A DNA stretch of 64,000 nt from a virus, in IMG/VR virus record IMGVR_UViG_3300042402_002055, positions 1 to 64,000 of that record. One strand, given 5' to 3'. The notes below the pieces were generated by a model, which saw only the letters and a list, made by a program, of their open reading frames with translations, had not been told where the DNA came from and made no database searches. Made by a program: the position numbers and the translations under genes. Positions within the stretch are counted from its first letter, which is position 1, and every line of letters begins with the position of its first letter. Of the stretch, positions 1 through 64,000 are shown piece after piece.

Positions 1-2
1 GT

Positions 3-1418
3 TCTGAAGAGTGGGCTGGTGTGGCATTACCATTGGTAAGAAGAGTTTTCGGAAGCATCGCTTCTAAAGAATTCGTTTCTGTACAACCAATGAACTTGCC
101 TTCAGGTCTTATCTTCTACATGGACTTTAAATATGGTTCAAACCCAGCGGGTAATCCAAACTTTACTGGTTCTTCATTGTTCGGTAATAGTGGAACTTTT
201 GGTAAAGATTCTTTAGATGCAAACACAAACAAATTAGGTTCAACTCAAGCAGCTGAAGGTGGTTTGTATGGTGCAGGTAGATTCGGATACACTATCAATA
301 ATCAAACATCTGCTGTAGTTGCAACTATTGCTTCTGCATCTTTAGCAGACCTTTCTTATGATTTATCTGATTCTACTGTTTCTGCATCTTATGCAGCTGA
401 CAAATTAAGAAAATTAACGGTAGCATTACCTGCAGGTGCAGATTGGAATGGTGTAAGAGCATTTGAATTAATTCATTCTGGTTCTGGATATGTAACAATT
501 CCTGAATTGACGGTTAAAAATGGTTCAAACGTATCATTTGTTGCATCGTATACTTCGGCTAACCCATTAGCAGGTTTTGCAACAGTTGGTACAACTTTGT
601 ATTACCACGCTCAACCTACAGCAGCTTTAAGAGGTGACTTCGAAGATAGAGGTAATGATTTAGCTATCCCAGAAATCGAATTAGAATTGAAATCTGAGCC
701 TATCGTTGCTAAGACAAGAAAATTAAAAGCTATTTGGACTCCTGAATTAGCTCAAGACTTAAACGCTTACCATAGTGTAGACGCTGAAGCTGAGTTAACT
801 CAAATGTTGTCTGAGTACATCTCTTTAGAAATCGACTTAGAAATCTTAGAAATGTTACAACAAAATGCTTTCACAACTGACTACTGGTCTTCTAAAGTAG
901 GATATGACTGGAATGGTGCTGGATTCTCTATTGATTCTTCAGCAGCAGCAGCATCTGCTTACACTAAGAGTACTTGGTATCAAACTTTAGGTATCAAATT
1001 ACAAAAGGTATCTAACAAAATCCATCAGTTAACAATGAGAGGTGGTGCTAACTTCGTAGTAGTATCTCCAAACGTTGCAACTATATTGGAATCAATGAAT
1101 GGTTTCTCTGCTAACCCAGGTAAAGACGCTTTATCTTTCGCAGCAGGTGTTTCTAACATCGGTTCTATCTCTAACAGATATGACGTTTACAAAAACCCAT
1201 ACATGACTGAGAACGTATTATTAATGGGCTTCAAAGGTTCTAACTTCTTCGAAACAGGAGCAGTTTACGCACCATATGTACCATTGATTATGACTCCATT
1301 AGTTTATGACCCAACTAACTTCACTCCAAGAAGAGGTGTTATGACTAGATATGCTAAGAAAATCGTAAGACCTGAGTTCTACGGTAAGATTATCATTGAT
1401 GGTTTAGACACTCTTTAA
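3..1418 (+). CDS. gp23: Major capsid protein, T4 gp23-like (5' partial)
   Basis: The reading frame is open from base 3, so the gene starts before the window; about 471 residues are visible. The segment KTRKLKAIWTPELAQDL followed by a DAEAEL block is the gp23 signature (compare KSRGLKAQYTMELAQDL in T4). The C-terminal part, with repeated NIGSISNRYDVYKNPY-type strands, fits the HK97-type capsid fold. It forms the head lattice. A GTG at 21 could be mistaken for the start, but the frame reads SEEWAG before it, so it is internal. The insertion between the two conserved blocks carries a GSGY motif also seen in a fibre gene downstream. A strong hairpin terminator follows. Folding help probably comes from the phage GroES at 50562. 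Confidence 0.93.
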   Translation, partial: SEEWAGVALPLVRRVFGSIASKEFVSVQPMNLPSGLIFYMDFKYGSNPAGNPNFTGSSLFGNSGTFGKDSLDANTNKLGSTQAAEGGLYGAGRFGYTINNQTSAVVATIASASLADLSYDLSDSTVSASYAADKLRKLTVALPAGADWNGVRAFELIHSGSGYVTIPELTVKNGSNVSFVASYTSANPLAGFATVGTTLYYHAQPTAALRGDFEDRGNDLAIPEIELELKSEPIVAKTRKLKAIWTPELAQDLNAYHSVDAEAELTQMLSEYISLEIDLEILEMLQQNAFTTDYWSSKVGYDWNGAGFSIDSSAAAASAYTKSTWYQTLGIKLQKVSNKIHQLTMRGGANFVVVSPNVATILESMNGFSANPGKDALSFAAGVSNIGSISNRYDVYKNPYMTENVLLMGFKGSNFFETGAVYAPYVPLIMTPLVYDPTNFTPRRGVMTRYAKKIVRPEFYGKIIIDGLDTL

Positions 1419-1458
1419 TCTTTGAGTAGATTAGATAAGTAATAGACTTACAATAAAA

Positions 1459-1493
1459 GAAAAAGGGAGAGTAGAAATACTTTCCCTTTTTTG
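1459..1493 (+). terminator. Rho-independent terminator after the capsid gene
   Basis: An 8-bp stem (AAAAGGGA at 1461-1468 with TCCCTTTT at 1483-1490), extended by weak pairs, has a 14-nt loop or less and is followed by a T tract. It lies 40 nt after the capsid stop and just before a late-type promoter box, so it separates the capsid transcript from the next unit. Confidence 0.8.
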
Positions 1494-1496
1494 TTT

Positions 1497-1507
1497 TATA
1501 TTTATAG
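1497..1507 (+). promoter_or_regulatory. Putative late promoter box TATATTTATAG
   Basis: The box lies 14 nt before the next ATG and has no TTTG element about 20 nt upstream. It belongs to a family of about 15 such boxes before virion genes in this window. Function is inferred from recurrence. Confidence 0.55.
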
Positions 1508-1521
1508 TAAATTATAATACA

Positions 1522-2181
1522 ATGTCATACCCTGAACCACGTTATCATAGACAAGAAACTGCAAAAGAATATACAAAAATTTATACATTACGACAAGAAG
1601 ATGGTATGTTGGGATATATTTCAGCAGGCCAATTTGCAACAACCGGGTCAAACGAATTAATAGGAACACAAATTATAAGTGGTAGTTTACAATTGAGTGG
1701 TTCGTTATATGTTAATGGTCATAAACAATATAATTATGGCCAATTCTACGATTTAAATTCACAAAGCGGTTCATCTGGTTCTATTCAATCAATGCAAATT
1801 AGAACGACAGACTTATCAAACGGAGTATCAATAGTAAGTGGTTCACAAATAAAAGTAGAAAATGCAGGAGTTTATAATTTACAATTTAGTGCTCAATTAG
1901 AAAATACTGCAAATGTTAATATAGTATTTTATATTTGGTTTGCAAAAAACGGAGAAAATATTCCAAATTCAAACACACATGTTGATGTTGCAAAAGCACA
2001 ATCGGCACATTTGGGTAAACAAGTAGCTGCTTGGAATTTTATATTTGATTTGGAAGCAAACGATTATGTTCAAATAAAATGGTCGTCTGATAATAATGGT
2101 GGAATATTACATTATGATGCAGGAACACCATCAATTCCAGGAACACCATCGGTAATTACAACGATTACACAGATAGCATAA
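1522..2181 (+). CDS. Virion protein with C1q/jelly-roll-like C-terminal domain
   Basis: 219 residues. The N-terminal part carries an ATTGSN-x-x-x-GTQ-x-x-SGS motif that recurs three times in the large fibre protein at 11327. The C-terminal half has the alternating pattern of a small trimeric jelly-roll: AGVYNLQFSAQL, then IWFAKNGENIPNS, then a late strand with DYVQIKWSSDN. Such domains are common in phage receptor-binding or head-decoration proteins. It sits between the capsid gene and the neck genes with its own late-type box and an upstream terminator. It may be a head fibre or a tail fibre; the sequence does not decide. The GTPSIPGTPS segment near the end is a short low-complexity tail. 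Confidence 0.55.
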   Translation: MSYPEPRYHRQETAKEYTKIYTLRQEDGMLGYISAGQFATTGSNELIGTQIISGSLQLSGSLYVNGHKQYNYGQFYDLNSQSGSSGSIQSMQIRTTDLSNGVSIVSGSQIKVENAGVYNLQFSAQLENTANVNIVFYIWFAKNGENIPNSNTHVDVAKAQSAHLGKQVAAWNFIFDLEANDYVQIKWSSDNNGGILHYDAGTPSIPGTPSVITTITQIA

Positions 2182-2198
2182 CATTCTTTTTTTATTCT

Positions 2199-2209
2199 TA
2201 TATTTATAG
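2199..2209 (+). promoter_or_regulatory. Putative late promoter box TATATTTATAG
   Basis: Identical to the box at 1497 and 24 nt before the neck-protein ATG. A T-rich stretch precedes it and no -33 TTTG is present. Confidence 0.55.
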
Positions 2210-2233
2210 TAGTAAAACTATAAATTTTAAGTA

Positions 2234-3445
2234 ATGTCTGTAAACACATATTGGACGGGTTCATCTGCATCAGAATTTTCATCATCGGTCGTATTATCAA
2301 TTGCAACTCCATTTGGATTGTATGATAGTGATACTGATTTTAGAAACGATGCTCCAAAAACAGCAACTTGGGTAGCTAGAAGATTGGGTTATCCTATTGT
2401 AAATATTGAATTAGATAATCAACAAATTTGGGCATGTTTTGAAGAATCAGTTTCCGAATATTCCGCACAAGTTAATCAATTTAATATTAGAAATAATATT
2501 GACATTCTAAGAGGACAACCTAAAGGTAAAGTTTCAAATTATTCACAAACACTTGTAGATGGTTCATTTTTACCAACTGCAGTTCGTATGTCTCAACAAT
2601 ATGGAACTTTGGCAGGAGTTGGTGGTAATACTGCAGTTAAAAAGGCATATGTAAATTTAACATCATCTGTTCAAATATATGATTTAATAAATAATGCATA
2701 TGATGCAACAACTGGAAATAGTATTTCATCATCGTTATCAGGTTCAGCATCGACAATAGATGTATTCAAAGTATATCATGAAGCAGTTCCTGCAATTACA
2801 AGATTCTTTGACCCATATTCAGTAGGTGCACAAGGTACATTGAATTTAATGAGTGAATTAGGATTTGGTAATTTTTCACCTGCTGCACAATTCTTAATGA
2901 TGCCAATATATGAGGATGTATTGAGAATGCAACAAATTGAATTTAATGACCATATTAGAAAATCAACATTTAGTTTTAATATAGTAGATAATAAATTAGA
3001 AATATTTCCAGTTCCAACTGGTATGGGAAAAACCAGAGTTTATTTTGAATATATTAGTAGAGATGAATTTGAACACGATTCACAAACCATTCAAGCTGAT
3101 TCACTTTCCGACTATTCCGACATTCCATATGATTTTATTCAATATGCAAGTATAAATGATGTGGGTAAACAATGGATTAGAAAATATACTTTAGCACTTG
3201 CAAAAGAATTATTAGGAGCAATTAGAGAAAAGTATAGTTCAGTTCCAATTCCAGATGGTGAATTACAATTAGATGGTGCAGCATTGAGAGCAGAAGCTCA
3301 AGTTGAGAAAGATATGTTAGTTGAACAACTTAGAGGAAATTTAGAAGAAATGAGTAGAAAAAATGTGATGGAAAATAAAGCACATGAATCTACACACCAC
3401 CAAGAGATGTTAAGAAAAGTTCCTTTAAAATTATATGTAGGATAA
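2234..3445 (+). CDS. gp13: Neck protein, T4 gp13-like
   Basis: 403 residues. The diagnostic block is WVARRLGYPIVNIELDNQQI followed by a conserved acidic/aromatic helix, which matches the gp13 pattern (long helix, RLG-x-P-V, then an 'E/D-x-QI' segment). The middle part has the FFDPYS and DHIRKS segments typical of T4-like neck proteins. Residues 330-395 are highly charged and helical. In T4, gp13 with gp14 closes the filled head and joins it to the tail. The two following genes sit at the positions of gp14 and gp15, which supports the call. At 403 residues it is longer than T4 gp13 (about 309). Confidence 0.75.
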   Translation: MSVNTYWTGSSASEFSSSVVLSIATPFGLYDSDTDFRNDAPKTATWVARRLGYPIVNIELDNQQIWACFEESVSEYSAQVNQFNIRNNIDILRGQPKGKVSNYSQTLVDGSFLPTAVRMSQQYGTLAGVGGNTAVKKAYVNLTSSVQIYDLINNAYDATTGNSISSSLSGSASTIDVFKVYHEAVPAITRFFDPYSVGAQGTLNLMSELGFGNFSPAAQFLMMPIYEDVLRMQQIEFNDHIRKSTFSFNIVDNKLEIFPVPTGMGKTRVYFEYISRDEFEHDSQTIQADSLSDYSDIPYDFIQYASINDVGKQWIRKYTLALAKELLGAIREKYSSVPIPDGELQLDGAALRAEAQVEKDMLVEQLRGNLEEMSRKNVMENKAHESTHHQEMLRKVPLKLYVG

Positions 3446-3446
3446 T

Positions 3447-3902
3447 ATGCCAAAATTTGCAGTCGGTAGAGATATCGAATTATTTAAGAGTTTTGCCAGA
3501 GAAGTGGTAGACGATGTTGTAGAAAACATTGCAGTTTTGTTTAAAGTAAATTTGAATGAAACTAAAGTAAACCTATATGGTGAATCTACAAATAAAACAT
3601 GGTATCCAGGAGTAGAATTAAATGTACTAATCAACAAATCAGGCCAATCTGCAGGATATGAAGGATTTGGTTCGGATGTATCACAAAATGTAGAATTTAG
3701 ATTTGATAGATGGATGTTAGAGGAAAAAAATACATACCCAGAAATTGGTGATATCATTTTCTTTGACCAATCTTATTATGAAATCGATAACACTACTGAA
3801 GTTCAATATGTAGGTGGATTACCATCTAACAATTTTAGTGTAGTATGTTCTACATTTATGGTAAGAAAATCGTCTTTAAACATTGAAGAAAGAGTAAAAT
3901 AA
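3447..3902 (+). CDS. Neck/head-completion protein at the gp14 position
   Basis: 151 residues, starting one base after the gp13-like stop. Visible features are an N-terminal helix (DIELFKSFAREVVDDVVE), the segment VNLYGESTNKTWYPGVEL, and a late GDIIFFDQSYYEID block, which resembles small beta-barrel connector proteins. I do not recognise it as gp14 by sequence. Placement between gp13-like and gp15-like genes suggests it does the neck-completion job. It is probably co-translated with the neighbours, since spacing on both sides is one or two bases. Confidence 0.5.
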   Translation: MPKFAVGRDIELFKSFAREVVDDVVENIAVLFKVNLNETKVNLYGESTNKTWYPGVELNVLINKSGQSAGYEGFGSDVSQNVEFRFDRWMLEEKNTYPEIGDIIFFDQSYYEIDNTTEVQYVGGLPSNNFSVVCSTFMVRKSSLNIEERVK

Positions 3903-3903
3903 T

Positions 3904-5016
3904 ATGTCTACAAACCCACTTAGGAAAGACCTAAATAGAGCAGAGCAAGTCAAAGTTACTAAACAAGATTTGAAACAGAGTGTATCTCTTTTTGATATAG
4001 ACTATGCAATGATGTCTTATTTAGAAGAAACTGCATTACCAAAATTGGACGATAATGGTAAGTCAATAAGTATACCAGTTATCTATGGTAATTCGGAAAG
4101 ATGGAAGGGTGCACAAAGAGATGGTATTTTTAGAGATAACAAAGGTAGAATACAATTACCCTTAATGATGATTCGTAGAAACTCAATCTCAAAAGATGAG
4201 TCTATGCCAATGTTAAATCGTCATGTGTCATACCCAACGGTTACTAAATGGTCTAAGGATAATAGATACGATAGATTTAGTTTATTAGGTTCTGCAGTAA
4301 AACCAAAATATGAATTGTATAATATAACAATGCCTCAATATGTGGAAGTTACTTATCAATGTATGGCTTGGACTGCATATACTGAACATTTAAATAAGGT
4401 AATAGAACAATTACAATTTGCAGGTAGTTTCTGGGGAGATAAAGATAAATTCAAATTCAAAGTAACTATGTCCGATTTTGAAGTTATAAACGAAGTTGGA
4501 GAAGGAACGGAAAGAATAAATAGAATTGAATTTTCATTAGCAGTTAAAGCATATTTACTTCCAGAAAAATTTGACGGAGAAAATACTATTAAAAAGTCAT
4601 TCTCAACTAAAAGAGTTGTTATGTCTACGGAAGTTGATATTACAAGTGGTACTGGTAGATTAGAAGGAATATTGACTACACCATCACCATACTACGACAA
4701 TAAAGATTTAATTGATTACTTATCAATTAACAATAACTTGTCACAAAACCCAACAATGGATAATACTATAACATTTCAAAATATAAAGTTAATTGCAACA
4801 CCAACAACATTATCCTATGTGGTGACATCCGGTGTCGATATTGATGATGTGTTATATGATTTGAAACTTTATATAAATGGTGTAAGATATTATGACCAAA
4901 CACATTTTACTGCATCTTATTCTAATTATAATTTGACATTTAATTTTACTACACCATTTGATGTAGATAGTGGGGATGAAATTGTAATTGTAGGTAAATT
5001 TATTGAATTAACATAA
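3904..5016 (+). CDS. gp15: Tail sheath stabiliser / tail terminator, T4 gp15-like
   Basis: 370 residues. Residues about 50-220 follow the gp15 plan: SIPVIYGNSERW, then RIQLPLMMIRR, then a Y-x-V-T-Y-Q-C-x-A-W-T-A-Y-x-E-H-L-N helix, then a KVTMSDFEVI strand and RIEFSLAVKAYLLPE. T4 gp15 caps the top of the tail and docks it to the neck. It is about 100 residues longer than T4 gp15; residues 250-370 form an extra beta-rich domain (SGVDIDDVLYDLKLYINGVR) not expected in the T4 protein. It overlaps the next start by one base. Confidence 0.72.
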   Translation: MSTNPLRKDLNRAEQVKVTKQDLKQSVSLFDIDYAMMSYLEETALPKLDDNGKSISIPVIYGNSERWKGAQRDGIFRDNKGRIQLPLMMIRRNSISKDESMPMLNRHVSYPTVTKWSKDNRYDRFSLLGSAVKPKYELYNITMPQYVEVTYQCMAWTAYTEHLNKVIEQLQFAGSFWGDKDKFKFKVTMSDFEVINEVGEGTERINRIEFSLAVKAYLLPEKFDGENTIKKSFSTKRVVMSTEVDITSGTGRLEGILTTPSPYYDNKDLIDYLSINNNLSQNPTMDNTITFQNIKLIATPTTLSYVVTSGVDIDDVLYDLKLYINGVRYYDQTHFTASYSNYNLTFNFTTPFDVDSGDEIVIVGKFIELT

Positions 5017-5345
5017 TGAAAAGAACATTATTAGATATAACTCAAAAGATGTTCAGAAAACCTGGAAATGCAATATTAACTCCAAAAGATTTATCACATC
5101 CTGATTATTGGATTTTTGAAGCTACTGGTTGGAGATTTGTAGATATATTGAGAGAAATAGAATTAAGAGAATCACAAGATAGATTAAGGGTTTATATAAA
5201 TACTCAAAACATAAGTGCAAGAGATTATATAGTTGAACAGGGTGGTACTGGATTGTTATTGAAATTTAAAAGAGATAGTTTTGGATATCAATTGGACTCA
5301 CAAGATTTTATTGAAATTAAAGGTGACATAGAAAGATATGCTTAG
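5016..5345 (+). CDS. Hypothetical virion protein
   Basis: 109 residues, family not recognised. It looks like a compact alpha/beta protein: RKPGNAILTPKDLSHPDYWIF, then a helix WRFVDILREIELRES, then several short strands. It starts on the last base of the gp15-like stop and overlaps the next gene by 8 bases, so it is translationally coupled in the neck operon. A role in head-tail joining is inference from position only. Confidence 0.6.
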   Translation: MKRTLLDITQKMFRKPGNAILTPKDLSHPDYWIFEATGWRFVDILREIELRESQDRLRVYINTQNISARDYIVEQGGTGLLLKFKRDSFGYQLDSQDFIEIKGDIERYA

Positions 5346-5982
5346 ACAATTTAATTCAAATAGTAGAAAACTAAATAGAGTAATCAAACAAATCAATTTA
5401 AACAATTTGAGTGGTTCTGGATATTTGGATAATATATTAAGTGATTATACTTCACAAATAAATTTTTCGGCATCAATAGACGGAAGGGGAACTATATTAA
5501 ATCCACTATCAGAAATAGAAACTGGTTCTGCCGGTCAAAATGGTTATTCAAATTTACCAAATGAATTAAGTGCATCGATTGAATATGTGTACAAACCATC
5601 ATTTGATGCAAGAATACCGACTAAATTTAGTAGTAGAACAAAATCAAATCAAAATTCTATTAAATTAGTAAATAATAAAAATAAAATAAATAATTTTTAT
5701 CAAGAGATATTACAACATAGTGCAAGAATGGTTGAAAGACAAATTGACGAATTTAACAACTCAGAAAATACACTTACAATTTACAATGTTAGTTTAGATT
5801 ATGGAACCGAAGGTGCATCATCGGATAACTTTGAAGTTTTAGTTTATGGTTTACATATTCCTGGAGATTATACCATTACCCAAATTGGAAATAATGTAGT
5901 TGTAAAATTGAATGATGAATATATAGATTTTGATTCTGTCACAATAAATGATATTTATGTTATAGGCAAATTAAAAGAATAA
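5338..5982 (+). CDS. Hypothetical virion protein
   Basis: 214 residues, family not recognised. The N-terminal third is Asn/Ser-rich and probably extended. The middle has a Lys/Asn-rich helix (KLVNNKNKINNFYQEILQHS), and the last 70 residues are beta-rich with GDYTITQIGNNVVVKL. That end resembles the C-terminal beta-domain of the gp15-like protein two genes upstream (LYINGVRYYD, GKFIEL), so the two may share a fold. It is the last gene of the neck operon before the fibre locus. Confidence 0.55.
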   Translation: MLRQFNSNSRKLNRVIKQINLNNLSGSGYLDNILSDYTSQINFSASIDGRGTILNPLSEIETGSAGQNGYSNLPNELSASIEYVYKPSFDARIPTKFSSRTKSNQNSIKLVNNKNKINNFYQEILQHSARMVERQIDEFNNSENTLTIYNVSLDYGTEGASSDNFEVLVYGLHIPGDYTITQIGNNVVVKLNDEYIDFDSVTINDIYVIGKLKE

Positions 5983-5984
5983 AA

Positions 5985-5996
5985 GATATTTATAAA
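5985..5996 (+). promoter_or_regulatory. Putative late promoter box GATATTTATAAA
   Basis: The box ends 2 nt before the ATG of the first fibre gene. If used with normal spacing, the transcript would start inside or at the start codon. It also contains TATAAATA, the T4 late core, but too close to the ATG to act in that orientation. Confidence 0.45.
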
Positions 5997-5998
5997 TA

Positions 5999-7192
5999 AT
6001 GGCAAGTTTAATAAGATTAAAACAAATAGAAAGTGGTTCTTCGTTACAAGATGCAGCCGATATCGGACAAGATTTTAGTTCGTCTGTATTTGAAATTATA
6101 GATGGAGCAGGTTTGTTTTCATCATCTGCACAAGTCAATTTAGTTTCGGCATCTAATTATGATGGATTTGTTGTTCAATTGGATATGACAATGAGTAGTG
6201 ATTTGGAAGCATCAATAATAAGTTCGTCAATTTCACAATCAGTTGCATTATTATCTCAAACATATGTTACAACTGCATCATTGGATACATTAAGTTCTTC
6301 ATTGGCAGTAACAGATAGTCAAAGTTTATATTTGATTGGATTATTAAGTTCATCCGTTCAGGCAACTACTGGAGACTTTAGTTCATCTGTTGCATCTCAA
6401 TTTAGTAGTTCTTACGCAACGATTTACTCAATCAGTTCTTCAATGAATACAACTATAAATGATTTAAGTTCTTCAGTTGCAACTTCTTTGAGTGCGTCAG
6501 AAGCTGGCCAATTGGAATTAAGTGGAGCAATTGCAACCACAATAACAAACTTAAGTTCATCATTTGATACAACTATTGACAATCTAAGTTCTTCTATATT
6601 CACATCATTAAGTGCATCGGAAGCTGGACAAACTGCATTAAGTGGAGCAATTTCGACAACTATTGACAATCTAAGTTCTTCTATATTCACATCATTAAGT
6701 GCATCGGAAGCTGGACAAACTGCATTAAGTGGAGCAATTTCGACAACTATAACAAACTTAAGTTCTTCAGTTGCAACTTCATTGAGTGCATCGGAAGCAA
6801 ATATAATTTCAATCAGTTCTTCTATCAATACATCAATTAGTAGTAGTGATGCAAGATTTGCAGGATTTAGTAGTTCAATTGATACCACGATATTGAATAA
6901 GATAAATGCAGTTGGTGTAATTAGTTCTTCTGCACAATTAACAGGTGCAACATTGAAGGGTATTACGATAGCACCGGTGGATTCCGATTCTTACTCATTA
7001 ATTATAAGTGGTGCATTGGCAGTAGTAAACGCAACTGGATTACAAGATGGCACGTTTGGAGATACGGATTCGACAGTTCCAGCTCAAATTTACTTAGATG
7101 GAAATCCAACAACAGCATCGGTTCCACCACCGCCAGACCCATCAACAAATAATCAACCTAATTCAAATCAGATAGATATGGGTGAATTTTAA
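5999..7192 (+). CDS. Ser-rich repeat tail fibre protein
   Basis: 397 residues. From about residue 120 to 300 it is built of repeats of the type NLSSSVATSLSASEAGQ-LSGAI, with hydrophobic residues in register. This suggests a trimeric coiled-coil or beta-structured shaft. Two adjacent 29-residue units are encoded by perfectly identical 87-bp DNA. The motif SSSAQ occurs twice (VISSSAQLTG type), a variant of the VSGSSQ motif in later fibre genes. The C-terminus is Pro-rich (PPPPDPS). It is the first gene of the adhesin locus. Which fibre it belongs to cannot be told. Confidence 0.65.
   Translation: MASLIRLKQIESGSSLQDAADIGQDFSSSVFEIIDGAGLFSSSAQVNLVSASNYDGFVVQLDMTMSSDLEASIISSSISQSVALLSQTYVTTASLDTLSSSLAVTDSQSLYLIGLLSSSVQATTGDFSSSVASQFSSSYATIYSISSSMNTTINDLSSSVATSLSASEAGQLELSGAIATTITNLSSSFDTTIDNLSSSIFTSLSASEAGQTALSGAISTTIDNLSSSIFTSLSASEAGQTALSGAISTTITNLSSSVATSLSASEANIISISSSINTSISSSDARFAGFSSSIDTTILNKINAVGVISSSAQLTGATLKGITIAPVDSDSYSLIISGALAVVNATGLQDGTFGDTDSTVPAQIYLDGNPTTASVPPPPDPSTNNQPNSNQIDMGEF
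6569..6742 (+). repeat. Perfect 87-bp tandem duplication inside a fibre gene
   Basis: Bases 6569-6655 and 6656-6742 appear identical base for base. The unit is 29 codons, so the frame is kept. Neighbouring repeats of the same protein motif have diverged at the DNA level, so this copy is recent. Confidence 0.85.
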
Positions 7193-7242
7193 TATAATTG
7201 AAAAAAAAACTAAAATAAAAAATAGGATTTCATAATAAAAAT

Positions 7243-7253
7243 CATATTTATTA
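7243..7253 (+). promoter_or_regulatory. Weak late-type box CATATTTATTA
   Basis: A variant of the ATATTTATA box, 35 nt before the next ATG, inside a 96-nt AT-rich gap with a poly-A run at 7201-7209. It deviates from the consensus at both ends. Confidence 0.3.
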
Positions 7254-7288
7254 CCGAATAACCTTAATTAAGAGAATAACAATACAAT

Positions 7289-10200
7289 ATGGCACAAATC
7301 ATTAGACACAGACGTGGTAGTTTAGAAGCCCTTTCGGCAGCAACCTCATCGTTTCAAAAAGGTGAATTAATAATCGTATCAGGTTCGTCAAACATTACAG
7401 CAACCAATGGTTCTGGTATGGTGTTTGCAGCCGTAGAAAGTGGTTCGATACAAGCAGTAAATAGATTTATGATTGGTGATAACGCACCAAACACATTTGC
7501 TTCAAGTACATACAACGGATTAGTTAAAGGTGTTCCTTACTACGCGAGTGGTAGTTCAACTTTATATTTACTTGGTTCTGACGGAAATGATATTCCAGAT
7601 TTAACAGGTAACATTAGTAACTTCAGTGCATCAGTAGTAACATCATTCTCAGCAAGTAATGCAAGTATAACTTCATTATCTGCTTCAGTTGCTTCGGTAA
7701 CTGGTGATTTTAGTTCTTCAGTTGCAACTTCATTCTCTGCAAGTAATGCAAGTATAGTTGCTTTATCTGCTTCAGTTGCTTCGGTAACGGGAGATTTTAG
7801 TTCTTCAGTTGCAACTTCATTTAGTGCAAGTGAGGCTAGTTTAACTGCATTATCTGCATCGGTTGCATCAGTAACAGGAGATTTTAGTTCTTCAGTTGCT
7901 CAAACATTTACAACTCAAAGTCAAAGAATTTCTTCGTTAGAATCATTTAGTGGTTCTCAATTGACTCAAAATAGTGATTTAGCAACTATTACCGGTTCAT
8001 TGATTAGTTCAGCATCAGCTGCTAAGACAACAAATGACTCACAAGATGTTTCTATAACAAACTTAAATTCATTTAGTGCAAGTACAATAACTTCACTTAC
8101 GGAATTAAATTCATATTCATCTTCATTAAAACAAGCATTTACTGCAAGTGGTACAAGTGTAACATTTAGTGGTGATGTAACTATTCCTGGTAACTTTACA
8201 GTTAGAGGTACTCAAACTATTGTAGATTCTACAACTGTTCAATTGGGTGATAATATTATCGAATTAAATGGTTCATCGGTAGCAAATGGTGGATTATATG
8301 TAAAAGATGCAACCGCACCAAATACTGAAACTGGTTCAATAATTTGGGATTCTACAAATGACTACTGGAAGGCGGGAGTTAAAGATTCTGAATCTAAAGT
8401 TCTTTTAGCCGGTGGAGATAGTGTAGTTAGTGGTTCATCACAAATTACTATTTCTAATACAACCGGATTTACTGATTATAGTGGTTCGGTTTCTGCATCA
8501 TTAGCAGAAATAACTGCAAATGTTGGTAGTGGTGTAGGAGTTTCAATAACAAATTTAAACTCATTTAGTTCTTCTACATTAGGTAGATTATCTAATATAG
8601 AATCATTCAGTTCTTCGGCTGATACAAGATTTACTGAAATTGGAGTTGTTAGTGGAAGTTTAATTACTTCAGCATCGGCAGCAAAAACAACAAATGACAC
8701 ACAAGATGGTAGATTAACAAACTTAGAAGCAACTTCTGCAAGTGTTAATACATCGGTTTCAAATTTAAATTCAACAACTGCAAGTTTAAACACTTCGGTA
8801 TCTGCTTTAAATAGTTCATCTGAATCACAACAAATTAGTATAGATGCATTAAACACATTTAGTGGTTCTACATTGGGTAGATTAACAAACTTAGAATCAA
8901 CTTCTGCAAGTGTTAATACGTCAGTTTCTAATTTAAATACATTTAGTGGTTCATCTTTAATTAGATTTACAAACTTAGAATCTACATCAGCGAGTGTAAA
9001 TGATTCAATTGCGGCTTTAAATTCTTATACATCTTCTAATACTTCTACAACCGCATTAAATGCACATACTGCATCTGCAAACGAAAGATTTACTGAAATA
9101 GGTGTAGTAAGTGGTTCATTGATTAGTTCAGCATCAGCTGCTAAGATAACAAATGACTCACAAGATGTTTCAATAAGTAATTTAAACACATTTAGTGGTT
9201 CTCAGTTAACTCAAAATTCAACTTTAGCAACTTATACAGGTTCGGTTGAAACAAGATTAACAGAAATTGGAGTTGTAAGTGGAAGTTTAATTTCTTCAGC
9301 ATCAGCTGCTAAGATAACAAATGACTCACAAGATGTTTCAATAACAAACATAAATTCATTTACACAATCATTCTCTCAATCAGTTGCAACTGACTTCAGT
9401 GCAAGTGATGCTAGATTAGATGTAATTGAAGCTTCTTTAGGTGGTGGTGGTTCATTGGGTAGTAGAGTACTTGCATTAGAAACATCTTCTGCAAACTTAA
9501 ATACTTTCTCTGCAAGTGTATTAACACAATTAACTGAAATAGGAGTTGTAAGTGGTTCATTGATTAGTTCAGCATCAGCTGCTAAAACTACAAATGACTC
9601 ACAAGATGTTTCAATAAGTAATTTAAATACATTTAGTGGTTCATCTTTAACTAGATTATCAAATTTAGAATCTACCTCAGCAAGTTTAAATACTTCAGTA
9701 AGTAATTTAAATTCTACAACTGCAAGTTTAAATACATCGGTAAGTAATTTAAATTCTACAACTGCAAGTTTAAATACTTCCGTTGCAGAATTAAACTCTT
9801 ATTCATCTTCATTAAAATCTGCATTTGAATTTACAGGTTCTAATGTAGTAGTATTAGGTGATTTAACTGTTAAAGGTACAACTACCGCAGTAGAATCTAC
9901 AACTATCCAATTAGGTGATAACATCATCGAATTAAATGGTACAGGTGTAGCAAATGGTGGATTATTAGTTAAAGACCCAACTGCACCAAATACGGTAAGT
10001 GGTTCTTTACTTTGGGATTCTACAAACGACTATTGGAAGGCAGGAGCATTAGGAGCTGAAAGTAAATTATTAAGACAAGATGGTGATTCAGTAGTAAGTG
10101 GTTCATCACAAATTACAATTTCATCAACAACTGGATTTGACACATTTAGTGGCTCGATATCAACTGACTTTAGTGCAAGTAATGCAAGTATCACTTCATT

Positions 10201-10615
10201 ATCTGCAAGTGTTGCAAGTGTAACCGGAGACTTTAGTTCATCAGTAGCAACTTCATTCTCTGCAAGTAACGCAAGTATCACTGCATTATCTGCAAGTGTT
10301 GCAAGTGTAACCGGAGACTTTAGTTCATCGGTAGCAACTTCATTCTCTGCAAGTGCAGCATCTCAATTATCATTGAGTTCTTCATTCGCAACTTCACAAG
10401 GAGTACAAGATGGTAGATTAGATTTATTAGAAACATCAACTGGAAGTTTAAATTTATTTACTTCTTCGATTGATACTACTATTAAAACTAAATTAGACGC
10501 TGAAACGGTTGTAAGTGGTTCATCACAAATAGACATAACTGCAACTACCGGATTTACTACATTTAGTTCATCAATTGAAACAAGAATTTCATTAATAGAC
10601 GGAGGAACGTATTAA
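7289..10615 (+). CDS. Large modular tail fibre protein with Mtd_N-like anchor
   Basis: 1108 residues. The N-terminus (IRHRRGSLEAL, then QKGELIIVSGS) resembles the RRG...GE pattern of Mtd_N-type fibre anchors. The body is hundreds of residues of Ser/Thr/Asn/Ala repeats (SNLNTFSGS, SASVASVTGDFSSS) with regular hydrophobic spacing, as in trimeric shafts. A roughly 115-residue beta module (GDNIIELNG, KDATAPNT, WDSTNDYWKAG, VSGSSQITIS) occurs twice, near residues 275-395 and 835-950. VSGSSQ occurs three times. A helical SASAAKTTNDSQDVS unit occurs about five times. Long open frames on the opposite strand here are shadows of the repeats. Likely a long tail fibre shaft subunit. Confidence 0.7.
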   Translation: MAQIIRHRRGSLEALSAATSSFQKGELIIVSGSSNITATNGSGMVFAAVESGSIQAVNRFMIGDNAPNTFASSTYNGLVKGVPYYASGSSTLYLLGSDGNDIPDLTGNISNFSASVVTSFSASNASITSLSASVASVTGDFSSSVATSFSASNASIVALSASVASVTGDFSSSVATSFSASEASLTALSASVASVTGDFSSSVAQTFTTQSQRISSLESFSGSQLTQNSDLATITGSLISSASAAKTTNDSQDVSITNLNSFSASTITSLTELNSYSSSLKQAFTASGTSVTFSGDVTIPGNFTVRGTQTIVDSTTVQLGDNIIELNGSSVANGGLYVKDATAPNTETGSIIWDSTNDYWKAGVKDSESKVLLAGGDSVVSGSSQITISNTTGFTDYSGSVSASLAEITANVGSGVGVSITNLNSFSSSTLGRLSNIESFSSSADTRFTEIGVVSGSLITSASAAKTTNDTQDGRLTNLEATSASVNTSVSNLNSTTASLNTSVSALNSSSESQQISIDALNTFSGSTLGRLTNLESTSASVNTSVSNLNTFSGSSLIRFTNLESTSASVNDSIAALNSYTSSNTSTTALNAHTASANERFTEIGVVSGSLISSASAAKITNDSQDVSISNLNTFSGSQLTQNSTLATYTGSVETRLTEIGVVSGSLISSASAAKITNDSQDVSITNINSFTQSFSQSVATDFSASDARLDVIEASLGGGGSLGSRVLALETSSANLNTFSASVLTQLTEIGVVSGSLISSASAAKTTNDSQDVSISNLNTFSGSSLTRLSNLESTSASLNTSVSNLNSTTASLNTSVSNLNSTTASLNTSVAELNSYSSSLKSAFEFTGSNVVVLGDLTVKGTTTAVESTTIQLGDNIIELNGTGVANGGLLVKDPTAPNTVSGSLLWDSTNDYWKAGALGAESKLLRQDGDSVVSGSSQITISSTTGFDTFSGSISTDFSASNASITSLSASVASVTGDFSSSVATSFSASNASITALSASVASVTGDFSSSVATSFSASAASQLSLSSSFATSQGVQDGRLDLLETSTGSLNLFTSSIDTTIKTKLDAETVVSGSSQIDITATTGFTTFSSSIETRISLIDGGTY
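8105..8470 (+). repeat. First copy of a long internal repeat (second near 9791-10140)
   Basis: The two segments encode the same beta module with the motifs GDNIIELNG and DSTNDYWKAG. They lie about 1.69 kb apart in the same gene. DNA is similar but not identical. Confidence 0.6.
9791..10140 (+). repeat. Second copy of the long internal repeat
   Basis: Partner of 8105-8470. Recombination between the two would delete or duplicate about 1.7 kb of fibre shaft in frame. Confidence 0.6.
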
Positions 10616-10644
10616 TAATAAACAGAAAGAATAAATAAAAATAT

Positions 10645-11205
10645 ATGGCAACAAATAATCCAACTTCATCAATTTTACTGAAACGTTCAGGTGTCGCAGG
10701 TTCAGTACCTACAACCACATCGTTACAGGTAGGTGAAATAGCTTTAAATACCTATGATGGTAAAGCGTTTTTACATAAGTCAGGTTCAACCGATGAGGTA
10801 GTAGAAATCGTAGTTGCCGGAGCAACGGTAACCGGTTCAATTAGTCTTACCGGAGCAGTTAGTGCATCAATAGTATCAGCATCTACTTTCATAGGTAATG
10901 GTGCTCAATTGACCGGTGTAACCGCATCAATGAGACCTGATGATTTTGATTTCAACTCTGACCCATTTGCTGGAACAATAGGATATATTCAAGGTAGTGG
11001 TTCTCTTTACAAAGTAGCAACTACTGAAAATGCAATTGACTTTAGATATAACGATGTAACAATTGCAACTATCACAACTGCACAAGGATTTAGTGGTTCT
11101 CTTTACGGAATCGGTGATGTATTGGAATTTAGTGGTTCAGTAGCAAATAGACTATTCAATTTGGAAATATCAGCATCATTTGGTCCAGATGCAGGTCAAT
11201 TTTAA
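10645..11205 (+). CDS. Short fibre protein with Mtd_N-like anchor
   Basis: 186 residues. The first 60 residues (ILLKRSGVAGSVP, then LQVGEIALNTYDGKAF, then HKSG) are a clear variant of the anchor that starts the next gene (VQLKRSALSGKVP, LNLGELAVNTYDGKIYF). The rest is beta-rich with SGS turns and ends in a short helix, FNLEISASFG. It looks like an anchor plus a minimal shaft, either a connector between fibre segments or a cut-down copy of the 11327 gene. A terminator hairpin follows at 11226. Confidence 0.6.
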   Translation: MATNNPTSSILLKRSGVAGSVPTTTSLQVGEIALNTYDGKAFLHKSGSTDEVVEIVVAGATVTGSISLTGAVSASIVSASTFIGNGAQLTGVTASMRPDDFDFNSDPFAGTIGYIQGSGSLYKVATTENAIDFRYNDVTIATITTAQGFSGSLYGIGDVLEFSGSVANRLFNLEISASFGPDAGQF

Positions 11206-11225
11206 TATTACAAAAGATTATAATA

Positions 11226-11255
11226 AAACCCTCACCTTAAAAAGTGGGGGTTTTT
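11226..11255 (+). terminator. Rho-independent terminator
   Basis: The stem AAACCCTCAC / GTGGGGGTTT contains one T-G wobble, has a loop of 8 nt and ends in a run of T. It lies 20 nt after the 10645 gene and before a late-type box. Confidence 0.8.
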
Positions 11256-11265
11256 CATTTTATAA

Positions 11266-11275
11266 TATATTTATG
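11266..11275 (+). promoter_or_regulatory. Putative late promoter box TATATTTATG
   Basis: It lies directly after the terminator and 51 nt before the ATG of the 894-residue fibre. It differs from the consensus in the last base. Confidence 0.45.
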
Positions 11276-11326
11276 TTCGTAGTATATACTACATTTGTTG
11301 TTAAATAACTTTAAAGACTTAGCCAT

Positions 11327-14011
11327 ATGGCATCAATTGTTCAACTGAAACGCTCTGCGTTATCGGGAAAGGTACCTGATACGGGTTCACTTAATTTAGG
11401 AGAATTAGCTGTAAATACTTACGATGGTAAGATTTACTTTAAAAAATCGGGTTCAATTGAATCGGTTGAAAGTGTATTAACAACAAATTCGGTAGTAACG
11501 GGTTCTATTAGATTAGAGGGAACTGCCTCTTTTGGTTCTCTACAAGTAAACGACACACTTACCGTCAATCATGGTATTAGTGTGATAAGTGGTTCATTGG
11601 GAATTACATCCGACCTAACAGTATTGGGTACGGTCAATGCAAGACAATTTAATATTGCAATAATTTCTTCATCTGTCCTTTTTGAAAGTGGTTCATCCAA
11701 TTTTGGTAATAGTTTAGATGACACTCATACGTTCACAGGTTCGGTAAATATTACCGGTTCATTTTTATTAAACGGACAAGAAGTAGGTGGTGGTACAACT
11801 ACCGGTTCATTTACTGGTTCATTTACCGGTGATGGTAGTGGATTAAGAGGAGTAGTAAGTGATGATATACCGAGAGATGGTTGGGATTACAATGCAAATA
11901 GTTCGGCATCTATAAGTGATTTTAATAGTGTATCGGATAAATATTATATAGATTTTGAACAATCACAATCAACTGCAGTAGGAACACCGGTTGGTTTTAA
12001 AGGATTTATGACAAATGTATCGGGTAGTACACAAATATTACCTACATTGAATAGTATTGATTTTGTAGTTGGAAATAATGTTGTTGCATCAATTGGAATA
12101 AATGGTATAGAATCCGTACCACCTGCAGGAACTGTAAGTGGTTCATCACAATTGACATCTTCATACGATACAAGATATGTTTTAAGTGGAAGTATTACTC
12201 AAACAACTTGGGATAACATTGCAAGTAAACCTTCTGGAATAGTAAGTAGTTCTTCACAATTAACATCATCAGTATTAGCCACAACGGGTTCTAATCTATT
12301 TGTAGGAACTCAAACTTATAGTGGTTCAATTATACCTGCAACGGATAATACATACGATTTAGGGTCTCCTACATACCAATGGAGAGATATATATGTTTCA
12401 TCTGGTTCACTTTATATAGATGGAACAAAAGTTTTAAGTTCTACAAATCAAGAATTACAAATCACAACCGATGAAGGTCAATCTATTAAGATTTTAGAAG
12501 CAGGAAGTGATAGTATTATTTTACAATCTGCAGACGGAGATATTCAATTAAAAACATCGGGAGGTGGTAATTTATTATTCGACCCAACAACTGGATTAAT
12601 TGATGTTAGAGGAACATTACAAATACAAGATGGAAATAAAGTAACATCTTCAGGAGGAAATGGTGTTGTTTTTGGAAATAATATAGTAGTGAGTGGTTCA
12701 TTGGAAAGTACAGGAAATGTGAATGGTATAAATTTGACTACATTTAGTTCATCAATTGCAACACAAATATCAACAATTCAAACTAATACAGGTTCATCAA
12801 ATGAAAGGTTAACAAACATAGAAAATAAAACAGGTAGTTTTGCAACAACAGGTTCTAATACATTCTTTGGAACTCAAACATATAGTGGTTCGGTTTATAT
12901 TGCAAATGATTTAATTGTACAAGGTTCTTCGTCAGTTCAATATATCTCTGCATCATCGGTATCAATTGGAACAAACATAGTACAACTTAATACGGCAAAT
13001 CCATCAGTTAGATTTGCAGGTTTAACTATAATAGATAGTGGTTCAGTAGGTGGTTCTGGGTCATTCTTATATGATTCGGTACAAGATGAGTTCATATTTG
13101 TTCATAGAGGAAACGGAACGAATGTAACATCATCACATTTTGTTTTAGGACCTGAGACATATGATAGTTTAGGAAATGAAACATATCTTACAAACAATAG
13201 ATTACCAAAAGGAACAGGTAAAGAACATCTTAACGATTCAAATATTACCGATACAGGCACATTAATTACTTTGGGTTCAAATACAACAATAACCGGTACA
13301 TTATCTGCAACTGGAACAACATTAGTAAGTGGTTCATCTCAAATAACTTTTAGTGGAATAAGTTCCCTTCCTACTTTAGTAAGTGGTTCTTCACAAATAG
13401 ATGTGATGTCTACAACAAACATTACAAGATTAGCAACTACGGGTTCAAATACATTTATAGGAAACCAAACAATAACTGGTAACATATCATTAGGAGCAAC
13501 AAATACTTCGTATGTAGGCCCATCTCAATATGGTGGGGTCATGTTTCCAAGAGGTGGTATATTATTCTCAAATACCAATAGCCAAAACCAAATGTATATG
13601 GCATCAAATGCATATTTGAATGCAAGTGGTGTATGGTCGTATAGAAATTCAGCACAATCAGCAGGATGGATGGCCATCGATGGTGGTGCATTTAGTGTTG
13701 CATTGGCCGGTAATGGTACTGCAGATGGTGCAATAACATTTACTACACCACTTGCAATATCAAATGCAGGAGTTTCAACATTTGGTGGTAATGTAATACC
13801 TGATGGAAATGGAACAAGAGATTTGGGTTCATCATCTGCAAGGTGGTCAACTGTTTATACATCGGATTTATCTTTAAATAATGGAATAGGTGATTGGACA
13901 ATAGTGGAAGGTGAAGATGATTTATTCTTATATAATAACAAAAAAGGTAAAGTATATAAATTCGCATTAACCGAAGTTGACCCGAATGTGGCAACTCCTA
14001 AAAAATCATAA
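11327..14011 (+). CDS. Large tail fibre protein
   Basis: 894 residues. The N-terminal Mtd_N-like anchor (residues 1-50) is shared with the gene before it. There follow beta-repeats with four VSGSSQ/VSSSSQ motifs and three ATTGSN-x-F-x-GTQ/NQ motifs. A repeated PATDNTYDLGSPTYQWRDIY-type strand pair recurs as NGTRDLGSSSARWSTVY near the end. The same 'DLGS-x-x-x-W-x-x-(I/V)Y' unit is in the genes at 15558, 22409 and 24169. The C-terminus ends in a charged strand (LFLYNNKKGKVYKFAL) and lacks an S74 chaperone. Likely a fibre subunit that pairs with the short genes following at 3-nt spacing. Confidence 0.68.
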   Translation: MASIVQLKRSALSGKVPDTGSLNLGELAVNTYDGKIYFKKSGSIESVESVLTTNSVVTGSIRLEGTASFGSLQVNDTLTVNHGISVISGSLGITSDLTVLGTVNARQFNIAIISSSVLFESGSSNFGNSLDDTHTFTGSVNITGSFLLNGQEVGGGTTTGSFTGSFTGDGSGLRGVVSDDIPRDGWDYNANSSASISDFNSVSDKYYIDFEQSQSTAVGTPVGFKGFMTNVSGSTQILPTLNSIDFVVGNNVVASIGINGIESVPPAGTVSGSSQLTSSYDTRYVLSGSITQTTWDNIASKPSGIVSSSSQLTSSVLATTGSNLFVGTQTYSGSIIPATDNTYDLGSPTYQWRDIYVSSGSLYIDGTKVLSSTNQELQITTDEGQSIKILEAGSDSIILQSADGDIQLKTSGGGNLLFDPTTGLIDVRGTLQIQDGNKVTSSGGNGVVFGNNIVVSGSLESTGNVNGINLTTFSSSIATQISTIQTNTGSSNERLTNIENKTGSFATTGSNTFFGTQTYSGSVYIANDLIVQGSSSVQYISASSVSIGTNIVQLNTANPSVRFAGLTIIDSGSVGGSGSFLYDSVQDEFIFVHRGNGTNVTSSHFVLGPETYDSLGNETYLTNNRLPKGTGKEHLNDSNITDTGTLITLGSNTTITGTLSATGTTLVSGSSQITFSGISSLPTLVSGSSQIDVMSTTNITRLATTGSNTFIGNQTITGNISLGATNTSYVGPSQYGGVMFPRGGILFSNTNSQNQMYMASNAYLNASGVWSYRNSAQSAGWMAIDGGAFSVALAGNGTADGAITFTTPLAISNAGVSTFGGNVIPDGNGTRDLGSSSARWSTVYTSDLSLNNGIGDWTIVEGEDDLFLYNNKKGKVYKFALTEVDPNVATPKKS

Positions 14012-14014
14012 AAT

Positions 14015-14773
14015 ATGCCGTTAAATATAAGTGGAAATGTTGTCAATAGTGATATAGTAAAAACTTTTTCATATAAAAATATAATAATAAGAGGATTATA
14101 TTTACATTTGGATGCAGGAGCTCCCGAATCTTATCCAGGTTCTGGTACAGTTTGGTATGATATGAGTGGTAATGCTAGAAACTTTAATATAATAGCAGGT
14201 GCATATAACTCATCCGGCCCACAATATATGGATTTTAATGGTTCATATGGCATGGCAAAAAATGCAGCTGATTTTTCTTTAGATGATACAAATGGTCTAA
14301 CATATGTATTATGGACTAGAGTAAAAAATGCAAATGCCGATTGGAGAACTTTAACTCGTTCTTATACAAATAATCACCATGTTATTATTGAAAACGGTGG
14401 ATGGGGGATTGGAATGTATGATAACGCCAATGCTACGGGATTTAATAACACCGGTTACTCTCAACAAAGTTTGCCAAACTATGGAACAACGAATTGGATT
14501 TGTATGTATTTTAGATGGAAATCAACTAGTCCTTATTATGAATTTTCATACAACGATACACCAGGAACAATACGTGGTTCTTTGACAAGTACAAATGCAA
14601 GACATATTAATGGATTCGGTGCAATTGGTGGGTATCATTCACAAAGTACAGACCCAAGTGTAGGAAGTCAATTTTGGGGAGATATTTCATCATTTATGGT
14701 ATATAATAGAAGATTGACGGATTCCGAATTATTACAAGTATATAATGTTCAAAAAGCAAGATACGGTCTATAA
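14015..14773 (+). CDS. LamG/concanavalin-like adhesin, paralogue 1
   Basis: 252 residues. After a roughly 25-residue N-terminal strand (LNISGNVVNSD) comes GLYLHLDAGAPESYPGSGT-x-WYDMSGN, the usual opening of LamG_3-type jelly-roll lectin domains. It closes with a WGDISSFMVYNRRLTDSEL strand and VYNVQKARYGL. The same plan is in the next gene (about 40 percent similar by eye), so the pair arose by duplication. Such domains bind glycans, so a host-receptor or decoration role is likely. It starts 3 bases after the 11327 gene, so the two are co-translated. Confidence 0.68.
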   Translation: MPLNISGNVVNSDIVKTFSYKNIIIRGLYLHLDAGAPESYPGSGTVWYDMSGNARNFNIIAGAYNSSGPQYMDFNGSYGMAKNAADFSLDDTNGLTYVLWTRVKNANADWRTLTRSYTNNHHVIIENGGWGIGMYDNANATGFNNTGYSQQSLPNYGTTNWICMYFRWKSTSPYYEFSYNDTPGTIRGSLTSTNARHINGFGAIGGYHSQSTDPSVGSQFWGDISSFMVYNRRLTDSELLQVYNVQKARYGL

Positions 14774-14785
14774 AAATAATAAACT

Positions 14786-15508
14786 ATGCCATTCGATATT
14801 GGAGGACAAATATACAACACAACTCACGCTGACTTACAAGATTATAAAAATATAATTACAAGGGGGCTGGTTTTACATTTGGATGCATCCGCATTAGAAT
14901 CGTATCCAGGTTCCGGTACAAGTTGGTTTGATATATCAGGAAATAACAATCATAGTACATTAGTAAATGGTACAACCTATAATAGTTCAAATCAAGGAAA
15001 CATTGTTTTGGATGGTGCAGATGATTACGTTGCAGTTGGTTCTTTTATGAATTATAATACATTTTCTATTTTATTATGGGTAAACCCTGGTTCAACTCAA
15101 AATATATACGCTGATATTTTTGATAATAATCATACAGGTACACAAAATTTTGTTTGCCAACAAAATGTAAATAATTTAAATCAATATGAATTTGCAATGT
15201 TAGGAACATCTACATCAAGTGGAACCGGGTTATTTACATTAACAGCAAATACTTGGACATTTTTATCATTCACATTTGATGGTAGCGTTGCTAGGGCGTA
15301 TATAAATGGTTCATTAAGTGGTACAGGTGGTTCTATGACTCCAAATTATGTTTCACCATATTTTAGACTTGGAGCTTGGGCAGGAGTTGGTAATATACAA
15401 AGATATTGGAATGGTAGGTATGGAAATTGTTTACTTTATAGTAGACAACTATCAGTTAGTGAAATTAGTCAAACCTATAACGTACAAAGAAGTAGATTCG
15501 GACTATAA
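14786..15508 (+). CDS. LamG/concanavalin-like adhesin, paralogue 2
   Basis: 240 residues and a clear paralogue of the previous gene, sharing LHLDASALESYPGSGTSWFD, the FSILLWVNPG strand, a FTFDGSVARAYINGS hairpin and the ending YNVQRSRFGL. It has the full LamG-like sandwich. The two differ most in the loops, as expected if the loops touch varying host glycans. No signal peptide is present. It is the last gene before a fresh late-type promoter box. Confidence 0.68.
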   Translation: MPFDIGGQIYNTTHADLQDYKNIITRGLVLHLDASALESYPGSGTSWFDISGNNNHSTLVNGTTYNSSNQGNIVLDGADDYVAVGSFMNYNTFSILLWVNPGSTQNIYADIFDNNHTGTQNFVCQQNVNNLNQYEFAMLGTSTSSGTGLFTLTANTWTFLSFTFDGSVARAYINGSLSGTGGSMTPNYVSPYFRLGAWAGVGNIQRYWNGRYGNCLLYSRQLSVSEISQTYNVQRSRFGL

Positions 15509-15528
15509 TAAAAGAAAAAAGATATTAT

Positions 15529-15540
15529 TATATTTATAAG
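15529..15540 (+). promoter_or_regulatory. Putative late promoter box TATATTTATAAG
   Basis: One of the closest matches to the window consensus, 17 nt before the ATG of the largest fibre gene, with no -33 TTTG element. Confidence 0.55.
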
Positions 15541-15557
15541 AAACATAAAAGAATTAA

Positions 15558-18500
15558 ATGGCAGCTATATTTCAATTAAGAAGAGGTTCAGGTTCAGTAT
15601 CTTTAGTAGATGGTGAATTATATATAAACAAAGGTCCGAATTCGTTACAATACGCAGTAGGTGATGGAACCGAAATAACTTTAGCAAAATTAGATGAACT
15701 AAATACTGGTTCTTTATATTTAAAAGGTGGAATTTCTGCATCTGGAGATATTACTGCATCTAATTTATTTGTGAGTGGTAATGTTGTATTGGGTGGAACA
15801 ATTACAATTGGTGATAATGATTCGGATAGTGTTATTTTTAATGCAGATTTAAGTTCTTCAATTATACCTGAGACAACTAACACTTTTGATTTAGGTTCTA
15901 CATCTAAAGTTTATAGAAATATATACGCAAGTAATATATCAGCATCGGCATTTACTGGTTCTCTTTTTGGTATGGGTGACCCTTTATCTTTTAGTACATC
16001 GGTAGATAGTAGATTGGATTATTTAGAAGTCCCGTTTAGTACATCGGTTGATAGTAGAGTAGATTTATTAGAAAACGCAATGTCTGGTTCTAAAAGATTA
16101 TATGTTTCTCCTGAAGGAAGTGACACTAATAATGGTAGTCAACAAAGTCCATTTAAAACGATTAAAGCAGCAGTTGAATCATTAGGTTCAGCAATTGCAT
16201 CAAATATACAAAGAACTACGATTTTTGTAGGTAGTGGTAATTATACCGAAAACAATCCAATAGCAGTTCCACCCGGAGTTGCAATTGTTGGTGATACATT
16301 AAGAACGGTAAGATTAACTCCATCAAATCCAACAAAAGATTTCTTTCATGTACACGATTCAAACTATTTTTATGGTTTGAGATTTTTAGATTTAAAAAAT
16401 CCTGCATTCTGTTTTTCATTCCCATGTTCTACTGCAACTGGTACAATAAGTGGTGGTGGTGTAAGTGGATTGACAATGATACATACCGAAAGTGGATATG
16501 TTGATGGTGAAAGTGTTAATGTAATTATAGAAGGACCTGATGCAAGCGGAAGTGTTGCAACTGCAACGGCAACTGTAAGTGGAGGTACTCTTTCAATTAA
16601 TATGGTAAGTAATGGTAGTGGATATGTTGCAGGTGAAAAACCACATATATCAATCCAAGCACCAACATCAAAAAGACCACTCATTGGAACATCACCATAT
16701 ATTCAGAATTGTTCGTCAATCACAGGTCCTATAACAACAGATGGTACTGCTTTGTCTTTAAATCCAAATAGTCCAAATTATGCACCACTTCCATATAACA
16801 TAAATGATGTAAGAAATACATCCAATGCCGTAATTGGTTCAGGTATAATAGATGAACAAGGAGCGGGTGGCGGTATTAGAATCGATGGTAACTTAGTAAG
16901 TGGTTCATCACCATTGGAATCATTTGTAGCAGATGCATTTACACAAGTTAATCAGGGTGGACCTGGTCACTTAGTAATTAACAAAGGATATGCACAATTC
17001 GTATCTTGTTTTACTACATTTTGTACCTATGGTTTCAAAGTAGCAAATGGTGGTTTTGCAAATATTTCAAACTCAGTAATTGACTTTGGTGCAAAAGGTT
17101 TAGTATCTAAAACATATTTCCCTCAAACATATAATACCGGTTCATCTTTACAAACATTGACATCAACAGTAGTTGGTGCAGTTATTTTAGAAAATGGAGC
17201 AGGTTATACGGGTTCAATTGCAAGTGTGACTATTAGTGGTGGTACAACGGGTACTCCAGCAACAGCGGAAGCAACTGTTAATGCAAATGGTTCAATTGAT
17301 GAAATTGTAATTTTAACTACTGGTAGTTTATATACATCACAACCAAATCTTACAATTGCAGCACCAACTGGTCCAGGTGCAATCCAAGCAACAACAGTTG
17401 CCGGTAAAGCAAATATTAGTGGTATTGCTGCAATATTATTTCAATTAGAAAGTGGAAGTAGAGGTGTTGATGTTTCTTCGAATATGATTTTAAGTGGAAC
17501 TGACTATTTAGTAACGAATGTTGCAACAGGTAGTAATTCAACTGAAAGATATGTAACAGTTTATCCTGCACCACCTTCAATTACAACCGGAGATAATGTT
17601 TATTTCCATCAATTATCAAATATCTCAACTGGTGGATTGGTAATGGAATATGTGGGTAGTGGTGTAACATACAACGCACTTCCAAAATTTGGTGGTGTTC
17701 CAAATAGAAATAGAGAAATTATTGAATATGCTCCAGGTAGAGTATTTTATTCAACGGTTGATAATATAGGTAATTTAAAAATTGGTGATTTCTTTGCAGT
17801 AAATCAATTAACTGGAGAAGTTACAATCGATGCAAACCAATTTAATTTATCAGGTTTAAGTGCAATCGGCCCATTCAAACGAAATGGTGTAGGTGTAGGT
17901 GTTGTATTAAATGAAGTTAGTAATAATACAACTTTATTAAATGCACAGGGAATTAATGGTGAAGATACCGTTCCAACACAATTTGCAGTAAAAGGATATA
18001 TTGACATTAGAGATGGTAGAATAAATAATTTAGAAATATCATCGGCATCTTTAAACACATTTAGTAGTAGTGCATTAGATAGACTAACTAATTTAGAAAC
18101 AACAACCGGTTCACATAATGGTAGATTAAATAATTTAGAAAGCAAATCTGCAAGTGTAGATATTTCAATTTCTAATTTAGATTCTTATACATCATCATTA
18201 AATAATGCAATTCAACTAACAGGTTCAACTGTTTCATTCTTAGGTAATATCGTTGTTTATGGAACACAATCCATAATCAACTCAGAAAACTTAGCAGTTG
18301 CCGATAACTTAATTTATCTTAACAATGATTCTTATGTAACAAACCCTGATTTGGGTATTGTTGGTAATTATAATGATGGGACATATGCACATACTGGTAT
18401 TTATAGAGATGCATCCGATGGTGTTTGGAGAGTATTTAAAGGATATGTTCCTGAACCAAGTGGAAATATAGATTTATCAGACCCATCATATAGATATGCT

Positions 18501-19664
18501 GACTTTTATGCAAATGCATTAAGTGCATCAACATTAAGTGGTATTGGAAATATAACATTGTATTCTACATCCGTTAATAGTAGATTGGTTGAATTGGAAA
18601 CAAAATCGGGAAGTATAGATAATTCGATTTCAATCTTAAATCAATTTACTGCAAGTGTAACGGCTTCATTGGAAAAAATATATCAAACAACATCTTCATT
18701 AAATACTGCAACTGCAAGTTTATATACTTCTGCATCTTTAATGACGGCATCGATTGTTTCATTATCATCATCAGTTGTTGCATTACAAGATTTTAGTGGA
18801 AATGTTAATAGTAGATTTACAACATTGGGAACATATACAGGTTCGGTTGATAGTAGATTTACAACATTGGGAACATATACAGGTTCCATTGAAACAAGAT
18901 TGACTCAAATAGGAGTAGTAAGTGCTTCTTTAATAACAACTGCATCTAACCATGAACAAAGATTAGGACAATTAGAAAATAAATCTGCAAGTGTAGATAC
19001 ATCTATAACAAATATAAACACATTTACTCAATCGGTTAATGATAGATTTACAACTTTAGGAATTTATACCGGTTCGGTGAATAGTGATTTAACATCGATA
19101 CATCAAACTACTGCAAGTTTAAATTTATTTACTGCAAGTGCATATGTATCGTTCTCTTTAATGACCGCTTCAATTGATGACCATGAAGATAGAATTACAT
19201 ATGTTGAAGGGACTCTTGGAATAACAGGTGGAAACCCATTAGTACCATTGAATGCATTCTCTGCATCTGCAAAAATTTCAATTGCAAATTTAGAAGCAGC
19301 AACAGGAAGTTATGAAACAATGGGTAGAGGAATTATTAGTGGCAGTTCTCAATTAAGTGGAACTACTATTACAGATTTAACTATTCTTAATTTAACAACA
19401 ATTAGTCAAACTGCTTCTGTTATATTTAGTAGTGGTTCTAATAAGTTTGGTGATTTTAGTAATGACATACATTCATTCACAGGTTCAGTTGAAATAAGTG
19501 GTTCACTTACAACAATAGGAACACAAACATTAAATTCATTTACAGTATTAAGTAATGTAGGACAAAACTTAAACTTTGCAAATGACGATGCAGCAGCAAT
19601 AGGTGGGGTTCCTTTGTACGGACTTTATAGAAACGGAAACTTTATAGTAATAAGATTAACTTAA
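15558..19664 (+). CDS. Giant tail fibre / tailspike-like protein with beta-helix region
   Basis: 1368 residues, the largest protein here. The Mtd_N-like start is FQLRRGSGSVSLVDGELYIN, followed by a DLGS-x-x-x-x-Y-R-N-I-Y unit. From about residue 180 a right-handed beta-helix (pectin-lyase/DUF1565 style) opens with LYVSPEGSDTNNGSQQSPF and KTIKAAV. Inside it are three GSGY/GAGY hairpins (SGYVDGE, GSGYVAGE, GAGYTGS). After about residue 800 it returns to coiled SNLESKSAS-type repeats with the GSQLSG variant of VSGSSQ. Beta-helices in phage fibres bind or cleave surface glycans; no catalytic residues could be assigned. No S74 domain is present. Confidence 0.68.
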   Translation: MAAIFQLRRGSGSVSLVDGELYINKGPNSLQYAVGDGTEITLAKLDELNTGSLYLKGGISASGDITASNLFVSGNVVLGGTITIGDNDSDSVIFNADLSSSIIPETTNTFDLGSTSKVYRNIYASNISASAFTGSLFGMGDPLSFSTSVDSRLDYLEVPFSTSVDSRVDLLENAMSGSKRLYVSPEGSDTNNGSQQSPFKTIKAAVESLGSAIASNIQRTTIFVGSGNYTENNPIAVPPGVAIVGDTLRTVRLTPSNPTKDFFHVHDSNYFYGLRFLDLKNPAFCFSFPCSTATGTISGGGVSGLTMIHTESGYVDGESVNVIIEGPDASGSVATATATVSGGTLSINMVSNGSGYVAGEKPHISIQAPTSKRPLIGTSPYIQNCSSITGPITTDGTALSLNPNSPNYAPLPYNINDVRNTSNAVIGSGIIDEQGAGGGIRIDGNLVSGSSPLESFVADAFTQVNQGGPGHLVINKGYAQFVSCFTTFCTYGFKVANGGFANISNSVIDFGAKGLVSKTYFPQTYNTGSSLQTLTSTVVGAVILENGAGYTGSIASVTISGGTTGTPATAEATVNANGSIDEIVILTTGSLYTSQPNLTIAAPTGPGAIQATTVAGKANISGIAAILFQLESGSRGVDVSSNMILSGTDYLVTNVATGSNSTERYVTVYPAPPSITTGDNVYFHQLSNISTGGLVMEYVGSGVTYNALPKFGGVPNRNREIIEYAPGRVFYSTVDNIGNLKIGDFFAVNQLTGEVTIDANQFNLSGLSAIGPFKRNGVGVGVVLNEVSNNTTLLNAQGINGEDTVPTQFAVKGYIDIRDGRINNLEISSASLNTFSSSALDRLTNLETTTGSHNGRLNNLESKSASVDISISNLDSYTSSLNNAIQLTGSTVSFLGNIVVYGTQSIINSENLAVADNLIYLNNDSYVTNPDLGIVGNYNDGTYAHTGIYRDASDGVWRVFKGYVPEPSGNIDLSDPSYRYADFYANALSASTLSGIGNITLYSTSVNSRLVELETKSGSIDNSISILNQFTASVTASLEKIYQTTSSLNTATASLYTSASLMTASIVSLSSSVVALQDFSGNVNSRFTTLGTYTGSVDSRFTTLGTYTGSIETRLTQIGVVSASLITTASNHEQRLGQLENKSASVDTSITNINTFTQSVNDRFTTLGIYTGSVNSDLTSIHQTTASLNLFTASAYVSFSLMTASIDDHEDRITYVEGTLGITGGNPLVPLNAFSASAKISIANLEAATGSYETMGRGIISGSSQLSGTTITDLTILNLTTISQTASVIFSSGSNKFGDFSNDIHSFTGSVEISGSLTTIGTQTLNSFTVLSNVGQNLNFANDDAAAIGGVPLYGLYRNGNFIVIRLT

Positions 19665-19670
19665 TAAAAT

Positions 19671-20714
19671 ATGAGCAATAATTTTTTAATATTAGATGGT
19701 GTAATTTCAGGTTCACAAACATTTACCGGTTCAATGGAAATAAAAGGTGGATTTAAATTACCATCTGTGGCAGGAACTGCAGGAACAACTGAAACAAAAA
19801 TATTAGTTACGGATGATAATGGAAATATTCGTCAAAGAAGTAATTTAAGTTTAACAGGTCCAACGGGCCCAACTGGTCCAACGGGCCCAACTGGTCCACA
19901 AGGCACTCAAGGTATACAAGGACTTACCGGACCAACTGGAGCTGCAGGTGCTAAAGGAGATACAGGTGCAACTGGCCCAACTGGACCGGCAGGTACAAAT
20001 GGAACTGCAGGAGCAACAGGACCAACTGGACCAATCGGCCCAACTGGACCAAAGGGTGATAAAGGTGATACAGGTACAGCAGGTACAAATGGAACAGCCG
20101 GAGCAACCGGACCAACCGGACCAACGGGAGCAAAAGGTGATAAAGGTGATAAAGGTGATACCGGTGCAACTGGACCAACCGGCCCAACCGGTGCAACTGG
20201 AACAGCAGGTACAAATGGAACTAATGGAGGTCCAGGACCAACGGGTCCTATTGGACCAACCGGTCCAACTGGCCCTGCAGGTGGATTTACTACCAATTCA
20301 AATGCACAAGTAAACTCTTTAGGAGTTGGTACCGCTGCAAGTACTACTGCTGGTGAAATTAGAGCAACTAACAACATCACCGCATACTATTCGGACAAAA
20401 GATTAAAGAAAGATATAGAACAAATATCGGATGCATTATCTAAATTACAACAAATAAATGGTGTTTTCTATACTCAAAATGAATTAGCAGAAGAATTTGG
20501 ATATAATGATTATTCTAAACAAGTCGGAGTAATTGCACAAGAAATACAAGAAGTATTACCTGAAGCAGTTACATTTGCACCTTTTGATAGAGATGAAAAC
20601 GATAATTCAAAATCAGGTGAAAACTATTTGACTGTTAGATATGAAAAAATAGTACCACTTTTGATTGAAGCTATAAAAGAATTATTAAATAGAGTAGAAA
20701 ATTTGGAAAAGTAA
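19671..20714 (+). CDS. Collagen-like fibre protein with C-terminal S74 chaperone
   Basis: 347 residues. Residues 63-204 are an unbroken run of 47 Gly-X-Y triplets. About 15 are GPT, and 21 of the 22 prolines counted are in the X position. GDKGDT and AKGDK clusters are typical of bacterial and phage collagen-like proteins, which form triple helices. Residues about 240-347 are a Peptidase_S74 intramolecular chaperone. It has SDKRLKKDI with the catalytic Ser and Lys in place, [16 protein letters not shown], and the terminal helix with [15 protein letters not shown]. The chaperone would trimerise the fibre and then cut itself off. The next gene is a prolyl-hydroxylase-like enzyme. Confidence 0.85.
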
Positions 20715-20733
20715 GATATATTTAGTATATTGA
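20702..20733 (+). promoter_or_regulatory. Host-type promoter TTTG-N20-TATATTGA
   Basis: TTTG lies at 20702-20705, inside the last codons of the collagen-like gene. The -7 box is at 20726-20733 and the ATG follows after 6 nt. It matches the Bacteroidetes TTTG/TAnnTTTG layout and differs from the late boxes of its neighbours. Confidence 0.6.
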
Positions 20734-20739
20734 ATTTAT

Positions 20740-21330
20740 ATGAATATAAAACCAATTTTCAATTTAAATAATTCAATAGACCAGACAAACTATTATTCAT
20801 TTGATAGTGCATTTACTGAAGAACAACTCGGTTGGATTTCCAATTTAGTTGAAAAGTATCCATTTGAAAAGGCAACAACGGTAGGAAATAATTGTGAAGA
20901 TGTTGATATAATTAGAAAATCTAATATAAAATGGATACATCACGATAATTTATCGTATTGGCTTTACGATAAAATAGAAAATATGGTAGTTGAAGCAAAT
21001 CAAATTTGGAATTTCAATATACATAGTGTTATCGATTCAATACAATATACAGAATATTTAGAAGGTGGTGGCCACTACGATTGGCATATAGATATTGGTC
21101 CTGGTTCAATAAACCATAGAAAAATTAGCATAACCATTCAATTATCAGATTCAGCTGATTATGAAGGTGGTGATTTTGAAATATGGACAGGTGGTGAATT
21201 TAAAAAATTACAAAGAAAAAAAGGATGTGGTATTTTATTTCCATCCTTTTTAATGCATAGAGTTACTCCAATTACAAGAGGTGTACGAAAAAGTTTAGTA
21301 TTGTGGGTTGGTGGTGATTCATATAAGTAG
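20740..21330 (+). CDS. 2OG-Fe(II) oxygenase, prolyl 4-hydroxylase/PiuC-like
   Basis: 196 residues. The iron and 2-oxoglutarate ligands are all visible: H116 and D118 in DWHID, distal H173 in LMHRVTP, and R183 in GVRKSL. The block YEGGDFEIWTGG, then GILFPSFLMHRVTPITRGVR, is the prolyl-hydroxylase/PiuC pattern. Such enzymes hydroxylate proline or related side chains using 2-oxoglutarate and O2. The gene directly follows a collagen-like fibre gene, so hydroxylation of that fibre is the obvious proposal. A caution is that the fibre's prolines are mostly in the X position, while animal collagen P4H prefers Y. It has its own host-type promoter, so it may be made earlier than its substrate. Confidence 0.85.
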   Translation: MNIKPIFNLNNSIDQTNYYSFDSAFTEEQLGWISNLVEKYPFEKATTVGNNCEDVDIIRKSNIKWIHHDNLSYWLYDKIENMVVEANQIWNFNIHSVIDSIQYTEYLEGGGHYDWHIDIGPGSINHRKISITIQLSDSADYEGGDFEIWTGGEFKKLQRKKGCGILFPSFLMHRVTPITRGVRKSLVLWVGGDSYK

Positions 21331-21336
21331 TTTTTT

Positions 21337-21348
21337 TATATTTATATA
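21337..21348 (+). promoter_or_regulatory. Putative late promoter box TATATTTATATA
   Basis: It follows a run of T directly after the oxygenase stop and lies 10-11 nt before the next ATG. No -33 element is present. Confidence 0.5.
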
Positions 21349-21358
21349 AAAGTATAAC

Positions 21359-21802
21359 ATGCCATTATCACCAACAGGAACAATATCATTTGCAGACATA
21401 AATGTAGAATTAGGAAGAGGTTCTACGACTCAAATTGGGCTTAATGAAGCAGAAGCCGGAACTTATGGAACAATTAATACAAATAGTTCTTCTAGACCAG
21501 ATGGTTCAACTCCAAATTCAATAAATGAATGGAGAGGGTATAATCATTATGCACAAGCATTAACTTTATATCAAGGTGCTGGTAGAGGAAACACACCTGC
21601 AAGTGCTTGTAATGATACGGAAAATCTTAGAAACTTCTATTCAAATTGTGGCCCATTTGAATTAGGTATTGGGTGCACAATATATACTGATACATTCCCT
21701 AATCCATTAATAGGATATGATTATGTAGTATTAGAGGGGTCAACATATAGTCTTTATAGTGGTAATGGACAAATATCAGGTCTCGCGGGTGAACAATGTT
21801 AA
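21359..21802 (+). CDS. Small fibre-tip/adhesin protein, paralogue 1
   Basis: 147 residues. The first 60 residues (GTISFADINVELGR, QIGLNEAEAGTYG, STPNSINEWRGY) are a recurrent phage tail N-terminal module that I recognise by pattern but cannot name with certainty. The C-terminal half has four Cys (SACND, SNCGP, GIGCT, GEQC), rare in this locus. They are conserved in the next gene, which suggests disulfides or a metal site. It is likely a small exposed receptor-binding or decoration protein. Confidence 0.6.
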   Translation: MPLSPTGTISFADINVELGRGSTTQIGLNEAEAGTYGTINTNSSSRPDGSTPNSINEWRGYNHYAQALTLYQGAGRGNTPASACNDTENLRNFYSNCGPFELGIGCTIYTDTFPNPLIGYDYVVLEGSTYSLYSGNGQISGLAGEQC

Positions 21803-21824
21803 AAATAAATCTATTTACAAATCA
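21796..21824 (+). repeat. 29-nt sequence repeated after both small paralogues (copy 1)
   Basis: It covers the stop region of the 21359 gene and is identical to 22300-22328. A weak AAATA/TATTT hairpin can be drawn inside it. Confidence 0.8.
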
Positions 21825-21856
21825 TTTATAAGTTATACTTATACAAAAGTAGATAT

Positions 21857-22306
21857 ATGCCATTACAATCATCAGGACAAATATCATTCGCAGATATAAA
21901 TACAGAATTAGGTAGAACATCGGATGCTCAAATTGGACTTAATGAAGCAGAATCTGGCACTTATGCACCACTAAATCCAAATAGTCCAAATCGTCCAAAT
22001 GGTTCAACTCCAAATTCAATAAATGAATGGTGGGGATATGACCATTATATTCCACCATTAACTGTGTATACAGGATGTGGTAGGTCAAATACAATCACTG
22101 GTGTATGTGATGATTCAACTAATGCAAATAGAATATTTTATTCAGATTGTGGCCCATTTGATTTTGGTGTAAATTGTTTTGTGTATATTGATACAAGTGC
22201 AACTCCATTACAAGGTTATGATTATGTTTATATCAATTCATTTACATGGCAAATAAACAATAGTACAGGCCGTATTATAGCATTTGCAGAAGACCAACCA
22301 TGTTAA
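21857..22306 (+). CDS. Small fibre-tip/adhesin protein, paralogue 2
   Basis: 149 residues and a duplicate of the preceding gene. The N-terminal module (GQISFADINTELGR, QIGLNEAESGTYA, STPNSINEWWGYDHY) is nearly the same. The C-terminal half diverges but keeps the four Cys (TGVCDD, SDCGP, VNCFV, DQPC). Variation concentrated in the distal half fits a receptor-contact surface. The 29 bases around the stop are identical to those of the first copy, so the duplication unit included the 3' flank. A weak CATTTATAAG box at 21823 may serve as its promoter. Confidence 0.6.
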   Translation: MPLQSSGQISFADINTELGRTSDAQIGLNEAESGTYAPLNPNSPNRPNGSTPNSINEWWGYDHYIPPLTVYTGCGRSNTITGVCDDSTNANRIFYSDCGPFDFGVNCFVYIDTSATPLQGYDYVYINSFTWQINNSTGRIIAFAEDQPC

Positions 22307-22328
22307 AAATAAATCTATTTACAAATCA
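22300..22328 (+). repeat. 29-nt sequence repeated after both small paralogues (copy 2)
   Basis: Identical to 21796-21824, while the coding regions before the two copies have diverged. Confidence 0.8.
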
Positions 22329-22348
22329 ACTTATTTAGTATATATTTC

Positions 22349-22360
22349 TATATTTATAAG
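22349..22360 (+). promoter_or_regulatory. Putative late promoter box TATATTTATAAG
   Basis: It lies 48 nt before the ATG. Box, leader and first roughly 70 codons are repeated almost exactly at 24109. Confidence 0.55.
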
Positions 22361-22631
22361 GGTATAAGCAATTTCTTATACTTTAACTAAAAAAAAGAGT
22401 AAACTAAAATGGGACTTAAATTTAGACGTGGTAGTACCGCACAACAATCCGGTTCATTAGCATTCGGAGAACCATATGTGAATACCACATTGGGAACATT
22501 AGTAGTCGGTGGTGCTACTGGTGACATCGTATTATCATCAGCAGGTACAGGAAGTACTGGAAACTTCGGAGCTATTTCGGGTTCTGGATTAGACATTACC
22601 GGAAATGCAAATATCGGTGGTAATTTATCAG
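22351..22631 (+). repeat. 281-bp direct repeat, copy 1 (promoter, leader and N-terminus)
   Basis: It matches 24111-24391 with an offset of 1760 bases and roughly 90 percent or better identity by eye. It covers the late box, a 48-nt leader and the first 70 codons of two fibre genes. Confidence 0.85.
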
Positions 22632-24109
22632 TAGGTGGACAATTAACAATTGGTGATAACACATCGGACACAATTAATGTAGTAGCATCTTTAAGTTCTT
22701 CACTTATTCCTCAAACAACAAATGTATTTGACTTAGGTTCTGCAAGTAAAATTTGGAGAGACCTTTATATATCAACGGGTTCAATTAAATTTGTAAATCC
22801 AGCCGGAACAGTTGTATCGACACTATCTGTTAATGCAGATGGTTCTCAAACTTTTCCAAGTGATTTAATCGTTAATGGATTAACGGTAGGTAAAGGATTA
22901 AATTCGGGATCTACTAATACTGCAGTAGGGGTAAGTGCATTAGGTGCAAATACGACAGGTACTACTAATACTGCCATTGGCCACACTGCCTTACAAAATA
23001 ATACAACAGGTGTTTCTAATACTGCAATTGGTGCATGGACTTTAACTGCTATTACAACGGCAAACGCTAATACTGCCGTTGGTTGGGGTGCTTTAAGATA
23101 TAATACTACTGCTAATTCAAATACTGCAGTAGGTTCAGGTGCCATGCAAAATAATACAACAGGTAATGGTAATACTGCAGTAGGAAATGCATCTCTAGCA
23201 ACAAATACAACAGGTGTTAATAATACGGCTTTAGGTACAAATGCTTTGGCTGATAATGTTGGTAATTATAATGTTGGTGTAGGTGCACTTGCATTAAGAC
23301 TAAATGTAAGTGGTAGTAGTAATATAGCTATTGGACATTCTGCTTTAGAATGGCATACCACAGGTCAAGGCAATACTGTAATTGGTGATACTGCAGGAAA
23401 TTTAATTACTACGGGTTCTTACAATACAATAATTGGTAAATATACAGGTGAAGAATCTTTATCTAATAATATAGTTTTAGCAGATGGACAAGGTAATATT
23501 AAATATCGTTGGGATGGAACTAATAATAATATTTATGGTAATGTAAATGTAAGTGGTTCTATTACTGGACAAATATTATCAACTAATGGTATAGTTTCGG
23601 GTTCATCACAAATAACATACGCAGATATTAGTTCAATACCAGCAGGAATAGTTAGTGGTTCATCTCAAGTAACACTATCATCAACGACTGGATATGATTC
23701 AGTATTAAACCAAGCAGTATTAACAACATCATCTCCAACCTTCACAGGTTTGACAATTAATGGAGCAATTACGGCAACGGGTGATATTACAGCATACTAT
23801 ACTTCGGATAAAAGACATAAACATAATATCGTATTAATTTCTGATGCGTTATCAAAGGTAACTAAATTGAATGGTGTAACTTGGGAATGGAATGATGATG
23901 TGAATGAAGTAACAAAATCAACTCCTAATACTGGTTTGATTGCACAAGAAGTTCAAGAAGTTTTACCAGAAGTGGTGAAAGAAAGAGAAGATGGTTTTTT
24001 AGCATTAGATTATTCAAAAATGATGGGTTTAATGATAGAAGCAATCAAAGAACAACAAAAACAAATTGATTCTTTATTAATAAAGATAAATCAACTGGAA
24101 AACAAATAG
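22409..24109 (+). CDS. Tail fibre with YadA-like head repeats and S74 chaperone
   Basis: 566 residues. Residues 1-70 are an Mtd_N-like anchor (LKFRRGSTAQQ, LAFGEPYVNT). Residues about 165-345 are roughly 22-residue repeats of the NTAVG-x(5)-AL-x-x-NTTG type, the left-handed beta-roll of YadA-type adhesin heads. Two VSGSSQ motifs follow. Residues about 460-566 are a Peptidase_S74 domain (SDKRHKHNI, with Ser and Lys retained; TGLIAQEVQEVLPEVV; the closing coiled coil). The protein should trimerise through the S74 domain and lose it by self-cleavage. It is a close sister of the next gene. Confidence 0.78.
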   Translation: MGLKFRRGSTAQQSGSLAFGEPYVNTTLGTLVVGGATGDIVLSSAGTGSTGNFGAISGSGLDITGNANIGGNLSVGGQLTIGDNTSDTINVVASLSSSLIPQTTNVFDLGSASKIWRDLYISTGSIKFVNPAGTVVSTLSVNADGSQTFPSDLIVNGLTVGKGLNSGSTNTAVGVSALGANTTGTTNTAIGHTALQNNTTGVSNTAIGAWTLTAITTANANTAVGWGALRYNTTANSNTAVGSGAMQNNTTGNGNTAVGNASLATNTTGVNNTALGTNALADNVGNYNVGVGALALRLNVSGSSNIAIGHSALEWHTTGQGNTVIGDTAGNLITTGSYNTIIGKYTGEESLSNNIVLADGQGNIKYRWDGTNNNIYGNVNVSGSITGQILSTNGIVSGSSQITYADISSIPAGIVSGSSQVTLSSTTGYDSVLNQAVLTTSSPTFTGLTINGAITATGDITAYYTSDKRHKHNIVLISDALSKVTKLNGVTWEWNDDVNEVTKSTPNTGLIAQEVQEVLPEVVKEREDGFLALDYSKMMGLMIEAIKEQQKQIDSLLIKINQLENK

Positions 24110-24120
24110 ATATTTATAAG
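24109..24120 (+). promoter_or_regulatory. Putative late promoter box GATATTTATAAG
   Basis: It overlaps the stop codon region of the preceding fibre gene and is the duplicate of the box at 22349, with the same 48-nt leader. Confidence 0.55.
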
Positions 24121-24391
24121 GGTATAATGAATTTATTATACTTTAACTAAAAAAAAGAGTAAACTAAAATGGGACTTAAATTTAGACGTGGTAGTACCGC
24201 ACAACAATCCGGGTCATTAGCATTCGGAGAACCATATGTGAATACCACATTGGGAACATTAGTAGTAGGTGGAGCAACAGGCGACATCGTATTATCATCA
24301 GCAGGAACAGGAAGTACCGGAAATTTCGGAGCTATTTCGGGTTCTGGATTAGATATTACCGGAAATGCAAATATTGCAGGTAATTTAACAT
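24111..24391 (+). repeat. 281-bp direct repeat, copy 2
   Basis: Partner of 22351-22631. Recombination between the copies would delete or duplicate one whole fibre gene while keeping promoter and anchor intact. Confidence 0.85.
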
Positions 24392-26145
24392 TAGGTGGAG
24401 CAATCACAATTGGTGATGCATCAGCAGATACTGTAAATGTTGTAGCATCTTTAAGTTCTTCACTTATTCCTCAAACAGATAATGTATTTGATTTAGGTTC
24501 TGCAACAAAAAGTTGGAGAGATTTATACATCTCAACAGGTTCAATTAAAGTAGTATCAAATGGTGCAGTTGTATCGACACTATCTACAAATGCGGATGGT
24601 TCTCAAACTTTCCCTAATGGTTTATACTCTCAAGCAAATATACAAATTGGAGATGGTTCATATCTAGACGCTGGTAAATTTCAAGTTGGTAGAAGAGGAA
24701 CTAGTCCTGACCAAAACGTTGTTTTAGGTATTGATGTAATGCCATTTTTGACAAGTGGTGTAGGTAATGTGGGTATTGGTAGACTTGCATTAAATAAATT
24801 AACAACTGGTACGTCTAATATAGGTGTTGGTGAAAGTGCAGGATATGGTATAAGTGGTAGTAATAGTCAAAATATTGCAATAGGATATGGTACTGCATTT
24901 AATATGACTGGTTCAAATGTGAGTCAGAACGTATTTTTAGGAACTAATGCGGGTACTTATCTGAATAATGGTATTTACAATACTGCAATTGGTGGTAATG
25001 CATTATTAGGTAGTATTGATTCTAATGATACCCCAACTAAAAGTACAGCATTAGGATATTCCGCAGGTGAATATTTAATAGGTAATAGTACAAACAACCT
25101 TTTATTAGGTGCAAATGCAGGCCCTAGTTCAGATACTACGGAAAGTTATAAATTGTATATAAGTAATGGTGATAGTGGTCAACAACCATTTATGCTTGGT
25201 AATATGGCAAATGATAGCAGAACATTATCTATCAATGCAGCAACAACTATAAGTGGTTCTGCGATTATTACGAATGATTTAGATTTGTACGGAAATAATA
25301 TTAATTTATATCACAACGGTACAACTATAATAAGTGGTTCTACTATTCAATTTAGATATGCAGATTTTAACTTGAATGGACTTAGACCACCTACACTTGG
25401 ACAAGGTTTAGCATTGGATTGGAGATATGGTGGAGTACCAACAGGAAGTGCAGGTGGTGCTTCGGTAGATTGGGTAATTGGTGGAACCGGTGTATCAAAT
25501 CATACAATGTTGAGTGGTCATCCAAACGGACTTAATGTTAATATAGCTCCTCAAACAGGTGGTACACTTTATCACGATTTATTATTCCCAAATAATACAG
25601 GTTCGGATTATCCAGGATACCAATATACATTCCCATCGGCAAATGGTACCATTGCTTTAACAACGGATTTAAGTTCAGGAGCAACTTCGATAACCGCTTT
25701 AAATTCATTCACTGCAAGTTTAAGTACTACATCAAATGTAAGATTTGGTTCAATCGGAGTTGGTATGGATGCAAGTGGAACATCTGGTAGAATTGATGCA
25801 GCAAATGATGTTGTAGCATTCTCTACTTCGGATATTCGTTTGAAAGAAAATATCAAACCAATTGAAAATGCATTAGAAAAGATTTCTAAGATTAGTGGTA
25901 ACACTTACGATTGGAGAGTAGAATTGAAAGATGTTCATGGATACGAAGGAAATGATGTGGGTGTAATTGCACAAGAAGTTGAAGCAGTATTACCACAATT
26001 AGTTCAAGACAGAGACAATGGATATAAGGCAGTTAAATATGACAAGTTAGTTGCATTATTGATTGAAGGTATTAAAGAACAACAAACACAAATACACTCT
26101 TTAACTTTAGAAATAGAAAAGTTAAAAGAACAAAAAGGTTTATAA
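24169..26145 (+). CDS. Tail fibre with beta-roll repeats and S74 chaperone
   Basis: 658 residues. The first 70 residues are nearly identical to the preceding gene. Residues about 185-325 are degenerate YadA-head-like repeats (NVGIGRLALNKLTTGTSN, NIAIGYGTAF, NTAIGGNALL). An extra beta domain at 390-500 (LDWRYGGVPTGSAGG) has no counterpart in the sister gene and is a candidate receptor-binding part. Residues about 550-658 are Peptidase_S74, with SDIRLKENI, VGVIAQEVEAVLPQLV and YDKLVALLIEGIKEQ. Ser and Lys of the cleavage site are present. Anchor and chaperone are conserved between the sisters while the middle differs. Confidence 0.78.
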   Translation: MGLKFRRGSTAQQSGSLAFGEPYVNTTLGTLVVGGATGDIVLSSAGTGSTGNFGAISGSGLDITGNANIAGNLTLGGAITIGDASADTVNVVASLSSSLIPQTDNVFDLGSATKSWRDLYISTGSIKVVSNGAVVSTLSTNADGSQTFPNGLYSQANIQIGDGSYLDAGKFQVGRRGTSPDQNVVLGIDVMPFLTSGVGNVGIGRLALNKLTTGTSNIGVGESAGYGISGSNSQNIAIGYGTAFNMTGSNVSQNVFLGTNAGTYLNNGIYNTAIGGNALLGSIDSNDTPTKSTALGYSAGEYLIGNSTNNLLLGANAGPSSDTTESYKLYISNGDSGQQPFMLGNMANDSRTLSINAATTISGSAIITNDLDLYGNNINLYHNGTTIISGSTIQFRYADFNLNGLRPPTLGQGLALDWRYGGVPTGSAGGASVDWVIGGTGVSNHTMLSGHPNGLNVNIAPQTGGTLYHDLLFPNNTGSDYPGYQYTFPSANGTIALTTDLSSGATSITALNSFTASLSTTSNVRFGSIGVGMDASGTSGRIDAANDVVAFSTSDIRLKENIKPIENALEKISKISGNTYDWRVELKDVHGYEGNDVGVIAQEVEAVLPQLVQDRDNGYKAVKYDKLVALLIEGIKEQQTQIHSLTLEIEKLKEQKGL

Positions 26146-26148
26146 TAA

Positions 26149-27147
26149 ATGTATGATGTTTACTACACAACCGCTGGAGGGCCTTGGTTCAACAGTGGTG
26201 CAGATATGTGGGTAACCGAATGGATAAAAGAAGTGGCACCTCATTTAGAAGTTAAGCCACTTCTTTTGTTTCATAGAAAGAGACCCGATAATTATGAAGA
26301 ATTTCCAATTGATATAGACCATATTTGGGAAACCAATGAGTTAGATATTGATGAAATTCTAAAAGGTGCAAGAAACATTCATATATTACATGGACACTAC
26401 ACTCCTACGACCGCAATTCATAATAATTTAGATAGAATCAATTCAATTGTATTTCATAATTTGACAAAGGTATCAATGATGTCACAAATGAATAAAGATG
26501 AATATTTGCATTGGTATGGTAATTGGGAATGGGAAAGTGAATTGATAGATAAAATTAAAAATAAAGTTTGGGTAGGATTGTATCATTTTCCATACAAAAC
26601 GGAAAACTTACATCATATTCCAAACACATATCAGTTTACACATAATAAAGAATTAACAAATAATACTAAGATAGGATTTGCAGCAAGAGCAGAAGGTAGA
26701 AAGAATTTGGAATATATAGACGGAATTGATTCATACATATCTACAAATTCAGAAACATTCAACAAGTATTATAGAAAAAAATATGGATATAAATTTGAAA
26801 AATCAAAAGTTTACAAATTTGACCATAAACATAAAGAAAGATTTTACGGATTAGATTGGGGAATATCACATTCTTGTTTTGAAAATGAACCATTTGGATA
26901 TGGAATTTTTGAAGCAATAGATTGGGGCAAACTACCAATATTACATACAAAATGGGTAGACTTAATTGACTACAAATACAAAGCAGATAGTAAGGAAACA
27001 TTTAAAGAAACTTACGAAATAATTTGTAAAGATGACTATGAAACCCGTAAAGTTGAATTTGACAAACTTAAAAAGTGGATGATATCTAATTTCTCTAATA
27101 AAGATGTATGGAAACAAAAACTTTTAGATATTTATAACGGAGATTAA
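26149..27147 (+). CDS. Glycosyltransferase, GT-B fold (GT4-like)
   Basis: 332 residues. It has a glycine-rich N-terminal segment (TTAGGPWFNSGADMWV), a conserved KIGFAARAEGRKNLEY-type strand-turn where GT4 enzymes bind the donor phosphate, and CFENEPFGYGIFEAIDWG. The last is the E-x7-E nucleotide-sugar motif of GT4. No signal or membrane segment is seen, so it acts in the cytoplasm. It starts 3 bases after a fibre gene, so it is translated with late structural proteins. Glycosylation of fibres during assembly is the likely role. Donor and acceptor cannot be read from the sequence. Confidence 0.72.
   Translation: MYDVYYTTAGGPWFNSGADMWVTEWIKEVAPHLEVKPLLLFHRKRPDNYEEFPIDIDHIWETNELDIDEILKGARNIHILHGHYTPTTAIHNNLDRINSIVFHNLTKVSMMSQMNKDEYLHWYGNWEWESELIDKIKNKVWVGLYHFPYKTENLHHIPNTYQFTHNKELTNNTKIGFAARAEGRKNLEYIDGIDSYISTNSETFNKYYRKKYGYKFEKSKVYKFDHKHKERFYGLDWGISHSCFENEPFGYGIFEAIDWGKLPILHTKWVDLIDYKYKADSKETFKETYEIICKDDYETRKVEFDKLKKWMISNFSNKDVWKQKLLDIYNGD
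27127..27138 (+). promoter_or_regulatory. Putative late promoter box GATATTTATAAC
   Basis: It lies inside the last codons of the glycosyltransferase gene and 21 nt before the next ATG. Because the codons read DIYN, its presence may be partly coding constraint. Confidence 0.4.
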
Positions 27148-27158
27148 TACATAAAAAT

Positions 27159-28874
27159 ATGCCAAGGACAAACTTATCATTAGGAAATTTATTTAGAGCC
27201 GTTAGTGGTTCTGCAAGAAGTGGACAAGTATCATTAGGTGGATTATCAGGAACTGCAAATAATAGTTCTTTGATTGGTTTTGCAACCGATTCAATTACAG
27301 TTACACCACCTACATTTACATATATAGTAGAGAGTACAACTGAAAATGCACAATTTACATTTAATTCAACAGGTTCTTTATTTTATTCAAAAGTACAACA
27401 ACAATTGAATAATTATACTTGTTCTTTTAATAATGCAAATTTTGCAACTGGTTCAAAATCATTTGGAACAGGTAATTCTGTTTTCCCAATAACTCCTGCA
27501 TCAATTAACTCATCTAACTATTCGGAAGCTGCCGCTACATTAAGTATGGCATATGCAGATGGATATAATTTAGCAGCAACAAACTACGGAACTACAACTA
27601 CAAAAGTATTATTTGCAGTTGATGTTTACAATACAATAAACGAACCAGATTTTTGTTTATTATTCGGTACACAAATCCAATTGGCAGATGGTACAATGGT
27701 AAATGTTGAAGATTTAAATATTGGAGACGAAATTAAATCATGGGTTCCTGCAGGATTACCTGATGAAACACAAGACCCAGAAAGTGACCAAGTTGAATGG
27801 AGATTTTATCACTCTGACGAATTATTAGGAACTACACAAAATGTAACAGTTAGTGATTTGACTTTTAATTTTGCAGAAGGATATTTTTCTTTAAATAATG
27901 GTTTAATAAAGGCAACTGAAACTCACCCACTATACGTTTGGGATAATGAGATTGGAAAATATAAGTTTAAGAATGTAGGTGATATTTTACCTGGTGATAG
28001 ACTTGTAATGCAAGATGAAACAGAAGTTGAAATAAGCAATATAGAAATTGTAAGAGAAGATGTTGAAATTGTAACTGTAAATGTGGAAAATGCCGATGTG
28101 TATATTTCAAATGGTTTAATTTCACATAACAAAGGAACAACAACTCAACCATCTATTCCTGCAAGTGGTTTAAGAATGTACTTAGACCCATCAAAAGCTG
28201 CATCTACAAATGGTACGGCAACAACTGACTGGTTAGATTTAAGTGGATATAATACGGGTGTAAGACCTGCCGGTGTTTCAAATGCAGCAGGTATTAGTGG
28301 TGGTAACCCATCATATAATAACGGAGCTAGTAGAAAAGAAAAATATTGGGCAGGAAATGGTACAAACCAATTCTGGTATAAAGATACTACGACTAATATA
28401 AATGGTGGTATTTCTCAATTTAATACTAATACTGGTACAATTCATATGTGGATTAGACCTACAACAACATTAGGTACAACTACAAGACACATTTTTGACT
28501 ACGCAGGTTTTTATGGTTTGGCAATAGAATCAACAGATAGCTCTACTTTAAATAGAATTCAATTTAGAGGTAGTTCATTAGGAAATAGTGGTCAATTTAC
28601 AACTTCATTATCATCAAATGTTTGGTATATGATTTCAGCAACTTTCCAACCTAGTGGTACAACAACAGTTTATGTGGATGGTAGTTCAATTGGAACATAT
28701 ACATCATCAGCATTTACTGCACCATCTAATAGTAACTTTGTAACAATTGGTAGTAATAGTGCAATAACAACATTTTGGAATGGCCAAATAGGACCAGTAT
28801 TGTTCTATAACACATTACAAACTTCGACATCGGTAACACAAACATATAATTATTTCTCTCCAACATATAAATAA
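27159..28874 (+). CDS. Adhesin with embedded Hint (intein-like) domain and C-terminal LamG domain
   Basis: 571 residues in three parts. Residues 1-165 are a beta-rich virion-type region. Residues 166-324 form a Hint domain: C166 in CLLFGTQIQLADG, the block B T-x-x-H (T253, H256 in TETHPLYV), and the end ENADVYISNGLISHN with H323 and N324. Residues about 335-571 are a LamG-like lectin sandwich (LRMYLDPSKA, TVYVDGSSIGTY, WNGQIGPVLFYN). There is no homing endonuclease, so it is mini-intein sized (about 159 residues). The residue after Asn is Lys, not Cys/Ser/Thr, as in bacterial intein-like (BIL) domains that cleave rather than splice. The protein may therefore cut itself and release or re-attach its lectin head. 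Confidence 0.82.
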   Translation: MPRTNLSLGNLFRAVSGSARSGQVSLGGLSGTANNSSLIGFATDSITVTPPTFTYIVESTTENAQFTFNSTGSLFYSKVQQQLNNYTCSFNNANFATGSKSFGTGNSVFPITPASINSSNYSEAAATLSMAYADGYNLAATNYGTTTTKVLFAVDVYNTINEPDFCLLFGTQIQLADGTMVNVEDLNIGDEIKSWVPAGLPDETQDPESDQVEWRFYHSDELLGTTQNVTVSDLTFNFAEGYFSLNNGLIKATETHPLYVWDNEIGKYKFKNVGDILPGDRLVMQDETEVEISNIEIVREDVEIVTVNVENADVYISNGLISHNKGTTTQPSIPASGLRMYLDPSKAASTNGTATTDWLDLSGYNTGVRPAGVSNAAGISGGNPSYNNGASRKEKYWAGNGTNQFWYKDTTTNINGGISQFNTNTGTIHMWIRPTTTLGTTTRHIFDYAGFYGLAIESTDSSTLNRIQFRGSSLGNSGQFTTSLSSNVWYMISATFQPSGTTTVYVDGSSIGTYTSSAFTAPSNSNFVTIGSNSAITTFWNGQIGPVLFYNTLQTSTSVTQTYNYFSPTYK

Positions 28875-28899
28875 GAATTATTGTTTTGACATAAATTTT

Positions 28900-28911
28900 T
28901 ATATTTATAAG
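28900..28911 (+). promoter_or_regulatory. Putative late promoter box TATATTTATAAG
   Basis: It lies 33 nt before the sheath ATG and opens the tail operon. A TTTTG lies only about 14 nt upstream, too close to act as the -33 element of the host-type promoters. Confidence 0.55.
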
Positions 28912-28944
28912 GAGAATTAATAAATTTAAATTAAAGCATATAAA

Positions 28945-31125
28945 ATGGCAGAAAAATTAGTATCGGCAGGTGTTTTCACAAGAGAAAATGACCTTTCATT
29001 CTTACAACAAGGTGTAGCAGATATAGGTGCAGCATTCATAGGCCCTTTCAACGAAGGTCCAGTAGTTCCAACAATCGTAAATTCACAAGCTGAGTTTACT
29101 TCATTATTTGGAGCAGCTGATGGAAAATATTATACTCCTTTAGCAGTACAAAACTATTTAAGAGAAGCAGGAACTGCAACAATTTGTAGAGTAGCAGGTG
29201 TTGGTGGATATACAGCAGGGAAACCATTGATGGTAGTAGGTTCACATGGTAATGTAACATCTTCACTTGCAATATTATTCCCAACAGGTTCTTCATTGAC
29301 AGGATTAAGTGGTTCAACAATTATATCAGACATTTCGGGTGGTGTAGTTGAATTAACAGATATCGAATCTACTTATGGAACATCTCCATTTGGTTCAAAA
29401 TCAGGATATGCTTATGGTGTATTTAAAAATACAGCTGTAACGGAATCAATCGCTACTGCAAGTGTAGTAATATTAGATGAACAAGACTTCACATTTGATG
29501 CACAAGAAGCATTGACACCGATGATTAAATCACAACAAATTAGTGGTGAAAGATACGACCTTTTCAAATTTGAAACATTGGGTGTTGGTAATTCTGCAAA
29601 TACAAAAGTAAAAATAGGTATTTCAAATATTAAAGCAGCTGGTTCAATAAACGGAACAGACTATGGAACATTTACAGTTGTAGTGAGAGATTTTAATGAT
29701 ACAAATAAGAAAAAGAATGTTTTAGAAACATTTGCAAATGTAAACTTAGACCCCAACTCCCCAAACTTTATTAGTAGAGTAATTGGTGATAGAAAATTAT
29801 CATTCGTTCCAAATTCAGATGGTAAAATACAAGAAGAAGGTGATTGGGTAAATACTTCAAAATATATTAGAGTTGCAAGCTTAAATGTAAACGCACCAAT
29901 TCAAGCAGTTCCATTCGGACATGCAGCTTATCAATTACCGGTTGTAGCTGGAGCAAACAATAGTTTAATTCCAGTAGTAACATTTGTAACTGCATCTGCA
30001 ACACAATATGGTGGTATTGATTTGGATTTCAATAATGATAATAAAGTATACTTAAAACCAATTCCAGTTTCTGCAACAATAGGTTCTAACTCTGTGTTTG
30101 GATTAGATGTAGCAAATGGAGGTTCATTATCAGTAGGTTCTACAACTGCACAATTCGTTGTAGCATTCCAAGAAGGGTTTGATGGTATGAGTCCATTAAC
30201 ACCTATTAATTTGGGTTCTGATATATCTCAAGGAAACACACAAGGATTTGATTTAACAAATTCCACATCAAATGGTTCCGTTGCATATATGAAAGCAATT
30301 AACGCTTTATCTAACGCAGATGAATTTGATATTAATATGGTTGTAGCACCTGGTGTTACAAAGAACGACCACTCATATATTCACACAGCAATTGTTGATA
30401 TGGTTGAACAAAGAGCAGATGCATTCTTTATTACTGAAATGGGTGATTCTGATTTAAGTTTAGAAACAACAATTACTAAAGCTAGTGAGTTGGATACTAA
30501 TTACGCAGCAACTTACTATCCTTGGATTAAAACAATCGATATTAATACAAATAAATTAGTAACAGTCCCACCATCGGTATTATTACCTGGAGTATTTGCA
30601 GCAAACGATAGAGTAGCAGCAGAATGGTTCGCACCAGCAGGTTTGAATAGAGGTGGATTGGTAGGAGCAGTTAGTGTATTAAATAGATTAACTCAGTCTG
30701 AAAAAGATGAATTATACGAAGGTAAAGTAAACCCAATCGTACAATTCCCAGGACAAGGTATTGTAGTATTCGGACAAAAAACATTACAAGATAGACCATC
30801 TGCATTGGATAGAATCAATGTTAGAAGATTGTTGTTAACTGTTAGAAAATACATAGCATCTACTTCAAGATTCTTAGTATTCGAACAAAATACTTCAACA
30901 ACAAGAAACACATTTTTAAATATTGTTAACCCTTATTTAGAATCAATCCAACAAAGACAAGGTTTGTACGCATTCCGTGTTGTAATGGATGAATCTAATA
31001 ACACTCCAGACGTAATCGATAGAAACATCTTAGCAGGTGCTATCTACTTACAACCAACTAAGACTGCTGAATTCATTCAAATTGATTTCAACATCTTACC
31101 AACTGGAGCAACATTTAACGGATAA
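28945..31125 (+). CDS. gp18: Tail sheath protein, T4 gp18-like
   Basis: 726 residues, near the T4 length of 659. The N-terminus (SAGVFTRENDLSFLQQG, then AAFIGPFNEGP) is the contractile-sheath opening. The C-terminal domain (VNPIVQFPGQGIVVFGQKTL, RPSALDRINVRRLL, FEQNT-x(4)-RNTF, and the final TAEFIQIDFNILPTGATF) is the conserved core domain of phage and type VI sheaths that forms the interlocking handshake. The middle 200-450 region is the variable surface domain. The tube gene follows. Confidence 0.95.
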   Translation: MAEKLVSAGVFTRENDLSFLQQGVADIGAAFIGPFNEGPVVPTIVNSQAEFTSLFGAADGKYYTPLAVQNYLREAGTATICRVAGVGGYTAGKPLMVVGSHGNVTSSLAILFPTGSSLTGLSGSTIISDISGGVVELTDIESTYGTSPFGSKSGYAYGVFKNTAVTESIATASVVILDEQDFTFDAQEALTPMIKSQQISGERYDLFKFETLGVGNSANTKVKIGISNIKAAGSINGTDYGTFTVVVRDFNDTNKKKNVLETFANVNLDPNSPNFISRVIGDRKLSFVPNSDGKIQEEGDWVNTSKYIRVASLNVNAPIQAVPFGHAAYQLPVVAGANNSLIPVVTFVTASATQYGGIDLDFNNDNKVYLKPIPVSATIGSNSVFGLDVANGGSLSVGSTTAQFVVAFQEGFDGMSPLTPINLGSDISQGNTQGFDLTNSTSNGSVAYMKAINALSNADEFDINMVVAPGVTKNDHSYIHTAIVDMVEQRADAFFITEMGDSDLSLETTITKASELDTNYAATYYPWIKTIDINTNKLVTVPPSVLLPGVFAANDRVAAEWFAPAGLNRGGLVGAVSVLNRLTQSEKDELYEGKVNPIVQFPGQGIVVFGQKTLQDRPSALDRINVRRLLLTVRKYIASTSRFLVFEQNTSTTRNTFLNIVNPYLESIQQRQGLYAFRVVMDESNNTPDVIDRNILAGAIYLQPTKTAEFIQIDFNILPTGATFNG

Positions 31126-31136
31126 TTTAGAAAACA

Positions 31137-31148
31137 GATATTTATATA
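31137..31148 (+). promoter_or_regulatory. Putative late promoter box GATATTTATATA
   Basis: It lies in the 44-nt gap between sheath and tube genes, 21 nt before the tube ATG. It would give extra tube transcripts. Confidence 0.5.
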
Positions 31149-31169
31149 AAAGAATTAAAATAAAGTAAA

Positions 31170-31661
31170 ATGCCAGAAATATTAGAGTTTGATAAAATTT
31201 TCTACCGTAATTTTGAACCAAAGTTAGCCAATAGGTTTATAATGGAAATCAATGGTATCGAATCGTACATTATCAAAACAGCACAAAGACCTACTGTTAC
31301 ATCAGAAGTGGTTGAGTTAGACCATATAAATGTAAAAAGAAAGATTAAGGGTAAAACACAATGGGATGATGTAGAAATCACTCTATATGACCCAATCACC
31401 CCATCTGGAGCTCAACAAGTAATGGATTGGATTAGATTATCACATGAGTCAATCACAGGTAGAGATGGATACGCTGCATTCTACAAAAAAGATATCAAAT
31501 TTTGGGCATTAGGTCCAGTAGGAGATAAAGTTGAAGAATGGACATTAAAAGGTGCATTCATTGTACAAGCAAACTTTGGTGAAATGGATTGGTCAAACAC
31601 AACAGACCCGGTTTCAATCACATTGAGTTTAGCGTATGATTACGCAATCTTAGAATACTAA
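31170..31661 (+). CDS. gp19: Tail tube protein, T4 gp19-like
   Basis: 163 residues, the same length as T4 gp19. Recognisable blocks are NRFIMEINGIESYIIKTAQRP, then KRKIKGKTQWDDVEITLYDP, HESITGRDGYAAFYKKDI and WTLKGAFIVQANFGEMDW. This is the gp19/Hcp-type tube fold. It polymerises inside the sheath to form the DNA channel. A perfect 10-bp terminator follows, which should make it the last gene of the sheath-tube transcript. Confidence 0.95.
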   Translation: MPEILEFDKIFYRNFEPKLANRFIMEINGIESYIIKTAQRPTVTSEVVELDHINVKRKIKGKTQWDDVEITLYDPITPSGAQQVMDWIRLSHESITGRDGYAAFYKKDIKFWALGPVGDKVEEWTLKGAFIVQANFGEMDWSNTTDPVSITLSLAYDYAILEY

Positions 31662-31681
31662 TCGTATTAAAATTATAAAAG

Positions 31682-31711
31682 AAAGGGATACCCATAAAGT
31701 ATCCCTTTTTT
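31682..31711 (+). terminator. Rho-independent terminator after the tube gene
   Basis: A perfect 10-bp stem (AAAGGGATAC / GTATCCCTTT) with a 7-nt loop and a T run. It is the strongest terminator in the window. Confidence 0.9.
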
Positions 31712-31756
31712 ATTTTTGAAAAACATAATATATATAATAAAGACAAAAGTTATATT

Positions 31757-32569
31757 ATGGAACAAAACATTGAACAACAAGTTACAAGAGGATTGGGTGG
31801 ATTTACACAACAAGGACAAAGGTCATTTCCTTTCCCAACCGAAATTATCAGTTTACCATCAAAAGGATTATGTTATCCTGAAAGTTCTCCACTATCCAAA
31901 GGAGAAATCACAATTAAGTTAATGACTGCAAAAGAAGAAGACATTTTAACTTCTACTAATTTGATTAAAAAAGGTATTCAATTAGATAAGTTATTAGAAT
32001 CTATTGTAGTTGAACCTGGAGTACATATTAACGATTTATTGGTAGGTGATAAGAATGCAATATTAGTTACAAGTAGAATGTTAGCATTTGGTCCTGATTA
32101 TCAAATATCAGTTAGAGATAATGGTTCTGGACAAGATGTTGAAGTTAATGTTGATTTATCACAAATACAGGTAAAAGAAGTAGACGAATCTTTATTAAAT
32201 AGACAAAATGAATACGAATATACATTACCTGTTTCAAAAACAACAATTAAATTTAAATTGTTAACACATGGTGATGAATTGGCAATAAATAAAGATATAG
32301 AGGCAACCGAAAAGGTTTTAAAACAAGGTAATGAAATTACCGCAAGATATAGAAGAATTATAGTAGAAGTTGGTGGAAATAAAGATTTAGGATTTATTAG
32401 TAATTTTGTAACAAATCAATTACTTGCAGGTGATAGTAGAGGTTTGAGAAAGTATATGAAATCTATAACTCCTGATTTAGATTTAACATTCAACTACGAA
32501 CATTCAGACGGTGAAATGGAGGCACTAAGAATCCCATTCGGGTTAAACTTTTTTTACCCTGCCGAGTAA
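31757..32569 (+). CDS. Baseplate hub/assembly protein, T4 gp26-like
   Basis: 270 residues. The order ISLPSKGLCYP, GEITIKLMTAKEEDILTS, then IVVEPGVHINDLLVGD with LVTSRMLAFGPDY, matches the T4 gp26 baseplate-protein family. It lies upstream of the tape-measure gene, where other tailed phages keep tail assembly chaperones. The frame ends soon after a run of seven T (32549-32555). The next reading frame opens exactly there, so a programmed frameshift may extend this protein. No late-type box was found in front. The ATG lies 45 nt after the terminator in a T/A-rich leader. Confidence 0.7.
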   Translation: MEQNIEQQVTRGLGGFTQQGQRSFPFPTEIISLPSKGLCYPESSPLSKGEITIKLMTAKEEDILTSTNLIKKGIQLDKLLESIVVEPGVHINDLLVGDKNAILVTSRMLAFGPDYQISVRDNGSGQDVEVNVDLSQIQVKEVDESLLNRQNEYEYTLPVSKTTIKFKLLTHGDELAINKDIEATEKVLKQGNEITARYRRIIVEVGGNKDLGFISNFVTNQLLAGDSRGLRKYMKSITPDLDLTFNYEHSDGEMEALRIPFGLNFFYPAE

Positions 32570-32771
32570 TTATTCAGTAGTTTTACATGAAAAAATATTT
32601 CAAATGATATATTTTGCCAATGGTGGATTTAATTGGCAAGACCTATATTATATGCCTATTAAATTAAGAGAATTTTATTGGAGAGAATTGTTGAAAACAA
32701 AAGAATCGGAAAAACAATCATACGAAAAGGCATCTAAAAAATCAAATACATCAAAAACATCTAGAAAGTAA
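32559..32771 (+). CDS. gp51-like assembly protein; start or frameshift unresolved
   Basis: The open frame runs from 32547 to the stop at 32769-32771 and reads LHEKIFQMIYFANGGFNW, then a MPIKLREFYWREL helix and a Lys/Ser-rich tail. This pattern is what I recall for T4 gp51-like hub assembly proteins. There is no ATG before the conserved start: the first is at 32604 (55 residues), inside the conserved block. A CTG at 32559 is possible; I give that as the start. The third option is a +1 (or -2) shift from the gp26-like frame on the T7 run at 32549-32555, giving a fusion. It is too short for ordinary gene finders. Its stop overlaps a late-type box. Confidence 0.6.
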   Translation: MPSNYSVVLHEKIFQMIYFANGGFNWQDLYYMPIKLREFYWRELLKTKESEKQSYEKASKKSNTSKTSRK

Positions 32772-32780
32772 TATTTATAC
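32770..32780 (+). promoter_or_regulatory. Putative late promoter box AATATTTATAC
   Basis: It overlaps the stop codon of the gp51-like frame and lies 11 nt before the next ATG, in front of the tape-measure unit. Confidence 0.45.
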
Positions 32781-32791
32781 TAAAGTATTTT

Positions 32792-33040
32792 ATGCCTAAA
32801 CAAAGATTGATTGAAATGAGTGTTTTTAATAGATTATTAAATCTATTCTTAAAAGCAAAATCTAATAATAGAGAACAATCTTTTATAAGAGATATATCTA
32901 AAAAAGACCCACAGTTGGGAAAGTTATATTCTATTTGGAATGATAGAATGGATGATGCATTAATTTCTATGAAAAATACTTTACAAAAGCAAGGATTGTC
33001 AACTAAAGAAATTGACAAAATTTTGAATAAAAATTACTAA
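32792..33040 (+). CDS. Hypothetical small helical protein before the tape measure
   Basis: 82 residues, almost entirely helical and basic (RLIEMSVFNRLLNLFLKAK, then DDALISMKNTLQKQGLSTKEIDKIL). Family not recognised. Its stop overlaps the tape-measure ATG by one base, so the two are coupled. Position suggests a tail chaperone or baseplate cofactor, by inference. Confidence 0.6.
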   Translation: MPKQRLIEMSVFNRLLNLFLKAKSNNREQSFIRDISKKDPQLGKLYSIWNDRMDDALISMKNTLQKQGLSTKEIDKILNKNY

Positions 33041-35637
33041 TGGCAAAAGAGCAATTTTCTCAAGAGGATATAAAGGATATAAAAGAATATAGAGACTTAT
33101 TAAAAAGTACTCAAGCAGAATGGACTGCCATTAATAAAGAATTAGCAAAATATAAATATGTAACCAATCAAACAAAAGAAGATTTAAAAAATAAATTAAA
33201 GGCTTTAGTAAATGAATATGGTACATATAAAGATATTATTTCTGAATTAAAAAAATATGAAAATCTTGTCAAAAAAATAGAACAAGAACAAGAAAAGAAA
33301 CTAAAAAATTTAGAAAAAGAAAAAGACTTACAGGAAGACATTGAAGAAATAACTAAAAATCAATTAATAAATTTTGATGAATTAGATGAATTACAAAGAA
33401 GTATTACATCCGAATATAAGAGACAATATATAGATGCAGGTGCAATAGAAAAAAAGATAGATTCTACAAAAGCTTTAGTAGGTGGAATTAACACATTCTT
33501 AGAAAAAAATACAGACATACAGGGTAGACAAAAAGAATTAATTGAAGAAGCAGCTGACCAGTATAAAAATATGCCTATATCGGTTGCTGATTTAAAAAGG
33601 CAATTAAAAAGTGGTAGTATTACTCAAAAAGAATATAATAAGGCTTTATATGAAATGTCAGACACATTTGAAGAAACTATTTCAAAAATAGATAAAAATG
33701 ATGAAAGACTTAAAGGTATTTTGGAGACTTTAGAAAAGATGAAGGAAGAAACCAATGCTTTTGGAACAGCAATGGGTAAAACATCAGAAGCGGGTGAATT
33801 ATTTTTTGATAAAACATTTGGAGCTATGCCTGGAGGAATTGGTGAACTTTCCAATTCAATTAAAGAAGCAAAAAAAGAATTTAAAGAAACGGGAACTCTA
33901 TCGGATTTAACACTCGCGGGAGGAGCTTATTTAGCAGCAAGAGCTAAATTTTATGCGGGTAATGCTTTTGGTATGGTTAATCCCACCGGTGCTCAACCAA
34001 TACCAGAATCAAATGATAGTAATCCATTAATACAACTTTCTTCTCAATTAAAGTATTTAGACGCACTATCTGATAAATATAACACATTAGCATCCGCATC
34101 TGAAAAGTTTTATATGAACAATTCTGGTTTAACCAAACTATTTGCAGAATTTGATTTTCAAACACAAGTTCAGCTTGCAAGAAAAGAATTTGAAAAAACT
34201 TCTAAAACTGCATTTTTTGGTAGTGGATTGGGTAGTGTAAAATATGCGGCTGACCAATTACAAATGGCAGGAATAGGTGCAGATGTAATAGTATCTACTA
34301 TGTCAGAAATGACAACAGGTGCAAATAGTGGAATTCAAGGATTAAGTGAAGATGTTGCAGTATTTTCTAAAAAAACAGGAATAGCCGCATCAGAACTTTC
34401 CGGAATAACTGGATTATTTAGAATGTTGGACAAAACGGGTGGTGCAGATGCATTTAAAGATTTAACATCGTCTTTAAGTGCAGCCGATTTGGATAAATTC
34501 AATATTGCAGATATTTCAGGGGAATTGGCCAACTCTAGTGAAATGGCATTACTTGCCAATATAAAAAGTGGTAAAGAACTAGTTAAACAGGTTAGAAATG
34601 TAAGAGAGATGGGTGGTTCTTTTGTAAAAATTGCAGAAGCTGGTAAATCTATGGTATTAAATTACAAAGATAGTATTAAAAAAGAAATGGAATTATCTGC
34701 AATGTTGGGTGAAAATGTTGACCTTTCAGAAGCTAGAGCACTATTTGCTGCAGGAAAAGATGATGAGGGGTTTAAATCATTAAAAGATTCTGGAATATTA
34801 GAAAAAGCTCAAGCACAGGGGATTTTTGCAGTAGATTTAGTCAATAGTCTTTTTCCGGCACAACAATTAGCTAAACAACCTTTGGAAAAGGGGGCATCTG
34901 CGGGAATAAAATCAAATGAAGATTTTTTAAAAACTTTACAAAATTCTTTAAAAGATTTTGAAATAGGTAGTGCTATAATAAATGTGCAAAGAGCCGGATT
35001 GAGAGAATTATTACAATTTGCTCCTGGAAATAAAGGTGATGAATCTGTAAATCAACAATTGGCAAAATTAAGAGAAAATGCATTTTCTGATGCAATTAGT
35101 ACATTAGTAGATATTCAAAAATTTGCATTAAGAGAAGGGAAAATAATTGGTGAAGTTCCAGTACTTGGGCCCCCACTAAAATCTGCACTTGATTTAATAG
35201 AGCAACCTTCCGGAATAAATAACCCATATATAACTGGTAAATTTCCAAAAAATAATGATAAATTATTCGGAACAACACCATTTTTAAATCAAACCAACCC
35301 ACAAGGAACCCCAGCCGAACAAAAAGAGAGATTAAAAAAAGCTATTGAGGAAATTAAAAATTCAATGCCAAAAGGAGGAGTTATTAAGGGTAGTACATTT
35401 GATTTTAATATGTCTGAGGTAATTTCTCAACCATTGAAGATATCAAATACTTCACTTAAAAGTATAGATGTTCAATCAACTACACAAACTGGATTATTAC
35501 AAAATTTACAAACAATAATGGCAACACTGGCAAATTTTACAGACCCAACTTTTGGATTAAAATTGTTAATAGATGGTAAGGATGTTAAAAGTAGAATTGA
35601 AAAAATCAAAATACAAGAAAAAGGAAAAACTAAATAA
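33040..35637 (+). CDS. Probable tail tape-measure protein (gp29 position)
   Basis: 865 residues. Residues 1-260 are long charged coiled coils (KKIEQEQEKKLKNLEKEK). Residues 270-640 are Ala/Gly/Ser-rich helices with hydrophobic stretches (LTLAGGAYLAARAKFYAG), and the C-terminal 100 residues are more globular. That plan, and the position after the gp26/gp51-like genes and before the tube-cap gene, fits a tape measure that sets tail length and travels down the tube. No T4 gp29 signature could be confirmed. At 865 residues it is longer than T4 gp29 (about 590), which would predict a longer tail if the assignment is right. Confidence 0.62.
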   Translation: MAKEQFSQEDIKDIKEYRDLLKSTQAEWTAINKELAKYKYVTNQTKEDLKNKLKALVNEYGTYKDIISELKKYENLVKKIEQEQEKKLKNLEKEKDLQEDIEEITKNQLINFDELDELQRSITSEYKRQYIDAGAIEKKIDSTKALVGGINTFLEKNTDIQGRQKELIEEAADQYKNMPISVADLKRQLKSGSITQKEYNKALYEMSDTFEETISKIDKNDERLKGILETLEKMKEETNAFGTAMGKTSEAGELFFDKTFGAMPGGIGELSNSIKEAKKEFKETGTLSDLTLAGGAYLAARAKFYAGNAFGMVNPTGAQPIPESNDSNPLIQLSSQLKYLDALSDKYNTLASASEKFYMNNSGLTKLFAEFDFQTQVQLARKEFEKTSKTAFFGSGLGSVKYAADQLQMAGIGADVIVSTMSEMTTGANSGIQGLSEDVAVFSKKTGIAASELSGITGLFRMLDKTGGADAFKDLTSSLSAADLDKFNIADISGELANSSEMALLANIKSGKELVKQVRNVREMGGSFVKIAEAGKSMVLNYKDSIKKEMELSAMLGENVDLSEARALFAAGKDDEGFKSLKDSGILEKAQAQGIFAVDLVNSLFPAQQLAKQPLEKGASAGIKSNEDFLKTLQNSLKDFEIGSAIINVQRAGLRELLQFAPGNKGDESVNQQLAKLRENAFSDAISTLVDIQKFALREGKIIGEVPVLGPPLKSALDLIEQPSGINNPYITGKFPKNNDKLFGTTPFLNQTNPQGTPAEQKERLKKAIEEIKNSMPKGGVIKGSTFDFNMSEVISQPLKISNTSLKSIDVQSTTQTGLLQNLQTIMATLANFTDPTFGLKLLIDGKDVKSRIEKIKIQEKGKTK

Positions 35638-35658
35638 TCTCAACAAATTATAATATAA

Positions 35659-35671
35659 GATATTTATAATA
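35659..35671 (+). promoter_or_regulatory. Putative late promoter box GATATTTATAATA
   Basis: It lies in the 47-nt gap after the tape-measure gene, 13-14 nt before the tube-cap ATG. No -33 element is present. Confidence 0.55.
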
Positions 35672-35684
35672 AATAAAATTATAA

Positions 35685-37349
35685 ATGGCTCAATTTCTTA
35701 GAGATTTATTAAGGAATGGATATAATGGTGTTAAACCAATAGAAACCGTTGAAAAAAAGAAAGGACTAGGTCAGAGAATTAAAGATGTCGCAACGGCAGA
35801 ATTAGATAAAAATGGCCCAAGAGTTTTATTTTACAAACGATTACCAACATTATATGGTTCAGATTTAGTTAGAATATCAACTAAAGGTTCGGTTGAACCT
35901 GCAAGAACATTGACCGTTAGAGGTGCAAGATATGTAGATACAAATAATGCAGGTGGTGGTGGATTTGCTAGATTTTTAGGTAATTTATTAGGTGGTTCTG
36001 CAAATAGACCATCCGACACTATATTCCCCGCAAATGACCAGGGGCAAGGTATTGCAAGTGAACCTCCTGTTTCAATAAATGGACAACCTATCAATGGTGA
36101 TTGGAATGGTTTAAAGTATGCAGTTGAAGCTGGTAAAAATTATGCAGTATCACAAGAGCCAGCAGGTAAAAATGCACTTACTGGATTATTAAAAGGAAAT
36201 CCATCAGACATTGCAAGAAATGCAGCTGGAGCAATTACAGGTGCTGCAAAAAATGCAGTAAAAAATATTGCAGTAAATGCATTGACTTCAAGAAGGAAAA
36301 ATGCAATTGGTGATTTATCTGATAAACTAAAAAAATCAGCAAATTTAAATACAACTGTTAGAGTACCAAATACAAAAGAAAAACCTGGTAGTAAATTTAT
36401 AAAGGTAAAAGATGGTGTATTGGGGATTCCAAAATTGATTGATGTTAAACAATTAGGATTAAAAGAAAGAAATTATTTAATTGATACGATTTTACAAAAA
36501 GAATCCTTAGTAAACTACGCAAGATTAAAAGACATAGTAGAACAAAATACAGGAAATAACTTACAATTTATAAAAATAAAAAAAGAAGGAACAGGTCCAA
36601 ACGAAGGTGCATATCTATTATTTCCGGCAACCATAACCGATGTACAGGATAATATGACACCTGAATGGTCTTCATTTAAATATGTTGGTTCACCTTTTAA
36701 TACTTACAGATATACGGGTGTTGAACGAAAGATATCATTTGATTTTAGAGTTTATTATATTGAAAATGGTGACCAGATTGTAATGCGTAATAAATTGAAC
36801 TTATTAAGAGAATTGGTATACCCGTCGACAAACGTTACATCGATAAATTTAACAGGAACAGAATATACACCAATTGTATTCAAACCAAATACTATACAAC
36901 TCAGTATAGGTGCATTATATAATAACTTAAAAGGATTTATTTCAAATTTATCAATAACGGTTCCACAAGAAGCCCCTTGGGCAACATCAAATCCAAATTT
37001 TTTGAAAGAAAATGTAAATATGGTATATCCTACTTTTGTTGATGTTTCATTTGAAATGACTATAATTGAAAATCATATATTAAATCCAAATGAGGGTATT
37101 ACATATAGATTTGATGATGTTGAAGAAAAAGACCCGAGACCTACATTACAAACTCCAAATGTATCATCATTAAATGGGGTAAGAGCTGACAATGGATATA
37201 ATGATGTTGGAATTAAAACACAGTTTCAAAAAAACAGAGAAATAGATAGACTAGCTGATTTTGCAAATCCTGGATTAACAAATTCAATTTATGGTAAAGG
37301 AGGAATAGTTAAATGGGATGCATTTAAAGATAGACCAAAAGGAGAATAA
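35685..37349 (+). CDS. Baseplate tail-tube cap/initiator, gp48/gp54-like
   Basis: 554 residues. The C-terminal half holds the recognisable part: FNTYRYTGVERKISFDFRVY, MRNKLNLLRELVYPS, and ENVNMVYPTFVDVSFEMTII. It resembles the tube-like domain of gp48/gp54 proteins on which the tail tube starts. Residues 75-220 are Gly/Ala-rich with a low-complexity AAGAITGAAKNAVKNI stretch, unusual for the family and possibly membrane- or hub-contacting. It ends one base before the gp53-like gene. The choice between gp48 and gp54 cannot be made from sequence alone. Confidence 0.6.
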   Translation: MAQFLRDLLRNGYNGVKPIETVEKKKGLGQRIKDVATAELDKNGPRVLFYKRLPTLYGSDLVRISTKGSVEPARTLTVRGARYVDTNNAGGGGFARFLGNLLGGSANRPSDTIFPANDQGQGIASEPPVSINGQPINGDWNGLKYAVEAGKNYAVSQEPAGKNALTGLLKGNPSDIARNAAGAITGAAKNAVKNIAVNALTSRRKNAIGDLSDKLKKSANLNTTVRVPNTKEKPGSKFIKVKDGVLGIPKLIDVKQLGLKERNYLIDTILQKESLVNYARLKDIVEQNTGNNLQFIKIKKEGTGPNEGAYLLFPATITDVQDNMTPEWSSFKYVGSPFNTYRYTGVERKISFDFRVYYIENGDQIVMRNKLNLLRELVYPSTNVTSINLTGTEYTPIVFKPNTIQLSIGALYNNLKGFISNLSITVPQEAPWATSNPNFLKENVNMVYPTFVDVSFEMTIIENHILNPNEGITYRFDDVEEKDPRPTLQTPNVSSLNGVRADNGYNDVGIKTQFQKNREIDRLADFANPGLTNSIYGKGGIVKWDAFKDRPKGE

Positions 37350-37646
37350 ATGAGATACACATATAATAAAATATTAAAAGAAAAGGCAACACAAAAACAA
37401 TATTTTGAATCAACTATATATCCAAAAGTTAAGGCAACAGATAATGATATATACATTATATCAACACAATCTGATAGATTAGACTTATTGGCTTCAAAAT
37501 ATTTTGGCAATGCATCTTATTGGTGGATAATATCGGTTGCAAACAATTTAAATGATGCATCTTTATCAATAGAACCTGGTACACAATTAAGAATACCATC
37601 CAACATAAATTCTGTATTAAACGAATTTGAAAGAATTAATAGATAA
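37350..37646 (+). CDS. Baseplate protein with LysM-like domain, gp53-like
   Basis: 98 residues. Residues 40-90 (STQSDRLDLLASKYFGNA, YWWIISVANNLND, EPGTQLRIPS) match the LysM-like core of gp53-type baseplate wedge proteins. The N-terminal 35 residues are charged. It is shorter than T4 gp53 (about 196). In T4 gp53 locks neighbouring wedges together. Genes on both sides are spaced by one and five bases. Confidence 0.65.
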   Translation: MRYTYNKILKEKATQKQYFESTIYPKVKATDNDIYIISTQSDRLDLLASKYFGNASYWWIISVANNLNDASLSIEPGTQLRIPSNINSVLNEFERINR

Positions 37647-37651
37647 GTTAT

Positions 37652-39910
37652 ATGATTTACTTAGCACCTCTCAAAAAATGGGTAGTAGATATTTTAGAAG
37701 AAAGAGAAAATAATCCAAAACTGGCAAATACAAAAATGCCATTTGTGATTATGACTTCTGGTGCAAAGGTGATTAAATCAGGAGGCCCTGCAAATACAAA
37801 AAAAGAGGCACTTGAACGAACAAAAGAAATTATACAAAATGATACCGGAGTTGAATATAAAGGATGTATAATTGCAAATCAATTTAATCCATCTTTAAAT
37901 TATTCATTAGGCCAAACTCCTGTTGGATTTGATTTTACAGGAAAACTAATAACTGCGGTTGGTGAATTTGGTAGAAAAATATCCATGCCAATTATAGAAT
38001 CGGTTGATATCAATACCGATGGTACGAATAATACATTATTGACTGCAAACGTAAATGTTAGATGTTTTTCATTAAAACAGTTTGAAATGTTTGAATTGTT
38101 TTTTTGTAAAGCAGGTATGCATATATTGATAGAGTATGGTGATAATTCGAACTCACATACATTAATTTTAGATGAAGTAATGATTGATAAGTCGGATTAT
38201 GAAACATTTGTTAAAACTTTTAAATCATTTACTGACCCAAAAATACAACAATTTGCTAAATATTTAAAAGCTTGTGAAATATCAAATGGTTCATATGCTA
38301 GAGTTGCGGGTAAATTGATAAATTATAGTTATTCAATTGAACAAGATGGAACATATTCGGTACAATTGGAAGTTGCACAATCAAATGAATACAATTTGGC
38401 ATTACCAAAGGCATTTATTACAAAGTATAAAGCCTTCGATGCACCTTCAAAGGGTGTAACGGTATGGGAACAGTGGACAAATAAATTGGTAAATGATTTA
38501 CCTGGATTGAATAAAGATATGGTGAAAAAATTAAATGAAGCGGAATGGAAAAATCATTTTTTTAATTGGGGTAAAATCAACGAAGACGAAATAGATAAAA
38601 CTGCATCAACCGAACCATACCTATCTTTAAAATTCATATTAGAAATTTTAGCAAATAATACGGCAAATCAAGGAAACAATTCTGATTTTATATCATTTAA
38701 AAGTGATTATTTTAAAATTAAAGATTCAAATGAAAAGATAATTCCAATAACTGTACATAATAATATGATATCATCCGACAATGATATAATATTTCCAAAT
38801 GAAAATTTACCTGAATTTACATTTAATTCGGGTTCTGGCCTGATTGAAAGAAAAACCAATGGTTCGATTGATGGTAGTATTGGTGTTGGTAATGATAAAC
38901 TTTCTTTAATTCCAAATAAAGAAATAACATTTATAGACCCATTAGAAAAAAATACAATATTAAAACTTGTAGAGATTAAAGATAAAAATAATCAAACATT
39001 GGTTGATTTAAAAATTGGAAATGCACTAAACATTTTTGTATCGTATAAAGTTGTTGGGGGAGCTTGGGAAAGAAATACAAAAATCATAGATTTTATAGTT
39101 GATATATTAGATAGAATAAATAAAACTTCTTTTGGTTTATTTAAATTAAGAATTGGGTCTTTATATGAGGGTGCAAAACAAACAGTAATAGACACAAAAT
39201 TATATCCGTTAAATACGGAACAACCCAGTAATAGAAAAGAATATAGATTTAAACCAACAACCATGAATTCAAATGTTAGAGATTTCAAATTTAACTTTGA
39301 ACTAACGGACCAGGTAGCTGCAGCAACTATATTCAATTCATCTAAATTTTTGGCAAATAGAAAAGCAGTAAAAGAAGGAAATCCTGAAAATAAGGATAGT
39401 ATAAATTTATCACCAGAATTATATCAAAGTATAGATTACTCTGCATTTTCAACGGCTGACGGATATTTTTCTATAAATGAAATAGAATATCAACAACTTA
39501 TAAATACTCCAGTAAAACCAAATACTGATGATAAAAATAAGACAAAAGAAGGTGCAGATGCCGAAAAAGAAGCAAAACGAAAATCTTATGATAATTTTCA
39601 AACTAAATTCAAATTCAAAAAAGGAGATATACGAACATTGGTTTACGAAGATTATAGTTTTATAAACACAGAACTTGGATTGAATACGGAGGATGTTAGA
39701 AGTAGATTTGAATTAGTGACTCCAATAAAAGTAAATTTGACAATTGATGGTATTAGTGGTATAACCTGTGGTGAAACGTTTAAAGTAGATGGTATACCTG
39801 AACAATACAATAGATTAGGACAATTTCAAATAACGAATACCAAACATGTAGTAAGTACGGACCAGGGTTGGACTACCGAAATAGAAGGTGAATTTAGATA
39901 TGGTGTTTAA
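37652..39910 (+). CDS. Large baseplate protein, probable hub component
   Basis: 752 residues. The N-terminal region (residues 85-250) has the segments SLGQTPVGFDFTGKL, MPIIESVDINTDG and SLKQFEMFELFFCKAG. The C-terminal 90 residues (VTPIKVNLTIDGISGITCGE, DQGWTTEIEGEFRYGV) look like a hub domain of the gp27/gpD type (a phage tail hub beta-barrel ending in a 'GWTTEI' strand). Between them lies a roughly 300-residue insertion. No lysozyme motif is visible. The hub role is inference from the C-terminal pattern and position. Confidence 0.5.
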   Translation: MIYLAPLKKWVVDILEERENNPKLANTKMPFVIMTSGAKVIKSGGPANTKKEALERTKEIIQNDTGVEYKGCIIANQFNPSLNYSLGQTPVGFDFTGKLITAVGEFGRKISMPIIESVDINTDGTNNTLLTANVNVRCFSLKQFEMFELFFCKAGMHILIEYGDNSNSHTLILDEVMIDKSDYETFVKTFKSFTDPKIQQFAKYLKACEISNGSYARVAGKLINYSYSIEQDGTYSVQLEVAQSNEYNLALPKAFITKYKAFDAPSKGVTVWEQWTNKLVNDLPGLNKDMVKKLNEAEWKNHFFNWGKINEDEIDKTASTEPYLSLKFILEILANNTANQGNNSDFISFKSDYFKIKDSNEKIIPITVHNNMISSDNDIIFPNENLPEFTFNSGSGLIERKTNGSIDGSIGVGNDKLSLIPNKEITFIDPLEKNTILKLVEIKDKNNQTLVDLKIGNALNIFVSYKVVGGAWERNTKIIDFIVDILDRINKTSFGLFKLRIGSLYEGAKQTVIDTKLYPLNTEQPSNRKEYRFKPTTMNSNVRDFKFNFELTDQVAAATIFNSSKFLANRKAVKEGNPENKDSINLSPELYQSIDYSAFSTADGYFSINEIEYQQLINTPVKPNTDDKNKTKEGADAEKEAKRKSYDNFQTKFKFKKGDIRTLVYEDYSFINTELGLNTEDVRSRFELVTPIKVNLTIDGISGITCGETFKVDGIPEQYNRLGQFQITNTKHVVSTDQGWTTEIEGEFRYGV

Positions 39911-39921
39911 ATAAAAATAAT

Positions 39922-40296
39922 ATGTATAAAGACGTTGCAAAAAATATTGAAAATTTTACATTACAAATTCCAAAAACCGTAATCCCGACTCCATCCGAAT
40001 TTGATTATGACAATGGATTTTTAAGAAGATATTTTATTCAAAAAACAAATGATTCAAATGGTTTTGTTTTTGAAGTATCCGAAGAAATACATGATGAGCT
40101 GAGAGATAACCCATTTTGGAAAGTTGCAGACTTAAAGTGGAGAATATCAGGACCAAAAGAAACGGTATATAATCAAATGGGTGAATTATCAGATGTTGGT
40201 GTTGAAATAACAAATAAACAAATTATCAATCTAACTTCTAACAAGATAAGAAATATATCATTATATCTACCAAACCTATTACAATTTCACAAATAA
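39922..40296 (+). CDS. Hypothetical virion protein
   Basis: 124 residues, family not recognised. It is a compact protein with FDYDNGFLRRYFIQK, NPFWKVADLKWRISGP and a late helix. It is the last gene of the baseplate cluster, 11 bases after the hub-like gene, so it is probably a baseplate or assembly protein. Confidence 0.6.
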   Translation: MYKDVAKNIENFTLQIPKTVIPTPSEFDYDNGFLRRYFIQKTNDSNGFVFEVSEEIHDELRDNPFWKVADLKWRISGPKETVYNQMGELSDVGVEITNKQIINLTSNKIRNISLYLPNLLQFHK

Positions 40297-40299
40297 TAA

Positions 40300-40331
40300 T
40301 TTGGTAAAATAAATTATTTTTACTATATTTA
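40300..40331 (+). promoter_or_regulatory. Host-type promoter TTTG-N20-TATATTTA
   Basis: TTTG at 40300-40303 and -7 box at 40324-40331, with the ATG 20 nt further. It overlaps an all-AT hairpin (AATAATTT/AAATTATT). It marks the change from virion to metabolism and replication genes. Confidence 0.6.
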
Positions 40332-40351
40332 GTTATAAACAAATTAAAGTT

Positions 40352-41128
40352 ATGTCAAAATTTAAACATCTTACCACCGAAGAAATCCAACAAATGACAT
40401 TTGATTGGAGATATAGAGGTTGGACAGTATTGGAACTACTTACCGAATCAGAAGTTGATGAAATAAATGCAGAATTAGATAGATTGCGTTTAGAAAGAAA
40501 TGAATCTGAACCTGAAAAATGGCAAGAGTATGAACCATTTATGTATCCTCATAAATTATCTGATAAGTTAGAAAAACTATTTGCACATCCAAAGTTGATA
40601 GAGGCAATGGAGTTTTTAATGGAAGGTGAAATCGTAGGTATGCAAACTTGGGCATATTTTAAACCAAAAGGTGAGTTGGGTAGAGACCAACATCAAAATG
40701 CATTCTATACAGGTTGTGGCCATAATGAAATTGTAAACACTGCATTGGCATTAGATAATCACGACCCTGAAAATGGTTCAGTTTGGAATTATGAAGGTTC
40801 ACATAGATTACCTGTTTTACCTATGGAAGATAATGAGGAAAGAAAGGCAACTAACACTGCAAACTGGAGAAGTGAGAGAGGAATTAGTTGTGTAATGCCT
40901 GAAGGGCATGATTTCCGTAAAGTAGAAGGACATTTGAAAAAGGGACAAGTTGCACTTTTACACTCTCATGTTGTACATGGTTCTGACCCAAATAAAGATA
41001 CTACAAGAATGAGAAGAAATTTCTTAGGTGGTTATTTAAAGAAGGGTGCATATTTTAGACCAGGAAACCAAATGAAGAGAGAACCAATTGATATCTATGA
41101 AGTTAGAAAGAAACATTGGGGAGAATAA
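40352..41128 (+). CDS. Phytanoyl-CoA dioxygenase (PhyH)-like 2OG oxygenase
   Basis: 258 residues. Family blocks are FDWRYRGWTVLELLTESEVD, WAYFKPKGELGRDQHQN, DPENGSVWNYEGSHRLP and QVALLHSHVVHGSDPN with the final R-rich strand. The expected iron motif H-x-D reads H114-Q-N116, so the acidic ligand is replaced by Asn. The distal His (H209) and later Arg residues are present. PhyH enzymes hydroxylate small molecules or nucleosides; the substrate here is unknown. The Asn could mean altered chemistry (SyrB2-type halogenases also lack the acid) or loss of activity. It has its own host-type promoter. Confidence 0.78.
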   Translation: MSKFKHLTTEEIQQMTFDWRYRGWTVLELLTESEVDEINAELDRLRLERNESEPEKWQEYEPFMYPHKLSDKLEKLFAHPKLIEAMEFLMEGEIVGMQTWAYFKPKGELGRDQHQNAFYTGCGHNEIVNTALALDNHDPENGSVWNYEGSHRLPVLPMEDNEERKATNTANWRSERGISCVMPEGHDFRKVEGHLKKGQVALLHSHVVHGSDPNKDTTRMRRNFLGGYLKKGAYFRPGNQMKREPIDIYEVRKKHWGE

Positions 41129-41130
41129 AT

Positions 41131-41161
41131 TTTGTAAATCAAAATATTTTTAGTATATTGT
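41131..41161 (+). promoter_or_regulatory. Host-type promoter TTTG-N19-TATATTGT
   Basis: TTTG at 41131-41134 and -7 box at 41154-41161; the ATG follows after 5 nt, so the mRNA would be leaderless. Confidence 0.6.
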
Positions 41162-41166
41162 AGGGT

Positions 41167-42438
41167 ATGAATCTAATTGAAGATAAACGTACCCTACTTT
41201 CGTTTTTAGGGGGTAATGTAAATATTGACCTTATCATTCCTGTATGGAGTTCTCATAGAGCACATCCGTTGGGGAATCGTTTGTCTTTTATATATTTTAG
41301 ACAAATCAATGGTGAAGATGGTATAATCAATTTCAATCACATAGATGCAAAGAAATTAGACAAATTCGACATATCAAAAATAGTCCATGTAAATACATTA
41401 GTTTTAGACAATAGGTATTTAAAGACCATAGGATTGGATTATGAGTGGGTATACTTTGAAGAGAATGGGAAACCATTTATCTTTAATGAAGTCGTAGAAT
41501 CGGTTTATAGAGGGTATAGAAACGACTTTAAGGAGTTGAATGATTGTGTACCTTTAATGAAGTGGTTGGAAATACTTAGAACAATCCCAAATATCAGTAC
41601 AAGACAAGATTGGTATAGAAAATATACATCAGCAATCAACATATTGGGAAGGCTGGAAGGGGCTGGGGTAAAAGTCGTAGAAGAAAAATTTATTGATAGT
41701 TTTACATTCAATCCACAATACATCAAAAAGGGTGGTATCGTTTACACACAATATAATCCATATACAACAACCGGCAGACCATCCAATCGTCATCTTAATG
41801 TCAACTACTCTGCGTTAAACAAATCCGATGGTACGAGAGAAATGTTTATTAGTCGTCATCCACACGGAACCCTAATTCAATTTGACTATGAGTCGTATCA
41901 CATTCGTTTGATTGCAAAAATGGTTGGGTATGAGTTTCCAACGGGTACAACGGCCCACCAACACCTTGCAAACCTTTATGGGTGTGATATAGAGACGGCA
42001 AAGAAAATAACCTTTACATACCTTTATGGGGGATTAGACGATAATGCTCGACAAATACCATTCTTTCAAAAGGTCGATGAATACATTAAGGAATTATACC
42101 AAAGGTTCGTCATTTCGGGAAAATTAACGACACTCTTATATAAAAGAGAAATACCATTCCATAGAATTGAGAGTGCCAACGAACAAAAGGTATTCAACTA
42201 TTTACTACAATCATTAGAGACTGAAATCAATTATATGAAGATTGGTGAGGTATTGGAGTATTTGGAGGGGAGAATGTCAAAAATGATACTTTATACTTAT
42301 GATGCCTTTCTTATAGACACACATCCTATTGAAAGAGAAAATCTTTTAAACGACATTAGAGAGATAATGGAGAAGGGTGGTTTTCCGGTAAAAATCGAAG
42401 AAGGAGAGAATTATAACAATTTAGAGGTTATAAGTTAA
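41167..42438 (+). CDS. Truncated family A (Pol I-like) DNA polymerase
   Basis: 423 residues. Polymerase motifs in order: TTTGRPSN at 200-207 (the T-x-GR-x-S motif), motif A with D240 in QFDYESYHIRL, motif B as an O-helix K279-x3-F283-x3-Y287-G288 (AKKITFTYLYGG), and motif C with D379 in YTYDAFLID. Both catalytic Asp are kept; the usual HDE reads YDA. There is no 5' nuclease and no recognisable 3'-5' exonuclease in the first 170 residues, which are family-unknown. The phage also has a family B replicase (57835), so this enzyme probably does gap filling, repair or another special synthesis. Pol A-like enzymes are usual in T7-like, not T4-like, phages. Confidence 0.85.
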   Translation: MNLIEDKRTLLSFLGGNVNIDLIIPVWSSHRAHPLGNRLSFIYFRQINGEDGIINFNHIDAKKLDKFDISKIVHVNTLVLDNRYLKTIGLDYEWVYFEENGKPFIFNEVVESVYRGYRNDFKELNDCVPLMKWLEILRTIPNISTRQDWYRKYTSAINILGRLEGAGVKVVEEKFIDSFTFNPQYIKKGGIVYTQYNPYTTTGRPSNRHLNVNYSALNKSDGTREMFISRHPHGTLIQFDYESYHIRLIAKMVGYEFPTGTTAHQHLANLYGCDIETAKKITFTYLYGGLDDNARQIPFFQKVDEYIKELYQRFVISGKLTTLLYKREIPFHRIESANEQKVFNYLLQSLETEINYMKIGEVLEYLEGRMSKMILYTYDAFLIDTHPIERENLLNDIREIMEKGGFPVKIEEGENYNNLEVIS

Positions 42439-42443
42439 AAAAT

Positions 42444-42455
42444 TATATTTATATC
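42444..42455 (+). promoter_or_regulatory. Putative late promoter box TATATTTATATC
   Basis: It lies 32 nt before the 42487 gene with no -33 element. It suggests the next two genes are expressed late although they lie between replication genes. Confidence 0.45.
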
Positions 42456-42486
42456 ATATAATTATATCTAAACGAAAAACTATACA

Positions 42487-43551
42487 ATGAGATTAGTAGA
42501 CTTAATGCCATTACAGGAGATTGACTTTCCAAATCAGAGAGCATTCGACCAATACAATAAAGTACATAAATTAAGACCTGATACAAAAGTAACTGTTGCA
42601 GGTAGAGTGACTACTGCAGGTAGAGCTTCTTTAAATTCTAAAGATATAAAAGGAACATCAGTTTTCGGTAAACAAAATACACCAAAAGATTTAGAATCAT
42701 CTATTGAAAATCATTTGAATAAAGTATCCGGTGGTAAAGGATATGCACAAAAAGAAGATGGTAGTGGTGCAATTGTATATAATATGGGTGATGGTGATAA
42801 TCCAACCTATACTTTATATATGGGTAAAGAAGGTGATAAACATCGTGTTACATTGGAACCTACTTATGGCAATGACCCTAAAAAACTACAAGGTAAAATT
42901 GATAAGAGTTTTGATAAAGTAAAAGATGCTGTAAAGTTTATGGGTGATGTTGCAAAGAAACATAGGAAAGAATTAGAAATGGACGATAATAGTGGTAATG
43001 CAAAAAAGAAGCCTGAACCACAAGATAATGATGTTTTCGATGGTGGTGTAGATGTTTTAGATACAGTTTCGGATTTATTACCTCCGGGTACTGGATTTAC
43101 TAACAAAAAGACAGGTGATAAGATTACCGTTCAAAGATACGATGGTGATAATATGTATGTTTCATATGACAAAGTTCCTGGAAAAGAATTAAAATGGCCA
43201 ATGAAACAATTTTTAAAAATGACGGCTAATAAAGAATTACAATTTACTCCAAAAGATAAATCAACTTCTAATCAACAACAATCATATAATCCGGCACAAT
43301 CCTTTAATACTAAGGTAAGTAAGATGACAGATGATAATCAACATTCTGCAGCCGCAGTTGAATTGGCAATCTATATGAATGACAAAGAGTCATTAAGTAA
43401 ATTACAACAAATCAAAAAGTATCACGATAATAGAGGATATTTGAGACCTGATGAAGCAAAAGAAAGAAATACAATAACAAAAGATTTATTGGTAAAAGCT
43501 CAAAAGGAATTACCTAAAAAAGATTACGATTTAGTTAGTAGTGCGTTTTAA
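42487..43551 (+). CDS. Hypothetical hydrophilic protein, probably late
   Basis: 354 residues, function unknown. The start FPNQRAFDQYNKVHKLRPDT with KVTVAGR is a pattern I think recurs in T4-like phages of this kind. Residues 75-170 form a charged alpha/beta domain. Residues 195-260 include GTGFTNKKTGDKITVQRY with a small SH3-like strand pattern. The C-terminal 90 residues are helical, and linkers are Asn/Gln-rich. The late-type box in front hints at a virion or packaging role. It is co-directional with and 15 bases from the next gene. Confidence 0.5.
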   Translation: MRLVDLMPLQEIDFPNQRAFDQYNKVHKLRPDTKVTVAGRVTTAGRASLNSKDIKGTSVFGKQNTPKDLESSIENHLNKVSGGKGYAQKEDGSGAIVYNMGDGDNPTYTLYMGKEGDKHRVTLEPTYGNDPKKLQGKIDKSFDKVKDAVKFMGDVAKKHRKELEMDDNSGNAKKKPEPQDNDVFDGGVDVLDTVSDLLPPGTGFTNKKTGDKITVQRYDGDNMYVSYDKVPGKELKWPMKQFLKMTANKELQFTPKDKSTSNQQQSYNPAQSFNTKVSKMTDDNQHSAAAVELAIYMNDKESLSKLQQIKKYHDNRGYLRPDEAKERNTITKDLLVKAQKELPKKDYDLVSSAF

Positions 43552-43566
43552 TAAAAAATAATAAAG

Positions 43567-45792
43567 ATGTCAATAGATTTTCAAGAAATCCTTAAAGAAT
43601 TGGAATATCGTGTAGAACATGGTATTATCGATTTGACTAAAGAGGAACAAGTTACAAAGTTAGTAGAAATTTTAAGAGAGAATAAGATAAGTGATGCAAA
43701 TGAGATTGCACAAAAAGTAAGAGTTTATTTCTCATACTTAAATGAAGCAGGCCCTAAGAAAATGAATGCACCTAAAAAAGAAGAACCAGAGGCAATCAAA
43801 GGTTCTTTTCCCGCATTTAGTAAAGAAGCTGAGAGAATTGTTGTATTCAAAAATAAAAAGAACTTCGATGATGCAATTTCATCTGGAAAATATTCAAAAC
43901 CAACTCCACAACAAGTTAAAGCTCAAGCCGAAAAAGATAGATTAGACGGACAAGGAGAAGATGATAAGGAAACTCCAACTGGTCAACCTGGTGAAAAACC
44001 AGAACAACCTGTTTCAAATATATCTCCTGATGAATTTAGAAATGATGCAGAAAGAAATTTAGAAAAAGAAAAAAACGATAAATCTAAATTAGATAAGAAT
44101 GGTAAGTTTATTCATTTAGATGATAATGATGCTGTTGATGTGGATGGTGAAGAAATGAGTGTTGCAGATGCAAGAGAATTGGATGATGATACAGTTTATT
44201 CTGCATTATTAAAAACCAAAGCTGAAAAAGCTGCAGAAGATGCAGAAACTTCTGGTGAGAAAAAAGGAGTTGGTGCAGGTAGTCCTGAATCTAGAGCTGG
44301 TGAGTGTGCCGTTACACATGGGGGTAAAGAAATAACTAAATTGATGAAGGAAGGTGCAACATATGATGCAGCCAAATCAAAGGTTATGAAACAATTAAGA
44401 AAGGCAGTTGTGAAAAATGGTGATGACGATGATACATTCTTAACCGATGCATGGGTAGACTCTGCAGAATCGGTATTAGACTATATAGAAGATAGTATTG
44501 GATTTGAAAATATAAGAGAATTTGTATGGGATACTCCCGCAGGTAGAGCAATTGTTGATACGGAAGGACATGGTACATCATCGGATTGTTTTGTTTTAAC
44601 AAATAATGGTTCTAGAGTTGGTATATCACTTAAAAAAGATTTGAGTGTATTCGTATTCAATGGTGGTTTAGCATCTATGATTGATGAATTGAAGAACGAA
44701 GGTATGAAAATATCAGACACATCTACCGGAGAACATTATAAAAACAGAAGAACCGAAGAATTCAAAAAACTAGCTAAAGCAATTACAACAAACGAAAACG
44801 TTAAGAAAGAATTTTGTAATGAATTTAATAAAACCAAAAAAGACCCATCTGCAACATTTGGTAAAAACGGAAATGGTAGAGCACAATCTATTATCAATGC
44901 AGTTTATGAAAAACCAGGTAGAGGTGAAGTAGACAACAGGCCGAATGTTAAAAAATCAGGTGCTGCTAAAGCTTTATCTGATGTAAATTGTAATGATGTT
45001 ATCAAACATGTCGTAAATGGTGAATTGAATGGTGATAATATGAAACTTATTGCAGATATGGCAAAGGTTTCAAATAGTGCAAAACTTAGAGCTGGATATG
45101 ATGGATTGAGAGGTTTGGATAGAGAAATGACAAATTCTATTACTGAAGATTTCTTAGACCCAGAGAATAGAGAATCTCTTATCAAATTGGTAAAAGGAGA
45201 AACACATATAGACGACATTTTATTCCCAGATAATCCTAAATTGGATGAACTTAAAGTAATTTATGGTGAGTCACCTGCAATTGAAATGAAAAAGGCAAAT
45301 TTAGTTAGTTTGATAGGAATTAAAAAAGAATATGCAGAATGGGAAAATGCAAAAACTGCATCGGAGAAAACCAGATTAAGAAAAATATTAGACCAAAAGA
45401 TAGACGAAGCAATTCAAGTAACGGATAAAGGTGGTGTTATGTCGGTTGGTATCAATGTGGGTGGTAATAATATTATTCCTGTATTTGATGCAAAAGTTAG
45501 AACAAGAGGTATAGGTGCAGCACCAACTTTTGAAATGTCTCAATCTCGTTTTGGTGGATTGGCATTTAAACATGGTACAACTGACTTTGAAAAGTGGGAT
45601 GATTTTGATAGAGAAGATGCAGTAACCGCAATGTCAAAAGAATTGATGGAAGATTTGGAAAATTTAGATATGAATGACGAACAAACTAAAAAAGAAGTTT
45701 GGAATAGAATATCTAAATTAAATAAGATTTTACCTGAAGGTGCAAAGAATAGGTCATTAAAAGCAGTATACACTGCAGTAAAAGAAGGTTAA
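43567..45792 (+). CDS. Large hypothetical protein, possible nuclease-like core
   Basis: 741 residues. Residues 1-60 are helical (LKELEYRVEHGIIDLTKEEQ), and 60-230 are very acidic and Pro/Gly-rich, likely disordered. The core (residues 240-720) contains GHGTSSDCFVLTNNGSRVGI and SLKKD, where D340 and K356 are spaced like a PD-(D/E)XK site, but the acid before the Lys is Ser. The function is therefore unproven. The late helices (FDREDAVTAMSKELMEDL) are regular. It follows the 42487 gene and probably belongs to the same transcript. Confidence 0.45.
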   Translation: MSIDFQEILKELEYRVEHGIIDLTKEEQVTKLVEILRENKISDANEIAQKVRVYFSYLNEAGPKKMNAPKKEEPEAIKGSFPAFSKEAERIVVFKNKKNFDDAISSGKYSKPTPQQVKAQAEKDRLDGQGEDDKETPTGQPGEKPEQPVSNISPDEFRNDAERNLEKEKNDKSKLDKNGKFIHLDDNDAVDVDGEEMSVADARELDDDTVYSALLKTKAEKAAEDAETSGEKKGVGAGSPESRAGECAVTHGGKEITKLMKEGATYDAAKSKVMKQLRKAVVKNGDDDDTFLTDAWVDSAESVLDYIEDSIGFENIREFVWDTPAGRAIVDTEGHGTSSDCFVLTNNGSRVGISLKKDLSVFVFNGGLASMIDELKNEGMKISDTSTGEHYKNRRTEEFKKLAKAITTNENVKKEFCNEFNKTKKDPSATFGKNGNGRAQSIINAVYEKPGRGEVDNRPNVKKSGAAKALSDVNCNDVIKHVVNGELNGDNMKLIADMAKVSNSAKLRAGYDGLRGLDREMTNSITEDFLDPENRESLIKLVKGETHIDDILFPDNPKLDELKVIYGESPAIEMKKANLVSLIGIKKEYAEWENAKTASEKTRLRKILDQKIDEAIQVTDKGGVMSVGINVGGNNIIPVFDAKVRTRGIGAAPTFEMSQSRFGGLAFKHGTTDFEKWDDFDREDAVTAMSKELMEDLENLDMNDEQTKKEVWNRISKLNKILPEGAKNRSLKAVYTAVKEG

Positions 45793-45795
45793 TAA

Positions 45796-46203
45796 ATGAA
45801 TACACAATTACTTTGCCTTTTTACAACCAAAGAGGAGTTAGAGAAATCGATTCAATTTATATTGGGAAGTTATACCTTAACCAATCCAAATGTTTTTATA
45901 TTAGAAAATAAAACACATTTAGAAGAGTGTTATATTACTTTCAATGTGGAAAAGGGTTCGATTGCAATTCCGTCTGATTGGAAAACAATTCTTGTACATA
46001 GAAAAAAACAATCTAATACAATATACACTATTAACGCTTTAAATGAAGTAGTTAAGTCAAAAACTGGTGGTATGTTGGATAATTCATATATGATTGATTG
46101 GGAAGAATTTAGAAATTGTATTCTTACAACCTCAAATTCAGGATACAAAAAAATACCTACAAAAGTATTTAAATCTTTTAATACTCAAAATTTGGAGAAT
46201 TAA
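45796..46203 (+). CDS. Conserved hypothetical phage protein
   Basis: 135 residues. It opens MNTQLLCLFTTKEELEKSI, followed by VFILENKTHLEECYITFNV and HRKKQSNTIYTINALNEVV. I remember this general pattern from other T4-like phages but know no function. It looks like a single alpha/beta domain of about 110 residues. It starts 4 bases after the large gene. Confidence 0.55.
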   Translation: MNTQLLCLFTTKEELEKSIQFILGSYTLTNPNVFILENKTHLEECYITFNVEKGSIAIPSDWKTILVHRKKQSNTIYTINALNEVVKSKTGGMLDNSYMIDWEEFRNCILTTSNSGYKKIPTKVFKSFNTQNLEN

Positions 46204-46222
46204 AATATTTTTCTTATATTTG
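46191..46222 (+). promoter_or_regulatory. Host-type promoter TTTG-N20-TATATTTG
   Basis: TTTG at 46191-46194 and a perfect Bacteroidetes -7 box TATATTTG at 46215-46222. The ATG follows after 4 nt, so the transcript is predicted leaderless. Confidence 0.7.
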
Positions 46223-46226
46223 ACTT

Positions 46227-46541
46227 ATGTCAATAAGAAAGAGATTTAAACCAATAGAAATAAGTGCAGACGAACCTGCAGATATATTCGAAACCAATAG
46301 GAGAGAACTTGCAAAGGCAATCGTTGCCGGTATTGAGTTTGGTCTTAGGAATAAAAAGAAAAGAGTTGATTTTGCAAAAGTCTTAATCAAAGAAATTATT
46401 GTTATTACATTATCAATTGATAGTAGAGAATTTACAGACCTTTTAGAAGAACAATTACAAATCCTTATTGATTTTGAGGAGTATGAGTCATGTGCATTAG
46501 TTGTCAAATTACAAAACAAATTAAACAAACAAAAAGTATAA
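46227..46541 (+). CDS. Hypothetical helical protein
   Basis: 104 residues, family not recognised. After a basic start (SIRKRFKPIEISADEPADIF) it is helical (LAKAIVAGIEFGLRNKKKR), ending in repeated LLEEQLQILIDFEEYESCAL helices. It resembles small regulatory or adaptor proteins. It is first in a run of four small genes and has the best host-type promoter of the window. Confidence 0.55.
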   Translation: MSIRKRFKPIEISADEPADIFETNRRELAKAIVAGIEFGLRNKKKRVDFAKVLIKEIIVITLSIDSREFTDLLEEQLQILIDFEEYESCALVVKLQNKLNKQKV

Positions 46542-46543
46542 TT

Positions 46544-46786
46544 ATGGAAAATTTAGAGATTTACGAAGATTGTATTATGTGTGGAAAGAAAACCACAACT
46601 CTTAAAACTGCACATGTCGATTTTAGATATGGATATGTAGATGGAGCAGGACAAATGTGTAGAGAATGTTATTTAAGTGAAAATAGAAATCTAATAACAA
46701 TAGAAGGTAGGATGGTTTTAGATACTCCTAACAATGCAGAATTGGGTGAAAAAGTTAGACAAATATATTGGGACAGTAAAAAATAG
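46544..46786 (+). CDS. Small zinc-ribbon-like protein
   Basis: 80 residues from the ATG at 46544, two bases after the previous stop. An upstream in-frame ATG at 46490 would add 18 residues but would overlap that gene by 52 bases. Two C-x-x-C pairs (CIMC near residue 10, CREC near 37) can bind one zinc ion. Family not recognised. Small zinc proteins of this size in phages often modify host transcription or translation, but nothing in the sequence proves this. Confidence 0.55.
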   Translation: MENLEIYEDCIMCGKKTTTLKTAHVDFRYGYVDGAGQMCRECYLSENRNLITIEGRMVLDTPNNAELGEKVRQIYWDSKK

Positions 46787-46788
46787 TT

Positions 46789-47094
46789 ATGGTAGCTAAG
46801 AAAAAAGAAGAAGCAGAATTTCATATTGGAGATGGAAAACATTTAACGGTGAAAACATCAACCATTGTTCAAATGAATGACCAATTGAAATTAATGACCG
46901 GAGAAGGTAGGGGTATTACATTGGATATAGAAATTAAAGCAGACTTTGACAAAATTCCACCGGGATATCATCAGATGTTTATGCAAATGATGCAAATACG
47001 ATATGGTAGTATTGTAAACATATGGGATAATACACAACCTTTTACACCACCTGAAAAACAACCCAAAAAATGGTATCAAATATGGAAACGATAA
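46789..47094 (+). CDS. Hypothetical protein
   Basis: 101 residues, family not recognised. It has a basic start, the central beta segments HIGDGKHLTVKTSTIVQMND and GRGITLDIEIKADFDKIPP, then a Met-rich helix (HQMFMQMMQIRYG) and a basic Trp-containing tail. It starts two bases after the zinc-ribbon gene and belongs to the same operon. Confidence 0.5.
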   Translation: MVAKKKEEAEFHIGDGKHLTVKTSTIVQMNDQLKLMTGEGRGITLDIEIKADFDKIPPGYHQMFMQMMQIRYGSIVNIWDNTQPFTPPEKQPKKWYQIWKR

Positions 47095-47104
47095 AAAAAG
47101 TTAT

Positions 47105-47395
47105 ATGCCTGCAAAACCAAAAATAAGAAAAGAAGATTTATTACCGGATTTTAAACATACACCTCCGGCACCACAAAAGGAGATGGTTTACGGCCCTCAA
47201 CACTATGGGGGAGTAGACAATCCATACGAAGTAATTAAAGTATGTGAAGCATGGGGATTAGACAAAGATGCTTACCTATTCAATGTAGTTAAGTATGTTG
47301 CAAGAGCGGGTAAAAAAGACCCTCAAAAAGAACTGGAAGACCTCAAAAAAGCCGTATTTTACCTCGAAAGAAAGGTAAAAAACCTCCAAAAATAG
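47105..47395 (+). CDS. DUF3310 protein
   Basis: 96 residues. The block HYGGVDNPYEVIKVCEAWGL, then FNVVKYVARAGKK, then ELEDLKKAVFYLERKV is the DUF3310 pattern found in many phages (sometimes called SaV-like or nucleotide-kinase-like). The biochemical role is not established. Position before the replication genes suggests a link to nucleotide metabolism. The N-terminal 35 residues are Pro/Lys-rich and look disordered. Confidence 0.75.
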   Translation: MPAKPKIRKEDLLPDFKHTPPAPQKEMVYGPQHYGGVDNPYEVIKVCEAWGLDKDAYLFNVVKYVARAGKKDPQKELEDLKKAVFYLERKVKNLQK

Positions 47396-47396
47396 A

Positions 47397-47431
47397 TTTG
47401 GTAATGTGGAAAAAAAGTCGTATATTTATAG
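47397..47431 (+). promoter_or_regulatory. Composite promoter TTTG-N20-TATATTTATAG before the SSB gene
   Basis: TTTG at 47397-47400 lies in the last codons of the DUF3310 gene; TATATTTATAG starts at 47421. It combines the host-type -33 element with the full late box, so it may work in both phases. The predicted leader is about 98 nt and holds a possible AAGGTT/AACCTT stem (47446-47451 with 47480-47485). Confidence 0.6.
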
Positions 47432-47526
47432 TAATAAAAGATAAAAAGGTTATATTTAGCAATAAGGAAATCGCGATAAAACCTTAAACTTTAAAACAAA
47501 TTTTTAAACCCTAAAACAACAAAACA

Positions 47527-48384
47527 ATGGACATTTCATTGGCACTAAAGAGATTTAGCTCTTTACAAAACAACACTAAAAAGTCGGATTCAATTTTCAA
47601 ACCGGCAAACGGAAAATCTCAAGTGAGAATCGTTCCTTACAAGTTCAACAAAGACATTCCTTTCATTGAACTTTACTTTCACTACAACATTAACAACAAG
47701 ACTTATTTGAGTCCAATGTCATTTGGTAGACCTGACCCTATCGTTGAGTTTGCAGAAAAACTTAAGAGAACAGGTGATACTGATGATTGGAAAGCGGGTA
47801 AGAAAATGGAACCAAAGTTAAGAACTTTTGTACCAGTTATCGTAAGAGGTAAAGAATCAGAAGGAGTAAAATTCTGGGGATTCGGTAAGACAGTTTATCA
47901 AGATATCTTAGGATATATTGCTGACCCTGATTACGGAGATATTACAGACCCAATGACAGGTAGAGATATCGTATTGGAAGTAATGTCAGCAGAAGAGTCT
48001 AACGCATCTTACCCAACAACAACAATCAGAGTTAAACCTGCAACGTCTAAATTAGCAGATTCTCCGGAAACTATCCAACAATTATTGGATGGTCAAAAAG
48101 AAATTACTGAATTATATTCGGAGTTATCTTACGCAGAATTAAAGTCAGTTTTAGAAAATTGGTTAAACCCATCAGCAGCAGTTGGTAGTGATGATATCAT
48201 TGAAGAATTAGAAGCACCAAAACCAAAAGCAATAGTTGCAACACCAAAACAATCTGATGTTTTAGTTGATATGGGTGGAACAACTGGTGAATTGGGTGAC
48301 TTACCTTGGGAAAAGGAAGAAGCTGCAAAACCAGCACAAAAGGATGATGTAGCATCAGCATTTGATGATTTATTTAACAATTAA
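47527..48384 (+). CDS. gp32: Single-stranded DNA-binding protein, T4 gp32-like
   Basis: 285 residues (T4: 301). The N-terminal segment has a basic-helix start, and the core reads KSQVRIVPYKFNKDIPFIEL, YFHYNINNKTYLSPMSF, then KFWGFGKTVYQDILGYI and DPMTGRDIVLEV, the gp32 OB-fold order. The C-terminal 60 residues are acidic (EELEAPKPK, DDVASAFDDLF), the usual protein-interaction tail. It coats ssDNA in replication and recombination and partners UvsX next door. The long leader suggests self-regulation as in T4, by inference. Confidence 0.9.
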   Translation: MDISLALKRFSSLQNNTKKSDSIFKPANGKSQVRIVPYKFNKDIPFIELYFHYNINNKTYLSPMSFGRPDPIVEFAEKLKRTGDTDDWKAGKKMEPKLRTFVPVIVRGKESEGVKFWGFGKTVYQDILGYIADPDYGDITDPMTGRDIVLEVMSAEESNASYPTTTIRVKPATSKLADSPETIQQLLDGQKEITELYSELSYAELKSVLENWLNPSAAVGSDDIIEELEAPKPKAIVATPKQSDVLVDMGGTTGELGDLPWEKEEAAKPAQKDDVASAFDDLFNN

Positions 48385-48397
48385 TAATTAGGTTACA

Positions 48398-49504
48398 ATG
48401 GCCAAAAGAGAAGAGGATTTAGCAAGTATTCTTGCAGATTCATTAAACAAACAAAATAAGGATGGTAAGATTGCCTACTTTCTAAATGATGAAGGTGGTG
48501 ATGCTCCTACCAATGTTAAAGATTGGATTTCAACTGGCAATGCTATGTTGGATGTTGCAATCTCTAATAGACCTTATGGTGGCTTCCCTGTTGGACGTAT
48601 TAGTGAGATTACGGGTTTAGAGCAAAGTGGAAAATCTTTGCTCTCCGCCCATCTCCTTGCTGAAACACAACGCAAAGGTGGAGTGGCCGTATTGATTGAT
48701 ACCGAAACTGCAGTAAGTAGAGAATACTTAGAAGCAATCGGAGTAGATATTTCAAAGTTATTGTATGTTTCAGTTGACACCGTTGAAGGTATCTTTGAAG
48801 CATGTGAAACGATTATTGAAAAGGTTAGAACAGGAGATAAAGATAGATTGGTTACAATTGTAGTCGATTCAGTAGCAGCTGCATCTTCAAAGAAAGAGAT
48901 GGAAGCTGATTACGACAAAGATGGTTACGCAACTGACAAAGCTATTATTATTTCCAAAGCAATGAGAAAGATTACCAATATGATTGGTCGTCAATCAATC
49001 GCTTTAGTATTCACAAATCAATTAAGACAAAAGATGAACGCAATGTTTGGTGACCCGTGGACAACATCCGGTGGTAAGGCATTAGCATTCCATGCTTCAG
49101 TTAGATTGAGATTGAAGAATATGGGACAATTGAAACAAGGTGATAGAATTGTAGGTATTAAAGTTCGTTGTCAAGTTATTAAAAATAGAATGGGCCCACC
49201 ATTGAGACACGCAGACTTTGACATTTTCTTTGACAGAGGTATTGATAATTTCGGTGGATGGTTAGCAGTAATGAAAGACGCTAAAATCCTTAAACAAGCA
49301 GGAGCTTGGTACGAATATGTTGATATCGATTCAGGAGAAGTTATGAAGTTTCAATCTAAAGACTTTGCAAAAATGTTACAAGATGAGAAACTTAAAGAAC
49401 AAATTTATTTAAGAATTTGTGAGACTGCAATATTGCAATATAAAAACAATTCCAATTCGGATGAAGTTGAAGTAACAACGGACGAAGCAAATGAGTCAGA
49501 TTAG
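48398..49504 (+). CDS. uvsX: UvsX, RecA-like recombinase
   Basis: 368 residues. The Walker A motif is GLEQSGKS at residues 73-80. The Walker B region is RLVTIVVDSVAAAS, and VFTNQLRQKMN with the TTSGGKALAFHASVRLRL segment matches RecA/UvsX DNA-binding loop regions. It catalyses strand exchange for recombination-dependent replication. It lies 13 bases after the SSB gene, and its 3' end overlaps the next gene by 14 bases. The acidic C-terminus is similar to RecA tails. Confidence 0.93.
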   Translation: MAKREEDLASILADSLNKQNKDGKIAYFLNDEGGDAPTNVKDWISTGNAMLDVAISNRPYGGFPVGRISEITGLEQSGKSLLSAHLLAETQRKGGVAVLIDTETAVSREYLEAIGVDISKLLYVSVDTVEGIFEACETIIEKVRTGDKDRLVTIVVDSVAAASSKKEMEADYDKDGYATDKAIIISKAMRKITNMIGRQSIALVFTNQLRQKMNAMFGDPWTTSGGKALAFHASVRLRLKNMGQLKQGDRIVGIKVRCQVIKNRMGPPLRHADFDIFFDRGIDNFGGWLAVMKDAKILKQAGAWYEYVDIDSGEVMKFQSKDFAKMLQDEKLKEQIYLRICETAILQYKNNSNSDEVEVTTDEANESD

Positions 49505-50549
49505 TAAAAAGTATTTAGATATACTAAAAGAAATAGATGAAGAACATAAAGGATTTGGAGATTTGCAACGCAACTCTAAAACTTTAGTAATTGATGGTCT
49601 TAATACCTTCATTCGTTCTTGGTCAACCGCTCCGAATCTTAATGATAACGGAGACCATATTGGAGGCATAGTCGGTACTTTAAAAAGTATCGGCTTTGCA
49701 ATCCGTACAATTAACCCAACAAGAGTTATCGTTGTATTCGACGGTAAAGGTGGTTCACAAAGTAGAAAAGACATATATTCTGGTTACAAATCGGAGAGAG
49801 GTAAGAACAAAATCAAAATGAGATTGAATCGTGCCGCAACTATCGAAATGAATCCTGAAGAAGAAAGTGCATCAATGAAAAGACAAATGTCTGCATTAGG
49901 TGAACTACTTTCATCATTACCTGTTTCCATTATGATTTATGATGGAATTGAGGCAGATGATGTTATGGCGTATATTGCTACAACCCTACGACAAGAAAAC
50001 GAAAAGGTTGTGATAATGAGTACGGATAAAGATTTCCTTCAATTGGTAAATAAAGATGTGAGTGTATATTCTCCATCTAAAAAGAAAGTTTACAATATTC
50101 CAGAAGTAGTAGAAGAATTTGGTATTCATCCACATAATTTCATTAATTTCAGAATGATTGACGGAGACAAATCCGACAATGTAGAAGGTATTAGTGGATT
50201 GGGTGTTAAATCAATTATGAAAGCATTTCCAATGTTAACGGAACACCAATTAGTTGACACCAACGATATGGTGGACTATGTAAACACATTAACAAAAAAA
50301 TCAAAAGCACACGAATTATTCTTAGATAATTTGGAAATTTGCGAAAGAAATCGTAAATTGATGCAGTTAGCAGAACCAACATTTAGTGGTAATCTCCGTA
50401 TGAAAATTATGGATAGATACAATGAACCAACAACAAAATTTGACAAACAAACTTTCTTAAAGTATGGTTTGAAGAATAGAATATTAGAAGGTTTCCCAAA
50501 TGTGTTGGACTGGTTACAATCAACATTCGCACATATAGCAAAATTTTAA
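49491..50549 (+). CDS. rnh: RNase H / 5'-3' FEN-type exonuclease, T4 rnh-like
   Basis: 352 residues (T4: 305). FEN blocks are LVIDGLNTFIRSW, VIVVFDGKGGSQSRKDIYSGYK, YDGIEADDVMAYIA, and VVIMSTDKDFLQLV with the DGDKSDNVEGISGLG helix-hairpin-helix. The acidic cluster for two metals is complete. It removes RNA primers from lagging-strand fragments. The 14-base overlap with uvsX indicates coupled translation. Unlike T4, it lies in the recombination operon. Confidence 0.9.
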   Translation: MSQISKKYLDILKEIDEEHKGFGDLQRNSKTLVIDGLNTFIRSWSTAPNLNDNGDHIGGIVGTLKSIGFAIRTINPTRVIVVFDGKGGSQSRKDIYSGYKSERGKNKIKMRLNRAATIEMNPEEESASMKRQMSALGELLSSLPVSIMIYDGIEADDVMAYIATTLRQENEKVVIMSTDKDFLQLVNKDVSVYSPSKKKVYNIPEVVEEFGIHPHNFINFRMIDGDKSDNVEGISGLGVKSIMKAFPMLTEHQLVDTNDMVDYVNTLTKKSKAHELFLDNLEICERNRKLMQLAEPTFSGNLRMKIMDRYNEPTTKFDKQTFLKYGLKNRILEGFPNVLDWLQSTFAHIAKF

Positions 50550-50561
50550 AAACAAAAAGTT

Positions 50562-50876
50562 ATGACAAAAACAGCAGACAAATTAGCAAAACCATTAGGA
50601 GACAGAGTTCTTTTAACGGAATTAGAAGCAGAGGCTTCAAAAACTGCCGGTGGTATTATCATTCCAGATAGTGCAAAATCGGAAGATGTAAAGAGAGCAA
50701 GAGTAGACGCAGTAGGTGATGGCCTATTCACACAATCAGGAGTAGCAATTCCGATGAGTGTAAAAGTAGGTGATGAAGTAATCCTTCCACCATATCATCA
50801 AGGAGTAGAAATTAAAGTAGGTGGAAACAAATACATCTTACTTAGAGAATCAGAATTATTAATGGTTATTAGATAA
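50562..50876 (+). CDS. groES: GroES-like co-chaperonin
   Basis: 104 residues. Canonical GroES blocks: KPLGDRVLLTELEAE, TAGGIIIPDSAKSED (mobile loop region), VKVGDEVILPPYHQGVEIKV and KYILLRESELLMVI. In T4 the unrelated-sequence gp31 replaces GroES for folding gp23. Here a true GroES homologue does the job, probably taken from a bacterium. The capsid gene in this window is a plausible client. Confidence 0.93.
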   Translation: MTKTADKLAKPLGDRVLLTELEAEASKTAGGIIIPDSAKSEDVKRARVDAVGDGLFTQSGVAIPMSVKVGDEVILPPYHQGVEIKVGGNKYILLRESELLMVIR

Positions 50877-50898
50877 CATAAAAACATGGAGGTCAACA

Positions 50899-51054
50899 AT
50901 GAAGTGTCTTAAAAGTAATAAAACAGGAAAAATTATTAGAGTTAGTGATAGAGAAGCTAACCTAGCAACGAGTGAGTGGAAGTTTATTCCAAAGAGCGAG
51001 TGGAAAACGGCAACAAGAAAAGTAAAAGTAGAAACCGATAAAACTGAAGCATAA
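50899..51054 (+). CDS. Small basic conserved protein (51 residues)
   Basis: The frame reads MKCLKSNKTGKIIRVSDREA and then a WKFIPKSEWK segment, ending Lys/Glu-rich. The ATG at 50899 has one of the few clear Shine-Dalgarno sequences in the window (GGAGG at 50888-50892, 6 nt away), which decides the start. Its TAA overlaps the helicase ATG (TAATG), so it is coupled to gp41. The function is unknown; a repeated 'WKFIPKSEWK' motif suggests a small nucleic-acid or protein-binding fold. Confidence 0.65.
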   Translation: MKCLKSNKTGKIIRVSDREANLATSEWKFIPKSEWKTATRKVKVETDKTEA

Positions 51055-52412
51055 TGCAAGAAGTAGATACACTAGTCAAATATGGCCAATCGTATCAATC
51101 TAAAGTTGTTGCTTCTCTTATAACAGATGTAAAGTTTTTAGAACAAGTAAGTGAAATTACTAAACCTTTATTCTTTGAGTCTCAAGCAAACCAATGGATT
51201 GTAAAAGAGGTTCAATCATACTTTGATGAATATAGAACAGTTCCGACAATGGAAGTGTTTAAGATTAAAGTTGGTGACATTGAAGATAAAGGATTGAAAC
51301 AAACGGTAGTTGAACAATTAAAGAATGTTTATTTACAAATTGGTGCAGAAGATATACCATATGTAAAAAAAGAATACCTTACATTTGCAAAAAATCAGAA
51401 AGTTAAAGAAGCTCTATTCAAATCGGTAGACCTATTAAAGAACGGACAATACGACCAGATTATAGATACGATGATGAAGGCATCCAAAGTGGGTGTTGAG
51501 TCGGATTTAGGTTTGGACTATATTGAAAACTTTGAGTCCATTTTAGAAGATGTTAAAAGAGATTCCACACCAACAGGATGGGATGTTATTGACGAACTAA
51601 TGGATGGTGGTTTAGGTCCCGGTGAATTAGGAGTTGTTATGGCACCATCTGGTATCGGTAAAAGTTGGTTCTTATCTAAGATTGCATGTTCTGCATTACA
51701 AAGAGGTATAGATGTATTACATTATACTTTGGAATTGTCAGAAAGTTATGTAGGTCAAAGATATACAACTATTCTTACCAACATTGCAACCGCAGACCAG
51801 AAAGATAGAAAGGATGAAATCATTCGTAAAATCAAACAAGTTCCGGGTAGAGTTCGTATTAAGTATTATCCACCACAATTTGCATCTGCAAAAACAATTG
51901 CAGCACACATTGAGAAAATAAAACAAACTGGATTCAATCCAAAACTAATTGTGATTGATTACGCCGATTTGTTAAAGAGTGGTAATGGTTCAAGAGATGG
52001 TTTATACGCTGAGTTGGGTGGTATCTACGAAGAACTTAGAGGGTTGAGTGGTGAACATAAGATTCCAGTATGGACTGCAACACAGACGAACAGAGCAGCA
52101 ATAGACCACGAAGTTATTCAAGCGGATAGTGTGGGTGATTCGTATAAGAAAGTCCAAACTGCAGACTTTATAATGTCAGTAAGTAGGAAAACAAAGGATA
52201 AGTTATCAAACACAGGTCGTATTCACATTGTAAAGAATAGATTTGGTCCTGACGGAATGACATTTCCTGCAAAGATTGATACATTTACAGGTACTATGGA
52301 TGTGTTTGCCGCCAATTCGGTTGACGGAATGTCATCTACAAAGGATAGTAAAAATGGTGAAGGATTAGAGAAAAAATTACTACATAAGAAGTATGTAGAG
52401 AATATGGGATAA
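51054..52412 (+). CDS. gp41: Replicative DNA helicase, DnaB-type / T4 gp41-like
   Basis: 452 residues. The N-terminal helical domain ends near residue 150. Then comes the RecA-type ATPase core: GWDVIDELMDGGLGPGELGV, Walker A APSGIGKS at 197-204, LHYTLELSESYVGQR, and KLIVIDYADLLKSG (Walker B), with the ATQTNRAAIDHE region and the GDSYKKVQTADFIMSVSR segment. It unwinds DNA ahead of gp43 and recruits the primase, which is not seen in the window. Confidence 0.93.
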   Translation: MQEVDTLVKYGQSYQSKVVASLITDVKFLEQVSEITKPLFFESQANQWIVKEVQSYFDEYRTVPTMEVFKIKVGDIEDKGLKQTVVEQLKNVYLQIGAEDIPYVKKEYLTFAKNQKVKEALFKSVDLLKNGQYDQIIDTMMKASKVGVESDLGLDYIENFESILEDVKRDSTPTGWDVIDELMDGGLGPGELGVVMAPSGIGKSWFLSKIACSALQRGIDVLHYTLELSESYVGQRYTTILTNIATADQKDRKDEIIRKIKQVPGRVRIKYYPPQFASAKTIAAHIEKIKQTGFNPKLIVIDYADLLKSGNGSRDGLYAELGGIYEELRGLSGEHKIPVWTATQTNRAAIDHEVIQADSVGDSYKKVQTADFIMSVSRKTKDKLSNTGRIHIVKNRFGPDGMTFPAKIDTFTGTMDVFAANSVDGMSSTKDSKNGEGLEKKLLHKKYVENMG

Positions 52413-52574
52413 GTATTAAAAAATTAAAAAAAGTGTGAATAAATATTTTCAAAAAAACCTAAAATTAACTAAAGAAAATGGAGTATAATGGCACTAGAGT
52501 CCATATATATCTTTACATTTCCCACTTTTTTAGGGAAAATATTTACTAACGAAAATTAAAAATTTACAAACAAA
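52413..52574 (+). other. 162-nt intergenic region before the RNR gene
   Basis: It contains an 11-bp inverted repeat (TAAATATTTTC at 52440-52450, GAAAATATTTA at 52535-52545), an imperfect palindrome at 52488-52504 (ATGG...CCAT), and a 23-codon micro-ORF at 52478-52549. No TTTG/TATATT promoter, late box or cobalamin-riboswitch core was recognised. It is the longest gap in the replication region. Confidence 0.5.
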
Positions 52575-54431
52575 ATGGACATTTCAAACAAAATCTTATC
52601 TGAAATTACGGTTTATATGAAGTACGCAAAGTACAGACCAGAATTACAAAGGAGAGAAACATGGTATGAATTGGTTACAAGAAATATGGAAATGCATATT
52701 AAAAAGTATCCACAATTAGAACAAGAGATTAGAGACAATTATCAATTTGTATATGATAAAAAGGTATTACCATCAATGCGTTCAATGCAGTTCGCAGGTA
52801 AACCAATTGAAATGTCACCAAATAGAATTTACAATTGTGCATTTGCACCGATTGATGATTGGAGAGTATTTTCAGAAATTATGTTCTTACTTTTAGGTGG
52901 AACAGGTGTAGGTTATTCAGTTCAAAAACATCATGTAGATGCATTACCTGAAATTAGAAAACCAAATGCAGACAAAACTCGTAGATTCCTTATTGGAGAT
53001 TCTATCGAAGGATGGGCCGATTCAATTTCAGTATTAGTAAAATCATATTTCTTTGGTGGAAGTAAACCTCAATTTGATTTTAGAGATATTAGACAAAAGG
53101 GTGCAAGATTGATTACATCTGGTGGTAAAGCTCCAGGACCTCAACCACTTAAAGAATGTCTAATCAAATTAGAAGGTATTTTAGATGCTAAAAAGAATGG
53201 TGATAAATTATCTCCAATCGAAGTACATGATATGGTTTGTCATATTGCAGACGCAGTATTGGCAGGTGGTATTAGAAGAGCGGCATTAATTTCATTGTTC
53301 TCTGCAAATGACGAACAAATGATTAGTTGTAAGAGTGGTGCATGGTGGGAAACAAATCCACAAAGAGGTAGAGCAAATAACTCAGCAGTATTGATGAGAC
53401 ATAAGATTGATAAACCATACTTTATGGACTTATGGAAAAGAATTGAAGCAAGTGGAGCAGGTGAACCTGGTATCTACTTATCAAACGACAAAGATTGGGG
53501 AACTAATCCATGTTGTGAAATTGCATTGAGACCTTTTCAATTCTGTAATTTATGTGAAGTTAATGTAAGTGATGTGGTTGACCAGGATGATTTAAATGCA
53601 AGAGTTAAAGCAGCATCATTCATCGGAACATTACAAGCTGGTTATACTGATTTCCATTACCTTCGTCCAATCTGGCAAAGAACAACTGAAAAGGACGCAC
53701 TTATTGGTGTATCTATGACAGGTATCGGAAGTGGTGCAGTTTTGAAAATGAATATGAAAGAAGCAGCAAAAGTTGTTAAAGTTGAAAATGCAAGAGTAGC
53801 CGAAGTATTGGGTATCAATGCATCTGCAAGAACTACAACGGTTAAACCTGCAGGAACAACATCATTGACTTTAGGAACAAGTAGTGGCATCCACGCTTGG
53901 CATAACGATTACTATATTCGTAGAGTAAGAGTAGGTAAGAACGAAGCAATTTATTCTCACTTATTAGTAAACCATCCAGAATTAGTAGAAGATGAATATT
54001 TTAGACCACATGATACCGCAGTAATCGGTATTCCACAAAAGGCACCATCGGATGCAATCTTTAGAACTGAATCTCCAATTCAATTATTAGAGAGAGTTAA
54101 GAAAGTACATGGTGAGTGGATTAAACCAGGACATAGAACAGGAAACAACACGCATAATGTATCTGCAACGGTTTCAATTAGAGAGCATGAGTGGGATGCA
54201 GTTGGTGAGTGGATGTGGGAAAATAAAGAATATTACAACGGACTTTCAGTATTACCTTACGATGGTGGAACTTACATTCAAGCACCATTTGAAGATTGTA
54301 CAAAAGAAAAGTACGAAGAATTAATGAAAACACTTAATGAAGTAGACCTAAGTAAAGTTATTGAAATCGAAGATAATACAGATTTATCAGGTGAAGTAGC
54401 TTGTGCAGGAGGTGCGTGTGAAGTTAAATAA
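52575..54431 (+). CDS. nrdJ: Class II (adenosylcobalamin-dependent) ribonucleotide reductase
   Basis: 618 residues. The order VLPSMRSMQFAGKPIEMSP, YNCAF, LLLGGTGVGYSVQKHHV, GSKPQFDFRDIRQKGARL, IADAVLAGGIRRAAL, and the catalytic NPCCE (C313, E315), then SMTGIG and KPAGTTSL, is that of the class II enzyme of the RtpR/NrdJ type. C610 and C615 in ACAGGAC form the C-terminal redox pair. It makes deoxynucleotides independent of oxygen and needs B12 from the host. A Cys-rich small gene and thioredoxin follow at overlapping spacing, so the electron supply is encoded next to it. Confidence 0.92.
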   Translation: MDISNKILSEITVYMKYAKYRPELQRRETWYELVTRNMEMHIKKYPQLEQEIRDNYQFVYDKKVLPSMRSMQFAGKPIEMSPNRIYNCAFAPIDDWRVFSEIMFLLLGGTGVGYSVQKHHVDALPEIRKPNADKTRRFLIGDSIEGWADSISVLVKSYFFGGSKPQFDFRDIRQKGARLITSGGKAPGPQPLKECLIKLEGILDAKKNGDKLSPIEVHDMVCHIADAVLAGGIRRAALISLFSANDEQMISCKSGAWWETNPQRGRANNSAVLMRHKIDKPYFMDLWKRIEASGAGEPGIYLSNDKDWGTNPCCEIALRPFQFCNLCEVNVSDVVDQDDLNARVKAASFIGTLQAGYTDFHYLRPIWQRTTEKDALIGVSMTGIGSGAVLKMNMKEAAKVVKVENARVAEVLGINASARTTTVKPAGTTSLTLGTSSGIHAWHNDYYIRRVRVGKNEAIYSHLLVNHPELVEDEYFRPHDTAVIGIPQKAPSDAIFRTESPIQLLERVKKVHGEWIKPGHRTGNNTHNVSATVSIREHEWDAVGEWMWENKEYYNGLSVLPYDGGTYIQAPFEDCTKEKYEELMKTLNEVDLSKVIEIEDNTDLSGEVACAGGACEVK

Positions 54432-54600
54432 AGATGATAAGGAATTATATTATTTGGAAAATGGTAAAGTGGTGTTCACTCCTGAGTATCACCTTCAACG
54501 AGGTGATTGCTGTGGGAGTGGGTGCCGCCATTGTCCATATATTCCAGTTGGTATAAAAGGAAATAAAAATACAAAACAAAAACAAAATGGTAACAGTTAA
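54418..54600 (+). CDS. Small Cys-rich protein, DUF5522-like
   Basis: 60 residues from the GTG at 54418, preceded by AGGAGG ending at 54411; earlier GTG codons at 54403 and 54412 are less likely. The block YYLENGKVVFTPEYHL, then RGDCCGSGCRHCPY, is the DUF5522 pattern, common in Bacteroidetes. It has four Cys that could hold a metal. The start overlaps the end of nrdJ by 14 bases, and its stop overlaps the thioredoxin start by 14 bases. Sandwiched between an RNR and its reductant, a redox or metallocofactor role is likely, by inference. Confidence 0.7.
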   Translation: MKLNKDDKELYYLENGKVVFTPEYHLQRGDCCGSGCRHCPYIPVGIKGNKNTKQKQNGNS

Positions 54601-54850
54601 AAAATTCTCAGCAGTATGGTGTGGCCCTTGTAGGGTGTTAGCACCGGTAATGAACGAAATCAAAGGAAATTTCTCAAATGTAAAGTTTGAAGAATATGAT
54701 ATTGACGAATATAGTGAAGTAACCGAACAATATGGAGTCCGTTCAGTTCCAACAGTAATTATCGAAAGAGATGGTGTTGAACTACAAAGGTTTACAGGAC
54801 TTTCATCTAAAATGGCATATACAAACGCAATCAATGAGGCAGTAAAGTAA
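54587..54850 (+). CDS. trx: Thioredoxin
   Basis: 87 residues. The active site CGPC is at residues 12-15 after KKFSAVW; YGVRSVPTVII holds the cis-Pro, followed by DGVELQRFTGL. It is shorter than bacterial thioredoxin (about 105), lacking the first strand and helix, as often in phages. It should reduce the C-terminal Cys pair of the class II RNR upstream. Confidence 0.92.
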   Translation: MVTVKKFSAVWCGPCRVLAPVMNEIKGNFSNVKFEEYDIDEYSEVTEQYGVRSVPTVIIERDGVELQRFTGLSSKMAYTNAINEAVK

Positions 54851-54851
54851 A

Positions 54852-54883
54852 TTTGGTATTGTGAGAAAAATTAGTTATATTAG
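54852..54883 (+). promoter_or_regulatory. Host-type promoter TTTG-N20-TATATTAG
   Basis: TTTG at 54852-54855 and -7 box at 54876-54883. The ATG at 54888 follows after 4 nt (leaderless). It shows that the upstream GTG at 54861 is not the start. Confidence 0.6.
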
Positions 54884-54887
54884 ACAT

Positions 54888-55091
54888 ATGAAATTAGTAG
54901 GTGAATTACATCCAATGCATAAACTGACTGAAGAACAGGTATTGCAAATTAGGGAACTATATAAAATAGGTCATAGAAATATTAATGTAATAGCTAGGAA
55001 CTATGGAGTATCATCAGCTAATATAAAAAAAATAGTTACAAACGAAACATGGAAACACATGGTTAAGTGGCCATATGAAAGTACAAGATAA
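54888..55091 (+). CDS. Small helix-turn-helix protein
   Basis: 67 residues from the ATG at 54888, chosen because the promoter box would otherwise lie inside the gene. HKLTEEQVLQIRELYKIG, then NVIARNYGVSSANIKKIV, is a tri-helical HTH as in resolvase/NUMOD-type DNA-binding units. The end overlaps the first Mom-like gene by 17 bases, so the three genes form one coupled operon. Mom of phage Mu is tightly regulated; this HTH protein is a candidate regulator of the two downstream enzymes, by inference. Confidence 0.6.
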   Translation: MKLVGELHPMHKLTEEQVLQIRELYKIGHRNINVIARNYGVSSANIKKIVTNETWKHMVKWPYESTR

Positions 55092-55842
55092 ACAATATTG
55101 TGATACTTCCAAGTTTAGTGTAAGGTTAATAGAAAAGTCGGTTGCAAAGAATATAATAGTAAAATATCATTATTCTAAACAATGGACAAAAGTTAGTTAC
55201 GCATTGGGATTGTTCTACGAAAACGACACCGAACATAAATTCTTTGGTGGAGTAAATCAGGAACTAATTGGAGTGATTTGTTATGGTGACCCGATTGGTA
55301 GACATTGTGGAGCATCTATAAGTGAAACATTGGATAGAACGGAAGTGATGGAATTAGTAAGACTTTTTGTATTTGACGGTTATGGTTGTAACATTGAAAG
55401 TTGGTTTGTCGGAAAGTCTTTTGAATGGTTAAAAGAAAACGCAAAACAAATAAGAGCACTGATATCATACTCCGACCCTGTGCAAGGACATAAAGGTCAA
55501 ATATATCAGGCAACAAATTGGTTATATCAAGGAACAAGTATTAGACCTAATGACACATGGTCTTTTCGTTTTGAAGAAGGTGGTAAATGGATACATGGTA
55601 GAACTATGGCACCTTATTGGGGAACAACCTCACCTTTCAAATTACAAGAACTTATTGATAAACCATTTTGGGTAAAGAGAGAACCAAAGAAACATAGGTA
55701 TATCTACATTTTGGGCAAGGATAAAAAAGATAAAAAGGAATTATCAAAAAACATAAAACATCCTTTATATCCATACCCAAAAACATTAGAGAAATATACC
55801 GAAGAAATATTAAAATTAGAACCAATTGAAAGAGTTAAATAA
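55075..55842 (+). CDS. Mom-like GNAT acyltransferase, paralogue 1 (DNA modification?)
   Basis: 255 residues. VAKNIIVKYHYSKQW carries the H32-Y33 pair; ELVRLFVFDGYGCNIESWF, ALISYSDPVQGHKGQIYQAT and NWLYQG match the Mom family of phage Mu, whose members modify adenine (methylcarbamoylation). The C-terminal 60 residues are Lys-rich (LGKDKKDKKEL), as expected for DNA binding. It starts inside the HTH gene and ends inside the paralogue. Whether the chemistry is the same as in Mu is not visible. Confidence 0.75.
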   Translation: MKVQDKQYCDTSKFSVRLIEKSVAKNIIVKYHYSKQWTKVSYALGLFYENDTEHKFFGGVNQELIGVICYGDPIGRHCGASISETLDRTEVMELVRLFVFDGYGCNIESWFVGKSFEWLKENAKQIRALISYSDPVQGHKGQIYQATNWLYQGTSIRPNDTWSFRFEEGGKWIHGRTMAPYWGTTSPFKLQELIDKPFWVKREPKKHRYIYILGKDKKDKKELSKNIKHPLYPYPKTLEKYTEEILKLEPIERVK

Positions 55843-56629
55843 GTTATATTGTGATACAAGTAGAGTATCGGTTAGAGAAATAAGCAGTTCAGTTGCAAAA
55901 GAAATTATAGTTAAGAAACACTATACACATGCATGGACTGCGTGTAGATATTCATTGGGTATCTTTTACAAAACTGATGAGTCAAATGCATTGGGTGATA
56001 ATGATAAACTAATTGGATGTTTAGTGTATGGATTCCCAGTAGGTGCAAGAGCTGCAAATTCAGTTTCAGATTCAATTACAAAAGATAACATTTTAGAATT
56101 GACACGATTGTATTGTGATGATGGATATGGTTCAAACATTGAGTCATATGCGTTAGGACAATCGTTTAAGTGGTTTAGAGAAAATGATAAAGCAATTAAA
56201 ATCTTAATCTCATACGCAGATAACGGACAAGAACATTTAGGAGGTATTTATCAGGCAACGAATTGGATTTATCAAGGAATGAATACCGATATTGCATTGA
56301 TGCCAAATTACGGAATATCACTTTCAAATGACCCTTACAAATGGATTCATAGCAGAACTGTGTTTTCAATGTGGGGTAGTGGTAATTTGGAACATCTTAG
56401 GAGAGAAATTGGTAAACAGGGATATAAAGAGTTTTGGAGAAGAGAAGAACCACCAAAACATAGATACATACAAGTATTGGGTGCAGACAAAAAAGAAAAA
56501 AGAGAATTACTTAAAACTCTAAAACACGACCCAAAGTCATATCCAAAAGATACACGTGAATTTAATAAGGATATAGAAATCCATACTACAATTGCACCTG
56601 AAACCGAACTTGCAAGTAAGTTTTGGTAA
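55826..56629 (+). CDS. Mom-like GNAT acyltransferase, paralogue 2
   Basis: 267 residues, starting at a TTG (55826), the only start codon in frame before the conserved YCDTSR block. H32-Y33 (VKKHYTHAW), ELTRLYCDDGYGSNIESYA, LISYADNGQEHLGGIYQAT and NWIYQG mirror paralogue 1. The 17-base overlap with the upstream gene equals the overlap between the HTH gene and paralogue 1. The C-terminal tail is also Lys-rich. The two could form a heterodimer, or modify different sites or with different groups. Confidence 0.73.
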   Translation: MKELNKLYCDTSRVSVREISSSVAKEIIVKKHYTHAWTACRYSLGIFYKTDESNALGDNDKLIGCLVYGFPVGARAANSVSDSITKDNILELTRLYCDDGYGSNIESYALGQSFKWFRENDKAIKILISYADNGQEHLGGIYQATNWIYQGMNTDIALMPNYGISLSNDPYKWIHSRTVFSMWGSGNLEHLRREIGKQGYKEFWRREEPPKHRYIQVLGADKKEKRELLKTLKHDPKSYPKDTREFNKDIEIHTTIAPETELASKFW

Positions 56630-56653
56630 TTTGAATAATTTTTAGTATATTAC
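56622..56653 (+). promoter_or_regulatory. Host-type promoter TTTG-N20-TATATTAC
   Basis: TTTG at 56622-56625 overlaps the last codons of the second Mom-like gene. The -7 box is at 56646-56653 and the ATG follows after 4 nt (leaderless). Confidence 0.6.
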
Positions 56654-56657
56654 ATAT

Positions 56658-57833
56658 ATGAATAAATTTTGGGATACAGGCAATGAGCCTAAAAAATCAG
56701 ACGGATTTGATTTTGAAAAAAATAAAAGAGAGTTACTTGAAAATTTAGACTATCTAATGGGTATGTCAGTACAAGAACAAACCCTCTATAAGAAGTGGGT
56801 AGAATGGAATCAGGATTTACATGGTAGTATGAAATTACTTCCTGCATTACACCAACAATACGATAAGATTTGGGAACCCACAGACATATTGGATTATGAT
56901 AAAACTGTAAAGGAAATACAAGAACTAGAACCATTTGTTGAATTGGTAGAAGATGGTGAAGCAACTCGTTGGACACATATGAGAAAGTTAATTTCCTCAA
57001 TGGAATTCAGTGCAAATCCAGGTCGTAATGTTAAAGCATTTGTGAAAGACAGAAAATCAAATAAAATATTAGGTGTTATTTCATTGGGTTCGGATATTAC
57101 AAGTTTGGGTGTTAGAGATAATTTTATAGGTTGGAAAAAAGAAGATAAATTTCAAAATGGTAAATTAAATAACACCACAATCGGAACATCCATTATAGCA
57201 ACACAACCATTGGGTTATAATTTTTTAGGTGGTAAATTGGTCGCAGCATTAACTACATCTCCTGTTTTTAGAAAACAATGGAAAGAAAAATACAATAATA
57301 TTTTAATTGCAGTTGGAACTACTGCCTTATATGGTGCAAGTTCTCAATACAATGCAATTCCACATTTTAAAACATTAGGTGAAAGTAAAGGTTTAATTAA
57401 CATTAAACCAGATGATAAGTATTATGATATTTGGCATCAATATGTTAAAAATTTAGACCCAGTGTGGTATGATAAAGCGATAAACTCCACGGGCCCAAAA
57501 CAAAATGTTTTAATGAGAGTTTTTAAAGAAATCGATGTTAAGGCTTCTCTTTATAATCATGGTTTTAAGAGAGGTGTATATTTTGCACAAATGTATGAGA
57601 ATGGTAATGATTATCTATGTTCTAAAATTGATGAGGATAAATTGATAATGAAACCAAAGTTTGTACAAGGTGACGAATATACAATCAAATGGTGGAAAGA
57701 TAAGGCAATAAAAAGATATACAACATTACATAGTGAAGGAAGATTAAAATCGGAAAAGTTATTTTATGCTGACATCATTGGAATGACATGGGAAGAATGT
57801 AAAGAAAAATATTTAAAAGAAGTGGGAAGATAA
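56658..57833 (+). CDS. DUF4338/DruA-like protein
   Basis: 391 residues. The segment ILGVISLGSDITSLGVRDN, then FIGWKKEDK, then IATQPLGYNFLGGKL, then VGTTALYGASSQYN, follows the plan of DUF4338, the family of the Druantia protein DruA. That family may share the GNAT-like fold of Mom. It stands directly after two Mom-like genes but has its own promoter. The biochemical function is unknown. It could add a further modification step, or counter host defence, or replace a lost Mom partner; these are guesses. The stop is one base before the polymerase ATG. Confidence 0.62.
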   Translation: MNKFWDTGNEPKKSDGFDFEKNKRELLENLDYLMGMSVQEQTLYKKWVEWNQDLHGSMKLLPALHQQYDKIWEPTDILDYDKTVKEIQELEPFVELVEDGEATRWTHMRKLISSMEFSANPGRNVKAFVKDRKSNKILGVISLGSDITSLGVRDNFIGWKKEDKFQNGKLNNTTIGTSIIATQPLGYNFLGGKLVAALTTSPVFRKQWKEKYNNILIAVGTTALYGASSQYNAIPHFKTLGESKGLINIKPDDKYYDIWHQYVKNLDPVWYDKAINSTGPKQNVLMRVFKEIDVKASLYNHGFKRGVYFAQMYENGNDYLCSKIDEDKLIMKPKFVQGDEYTIKWWKDKAIKRYTTLHSEGRLKSEKLFYADIIGMTWEECKEKYLKEVGR

Positions 57834-57834
57834 T

Positions 57835-60390
57835 ATGTATCAAAATATATTTTACGAAAGAGCAAAAAATCTCATGCACTTGTGGGATGACAAAAATGGA
57901 TATCAAACAATGCCATACCGAAAGTATGCGTATAAAAAAGACCCACAAGGACAGCATCTTTCAATGAATGGAGAAAGACTTACAAGAATTTCAAAATGGG
58001 AAAAAGAAGACAATGATGACTTATTTGAAAGTGATGTTCCAGAAACAACAAGAGTGTTAGTGGATATTTACGATAGTGATATTCCTTCGAATGGACATAG
58101 AGTATTGACTTTTGACATTGAGGTTGAAATGATATCAGGACTCCCAAACACAAAAGAAGCACAAAACGAACTGACAGCAATTGCAGCACATGATGGTGCA
58201 ACTAAATTGTATGATGTATTCGTATTAGACAAAGACAAAATAGTTAAAAATAATGCCAAAAACTTTAATAAAGATGGGAGAGAAGTTACTCTACACATTT
58301 TCGATAACGAGAAAAATCTCTTACTTGCTTTCCTTAATTATTACGAGGAAATTGACCCGACTATTCTTACGGGATGGAATATAGATTTCTTTGATATTCC
58401 GTATTTGTATAATCGTATAAAAAATGTATGTGGAGAAGGCCATGCAAAAAGACTTTCTAGAATAGGACAATGTTTCTATTCACCATATAGAGAGAAATGG
58501 TCTTTTGGTGGTGTATCAATTTTGGATTACATCAGTTTATACAAACAATACAACTTTGGACTAGAAAGTTCATACACATTGAACCACATCGCAACAAAAG
58601 AATTGGGTAGAGGCAAAGTTGAGTATGAAGGAAGCTTGGATGATTTATTTGTAAATGATTTAGAAAAGTTTATTGAGTATAATATTGTCGATGTGGACTT
58701 AGTGGTATCAATGGATGAGAAGTTAAAGTTTATTGATTTATGTCGAGCTATATGTCACGCCGGTTATGTTCCTTATGAAGATTATATGTTTTCGTCAAAA
58801 TGGTTAGAAGGAGCTTGTTTAGCATATCTTAAAACTAAAAATATGGTTGCAACAAACAAACCGGCCGATAGGAGAGAGAGAATGCAAGCATTGAAAGATA
58901 ATGACCAAGAAAAGTTTATTGGAGCATATGTAAAAGAACCCATCGTTGGTAAGTATGATTGGATTTATGATTTGGATTTGACATCACTATACCCATCAAT
59001 CATTATGACCCTAAATATCAGTCCTGAAACAAAGATTGGTAAGATTTCAAATTGGGATGCAGAACAATATATCAAAGGTGAGGAAATCACTTATAAGTTA
59101 AAGGGTAAGGATGGTGATGAATACGAATACAATCGTCAGGAATTAGCAGATGTTATTAAAGATAGTAATTTGGGTGTAGCAGCCAATGGAGTCCTTTATA
59201 TGCAAGATAAACCAGGTTTGATTGCGGATATCCTTAACACATGGTTTAACAAAAGGGTTGAATATCGTAAATTAGAAAAGAAATATGGTGAGGAAAAAAA
59301 TACCGAATTATATGAGTTCTATGGTAAGAGACAACACGTTCAAAAGATTCTATTGAACTCAATGTATGGTGTATTAGGATTACCTGCATTCCGTTTCTAT
59401 GATGTGGATAACGCAGAGGCAGTAACCCTAACAGGACAAGTAGTAATTAAAAAGACGGCTGAAATGGCAAATAGAAAATATTGGAAAGAATTAGAAACAA
59501 CTGACGACTATAATGTTTATATTGATACCGACTCAATTTATATGATGGCAGAACCTTTGGTAAAACATAGATACCCAGAATATAAGACATTTGATGAAAA
59601 GAGGATGGCAGTTGAAGTGGATAACATTGCAACCGAAACACAAACATTCTTAAACTCATTCTACGACTTATTGGCAGAGAGATTTTTCTTTATTCCAAAA
59701 GATAAACATAGATTTGAGATTAAAAAGGAATATATCAGTAAAGCAGGATTTTGGGTAGCAAAGAAACGATATGCACAATGGATGATTTTGAAAAACGGAA
59801 TACCTTGTGATAAGTTGGATGTTAAAGGTTTGGATGTAGTTAGAAGTTCATTTCCAAAAGCATTCCAAAAGTTTATGTCGACAATGTTGAAAGATATTCT
59901 AATGGGTAAAGACCATGAATATATAGATGATACTCTATTGACATTTAAGAAAAGTTTACCAACACTACCTGTAAATACAATAGCAAAAGGTGGAGCATTA
60001 AAAGAATTGAGTAAATATGATAATGGTAGTTGGAAACCTGGAAATGCAGTAGCAAATTTTGAGAAAGGAACACCTGCACACGTTAAAGCCGGAATAACAT
60101 ATAATAGATTATTAAAATTCTTTAATTGTCCATATAAGCATGAACCAATTAGAGATGGTGATAAAGTAAAATGGGTATATCTTAAAGACAACCCATTAGG
60201 ATTAGAAACAGTTGCATTCAAAGATTATAATGACCCAAAAGAAATTATGGATTTTGTGGAAACCTATGTGGATAGAAACAAAATATTTGAAGCAGAATTA
60301 GAAAACAAATTAGATGACTTTTATAACGCATTAAAGTGGGATAAAGTTACCGCAGATACAAAAACAGCAAAAAAGTTTTTCGCATTTTAA
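57835..60390 (+). CDS. gp43: Family B replicative DNA polymerase, T4 gp43-like
   Basis: 851 residues (T4: 898). Exonuclease motifs are FDIE at 93-96 and TGWNIDFFDIPYL. Polymerase motif A is DLTSLYPSI (D381), motif B KILLNSMYGVLGLP, and motif C DTD at 564-566 (YIDTDSIYM). The end (DDFYNALKWDKVTADTKTAKKFFAF) fits the clamp-binding tail of gp43. It is complete and without an intein, in the same operon as the clamp. Confidence 0.96.
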   Translation: MYQNIFYERAKNLMHLWDDKNGYQTMPYRKYAYKKDPQGQHLSMNGERLTRISKWEKEDNDDLFESDVPETTRVLVDIYDSDIPSNGHRVLTFDIEVEMISGLPNTKEAQNELTAIAAHDGATKLYDVFVLDKDKIVKNNAKNFNKDGREVTLHIFDNEKNLLLAFLNYYEEIDPTILTGWNIDFFDIPYLYNRIKNVCGEGHAKRLSRIGQCFYSPYREKWSFGGVSILDYISLYKQYNFGLESSYTLNHIATKELGRGKVEYEGSLDDLFVNDLEKFIEYNIVDVDLVVSMDEKLKFIDLCRAICHAGYVPYEDYMFSSKWLEGACLAYLKTKNMVATNKPADRRERMQALKDNDQEKFIGAYVKEPIVGKYDWIYDLDLTSLYPSIIMTLNISPETKIGKISNWDAEQYIKGEEITYKLKGKDGDEYEYNRQELADVIKDSNLGVAANGVLYMQDKPGLIADILNTWFNKRVEYRKLEKKYGEEKNTELYEFYGKRQHVQKILLNSMYGVLGLPAFRFYDVDNAEAVTLTGQVVIKKTAEMANRKYWKELETTDDYNVYIDTDSIYMMAEPLVKHRYPEYKTFDEKRMAVEVDNIATETQTFLNSFYDLLAERFFFIPKDKHRFEIKKEYISKAGFWVAKKRYAQWMILKNGIPCDKLDVKGLDVVRSSFPKAFQKFMSTMLKDILMGKDHEYIDDTLLTFKKSLPTLPVNTIAKGGALKELSKYDNGSWKPGNAVANFEKGTPAHVKAGITYNRLLKFFNCPYKHEPIRDGDKVKWVYLKDNPLGLETVAFKDYNDPKEIMDFVETYVDRNKIFEAELENKLDDFYNALKWDKVTADTKTAKKFFAF

Positions 60391-60392
60391 TT

Positions 60393-61139
60393 ATGAAAAG
60401 TTTAAATTTTTGGAAACCAGAAGGATTTGACATTGCCAGTTATAAGTGGCACCTAAAGGAAAGAGTAGATAAAGAAATATTAGGAAATGGTTCCGATGTA
60501 GGGAGTTGTTATTACACTTTCAATGAATTGGGATTTAGAGGAGACTCACCAAAAAAGAAAGGAACTAGAGTAATGTCCGTTGGTTGTTCACACACCGAAG
60601 GAATTGGTGTCCACAATCATCAAACTTGGTCACATTATTTGACTAGGAGCATGAAGTCCGCAGTTGATTTAAACTTAGGAATAAGTGGAAGGAGTAATGA
60701 TTATATTTCCAGAACAATAATATCATGGACAGATTATCTTAATCCTGATTTGGTTTTAGTGATGTACACATACCCACATAGAAGAGAATTTTATAGAGAA
60801 ACAGGTGAAGTTGAGCCATATCATCCAAATCCTTGGGGATACTTTGATGAGGATAAAGAAGGTAGAATGGTATGGGCAAATAAAATTGCCTCATCAAACG
60901 ATTCGGAAGATTTTATCAATTGGTATAAAAATCACCAACTAATAACTTATTTTTTGAAATCAAAAGAAATTCCTTTTATTTGGAATGGAACATTTGTTGG
61001 AACCGATTACACCGATGAAAATAGATTTGATGGTGATTACCCAAATTTACCAGACTCACATAGTCATGCATCCCCACAACAAAATGAGATATATTCCAAA
61101 AAACTTTTAAATCATATCAAACAAAATTTTGAAATTTAA
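60393..61139 (+). CDS. SGNH-like hydrolase fold protein 1
   Basis: 248 residues. The start of the SGNH plan is VMSVGCSHTEGIGV (Ser after GC), then NLGISGRSNDYISR, DLVLVMYTYPHRREF, and a late LPDSHSHASPQQNEIY with D-x-H. This resembles GDSL/SGNH esterases, but the Gly-Asp-Ser block reads GCS. It starts 2 bases after the polymerase stop. A substrate is unknown; host-envelope or modified-base esters are both conceivable. A second such protein is at 62607. Confidence 0.6.
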   Translation: MKSLNFWKPEGFDIASYKWHLKERVDKEILGNGSDVGSCYYTFNELGFRGDSPKKKGTRVMSVGCSHTEGIGVHNHQTWSHYLTRSMKSAVDLNLGISGRSNDYISRTIISWTDYLNPDLVLVMYTYPHRREFYRETGEVEPYHPNPWGYFDEDKEGRMVWANKIASSNDSEDFINWYKNHQLITYFLKSKEIPFIWNGTFVGTDYTDENRFDGDYPNLPDSHSHASPQQNEIYSKKLLNHIKQNFEI

Positions 61140-61158
61140 AAAATTATTCGTATATTAG
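61128..61158 (+). promoter_or_regulatory. Host-type promoter TTTG-N19-TATATTAG
   Basis: TTTG at 61128-61131 lies in the last codons of the SGNH gene. The -7 box is at 61151-61158 and the clamp ATG is 22 nt further. Confidence 0.55.
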
Positions 61159-61180
61159 TAAAATATAAAACATAAAACAA

Positions 61181-61894
61181 ATGAACAAAAACAATTTATT
61201 AAAATTTATTCAAAAGTATTCATTGGGTGGACTTATTGAATCAGTAGCATGGAATGCAGAAGGAACAAAGTTATCAGTTAGATTTATTTCAGATGACAAA
61301 ACATTATTAGGTGAAGTAGAGTTTAACGCTTACACATCAACATCAATGAATGTGGGTATTTACACAACATCATTATTGAAAAATATGATTGGTGTATTAG
61401 ACAACGATTTAACATTAAAAGTTGATAAAGCAGGTGATAAATCGGTATCATTAAAGTTATCGTCTGACGAAACTGAAACATCTTATCAATTAGCAGACTT
61501 AGGAGTTATTCCACCTGTACCAGATTTGAAAGCATTGCCTGATTTTGGTATTTCAATTGATATGGCATCTAATATGATTGACAAATTTATCAAAGCAAAA
61601 GGTGCATTGAGTGATGTAGATACTTTCACAATCTTTACCGAAGCTGGTGATTTGAAGATGGCAATTGGTTATTCTTCTATCTCTACAAACCGAGTTACAT
61701 TTACTGCACAAAAAGATTACGCAGAAACAGTAAAACCAATTTCCTTCTCAGCAAAGTATTTGAAAGAAATCTTAACTGCAAACAAAGAAGCAACATCAGC
61801 AAAGTTAAAAGTTTCAACCGATGGTTTATCGAATGTTGAATTCCAAATTGATGACTTTGTGTGTAAATATTATTTAGTAGAAATTTCAAACTAA
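61181..61894 (+). CDS. gp45: Sliding clamp, T4 gp45-like
   Basis: 237 residues (T4: 228). The opening NLLKFIQKYSLGGLIESVAW and TKLSVRFISDDKTLLGEVEF, and the two-domain beta repeat ending KYYLVEIS, fit a trimeric processivity clamp. It tethers gp43 to DNA and, in T4, also activates late transcription. It is loaded by gp44/gp62; gp44 is at 63308. Confidence 0.88.
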   Translation: MNKNNLLKFIQKYSLGGLIESVAWNAEGTKLSVRFISDDKTLLGEVEFNAYTSTSMNVGIYTTSLLKNMIGVLDNDLTLKVDKAGDKSVSLKLSSDETETSYQLADLGVIPPVPDLKALPDFGISIDMASNMIDKFIKAKGALSDVDTFTIFTEAGDLKMAIGYSSISTNRVTFTAQKDYAETVKPISFSAKYLKEILTANKEATSAKLKVSTDGLSNVEFQIDDFVCKYYLVEISN

Positions 61895-61899
61895 TAAAA

Positions 61900-62193
61900 A
61901 TGAGTGAACAATTAGAATTATTCCCACAAGAGGAAGTAAAATCAGAAATAGAACAATTACCAACAATTCAAGATGCAGAGTGGTGTTTTCAGTTTTTCAA
62001 TAATGAACCGGTAGTATTTGCATGGCAACAAGAAGGTGTAGAACCAAATCCATTGGTATTACAAATTGAACCAAAAGATGGTGATGGATTAAATTTTCAA
62101 CAAAATGGAATGTCATTTAGAATTTTTCCAAGACCAATTAGTGAAAAAACGAAACAACAAAGACAAGATGAAAGTAAAGATAAAGAAGCTTAG
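61900..62193 (+). CDS. Hypothetical small acidic protein
   Basis: 97 residues, starting 5 bases after the clamp stop. Family not recognised. It is acidic at both ends (ELFPQEEVKSEIEQ) with a central beta segment AEWCFQFFNNEPVVFAWQQE and FQQNGMSFRIFPRP. Its end overlaps dut by 26 bases. Confidence 0.5.
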   Translation: MSEQLELFPQEEVKSEIEQLPTIQDAEWCFQFFNNEPVVFAWQQEGVEPNPLVLQIEPKDGDGLNFQQNGMSFRIFPRPISEKTKQQRQDESKDKEA

Positions 62194-62602
62194 TCCGGAG
62201 GCAGTCATCCCAACTTACGCAAAAGATGGTGATGCTGGTATGGATATGGTTGCAACGAAAATTATAAGTGACAATTTAGGTGCAGTTACATACGGAACTG
62301 ATATTGCAATAGAAATTCCCAAAGGATTTGTAGGATTGATTTTCCCTCGTTCATCTATTAGAAAAACAAACTTACAATTGAGTAATTCGGTTGGTGTAGT
62401 AGATAGTGGATATAGAGGTGAAATTCAAGCCACTTTTAATAAAATTCAGGGTATTGATAATGTTGAAAGAGATAGTTATAAAATTGGTGATAGAATTTGT
62501 CAAATTATGATTATACCACATCCACCTATCGAATTTGTAGAAGTAGAAGAATTAAATAACACCGAAAGAGGCGAAGGCGGATTCGGTTCAACTGGAAAAT
62601 AA
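62168..62602 (+). CDS. dut: dUTPase
   Basis: 144 residues from the ATG at 62168; a longer open frame from 62105 lacks family support. All five trimeric dUTPase motifs are visible: AGMDMVA, PRSSI, GVVDSGYRGEI, GDRICQIMI, and the C-terminal RGEGGFGSTGK. It lowers dUTP and supplies dUMP, so the genome is expected to be thymine-based, not uracil-based. Confidence 0.93.
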   Translation: MKVKIKKLSPEAVIPTYAKDGDAGMDMVATKIISDNLGAVTYGTDIAIEIPKGFVGLIFPRSSIRKTNLQLSNSVGVVDSGYRGEIQATFNKIQGIDNVERDSYKIGDRICQIMIIPHPPIEFVEVEELNNTERGEGGFGSTGK

Positions 62603-62606
62603 TATT

Positions 62607-63311
62607 ATGAAAAAAATATATTTTGATGGGTGTTCTTACACATTCGGCCAAAGTTTAGAATTATATTGTAATTCACATGATATATTTCAACATGATAGAT
62701 TGAGTAAATATAAATTTACAGAAAGTGATTTAAAATTTATAAAAGAAAACAGATATACTTCAATTGTATCAAAACATTTTGAATTTGATGAAGTAAATAA
62801 ATCGATACCTGGAAAATCAAATGGAAAAATTTTATTTGATTTGAATAAACAAAATATAGATTTATACGAACATGTTATAATTCAATTAACACATTTTGGT
62901 AGATATTTTACAAAAAATATGCACGAATGGCAAAGTCACGAAGCAACGATTGACTTTATGTTAAAAAATGGATATCTAACACAGGAAGAAATAGATTATA
63001 CAATAGAAAATATAGAAAAAATTCAACTTGATTATTTTTTACAATTAGAAGAAAAATTTAAAAACTATCCAAATAAACTTAAAATCATATTTCATAGTGA
63101 TGAGTGGGAAGAAATACTATCAAAAGAACAAATACAAAAATATGGTATAAATATTGAAGGTGAGTATATGATTAAGAAGTGGGCTGAAAAGAATAATATG
63201 TTTATAAATCAACAAGACGAATTTAAAAATAGTATCTTTGCAAACTACGATACACATTTAACACCTGCAGGACATAAAATATTAGCAGAATCAATAATAA
63301 AACAATTATGA
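62607..63311 (+). CDS. SGNH-like hydrolase fold protein 2
   Basis: 234 residues. IYFDGCSYTFGQSLE, then KSIPGKSNGKILFDL, VIIQLTHFGRYF and the ending YDTHLTPAGHKILAESI repeat the layout of the 60393 protein (GCS, G-x-S-N, D-x-H). Overall similarity between the two is low, so they are ancient paralogues or separate acquisitions. The start lies 4 bases after dut; its stop overlaps the gp44 ATG (ATGA). Confidence 0.55.
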   Translation: MKKIYFDGCSYTFGQSLELYCNSHDIFQHDRLSKYKFTESDLKFIKENRYTSIVSKHFEFDEVNKSIPGKSNGKILFDLNKQNIDLYEHVIIQLTHFGRYFTKNMHEWQSHEATIDFMLKNGYLTQEEIDYTIENIEKIQLDYFLQLEEKFKNYPNKLKIIFHSDEWEEILSKEQIQKYGINIEGEYMIKKWAEKNNMFINQQDEFKNSIFANYDTHLTPAGHKILAESIIKQL

Positions 63312-64000
63312 GTTTTTTCGCAAACGAAAACAATAAAAAAGAACATAGCTTGTGGGTGGAGAAATACCGTCCACAAACTCTTGCCGACTATGTTGGTAAT
63401 GAAACCATCAAAGAAACAATTCAGCAATATTTAGATGCAAATGATATACCACATTTATTGTTGTATGGAAAAGCGGGCACGGGTAAGACCACACTTGCTA
63501 AACTAATCGTAAACACAATTAAATGTGACTTTATGATTATCAACGCATCGGATGAAAACAATGTGGATACCGTAAGAACAAAAGTAAAGAACTTCGCATC
63601 ATCGGTTGGATTTGCAGGTTTCAAAGTAATCATCTTAGATGAGTTTGATTATATGACACCCGGAGCACAAGCGATTTTGAGAAACTTAATGGAAACATTC
63701 AGTAAGCATTGTAGATTTATCTTAACCTGTAATTACATTGAGAAAATCATTGACCCTATCCAAAGTAGATGTCAATCTTTCGCAATCACTCCTCCTACTA
63801 AAAAGGATGTAGCAGTTCAGGTAGCAAAGATATTAGAAGCTGAAAAGATTAAGTTTGAACCAAAGAATATGGCTGATGTGATTAATTCATATTATCCAGA
63901 CATTAGAAGGATACTTAATACTTGTCAATTACAATCTGCAAAAGGTGAATTGAAAGTAGACCATAGAGTAATGGTTGAAGCAAACTTTGCAAGTAAACTT
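63308..64000 (+). CDS. gp44: Clamp-loader ATPase subunit, T4 gp44-like (3' partial)
   Basis: 231 residues visible; the gene continues past the window (T4: 319). Opening LWVEKYRPQTLADYVGNE, Walker A GKAGTGKTT, Walker B VIILDEFDYM, then RFILTCNYIEKIIDPIQSRC with the arginine-finger SRC motif. It opens the gp45 ring onto primed DNA. The ATG overlaps the SGNH stop. Confidence 0.92.
   Translation, partial: MSFFANENNKKEHSLWVEKYRPQTLADYVGNETIKETIQQYLDANDIPHLLLYGKAGTGKTTLAKLIVNTIKCDFMIINASDENNVDTVRTKVKNFASSVGFAGFKVIILDEFDYMTPGAQAILRNLMETFSKHCRFILTCNYIEKIIDPIQSRCQSFAITPPTKKDVAVQVAKILEAEKIKFEPKNMADVINSYYPDIRRILNTCQLQSAKGELKVDHRVMVEANFASKL

Follow-up and report, generated by a model that had tools for sequence, protein, structure and literature searches.

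Bacterial intein-like (BIL) domains of the A type carry an N-terminal Cys (Cys1), a block B T-x-x-H motif and a C-terminal His-Asn, and have no Cys, Ser or Thr at position +1. Hedgehog Hog domains are marked by the lack of a C-terminal Asn and by a sterol-recognition region that follows the Hint domain, while the FrpC 'clip-and-link' module operates by Asp-Pro chemistry in a domain unrelated to Hint. The available part of PMC4031507 describes the chemistry of A-type BILs as N-terminal thioester formation, C-terminal cleavage by Asn cyclization and ligation by the freed amine, with cleavage products dominating; unlike this account, an excerpt of PMC7765530 states that A-type domains are unable to ligate their flanks. 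The BIL2 domain of BUBL1 from the ciliate Tetrahymena thermophila (PDB 6y75 and 6tmm), which is flanked by ubiquitin-like domains, is described in the accessible section of PMC8616854 as forming an isopeptide bond with a Lys side chain and conjugating to other proteins, with the acceptor Lys placed in the next domain and not stated to be the +1 residue. FrpC likewise combines self-cleavage with a Lys isopeptide bond in a surface protein (PMC5472700, in excerpt). We found no description of a processing step of this kind in phage fibers among open-access full texts, which is weak evidence of absence; the retrieved portions of PMC5259590, PMC3556154, PMC7824862 and PMC6143709 deal with inteins in enzymes, or with tail proteins without naming this domain.

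The domain considered here lies in a window of 64,000 nt, the whole stretch of DNA that was analyzed, taken from a virus record of 118,406 bases. The major capsid protein shares 53-54% identity with its counterparts in Flavobacterium phage immuto, 'Microcystis' phage Mel-JY01 and the uncultured phage LR756508, placing the window phage in a T4-like group, and the phages that carry this fiber Hint are a freshwater family. The Hint ORF (27159..28874, + strand, as are the fiber genes, the further gene and the sheath gene that flank it) encodes 571 aa in three parts: an N-terminal part or N-extein of residues 1-165 (27159..27653), beta-rich in the AlphaFold2 model; the Hint domain, residues 166-324 (159 residues, 27654..28130); and a C-terminal part, residues 325-571 (28131..28871), with a LamG domain at residues 419-559 (28413-28835; Pfam Laminin_G_3, E 8.6e-15). 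On one side are two tail-fiber genes (22409-24109 and 24169-26145) with an Mtd_N-like start and a Peptidase_S74 end (Pfam E 6.7e-17 and 1.2e-17), followed by one more gene (26149..27147), and directly 3' on the other side is the tail sheath gene (28945..31125; PHROG 23, E 1.3e-69). No Pfam or PHROG family covers residues 1-165 alone, and the description of this part as virion-type rests on gene position, between fiber genes and sheath. The same three-part architecture occurs in every complete relative found through the N-terminal part. Of the 234 ORFs in which at least one of the three parts was found, 224 have the N-terminal part and all 224 also carry Hint sequence, although the contigs are partly repeated and the search favors close relatives. 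The LamG part is present in every complete copy of the family, and the only two ORFs with LamG alone are fragments of genes interrupted by a stop or a shift of frame. Other broken copies include L151, with an in-frame TGA inside the Hint domain just before HN (~4415), and L167, L171, L286 and L296, with frame breaks; these may represent true decay or sequencing error.

Pfam gave no Hint model above its cut-off for the 571-aa protein (Hint_2, E 0.076; Intein_splicing, E 0.48), and PHROG 38766, labeled 'virion structural protein', matches residues 139-326 (E 9.5e-9). An AlphaFold2 model of the whole protein, built from 49 family members, has a mean pLDDT of 85.7 and contains a Hint fold, and a model of the Hint domain alone, from 17 sequences, reaches a pLDDT of 89.1 and a pTM of 0.83. 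Foldseek with the full model returned mostly lectin-like parts of unrelated proteins. Alignment of the Hint model by VIA-align, in which rows within one Z unit count as tied, placed BUBL1 BIL2 at the top as the best structural match (Z 19.5, rmsd 1.6, 135 residues aligned, 22% identity over the aligned part; second BIL2 entry, 19.1), followed by the Clostridium thermocellum BIL (PDB 2lwy; Z 18.7, rmsd 1.6 over 131), DnaB inteins (18.4, including Ssp DnaB, 1mi8) and Hedgehog (17.6). A Z of at least 8 was reached by 85 of 998 chains, and the 50 matches listed are inteins, BILs or Hedgehog, with the qualification that the 998 are Foldseek's best PDB candidates and that the absence of other families is uninformative. 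C166, T253, H256, H323, N324 and K325 do not vary in any of 81 proteins, those of the window and of 80 IMG/VR loci, a set chosen without regard to these residues and containing many near-copy contigs; the N-terminal Cys is present in each of the 105 clusters formed at 90% identity from matches to a profile starting at that Cys. The predicted fold and these residues indicate that the Hint domain in the fiber ORF is real.

The sequence-only reading had placed this domain at 27651-28133, which corresponds to residues 165-325, and its ORF, coordinates and catalytic residues are as it had claimed; its description of a catalytically complete Hint domain without Cys, Ser or Thr at +1 ahead of a LamG domain is likewise borne out by the residues, the predicted fold and the Pfam match. 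C166 (27654-27656) is the predicted N-terminal nucleophile for thioester formation, block B reads T253-E-T-H256 (27915-27926), and H323-N324 (28125-28130) is the predicted site of Asn cyclization. The protein thus combines the features of the Hint superfamily (Hedgehog/intein fold, N-terminal Cys, block B T-x-x-H) with those of A-type BILs (C-terminal His-Asn and no Cys, Ser or Thr at +1). The C-terminal motif unlike intein block G that distinguishes B-type BILs is absent, as HN is present; the Cys, Ser or Thr at +1 of class 1 inteins is replaced by K325; and the Hog features are missing, with the Asn present and LamG following the Hint domain. By these sequence and predicted-fold features the domain is an A-type BIL with predicted activity. 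It differs from described A-type BILs in being part of a phage tail protein whose gene has an obligate partner next to it, in belonging to a clade with an invariant Lys-Gly at +1/+2, and in having an Asp where His is usual in block F. We take D313 (28095..28097), which is invariant in a 49-row alignment (A5), to occupy that position. The usual block F His aids Asn cyclization, and an Asp there might slow it.

The gene at 26149..27147 (332 aa) is an obligate companion of the Hint protein. A scan of IMG/VR with this gene alone found a Hint protein adjacent in 80 of 80 relatives, the best 80 of 274 loci, which were picked without regard to Hints and include gene families both unlike and like those of the window. 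Among all loci with the partner gene, 279 of 280 have a Hint match, many of them sharing contigs, and at the sole exception, L230, the contig ends 194 residues into the Hint gene frame. The two genes occur in three orders (gene then Hint, Hint then gene, and Hint-gene-Hint), the last seen on the contig of L085 and L231, where the partner gene lies between two Hint proteins; the L085 Hint as a single query matched only its own contig. In the phages collection the partner gene matches LR756508 only, directly after a C-terminal Hint protein. Synteny with the sheath gene was rejected as the cause of the pairing: in LR756508 Hint and partner are side by side (127498-129886), with the sheath gene at 205952, ~76 kb from the partner. 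A scan of genomic contigs gave two loci, a Flavobacteriales bin with the same partner-Hint pair (L320) and a contig that ends inside the partner gene and shows no Hint match (L321). The fiber gene taken alone, as in the sequence-only reading, is therefore too small a unit, and the neighboring gene belongs with it.

The partner protein is weakly glycosyltransferase-like. Pfam Glycos_transf_1 was found in one of 15 members (E 0.037), with no family in the window copy, and a PHROG glycosyltransferase also in one of 15 (E 0.0026), while a PDB profile search and NCBIfam gave no credible match. The window copy contains E-P-F-G-x-x-x-F-E, which we take to resemble the retaining GT-B motif. A 2OG-Fe(II) oxygenase gene upstream of the fiber genes (20740-21330; Pfam E 3.1e-14) was considered as a third partner but is not supported, as a relative was present in 0 of 76 partner-gene loci in stretches that reach at most ~5 kb from the partner gene, about its distance in the window.

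To survey the +1 position (K325, 28131-28133; K325-G326, 28131..28136), we used every complete Hint domain just downstream of a partner gene, 133 distinct domains chosen by position only, and skipped nine incomplete rows from the up- and downstream sets together. HN and Lys at +1 are present in all 133, and Gly at +2 in 132. Residue -1 varies (F 100, L 21, A 4, S 4, T 3, Y 1), which argues against a general junction effect. Clustering at 70% identity gave 29 representatives, the least alike pair being 25% identical, and only 10 of 157 occupied columns never vary (C, G, N, T, H, E, H, N, K, G); the K+1 and G+2 are thus held as tightly as the catalytic residues. This conservation extends across unrelated C-terminal parts: the window protein and L256 have LamG, L283 has fn3 (E 7e-4), L249 has an uncharacterized stretch of 138 aa, and others end in tails of 7-26 residues. 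The codon tally and alignment A5 were selected on Lys or SHNKG and were left out of this claim. As a control, C or S occupies +1 in 13 of 13 readable junctions of cellular inteins (30 loci, mainly true inteins, 28 read), a set that covers inteins and not BILs. In the sequence-only reading the Lys was a mere lack of the usual nucleophile; being as conserved as the catalytic residues (133/133), it probably has a positive role, although K-G may be conserved in part because Hint and KG were inherited together as one module. A tree of 42 clusters groups the partner-linked Hints together (96/91), 30 of 35 with K, its bootstrap not fully settled.

Some phage Hints of this type do without Lys. Outside the partner-linked clade the relatives carry T, V, A or M in the +1 position, and seven distinct Hints upstream of the partner gene have V (three) or K, T, C or G (one each), the C case being without HN. 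This case, the ORF at 2304 of L250, is the sole upstream Hint without the C-terminal HN and ends ANGYL-CRQ. At six loci (L244, L245, L246, L248, L252 and L281) a Hint with a tiny tail lies upstream of the partner gene and a second, K+1 Hint downstream. The upstream tails read VHGK, VHSK, VHGKS, TFHDK, VHDK and GKGE, and usually the Hint follows a glycine-rich stretch. Lys in short tails as a general rule was tried and set aside: all 25 distinct HN-ended tails listed (up to 30 residues) contain Lys, as do 29-88% of ordinary length-matched C-termini (n=571), and the tails are related.

We propose, tentatively and with a probability of roughly 0.45, that this is an active self-processing Hint domain resembling A-type BILs, in which an amine, favorably that of Lys+1, resolves the thioester and the lectin stays attached. 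C166 would attack the preceding peptide bond to leave a thioester at the end of the N-terminal part, cyclization of N324 would free an amine end at K325, and an amine, with K325 as the favored acceptor, would then attack the thioester. If the alpha-amine of K325 reacted after Asn cyclization, the result would be ordinary peptide splicing without a +1 nucleophile; if the side-chain amine reacted, it would be an isopeptide joint. Either way, the 159-residue Hint domain would be removed and the lectin head left covalently on the N-terminal part. In relatives with a tail of 2-26 residues the same reaction might trim the Hint domain from the end of a virion protein, and the glycosyltransferase-like partner could act on the same product. 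With an invariant Lys where inteins have their nucleophile, Lys as the acceptor is the economical reading.

Several lines of evidence are consistent with ligation. BIL domains head the ranking of the predicted fold, the catalytic set is complete, both Hint borders fall at low-confidence hinges of the whole-protein model (158-162 and 327-330), the lectin is kept in every complete copy, and K-G is fixed though the C-terminal parts behind it differ. Splicing by A-type BILs and the Lys isopeptide of BUBL1 BIL2 serve as precedents (PMC4031507 and PMC8616854, each in part). The sequence-only reading had held that intein-like domains without the +1 nucleophile cleave; this is true of A-type BILs, which by the same portion of PMC4031507 also sometimes splice. 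Counted against ligation are the predominance of cleavage over ligation in the characterized A-type BILs (PMC4031507, in part), the contrary review statement that they do not ligate at all (PMC7765530), the C-terminal Hint copies that have no extein worth ligating, the chance that D313 in place of the block F His might slow Asn cyclization, and the descent of one shared module, through which K-G may have been kept. A narrower version, in which the Lys+1 side chain itself attacks the C166 thioester so that, after Asn cyclization, the lectin is isopeptide-joined and the partner modifies or uses the junction, seems improbable to us. A side-chain acceptor, here as in the isopeptide form of the main proposal, would for the most part carry a proton at neutral pH, and the active site would need to lower its pKa. 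If true, this version would give the phage tail a covalent joint that assembles itself, and protein splicing a new route.

It is possible, though on balance we consider it unlikely, that the Hint domain only cleaves, at one or both ends, so that the parts separate, the lectin is released or held non-covalently, and Lys+1 is retained as the head's new N-terminus. Adjacent fibers carry Peptidase_S74, a known self-cleaving chaperone type, and the terminal jumbo-phage copies look like end-trimming modules. The yield of mainly cleavage products reported for A-type BILs (PMC4031507, partial text) points the same way. However, a released receptor-binding head would be of little use, LamG is never lost in complete relatives, and an invariant Lys before unrelated C-terminal parts is not called for by cleavage. 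Rather small odds attach to a transfer in which the thioester joins the N-terminal part to another molecule, as in Hedgehog or BUBL proteins, be that molecule a partner fiber subunit, through its Lys, or else a sugar or an amine that the glycosyltransferase-like enzyme supplies. Such a transfer would suit the pairing with the partner gene (80/80, best 80 of 274) in three gene orders, C-terminal Hints whose tails of 2-10 residues offer no splicing target, and the Lys-mediated conjugation of BUBL1 BIL2 to other proteins (PMC8616854, as excerpted). The enzyme assignment is weak, though, gene pairing does not show chemistry, and the conserved Asn would be superfluous for simple N-terminal transfer. 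The earlier proposal that cleavage frees the head or that the thioester attaches it to another molecule thus divides: release has become the less likely half, and attachment has gained a precedent in BUBL1 BIL2 (PMC8616854, in excerpt).

That the Hint domain has no activity and keeps its fold to serve as a structural spacer or to assist folding has a slim chance of being right. Decay in single cases, such as the upstream Hint of L250 without HN and the LR756508 copy without the block B His, would fit an inert domain; set against it, 147 of 157 columns vary, and C, T, H, H and N still show no change among domains as little as 25% identical. That the domain is a mobile intein trapped once its +1 nucleophile was lost is highly improbable. 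Fold, motifs and catalytic residues are shared with class 1 inteins, but all 224 N-terminal-part ORFs, from a search that favors close relatives, carry Hint sequence (contigs partly repeated), leaving no empty allele among them, the 159-residue domain is too small to hold an endonuclease, and the Lys is constant and not drifting.

A Hint domain that lacks the +1 nucleophile is readily taken for a worn-down intein, and this clade fixes one particular +1 residue. What marks out this domain resembling A-type BILs is the unusual fixed Lys-Gly, the virion setting and the obligate partner. A fixed Lys+1 ahead of unrelated C-terminal parts makes the natural role of BIL domains directly testable. If ligation by the Lys amine is correct, self-splicing would be the way a phage lectin protein is covalently put together, and a splicing domain that accepts Lys would have practical value for joining proteins.

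Searched against the phages collection, the full-length window protein matches four records, only over the Hint domain and a few preceding residues, including Phage NCTB (E 3e-7) and SNUABM_32 (E 5e-9). Other Hints as queries add about 50 Erwinia jumbo-phage records, Dickeya AD1 and Yersinia fHe-Yen9-02, as well as Alcaligenes Afa-NA1, Salmonella Sen-NF and Phage NCTB. The terminal Hints of jumbo phages (Erwinia Y3, Yoloswag, Alexandra and SNUABM; AD1; fHe-Yen9-02; NCTB) belong to the subfamily of the window Hint and occur in structural proteins. They differ from it in position, lying in the copies inspected at the extreme C-terminus of a virion or tail protein with 7-12 residues to follow, in having T, V, A or M at +1, and in having no relative of the partner gene, which turns up in the phages collection in LR756508 alone. 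Publications on the virion proteins of these jumbo phages yielded no size or peptide data for Hint proteins. The sequence-only reading knew of no characterized phage fiber that uses this step, and none was found in open-access texts, but some GenBank tail proteins do bear an intein label: the annotation 'contains intein domain' stands on the Y3 record and on one of those for NCTB. In the Erwinia-type jumbo phages (L082, L234-L237, L239 and L240) the terminal Hint is in a fiber protein beside two more fiber genes, and the SNUABM_32 fiber protein has collagen-like repeats. For related 'hairy' phages the identity of the hair proteins is given as not known in the accessible part of PMC6143709.

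Further arrangements were seen among the relatives. Large related phages have a second kind of Hint protein. In four of these (L323, L324, L325 and L327, from the records behind L202, L100, L182 and L098) an N-terminal part of ~290-320 aa with an MKGT-type start precedes between one and three Hints in tandem; the Cys next to the HN of the first Hint doubles as Cys1 of the next in L323 and L324, and L324 ends HNK-stop. L326, from the record behind L248, has two Hints without the MKGT-type part, the first with K at +1. No protein of the tandem kind was found in the window's own record. NCTB BN7874_135 (L238:5498-5959) is a stand-alone Hint-like protein of 153 aa without the usual N-terminal Cys segment; it ends HN-KVD, sits between two tail genes and is possibly a half used in trans. 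In the LR756508 protein (L241:9499-10797), S-A-S-Q replaces the block B T-x-x-H and the end, HN-KH, is kept. Alcaligenes phage Afa-NA1 (L232) and Salmonella phage Sen-NF (L233) have the same 476-aa Hint tail protein, identical at start and end, which suggests that these records are mixed or mislabeled.

Follow-up and report, generated by a model that had tools for sequence, protein, structure and literature searches.

Why does a T4-like phage that encodes a gp43-type DNA polymerase also carry a second, much smaller polymerase of another family? The question is raised by a gene in a 64,000-nucleotide stretch of viral DNA (positions 1 to 64,000 of IMG/VR record IMGVR_UViG_3300042402_002055; hereafter the window). 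A model given the letters and their open reading frames, whose account we call the sequence-only reading, had described this gene as encoding a Pol I-like polymerase of 423 residues, well under Klenow in size, in a phage that already has gp43. The two polymerase genes are as follows.

41167–42438, plus strand: short family A DNA polymerase of the divPolA1 type, 423 aa, ATG start
57835–60390, plus strand: gp43-type family B DNA polymerase (PolB) with exonuclease domain (phrog_262, 4.3e-181; PF00136, PF03104)

Profile searches placed the 423-residue protein in family A. Pfam DNA_pol_A (PF00476) matched residues 184–403 (E = 1.3e-10) with 41.2 bits, above the curated cut-off of 34.3 bits, and comparison with PHROG returned phrog_17, DNA polymerase (7.6e-12). 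An AlphaFold model, built on an input alignment of 48 family members from the window and IMG/VR, had a pLDDT of 93 and a pTM of 0.90, and the best solved structure found with Foldseek was the Klenow fragment (E = 4.6e-18; TM-score by query 0.68–0.73 for Klenow entries); the next matches were Pol nu, Taq and Pol theta. Open reading frame, Pfam, PHROG and fold therefore all agree with the polymerase assignment, the match to a Pol A palm that the sequence-only reading had proposed as a check holds at the level of the fold, and the difference in size from Klenow is real (423 compared with 605 aa). Two residues typical of family A, the steric-gate Glu of motif A and the dNTP-binding Arg of motif B, are absent (Glu710 is replaced by His245 and Arg754 by Ile275, in E. 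coli Pol I numbering), but membership in the family stands because these residues are typical of it and are not required by the profile. By fold and profile, the product of 41167–42438 is predicted to be an intact family A polymerase. Its gene is present in a single copy in the whole 118,406-base virus record that includes the window, and the PolB gene, which is indeed the second polymerase that had been noted, lies 15 kb downstream of it.

This kind of polymerase is not itself new. The divPolA1 family was named in 2024 with gene 1 of Flavobacterium phage immuto as its type member, and was described as having its thumb truncated and its exonuclease dead, and as occurring in 14 phages alongside a regular A-, B- or C-family polymerase (PMC11348598). 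The window gene belongs to this family. Its product aligned to the divPolA1 of Flavobacterium phage immuto 3-5A (gene 1) with 33.1% identity over residues 119–415 (E = 2e-37), and it resembles the divPolA1 proteins of immuto and related phages in its homology along the polymerase domain, its short size and its dead exonuclease (PMC11348598). All divPolA1 sequences tested clustered together, apart from regular phage PolAs (support 97/100), in a tree whose outgroup branches are long, which makes the order among the outgroups unreliable. The window phage is outside the 14 genomes listed (PMC11348598), and two accessions from that paper, LR796625 and MK892584, are outside the collections that we compared. 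Among 50,697 phage records, the only named carriers of the short form were immuto (four records), Microcystis phage Mel-JY01 and LR756508, an uncultured phage of 484 kb; the remaining matches were regular PolAs with 23–26% identity along a portion of the polymerase domain. In IMG/VR there were 210 close relatives of the window protein and more than 590 loci with relatives in all, and a search of host genomes from 84,980 species found a relative on only three MAG contigs. Identity is 66–100% within the window's clade and about 28–33% to immuto. Complete family members are mostly 403–455 aa long and dN/dS is 0.10–0.19, which indicates purifying selection; sizes and ratio together rule out a truncation or pseudogene. 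These sequence comparisons indicate that the divPolA1 gene of the window is real and selected and did not arise by chance.

The genes downstream of divPolA1 form a replication module, of which the window contains the following members.

45796–46203, plus strand: small conserved gene, called p45796 here, downstream of divPolA1 in four of four groups and in 12 of 12 records
47527–48384, plus strand: gp32-like single-stranded DNA-binding protein (SSB) (PF08804, 1.6e-14; phrog_1192/224)
48398–49504, plus strand: UvsX-like recombinase (phrog_97, 2.9e-75)
49491–50549, plus strand: 5'-3' exonuclease of the FEN/Pol I type (PF02739, 4.8e-33)
51054–52412, plus strand: DnaB/gp41-like replicative helicase (phrog_19, 2.4e-81)

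In each of the four divPolA1 groups the genes follow one another in the same order (baseplate genes, divPolA1, p45796, SSB, UvsX, 5'-nuclease, DnaB/gp41 helicase), with several genes between divPolA1 and the SSB gene in the window's clade, unlike in immuto. As in the published divPolA1 phages, the window phage has its second polymerase beside a regular replicase of family A or B, with replication genes downstream (PMC11348598). The product of p45796 (135 aa, with the invariant core HRKK..NT.YTIN.LN) had no match in Pfam or PHROG. When 80 loci were fetched through p45796 alone, divPolA1 was present in all 32 whose upstream sequence reached 3 kb or more. Among named phage records, p45796 was found in the six that carry divPolA1 and in no other. 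A control tail gene was limited to the same six records, which rules out p45796 as a specific partner of divPolA1. Because tail and upstream baseplate genes are equally restricted, the co-occurrence of divPolA1 with its neighbours reflects lineage and not a specific partnership.

The main replicase differs between these phages. Within the window's clade, four of six large records contained PolB, as did Mel-JY01 and LR756508; immuto, a complete genome, has a full-length PolA and neither PolB nor PolC; and 18 further records contained six PolB genes and six long PolA genes (approximately 780 residues), never both beside divPolA1. A family C replicase was searched for in immuto and in the window's record and was not found. 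The full-length PolA of immuto (L340:16555–18888) is located where relatives carry a gp43-type PolB, in a genome that is otherwise T4-like (gp20, gp21-type protease and gp23). Full-length replicative phage PolAs (for example, immuto gene 71, 777 aa) also belong to family A and occupy the replicase slot held by PolB in the window phage; unlike divPolA1, they have a 3'-5' exonuclease domain, Glu at the gate position and Arg754. As the replicase type varies and every p45796-fetched locus with enough upstream sequence carries divPolA1, the genome comparison indicates that divPolA1 is a core gene that stays in place while the replicase swaps between PolB and full-length PolA. The presence of two polymerases, taken at first as an oddity of one T4-like phage, is instead the rule for a whole lineage, a large one of aquatic T4-like phages, in which divPolA1 is most likely a core accessory polymerase. 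That a small enzyme is kept while the main polymerase swaps between families A and B suggests a job that neither replicase can do, and naming this job would define the minimal division of labour in phage replication.

What this job might be depends in part on the domain that precedes the polymerase.

41167–41526, plus strand: residues 1–120, vestigial DEDD 3'-5' exonuclease-like domain (separate AlphaFold model, pLDDT 85.7)

When the model of residues 1–120 was compared with the PDB, almost all top matches were DEDD exonuclease domains or polymerases containing one (Nibbler, apicoplast polymerase, Rrp6, RNase D and WRN), and the matches were weak (best E 5e-3). A sequence match between residues 1–120 and the Klenow exonuclease domain was not found, the DEDD likeness being visible through structure, and neither an exonuclease family match nor acidic motifs were seen in the 423-aa sequence. 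Sequence and model together indicate that the N-terminal 120 residues are a degenerate, presumably dead exonuclease fold, which agrees with the inactivated exonuclease of the published description (PMC11348598). The sequence-only reading, which had seen no recognizable exonuclease, was right that there is no working one and missed the remnant. As regards the thumb, only about 80 residues separate the exonuclease-like domain from the TGR motif in the AlphaFold model.

On balance, and as judged from its sequence and model, divPolA1 is probably an active accessory polymerase that lacks proofreading and serves in gap filling or in synthesis during recombination. The protein would consist of a Pol I-type polymerase domain joined to a dead, shrunken 3'-5' exonuclease domain, and as the latter is dead, primer extension without proofreading is expected. 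Genome copying would be done by PolB, or by full-length PolA in the sister phages, and divPolA1, encoded at the head of the gp32–UvsX–5'-nuclease–gp41 cluster, would most likely carry out short-patch synthesis in the same transactions. It would fill gaps that the 5'-nuclease leaves at Okazaki junctions, and it would extend recombination intermediates made by UvsX, or lesions. The polymerase and the 5'-nuclease of a Pol I would then, in effect, be two separate proteins in this phage. We infer catalytic activity, distributive synthesis without proofreading and the gap-filling or recombination role from these features; a literature search found no biochemistry of any divPolA1 member. Gap filling, lesion bypass and recombination cannot be told apart by synteny with replication genes, and divPolA1 may conceivably be a lesion-bypass or damage-tolerance polymerase that acts when gp43 or the long PolA stalls. 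The lack of proofreading, the presence of divPolA1 in addition to every replicase type and the neighbouring UvsX and gp32 genes, whose products act in recombination-dependent restart, would all suit such a role, but nothing specific to lesion bypass is visible in the protein, and we hold this possibility only tentatively.

The case for an active accessory polymerase must also account for the residues that handle the nucleotide. The conserved motifs of the window protein are as follows.

41764–41787, plus strand: TxxTGRPSN motif, R204 at the Klenow R668 position (T202, R204 and P205 in 329/329 covering members)
41884–41907, plus strand: motif A, DYESYHIR, with catalytic D240 and with H245 at the Glu710 position (D240 and H245 in 330/330)
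41989–42030, plus strand: motif B, with I275 (Arg754 position), K279, F283 and Y287-G288, as placed by alignment
42208–42222, plus strand: QSLET motif, Q348 corresponding to Q849 (Q in 327/328; E351 and T352 in 327/327)
42292–42309, plus strand: motif C, YTYDAF, with catalytic D379 and with HDE changed to YDA (Y378 in 326/326; D379 in 325/326)

Residues were mapped by two profile alignments to E. coli Pol I, in which the E. coli positions were checked. D240 corresponds to D705, H245 (codon 41899–41901) to E710, I275 to R754, K279 to K758, F283 to F762, Y287 to Y766, Q348 to Q849 and Y378-D379-A380 to H881-D882-E883. The window protein therefore resembles E. coli Pol I and Klenow in its fold, in the catalytic Asp pair and at the positions of Lys758, Phe762, Tyr766-Gly767, Arg668 and Gln849. 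It differs from Klenow, besides its size and vestigial exonuclease, in a shorter fingers insert after motif B and in four replacements: Glu710 to His, Arg754 to Ile (Tyr in most relatives), His881 to Tyr and Glu883 to Ala. The sequence-only reading had called motifs A, B and C intact and had recorded the change from HDE to YDA. The latter is exactly where it was placed, and the former holds for D240, K279, F283, Y287-G288 and D379, but the changes at Glu710 and Arg754 had been overlooked. Its observation of a polymerase is confirmed, and its interpretation was partly right. The prediction of strong ddNTP discrimination shows this well: Phe is present at the 762 position, but discrimination cannot be read from Phe283 alone, and the prediction is unsafe because the neighbouring determinants at the Glu710 and Arg754 positions have changed.

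These changes are shared across the family. K279, Y287 and G288 were kept in 330/330 members, the Arg754 position was Tyr in 268/330, almost all remaining members having Ile (as in the window), Leu, Thr or Val, and position 380, equivalent to Glu883, was Ala or Ser, giving YDA or YDS. As some family scans had used a motif A pattern, the His at the Glu710 position was counted again on sequences found through other patterns, and was present in 119/119 of this subset. In loci fetched by a neighbouring gene, His was read in 46, and a simple motif scan made no call in five. The two sets rule out a search artefact as the source of the invariance. By comparison, six regular phage PolAs and a divPolA2 protein had Glu or Gln at this position, and the six regular PolAs kept Arg754. 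The divPolA2 proteins (barbaviruses; Vibrio phage AUR84708) are likewise short, extra PolA-like proteins in PolB phages, but have an unrelated N-terminal domain and a variable neighbourhood (PMC11348598); in our comparison, divPolA2 retained Glu at the gate position and did not join the divPolA1 group in the tree. The main text of the divPolA1 paper does not use the words 'steric', 'histidine' or 'glutamate' (PMC11348598), and the same unusual His at the predicted steric-gate position in every relative examined is new relative to the published family. Our data extend the published description from 14 genomes to more than 590 loci, and add retention across replicase swaps and an invariant His/Tyr signature at two nucleotide-selecting residues.

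Glu710 is the steric gate of E. coli Pol I against ribonucleotides, according to a paper that cites Astatke et al. 1998 (PMC13228545). Since Glu710 to His and Arg754 to Tyr both affect nucleotide-handling residues, divPolA1 could have weak activity or another substrate, which counts against an accessory DNA polymerase of the ordinary kind. One form of this idea is that the His gate admits rNTPs, or rNTPs together with dNTPs, so that divPolA1 would make RNA or mixed patches, for example as a primer-extending or priming enzyme. The invariance of H245, set against the Glu or Gln of regular PolAs and divPolA2, would fit such altered selectivity. A motif C with Ala or Ser in place of Glu also occurs in single-subunit RNA polymerases; Ser in place of Glu883 is, however, seen in ordinary phage PolAs too. 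His is not a small residue and may itself act as a steric gate, and the sugar-positioning Phe283 and Tyr287 are kept, which speaks in favour of a DNA polymerase. Immuto, Mel-JY01 and four relatives of the window phage all have a gene for a DnaG-type primase; as these phages lack no primase, primase replacement is ruled out, and a priming role is unlikely. Taken together, we consider altered sugar selectivity unlikely. The fuller proposal, in which the invariant His gate and the Tyr in place of Arg754 change sugar or triphosphate selection and create a dedicated enzyme kept by every member whatever the replicase, seems to us quite doubtful; if it were true, T4-like phages would have an enzyme devoted to making patches of RNA or of mixed RNA/DNA. 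In practical terms, divPolA1 could be of use as a small polymerase that is free of exonuclease and unusual in its choice of substrate.

Two putative expression signals surround the start codon.

41131–41160, plus strand: Bacteroidota-type promoter-like element (TTTG, 19 nt, TATATTG), ending 6 nt before the ATG
41161–41196, plus strand: RNA hairpin sequestering the start codon, 9 bp (TAGGGTATG / CGTACCCTA), z -4.1

The leaderless host-type promoter suggested earlier for this gene is plausible, in that the element would give a near-leaderless transcript and TTTG-N19-TATATTNG is conserved through the window's clade; the -7 box of the window itself (TATATTGT) is imperfect, and many clade relatives have the exact TATATTTG. 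The hairpin, with arms UAGGGUAUG...CGUACCCUA in the divPolA1 mRNA, is the strongest among 52 gene starts in the window, the gp32-like gene (47527) being second. It shows a compensatory change in one relative (L057), and members without the upstream arm also lack the downstream arm. It was looked for in the other divPolA1 groups and was absent, being confined to the window's clade, which rules it out as a family-wide operator. T4 gp43 and gp32 have translational operators, which the hairpin recalls. Together with the loss of Arg754 and the position of the gene directly after the baseplate genes, this might suggest that divPolA1 is a relic, catalytically dead or regulatory, with primer-template or mRNA as its ligand, or else a component of the virion whose gene sits with those of the baseplate. 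The sequences compared are only 27–35% identical, yet both catalytic Asp residues are essentially invariant, which a dead protein would not need, and the hairpin is missing from the other groups; we regard a relic or virion protein as very improbable and continue to favour an active accessory polymerase.

Several other genes of the window lie close to the polymerases. A phytanoyl-CoA dioxygenase-like gene (40352–41128) is located between the baseplate genes and divPolA1; within the window's clade 63 of 101 loci have it upstream, and it was not detected in the other three divPolA1 groups. Two tandem Mom-like DNA-modification genes (phrog_1384) occupy 55075–56629, and a homologue of DruA (Druantia defence, DUF4338; Pfam 1e-20, PADLOC 2e-23) lies directly before the PolB gene at 56658–57833. 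A GroES-like co-chaperonin is encoded between the 5'-nuclease and helicase genes (50562–50876), and chaperonins have been described near the regular polymerases of divPolA1 phages (PMC11348598).
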